DNA of 5,588 nt, from the NCBI GenBank assembly GCA_021816165.1, contig JAKAYZ010000204.1, positions 1 through 5,588 of the forward strand. The letters run 5' to 3'. Source of the DNA: Planctomycetota bacterium (GTDB taxonomy: Bacteria; Planctomycetota; Phycisphaerae; WQYP01). Below, piece after piece: positions 1-5,588 of the stretch (position 1 is its first letter; each line of letters begins with the position of its first letter). Both the position numbers and the translations under genes were made by a program. The notes beneath the pieces are model-generated. The model did not search any database, was not told where the DNA came from, and worked only from the letters and a program-made list of their open reading frames with translations.

Positions 1-2
1 GC

Positions 3-614
3 ATGGCACTTTTAGGATCGGTCCTGGGCTTTTTGCCGTTCAACTTCAACCCGGCAAGCATTTTTATGGGTGACACCGGCAGTATGTTTTTGGGCTTTGT
101 CTGCGGAGCAATGATTTTGCTCTTTGGCAATGATGGCATCTTCCGTTGGTTCCTGGCGTCCGTGATCATCTTTGGGCTGCCCCTGCTCGATACGCTTTTG
201 GCCATTGTTAGACGAAAATTGGCGGGGCGGCCAATCTTTTCGCCCGATGCCGGGCACTTTCATCACTTTTTGCTGAAACGTGGGATGTCGGTCAAAAAGG
301 CAGCTTTGTTCAGCTACTTTATTGCGATTGTCTTTGTCGGGTTTGCATTTGTTATACTTCTGATACCCACCACCATGGCACTGGCGTTGTACATGGTTCT
401 ATTTGCGTGGTTGGTGATTGTGGCATTTAAGATCGGGATGGTATCGTGGAGCCCGAAGTCCGGTGCAGCCATGGAAATGCCTTCCAGCGCGCAAGCCCGC
501 AGCGTTATCACCGCGCCACCGCTGGCGTCGACGGCCAGTGTCGATGCCGCACCAGCGCAATCCGATAAAAAGCCGCCCGATCCACCCATGCAAACCCGCG
601 CCCGGACGGTTTGA
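3..614 (+). CDS. MraY/WecA-family undecaprenyl-phosphate sugar-1-phosphate transferase, C-terminal part (5' end outside the window)
   Basis: This integral membrane enzyme of glycosyltransferase family 4 should transfer a sugar-1-phosphate (commonly GlcNAc-1-P) from a UDP-sugar to undecaprenyl phosphate, the first lipid-linked step of cell-surface polysaccharide synthesis. Numbering from the first visible Met, the family motif NFNPASIFMGDTGS is at residues 14-27, with the conserved Asp24. The cytoplasmic HFHH motif is at 85-88, preceded by the usual GRPIFSPD stretch. Hydrophobic segments lie near residues 28-42, 48-68, 101-121 and 123-142. The last 50 or so residues are an Ala/Pro/Ser-rich polar tail, probably cytoplasmic. 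Family members are about 350 residues long, so roughly the N-terminal 40% lies upstream and the ATG at base 3 is an internal Met, not the start. The family is clear. The exact substrate (WecA, TagO or exopolysaccharide type) cannot be read from this half. It converges on smpB, 93 bases away, with no convincing terminator between them. Confidence 0.9.
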   Translation: MALLGSVLGFLPFNFNPASIFMGDTGSMFLGFVCGAMILLFGNDGIFRWFLASVIIFGLPLLDTLLAIVRRKLAGRPIFSPDAGHFHHFLLKRGMSVKKAALFSYFIAIVFVGFAFVILLIPTTMALALYMVLFAWLVIVAFKIGMVSWSPKSGAAMEMPSSAQARSVITAPPLASTASVDAAPAQSDKKPPDPPMQTRARTV

Positions 615-707
615 CCCTTGCCCCATAACCGCGGTACCGAGTGAGCGCAAAAAAATGGCAAAAGTCGAGCGAAGGAAACGCATGTTGGCGATGGATTAAG
701 TCCGACA

Positions 708-1208
708 TCATTCGCGACGCATGGCACGGTCCATCTGCCGCTTCGCATCGCGGTCTTTGATAGTTTGCCGCTTATCAAATTTGCTTTTGCCCTTGGCCAG
801 CGCCAAGCGCACCTTGGCAAATCCGTGCTTGAAATAAATTTCCAATGGTACCAAGGTAAGGCCGGGCTGCTTGGCCAATTCCTGCGAAAGCCGCCGAATC
901 TCGCGGCGATGGAGCAATAAATTACGCCAGCGTGTCGGGTCATGATTTAATCGATTCGCCTGCTCATATTCCTCAATGTGGCATCCTACCAGCACCACGT
1001 TGCGGCCCCGGATAATGGCGAATGAACCCGCCAACTGTACGCGGCCATTGCGGACCGACTTCACCTCGCTGCCGAGTAAGGCGATGCCCGCCTCCACCGT
1101 ATCAAGCACTTCATAGTCAAAACGCGCCCGCCGGTTGTCGATGCGTGGTGAGAGCTTGCCATCATCATGCTGGTTGCTTTTTTTCTGGCTCTTAGCGCCC
1201 TTTTTCAT
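708..1208 (-). CDS. smpB: SsrA-binding protein SmpB
   Basis: SmpB binds tmRNA (SsrA) and delivers it to stalled ribosomes for trans-translation in the cytoplasm. With the start chosen here (ATG at 1208) the protein is 166 residues, close to the usual 150-165. Visible hallmarks are NRRARFDYEV at residues 25-34, EAGIALLGSEVKSVRNG at 39-55 (the signature loop of the beta-barrel core), DPTRWRNLLLHRREI at 90-104, and the lysine-rich KGKSKFDKRQTIKDRD stretch at 139-154. A basic tail follows, ending MRRE, of the kind that enters the mRNA channel. The start is uncertain. The frame stays open upstream to about 1334, with further in-frame starts at ATG 1244, ATG 1259 and TTG 1316, the last giving 202 residues. 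None has a strong Shine-Dalgarno; ATG 1259 has a weak GGA seven bases upstream. I prefer 1208 on length and because the N-terminus becomes the usual Lys-rich stretch. The gene is divergent from the aspartic-protease gene. Confidence 0.95.
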   Translation of the reverse strand: MKKGAKSQKKSNQHDDGKLSPRIDNRRARFDYEVLDTVEAGIALLGSEVKSVRNGRVQLAGSFAIIRGRNVVLVGCHIEEYEQANRLNHDPTRWRNLLLHRREIRRLSQELAKQPGLTLVPLEIYFKHGFAKVRLALAKGKSKFDKRQTIKDRDAKRQMDRAMRRE

Positions 1209-1423
1209 TTGGGAGAGTATATGGCCAAGAATCGGGTTCGCCATATTGGCCAGATCCATGCCACGATCCGCCCCGCTGGCCGATGACCGCTGTGCCTTTT
1301 GGTACCGCCGCCCCAAATGTGACAGCGTCCCATATTAACGGCCAGAAATACCCTCCGTCGCGCGGCAAACCTGCTTGTGATGAGGTTGGCGGGTGTTATC
1401 GCGGCCAGCCGAACGCCATTTCC

Positions 1424-1452
1424 TTCCCACGCACAACCATTTTTGCTACAAT
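1424..1452 (+). promoter_or_regulatory. Candidate sigma70-type promoter for the PEP-CTERM protease gene
   Basis: TTCCCA at 1424-1429 matches the -35 consensus at 4 of 6 positions. TACAAT at 1447-1452 matches the -10 at 5 of 6. The spacer is the ideal 17 bases. Transcription would begin near 1459, giving a leader of about 50 bases before the ATG at 1511. The call rests on consensus matching only, and promoter consensus in this lineage is not established from the window. Confidence 0.45.
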
Positions 1453-1494
1453 CTGAATTATCGGAGGTAAGCCAGCAGAGCAAACGCTTTTTTA

Positions 1495-1510
1495 GACGGA
1501 GGAAACGTCC
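1495..1510 (+). promoter_or_regulatory. Ribosome binding site, partly inside a small hairpin
   Basis: GGAGG at 1498-1502 lies 8 bases before the ATG at 1511 and fixes that start. The flanking GACG (1495-1498) and CGTC (1506-1509) can pair into a 4-bp stem with GAGGAAA as the loop, so most of the Shine-Dalgarno would sit in the loop. The stem is short and may not matter in vivo. Confidence 0.6.
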
Positions 1511-2959
1511 ATGGCGGAGCTTTGCCCACGGCACGAACGGCATAAAATTAAATCGACATGGTTATCTGCTTTGGCAGTGGCTGGAGTTGCAGCGGCGATT
1601 GCCCCATCGGGCGTGGCCAGCGCGTTGGATATTTCCGGCGTGCTGCCGGTGGCGGTTGACCAGCCGCAGATTAACGCCATCATCACCAACCCTGCCACTG
1701 GAAACGTATTAACGACCAGTGGCGGTTATTCGGTGATTCAGGCATATCTCGATACGGGCACCAGCAGCATTGTGCTAAGCCACAGCACCTGGACGGGATT
1801 GGGCATTACCCAAAGCAGCAGCAACGGCCAAAATGTTGTGTTCAATGATGTGGCGATCGGCGGTACCACGCCATTTTATGTCTCAACCCCCTATGATATT
1901 TCCACGGCACCATTCAGTGTGAACACCGACCAGACCATCGGCGGTACCCCACCACCCATCAGCGCTTTCGGCAACACCATCGGTCCGGCGCAAATGGAAC
2001 TTACTGAGCAGCCCAGCCCGCTTAGTTCGCTTACCGGTGCCACCGACATCATGGGGATGCCGGTCATGAATGGAAAAGTTACCGTGCTGGATCTAGGTCC
2101 GGCCAATAATTTTGCCAGCGTCAGCAATCCCGGGGAAACGGAATCTTACATCTACGCCCCGGGCACACCTTACAATCCGTCAGAAATTAATACTAATCCG
2201 GGTATTGTGCCAACCACTTATCAGGTCGGTCTGAGCTACGCATCTTTTCAGCAGTTCACCACCCAAACGCCTGCCGGGGCAGCAGGTCCTGTCTATGCCC
2301 CAAACCCGTTTATCGGGCCGAACCCCGTGGCGGCTTTTAATGGCCAAACCCAGACCAACGCCCCACCCGGCGTCACGATTGCATTTAATAACGCCACCGC
2401 CACCGGCAGTTTTTTGCTGGATACGGGTGCCCAGGCGTCGTTCATTTCGCAAGCGATGGCCAGCCAGGTCGGCGTTAAGTATGAGGCCGGCACCTACGGT
2501 ACGGCCAACCCGGTTTTGGTATATGCATCCACCGGTAAGGTGGTTCCCAATCAGTTCACTATACCGTTGGGGGGTGCGGGTGGCAGTTCGCTTACGGCGG
2601 CCGGCTTTTATTTGAGTTCGCTTTCGCTTCAGACCAAACAGGGAACGACCATCACGTTTACGAACGCACCGGTGGAAGTGGTGGATGTTACCGTTACAGA
2701 CCCGACAACGGGCAAGACGTTGACGCTTGCGGGCGACTTGGGGATGAATTTTTTTGAACCCAGCGGTACGGTGAATTTGAGCCAGGTGAATGGGGCGGCA
2801 TTTAATTGGATGACGATTGATCAGCCCAATTCTCAACTTGGGCTGATACTGGCGGGTCAATCGCCCGTGCCTGAACCGGCCAGTTGGCTTCTGCTGCTTG
2901 GTGCCGCGAGTGCCGCAGCGATAGCCGCTCGACCGCTGCGGCTGAAAACACAACGTTGA
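1511..2959 (+). CDS. Secreted bilobed aspartic-protease-like protein with PEP-CTERM sorting signal
   Basis: This 482-residue protein starts at an ATG with a well-placed GGAGG. Residues 1-38 form a signal peptide: a basic n-region (R7, R10, K12, K14), a hydrophobic core at 17-31, and VASA just before the predicted cleavage after A38. Two aspartic-peptidase active-site motifs follow. YLDTGTSS has Asp81, in the pepsin-like DTG-(S/T)-S form. FLLDTGAQAS has Asp304, in the retropepsin-like DTGA form. Each is followed about 100 residues later by a hydrophobic-hydrophobic-Gly element (DIMGM at 179-183, GDLGM at 408-412), so the protein looks like two homologous lobes forming one bilobed peptidase. 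The 223-residue spacing between the aspartates resembles the pepsin arrangement (about 183). The C-terminus is a PEP-CTERM signal: VPEP at 453-456, a hydrophobic stretch at 459-471, then basic RPLRLK. Exosortase should remove it during export or surface attachment. The middle is rich in Asn, Thr, Gly and Pro. No substrate can be read from the sequence, and activity is inferred from both DTG motifs being intact. Confidence 0.85.
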   Translation: MAELCPRHERHKIKSTWLSALAVAGVAAAIAPSGVASALDISGVLPVAVDQPQINAIITNPATGNVLTTSGGYSVIQAYLDTGTSSIVLSHSTWTGLGITQSSSNGQNVVFNDVAIGGTTPFYVSTPYDISTAPFSVNTDQTIGGTPPPISAFGNTIGPAQMELTEQPSPLSSLTGATDIMGMPVMNGKVTVLDLGPANNFASVSNPGETESYIYAPGTPYNPSEINTNPGIVPTTYQVGLSYASFQQFTTQTPAGAAGPVYAPNPFIGPNPVAAFNGQTQTNAPPGVTIAFNNATATGSFLLDTGAQASFISQAMASQVGVKYEAGTYGTANPVLVYASTGKVVPNQFTIPLGGAGGSSLTAAGFYLSSLSLQTKQGTTITFTNAPVEVVDVTVTDPTTGKTLTLAGDLGMNFFEPSGTVNLSQVNGAAFNWMTIDQPNSQLGLILAGQSPVPEPASWLLLLGAASAAAIAARPLRLKTQR

Positions 2960-3006
2960 ATGGATCGCGCGGACGTGTCGCGCCTCGAATATCTTGCGTG
3001 GTGCTT

Positions 3007-3038
3007 CGGGCGCACTCTGGCCGCCAAGCCAGCGCCCG
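3007..3038 (+). terminator. GC-rich hairpin 3' of the PEP-CTERM protease gene, possible terminator
   Basis: CGGGCGC at 3007-3013 pairs perfectly with GCGCCCG at 3032-3038. Inside it, TGG (3018-3020) can pair with CCA (3029-3031) after a 4-base bulge, leaving an 8-base loop. It begins 48 bases after the TGA. There is no downstream T-run, so it is not a canonical Rho-independent terminator. It could protect the 3' end of the mRNA, or be chance in GC-rich DNA. Confidence 0.3.
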
Positions 3039-3077
3039 CCACCCGGCGAAGGCGCTAAACATAAATTGACGCAATTG

Positions 3078-3093
3078 GTGACGCGGATGTCAC
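3078..3093. repeat. Inverted repeat GTGAC-N6-GTCAC
   Basis: A perfect 5-base dyad with a 6-base spacer (GCGGAT) has an operator-like size. No promoter element is recognisable next to it. No function can be assigned. Confidence 0.3.
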
Positions 3094-3151
3094 GACGAAG
3101 CTAACATCTTTCCGCGGCATTGCGTACTCCGGCACGCGCGTTCTGGGGGGA

Positions 3152-3174
3152 CCGTGGCAACACGGGTTGATTTT
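3152..3174 (+). terminator. GCAA-tetraloop hairpin followed by a short T-run, weak terminator candidate
   Basis: CCGTG (3152-3156) and CACGG (3161-3165) form a perfect 5-bp stem closed by a GCAA loop, a stable GNRA tetraloop. TTTT follows at 3171-3174 after a 5-base gap. The stem is short and the T-run is displaced, so termination is uncertain. The distance from the protease stop (192 bases) is also long. Confidence 0.25.
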
Positions 3175-3240
3175 CTCCCATGAGCGTGTTATCGTCCCAA
3201 ATCGGCATTTAAGATTTACCCTAAGGCCGTTCGGCGGGCG

Positions 3241-3273
3241 TGTGTTTTGACACATTCGCTCGTGTCGGAACAC
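3241..3273. promoter_or_regulatory. Two tandem GTGT-N4-ACAC palindromes, candidate operator pair
   Basis: The first palindrome is TGTGT-TTTG-ACACA at 3241-3254. The second is GTGT-CGGA-ACAC at 3262-3273. They share the GTGT-N4-ACAC form, and their centres are exactly 20 bases apart, about two helical turns, so one regulator could bind both on the same DNA face. They overlap the proposed -35 and -10 of the downstream autotransporter gene, where a repressor would block RNA polymerase. No regulator is encoded in the window, so the binding protein is unknown. Confidence 0.4.
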
Positions 3274-3276
3274 TAT
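3247..3276 (+). promoter_or_regulatory. Candidate promoter for the glutamic peptidase-autotransporter gene
   Basis: TTGACA at 3247-3252 is a perfect -35 consensus. CACTAT at 3271-3276 is a weak -10 (3 of 6, including the key second A and final T), with an 18-base spacer. The leader would be about 115 bases. A strong -35 with a poor -10, embedded in palindromes, fits a regulated rather than constitutive promoter, but this is inference. Confidence 0.4.
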
Positions 3277-3310
3277 CGTCGCTTTTTGCGTCACGCAGGG
3301 ATGGATGAAT

Positions 3311-3341
3311 GGCAGGCGTTTCGATGGAGTGCACACCTGCC
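3311..3341 (+). repeat. Inverted repeat in the presumed 5' leader of the autotransporter gene
   Basis: GGCAGG (3311-3316) is complementary to CCTGCC (3336-3341). After one C-A mismatch, two more pairs extend the stem (GT with AC). The loop is 15-19 bases. It ends 57 bases before the start codon, so it could form in the mRNA leader. It has no T-run and no recognised riboswitch signature. Confidence 0.3.
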
Positions 3342-3387
3342 GTAATCGTCCGTGGCATGTGTAATCCGGGTTGCCACTCCATTAGAT

Positions 3388-3398
3388 GAAAGGACCGC
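3388..3398 (+). promoter_or_regulatory. Ribosome binding site for the glutamic peptidase-autotransporter gene
   Basis: GAAAGGA at 3388-3394 precedes two consecutive in-frame ATGs, at 3399 (4-base spacing) and 3402 (7-base spacing). The second has better spacing, but the protein differs by only one Met. An in-frame TGA at 3387-3389 excludes any earlier start. Confidence 0.6.
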
Positions 3399-5588
3399 AT
3401 GATGAATAATTGCACCACCGGGAAATTCCGTGCCGCGGACCGCGAGCAGCGGCCCACTCGAGCGGCGGTTCGTCGCCGCCGGGCATTGTCAATAATGCTG
3501 GGGATAGTTGCGATCCCCTTTGCGGCGGGTATAGGAGGCGTGGCGCAGGCCCAACCGCAATTGTCGACCAATTGGGCCGGTTACACCGCGACCACCTCGG
3601 GCGGGAACGGATTTACCTCGATATCAGGCGGCTGGACCGTGCCGGCTATCACCAGCGGATCATCGTCCGGTGGGAGCTATTCCTCCATTTGGGTTGGTAT
3701 CGATGGGATCGGTAATAATGCTCTGGAGCAGCTCGGTACCGAGGGTGACTATTATGGTGGTGCCGCCCACTACGACGCATGGTGGGAGATGATTCCCGCG
3801 CCGGAAACGCTTATTCCAAGCATGTCGGTGGCACCGGGTGATCGGATGTTCGCCAATGTCACATACATTGGCAGTGGCAAATTTGTTCTCAGTATTACGA
3901 ATCTCACCACGAACACCAGTTTTAGTACTACGCAGACCAACACCTCGGCACCGCGTTCCTCCGCCGAATGGATAGCAGAAGCCACGACCGTCAATGGGAC
4001 CATTGCCCCGGTGGCCGACTATGGCACGGTTAAATTTAATGATGCAACGGCTTCACTCAATGGCGGCAAACCCGAGCCAATCAGTTCACTTTCCGGTTAT
4101 TCGCAGATACAGTTGTCTCCTTCATCGAGTTCTGATTTCGGTGCGTACCCATTTCCGCTGACGAATAACGGACAAAATTTTACGGTAACCGTCTCGCCAC
4201 CGTCCGCGTCAACACTGGTTTGGTCGCCGACCGGTTCGGCCAGCGGCAGTGACAGTGCTGGAAACTGGGATACCACGACGACCAATTGGGTGGGTGCCAA
4301 CGGCGCGGCCGCGTGGAAGTCTGCAGACTGGGCAGCGTTTGGCGCTGGCACCAGTGCCCCAACGACGGTGACACTTCAAGCCCCCATCTCGGCTGCAGGA
4401 ATCGCCTTTAATGTTGGGGGGCCGATGACCGGAAATTATTACACGATCGCCGGCGCTTCCGCCAGTGATGTTCTCACGGTTACGGGTGGCGCAATTTTGG
4501 CCAACTCCAATGATGAGATATCCGCCCCCGTCGACTTTACCAATGGTTTGGTGCTGAGCGGGATCGGCACGCTGACCCTGAGCGGTAGTAACACCAACAC
4601 GGTGGGGACCACCATCAACCCCGGGGCGTCTTTGCTGGCCAATGCAGCGGCAGCGTTTGGTGCTGCCAGTGTGCAGAATTTCGGTACGCTGGGGATTGAC
4701 GGCAGCGTGGGATCGCTGACCATTCCCGCTGGCTACACCCAAGGCCAGACTGGTTCACTGGCAGTCCGAATAGATGGAAATCAGCCCGGGCAATTTGATC
4801 ACTACACTGTCAATGGCACGGCCAATTTGACCGGAAACGTGGCAATCACACTTCAGAATGGTTACGTGCCCACCAGCGGAACAACGCTAAATATCCTCAG
4901 CGCCAATACCGTCACCGGCAATTTTTCATCGATTACACTCGGTTTTCACCCCATCGACCTGTTCGCCAGCACAGCGGCCACGTCAACAAATGTCAATCTT
5001 CTTTTCACGATCCAAATGCCATCGCTACTTCCGTACGCTTTGACCGCCAATCAGGCAGCCGTGGCCGAGTACCTCGACAGCACAGACGGCTATAACCCGT
5101 CGTCGCATCCATCGCAGGCGTATCTGCAATTGATAAACAATATCGGTAGCCAATACTCGGCGCAGCTCCCCGCCACGCTGGATATGCTTTCGCCGATTGA
5201 CATGCAGGCGTTTCCGCAGGTGGCGGTGCAGAACGGCATTAATCTGGATCAGACCATCAGCGAACATCTATTAAATCTTGATAACGGGGCGCGTGGAATG
5301 GATGATTCGGGTTTTACGCTGCTCAATCCGGGCCAACAGGGCGGCGGCGCATTGGCGCTGGATCAAATGCTGCGTGACCAGTCGCAAATTGTTAATCTGG
5401 ATGCCGGGTTGCCATCATATCTCAGGTATTCTGGTGTCGGTCCGCGAGGGCATTCATCCACCACAACTCCGTGGAGCGCTTTCATTACCGGTGCAGCCGA
5501 ATTTGACAGCTACGCCGATACCAGCACCATTGGCAGTTCCAATATTACCACTGAAAACGCGACGATCGGCGGCGATTATGCACTGTTC
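3399..5588 (+). CDS. Autotransporter with an eqolisin (peptidase G1, glutamic peptidase) passenger; 3' end outside the window
   Basis: The frame is open for 730 codons to the window edge. Residues 1-51 form a long signal peptide: a polar extension, RRRR at 25-28, a hydrophobic core at 29-47, and cleavage after AQA (49-51). Residues from about 58 to 265 match family G1. They show NWAGY (58-62), GGWTVP (77-82), WVGIDG (98-103), EQLGTE with Gln111, YDAWWEMIP (125-133), a PGD motif, NLTTNTSFS, AEWIAEA with Glu190, and DYGTVKF (207-213). Gln111 and Glu190 are 79 apart, close to the catalytic Gln53/Glu136 pair of scytalidoglutamic peptidase. Next come VWSPTG and NWDTTTTNW (289-297), then an autotransporter-associated beta-strand repeat (about 384-410, with GTLTLSGSNT), which suggests a beta-helical stalk. 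Residues 545-625 resemble the pre-barrel region, with LTANQAAVAEYLD and LPATLDMLSPIDMQAF. From W692, alternating polar/hydrophobic strands ending GGDYALF look like the start of the outer-membrane beta-barrel. The peptidase should therefore be displayed on, or released from, the cell surface. Whether the passenger is cleaved cannot be seen. Confidence 0.88.
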   Translation, partial: MMNNCTTGKFRAADREQRPTRAAVRRRRALSIMLGIVAIPFAAGIGGVAQAQPQLSTNWAGYTATTSGGNGFTSISGGWTVPAITSGSSSGGSYSSIWVGIDGIGNNALEQLGTEGDYYGGAAHYDAWWEMIPAPETLIPSMSVAPGDRMFANVTYIGSGKFVLSITNLTTNTSFSTTQTNTSAPRSSAEWIAEATTVNGTIAPVADYGTVKFNDATASLNGGKPEPISSLSGYSQIQLSPSSSSDFGAYPFPLTNNGQNFTVTVSPPSASTLVWSPTGSASGSDSAGNWDTTTTNWVGANGAAAWKSADWAAFGAGTSAPTTVTLQAPISAAGIAFNVGGPMTGNYYTIAGASASDVLTVTGGAILANSNDEISAPVDFTNGLVLSGIGTLTLSGSNTNTVGTTINPGASLLANAAAAFGAASVQNFGTLGIDGSVGSLTIPAGYTQGQTGSLAVRIDGNQPGQFDHYTVNGTANLTGNVAITLQNGYVPTSGTTLNILSANTVTGNFSSITLGFHPIDLFASTAATSTNVNLLFTIQMPSLLPYALTANQAAVAEYLDSTDGYNPSSHPSQAYLQLINNIGSQYSAQLPATLDMLSPIDMQAFPQVAVQNGINLDQTISEHLLNLDNGARGMDDSGFTLLNPGQQGGGALALDQMLRDQSQIVNLDAGLPSYLRYSGVGPRGHSSTTTPWSAFITGAAEFDSYADTSTIGSSNITTENATIGGDYALF

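Follow-up and report, generated by a model that had tools for sequence, protein, structure and literature searches.

A G1 glutamic peptidase domain encoded in one frame with an autotransporter stalk and barrel in a planctomycete genome

A single reading frame of a Planctomycetota bacterium joins a glutamic peptidase (G1, or eqolisin) domain to the stalk, linker and outer-membrane barrel of an autotransporter, and this joining is confirmed in the complete gene. We interpret the protein as a type Va autotransporter that carries an active G1 endopeptidase as its N-terminal passenger, a reading to which we assign a probability of about 0.86. The frame was recognized in a 5,588-nucleotide stretch of DNA, hereafter the window, and was followed into its source genome, its relatives and a predicted structural model (Table 1).

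Architecture of the fused gene

The frame is uninterrupted and still open at the window end, in agreement with the original prediction of a single unbroken frame from 3399 to 5588. The window maps to contig C123 of a 3.71 Mb draft genome, where the 730-residue window frame is an exact prefix of a 977-residue protein; 741 more coding bases lie beyond the window, and the gene is complete at L004:5394-8324, followed by a stop. Window and contig differ by one base in total, a C in the window and a G in the contig at position 357, which lies within a glycosyltransferase gene and outside the G1-autotransporter gene. Two ATGs, at 3399 and 3402, lie downstream of the candidate ribosome-binding site; the spacing favours 3402, and the database protein P0003 begins at this second ATG. 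A chance or frame artefact was ruled out because both domains score more than 100 bits over their cut-offs and the whole frame is kept in orthologues.

Table 1 Features of the G1-autotransporter gene in window coordinates
Feature	Position	Strand	Basis or remark
Candidate ribosome-binding site, AAGGA	3390..3394	+	read from sequence
G1-autotransporter gene	3399..5588	+	codons 1-730 of 977
Likely signal peptide, residues 1-51	3399..3551	+	hydropathy and AxA heuristic
G1 (eqolisin) catalytic domain, residues 52-268	3552..4202	+	
Gln111, candidate catalytic glutamine	3729..3731	+	aligned with Gln of both solved G1 peptidases
Glu190, candidate catalytic glutamate	3966..3968	+	aligned with Glu of both solved G1 peptidases
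Beta-helix stalk, residues 269-545, includes GNWDTTTTNW	4203..5033	+	
Pre-barrel helical linker, residues 546-690	5034..5468	+	predicted helices
First two autotransporter barrel strands, residues 691-730	5469..5588	+	PF03797, TIGR01414, model

The N-terminal region has a basic n-region, its most hydrophobic stretch at residues 29-43 and A-Q-A at 49-51, as delimited by a heuristic. Its basic lead is long, with an arginine run (RRRR) immediately before the hydrophobic core, and the same is seen in several relatives; this twin-arginine-like start could also suit Tat. By the same heuristic, the G1 domain begins within about 6 residues of the likely signal peptide. The absence of a propeptide was considered as a special trait and dropped, because short spacers also occur in several stand-alone G1 members of the family and results from the heuristic were uneven.

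PF01828, the G1/eqolisin family named Peptidase_A4 in Pfam, matches residues 57-225 with 133.8 bits (curated cut-off 22.3), and structure comparison of the predicted model matches the eqolisin beta-sandwich fold over residues 54-265. The domain is 24-28% identical to the solved fungal enzymes (PDB 2ifw, 1s2b and 1y43). Gln111 and Glu190 were aligned with these enzymes through a profile of nine family members, and the segments WVGIDG and YDAWWE likewise align. Gln and Glu constitute the catalytic dyad of the G1 family, according to excerpts of PMC3009609. Q and E occupy the dyad positions in 121 of 121 selected G1 domains: all 13 borne by autotransporters, all 15 others in these genomes and all 93 from outside. 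The outside domains exceed 140 residues and come from P0012-P0019, every second entry in a list of 120 short proteins and one genome-search locus in three. The G1-like domain with an intact candidate pair that had been proposed is thus upheld by profile, fold and alignment. For the G1 domain, dN/dS is 0.107 and 0.055 (the second value with dS saturated); at the stalk start it is 0.327 in the near pair, and in the barrel of the pair G000/G003 dS is undefined, hence there is no dN/dS value.

The stalk is a beta-helix by structure comparison of the predicted model. The passenger repeat described by TIGR02601 and PF12951 is common in type Va autotransporters and is not required in them. TIGR02601 was absent from the hits of the 977-residue protein to E 10, and PATR (PF12951) from those to E 1; both match the stalk of a relative, L029. 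The beta-strand-repeat stalk originally described therefore stands as a beta-helical fold but not as a match to the TIGR02601 model.

Helices are predicted in the linker at residues 549-560, 572-582, 586-595, 598-627 and 650-660 (P0003 numbering, one less), followed by strands at 691-703 and 714-729, the only barrel strands inside the window; the expected pre-barrel region and first barrel strands are accordingly present there in the model. Beyond the window, PF03797 matches residues 696-956 (166.7 bits, cut-off 26, E 1e-48), TIGR01414 matches residues 690-977, reaching the final residue Phe977, and the model contains a barrel of 12 long strands, such that the completed gene encodes the full autotransporter barrel that had been anticipated. 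The C-terminal residue is F in all nine proteins of the family alignment, the 977-residue protein included; L026 and L029, from another genus, end in Lys and not in the aromatic residue usual in such barrels. A G1 match and a 12-strand barrel downstream were thus both found, the lack of either having been set beforehand as refuting. A meeting of Gln111 and Glu190 in one active site, the third point set, is implied indirectly by the sequence and fold alignments. Confidence in the model is low at the beginning of the stalk and around residues 631-690, and its pTM is 0.60; it therefore predicts the domains and not their mutual arrangement.

Distribution of the fusion and exchange of passengers

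Homologues of the same architecture, which the original prediction had proposed to seek, amount to 12 distinct proteins with G1 and barrel from protein and genome searches, and occur in five genomes. The protein search with G1 words returned 17 proteins, nine of which have both Pfam domains, the window protein among them. It covered about 537-1709 residues and exact words in common with the query; a 3731-residue member therefore came from the genome search, and distant pairings may be missed. Before copies were merged there were 27 frames with G1 and barrel, including L008, a truncated piece of the G003 gene that lacks a genuine barrel score. Complete G1-autotransporters have 971 to 3731 residues; P0011 is missing its start, and a further protein is truncated at a contig end. 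The longest, L026:1859-13051 (-), has a very long stalk; a custom barrel profile covers residues 3292-3730 of an open frame of 3732 residues, and PF03797 was not reported for it by Pfam at E <= 0.01. P0004-P0011 belong to the same gene family, with both Pfam domains precomputed. Database names cover one half each: P0008 is 'MAG: G1 family glutamic endopeptidase [Phycisphaerae bacterium]', P0004 (JGI) is 'outer membrane autotransporter protein' and P0011 is a beta-barrel porin domain protein.

Within the host family, 5 of 28 genomes carry a G1-autotransporter (G000, G001 and G003 of one genus, G010 and G017 of another), and the orthologues in G001 and G003 are 71-73% identical over their full length and have different neighbours. 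Of 397 genomes sampled from the class, 15 contain G1 of any kind, 14 of them from the host family (G016 by a fragment only), as does one of 392 genomes sampled from the phylum, the window's own. On genome contigs, 145 stretches encode a relative, and two of the best 80 of the 145 hold both domains. A plasmid search with the whole protein matched 55 records, of which the 40 listed all start at residue 363 or later, in stalk or barrel; the G1 part matched five, all from Streptomyces. Among viral contigs, 26 pattern matches yielded no confirmed case. The relatives are largely metagenome-assembled, and the named public ones are the Planctomycetota MAG YP3.bin66 and, from 'SulCav', a MAG deposited as Phycisphaera mikurensis; the name 'SulCav' suggests a sulfidic cave. 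An acid habitat of the carriers, which we infer, would fit the presence of Alicyclobacillus and Sulfobacillus among other G1 carriers.

Searching with linker and barrel yielded 24 proteins, ten of which (P0020-P0029) are 46-76% identical over this region and have no PF01828 among their precomputed domains; at least P0024 is a shortened copy, given the longer frame of L044, its counterpart in the genome. The NF038122 metalloprotease model was run on P0026 and P0027 and matches the N terminus of both above its curated cut-off (E 1.4e-29 and 3.1e-30). The stalk starts directly after the passenger in each case, with residue 268 of the window protein pairing with residue 315 of P0026 and 313 of P0027. 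The metalloprotease region of P0026 recurs in three genomes (G004, G021 and G023), at 85-92% identity. An HE[VI]DE motif is kept in all five metalloprotease passengers (P0026, P0027, L165, L166 and L167). In P0020, P0022, P0023, P0025, P0028 and P0029 the N-terminal half has no named enzyme domain in the libraries used (NCBIfam only for P0029).

Comparison of the G1-bearing P0011 with the metalloprotease-bearing P0026 gives 32-76% identity in blocks covering residues 51-500 of P0011, the first block not aligning, and 98-100% thereafter. This jump suggests recombination between paralogues; an assembly switch on the one 8 kb metagenome contig would look identical. In a G1 tree of 75 rows, with the outside rows halved from 93 to 47, the G1-autotransporters fall in two places and a single clade is not rejected (p-AU 0.387). 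In a barrel tree of 61 rows, made by a quick method that warned of long branches meeting, a single clade is rejected for the 12 G1-bearing barrels (p-AU 8e-8). Rows left out of the trees were a duplicate locus (L037), gene copies and barrel hits below 330 or 300 model positions, depending on the run. L157 (G010:C25) entered the test labelled as lacking G1; its frame opens at the edge of a contig and probably represents the 3' portion of the G1 gene that is truncated on G010:C73. The barrel-tree result could reflect two fusions or replacement of the translocator, and both fit.

In our reading, G1 was added to a stalk-barrel chassis that already existed and that in relatives carries other N-terminal passengers, including a predicted metalloprotease at the same junction. 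We lean slightly towards a broader reading, in which a probably acidophilic bacterial family employs a single display chassis in the outer membrane to mount proteases whose catalytic classes are unrelated. The stalk, linker and barrel would be homogenised by recombination between paralogues, the N-terminal enzyme would be swapped at a fixed junction, and G1 would have been fitted to two or more chassis lineages. A chassis that takes either G1 or a metalloprotease would illustrate how new display enzymes may arise.

Proposed function and its alternatives

By analogy with established type Va secretion, the signal peptide would carry the chain through the inner membrane, and the C-terminal barrel would enter the outer membrane, presumably via the one Omp85/BamA-type protein of the genome (a single Omp85 match, E 4.1e-45, by which barrel-assembly machinery is present). 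The passenger would then cross, the beta-helix stalk folding outside with the G1 domain at its tip, where Gln111 and Glu190 would activate water for the cleavage of proteins in acid at the cell surface. Of the surface-displayed glutamic peptidase originally proposed, the architecture is supported by domains, barrel and folds, whereas export, display and catalysis are what we infer.

Retention of the passenger would be favoured, mildly, by the closest solved full-length folds, which are EstA and AaaA, and excerpts of a 2022 review call AaaA surface-bound (PMC9289746). Against this stands a variant that is compatible with the main reading, in which the passenger is cut off, perhaps by its own acid activity, and acts as a soluble exoenzyme. 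The same excerpts describe SPATEs as secreted and subtilisin-like autotransporters as anchored or released, and fungal G1 enzymes self-process at acid pH in the available text of PMC3009609; given the EstA and AaaA folds, we nevertheless regard release as doubtful.

The G1 peptidase might, instead of digesting food protein, trim other surface proteins, including sister autotransporters of the same cell. The genome encodes four autotransporter barrels in total, three besides the G1-autotransporter, and the subtilase autotransporters NalP and SphB1 process other extra-cytoplasmic proteins (excerpts of PMC9289746). We consider this assignment unlikely, because no shared operon was seen for the other window genes of at least 150 residues in G001 and G003, and because two additional G1 enzymes encoded in the genome point to acid proteases as a general repertoire. 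These two peptidases, of 305 and 334 residues, are encoded at L005:4021-4938 and L006:4607-5611. Both end in PEP-CTERM-like tails that score below the Pfam cut-off, and the genome has one exosortase; the same enzyme class may therefore reach the surface by two routes.

The upstream neighbour of the G1 gene, at window positions 1511-2959 (+), encodes 482 residues with two D-T-G motifs about 220 apart. A PF13650 aspartic-protease domain matches it in two stretches (E 1e-11) and a PEP-CTERM motif lies at its C terminus; the protein is possibly a two-lobed acid protease. A linked protease cluster with this gene was rejected, and no operon is claimed, because, among the window's other genes of at least 150 residues, none had a relative next to the G1-autotransporter in either G001 or G003.

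A third alternative holds that the passenger keeps the G1 fold without proteolysis, as a binding or structural tip. This would be very hard to reconcile with a Gln and Glu kept in every one of the 13 autotransporter-borne domains, with a dN/dS of about 0.1 and with the alignment of WVGIDG and YDAWWE to solved enzymes. Finally, an assembly chimera of a G1 gene and an autotransporter gene has next to no standing: the genome is a draft, and barrels of paralogues resemble one another closely enough to mislead assembly, a genuine concern for P0011, but the full-length orthologues in two genomes with different neighbours already refute it, and further full-length proteins come from other sources. 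The preferred reading remains that of an autotransporter carrying an active G1 endopeptidase.

Relation to known peptidases and autotransporters

Eqolisins had been introduced as mainly fungal, a description that needs amending because bacterial G1 peptidases are already on record in the available text of PMC3009609. There, the fungal scytalidoglutamic and aspergilloglutamic peptidases (MEROPS G1) are self-processed precursors, whereas the window protein has its G1 domain fused to stalk and barrel. The same excerpts present pepG1 of Alicyclobacillus as the first characterised bacterial glutamic peptidase, acting at pH 3-4 and insensitive to pepstatin. Like the window protein, pepG1 is a bacterial G1 peptidase with a strictly conserved dyad; at 28 kDa, however, it is too small to include a stalk and barrel.

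Among autotransporters, the available part of the 2022 review sorts protease passengers into two serine groups, chymotrypsin-like (S6) and subtilisin-like (S8A), with AaaA standing apart; the other enzyme classes that it lists are AaaA, an acid phosphatase, esterases and a sialidase (PMC9289746). The pairing of catalytic class and secretion route was predicted to be uncommon; this is supported to the extent that no G1 enzyme appears among the review's groups, but a non-serine passenger, AaaA, was already known. A term search of the review's main text found none of 'glutamic', 'aspartic', 'metallo' and 'cysteine protease', and 'Planctomycet' was absent from the available text of both autotransporter surveys (PMC9289746 and PMC3419190). 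In a literature collection with few subscription papers and no preprints, searches pairing autotransporter and G1 words brought up no description of a G1 autotransporter. In the accessible parts of PMC8869686, PMC3733634, PMC13129497 and PMC13306010 both terms are present and never joined, the 'glutamic endopeptidase' of the last two being the unrelated CPBP family. Both terms also co-occur in papers that are, by title, on Cryptococcus peptidases (PMC5158083), proteases in rhinosinusitis (a review, PMC10744023) and dermatophyte genomes (PMC3091305). Bacterial G1 peptidases and protease autotransporters are each known; their combination was not found in the literature searched.

A glutamic peptidase passenger would add an acid-working catalytic class to the autotransporter proteases and could supply natural parts for displaying acid proteases on laboratory bacteria. 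The serine protease autotransporters, of the SPATE/IgA protease type (MEROPS S6) and the subtilase type (S8A; Ssp and NalP), differ from the window protein in relying on serine and not on Gln and Glu, and in having a chymotrypsin or subtilisin fold in place of the G1 fold. AaaA and EstA, the aminopeptidase and esterase autotransporters of Pseudomonas aeruginosa, have unrelated enzymes as passengers. P0026 and P0027 share the stalk start and barrel of the window protein and differ in their passenger, a predicted NF038122 metalloprotease.
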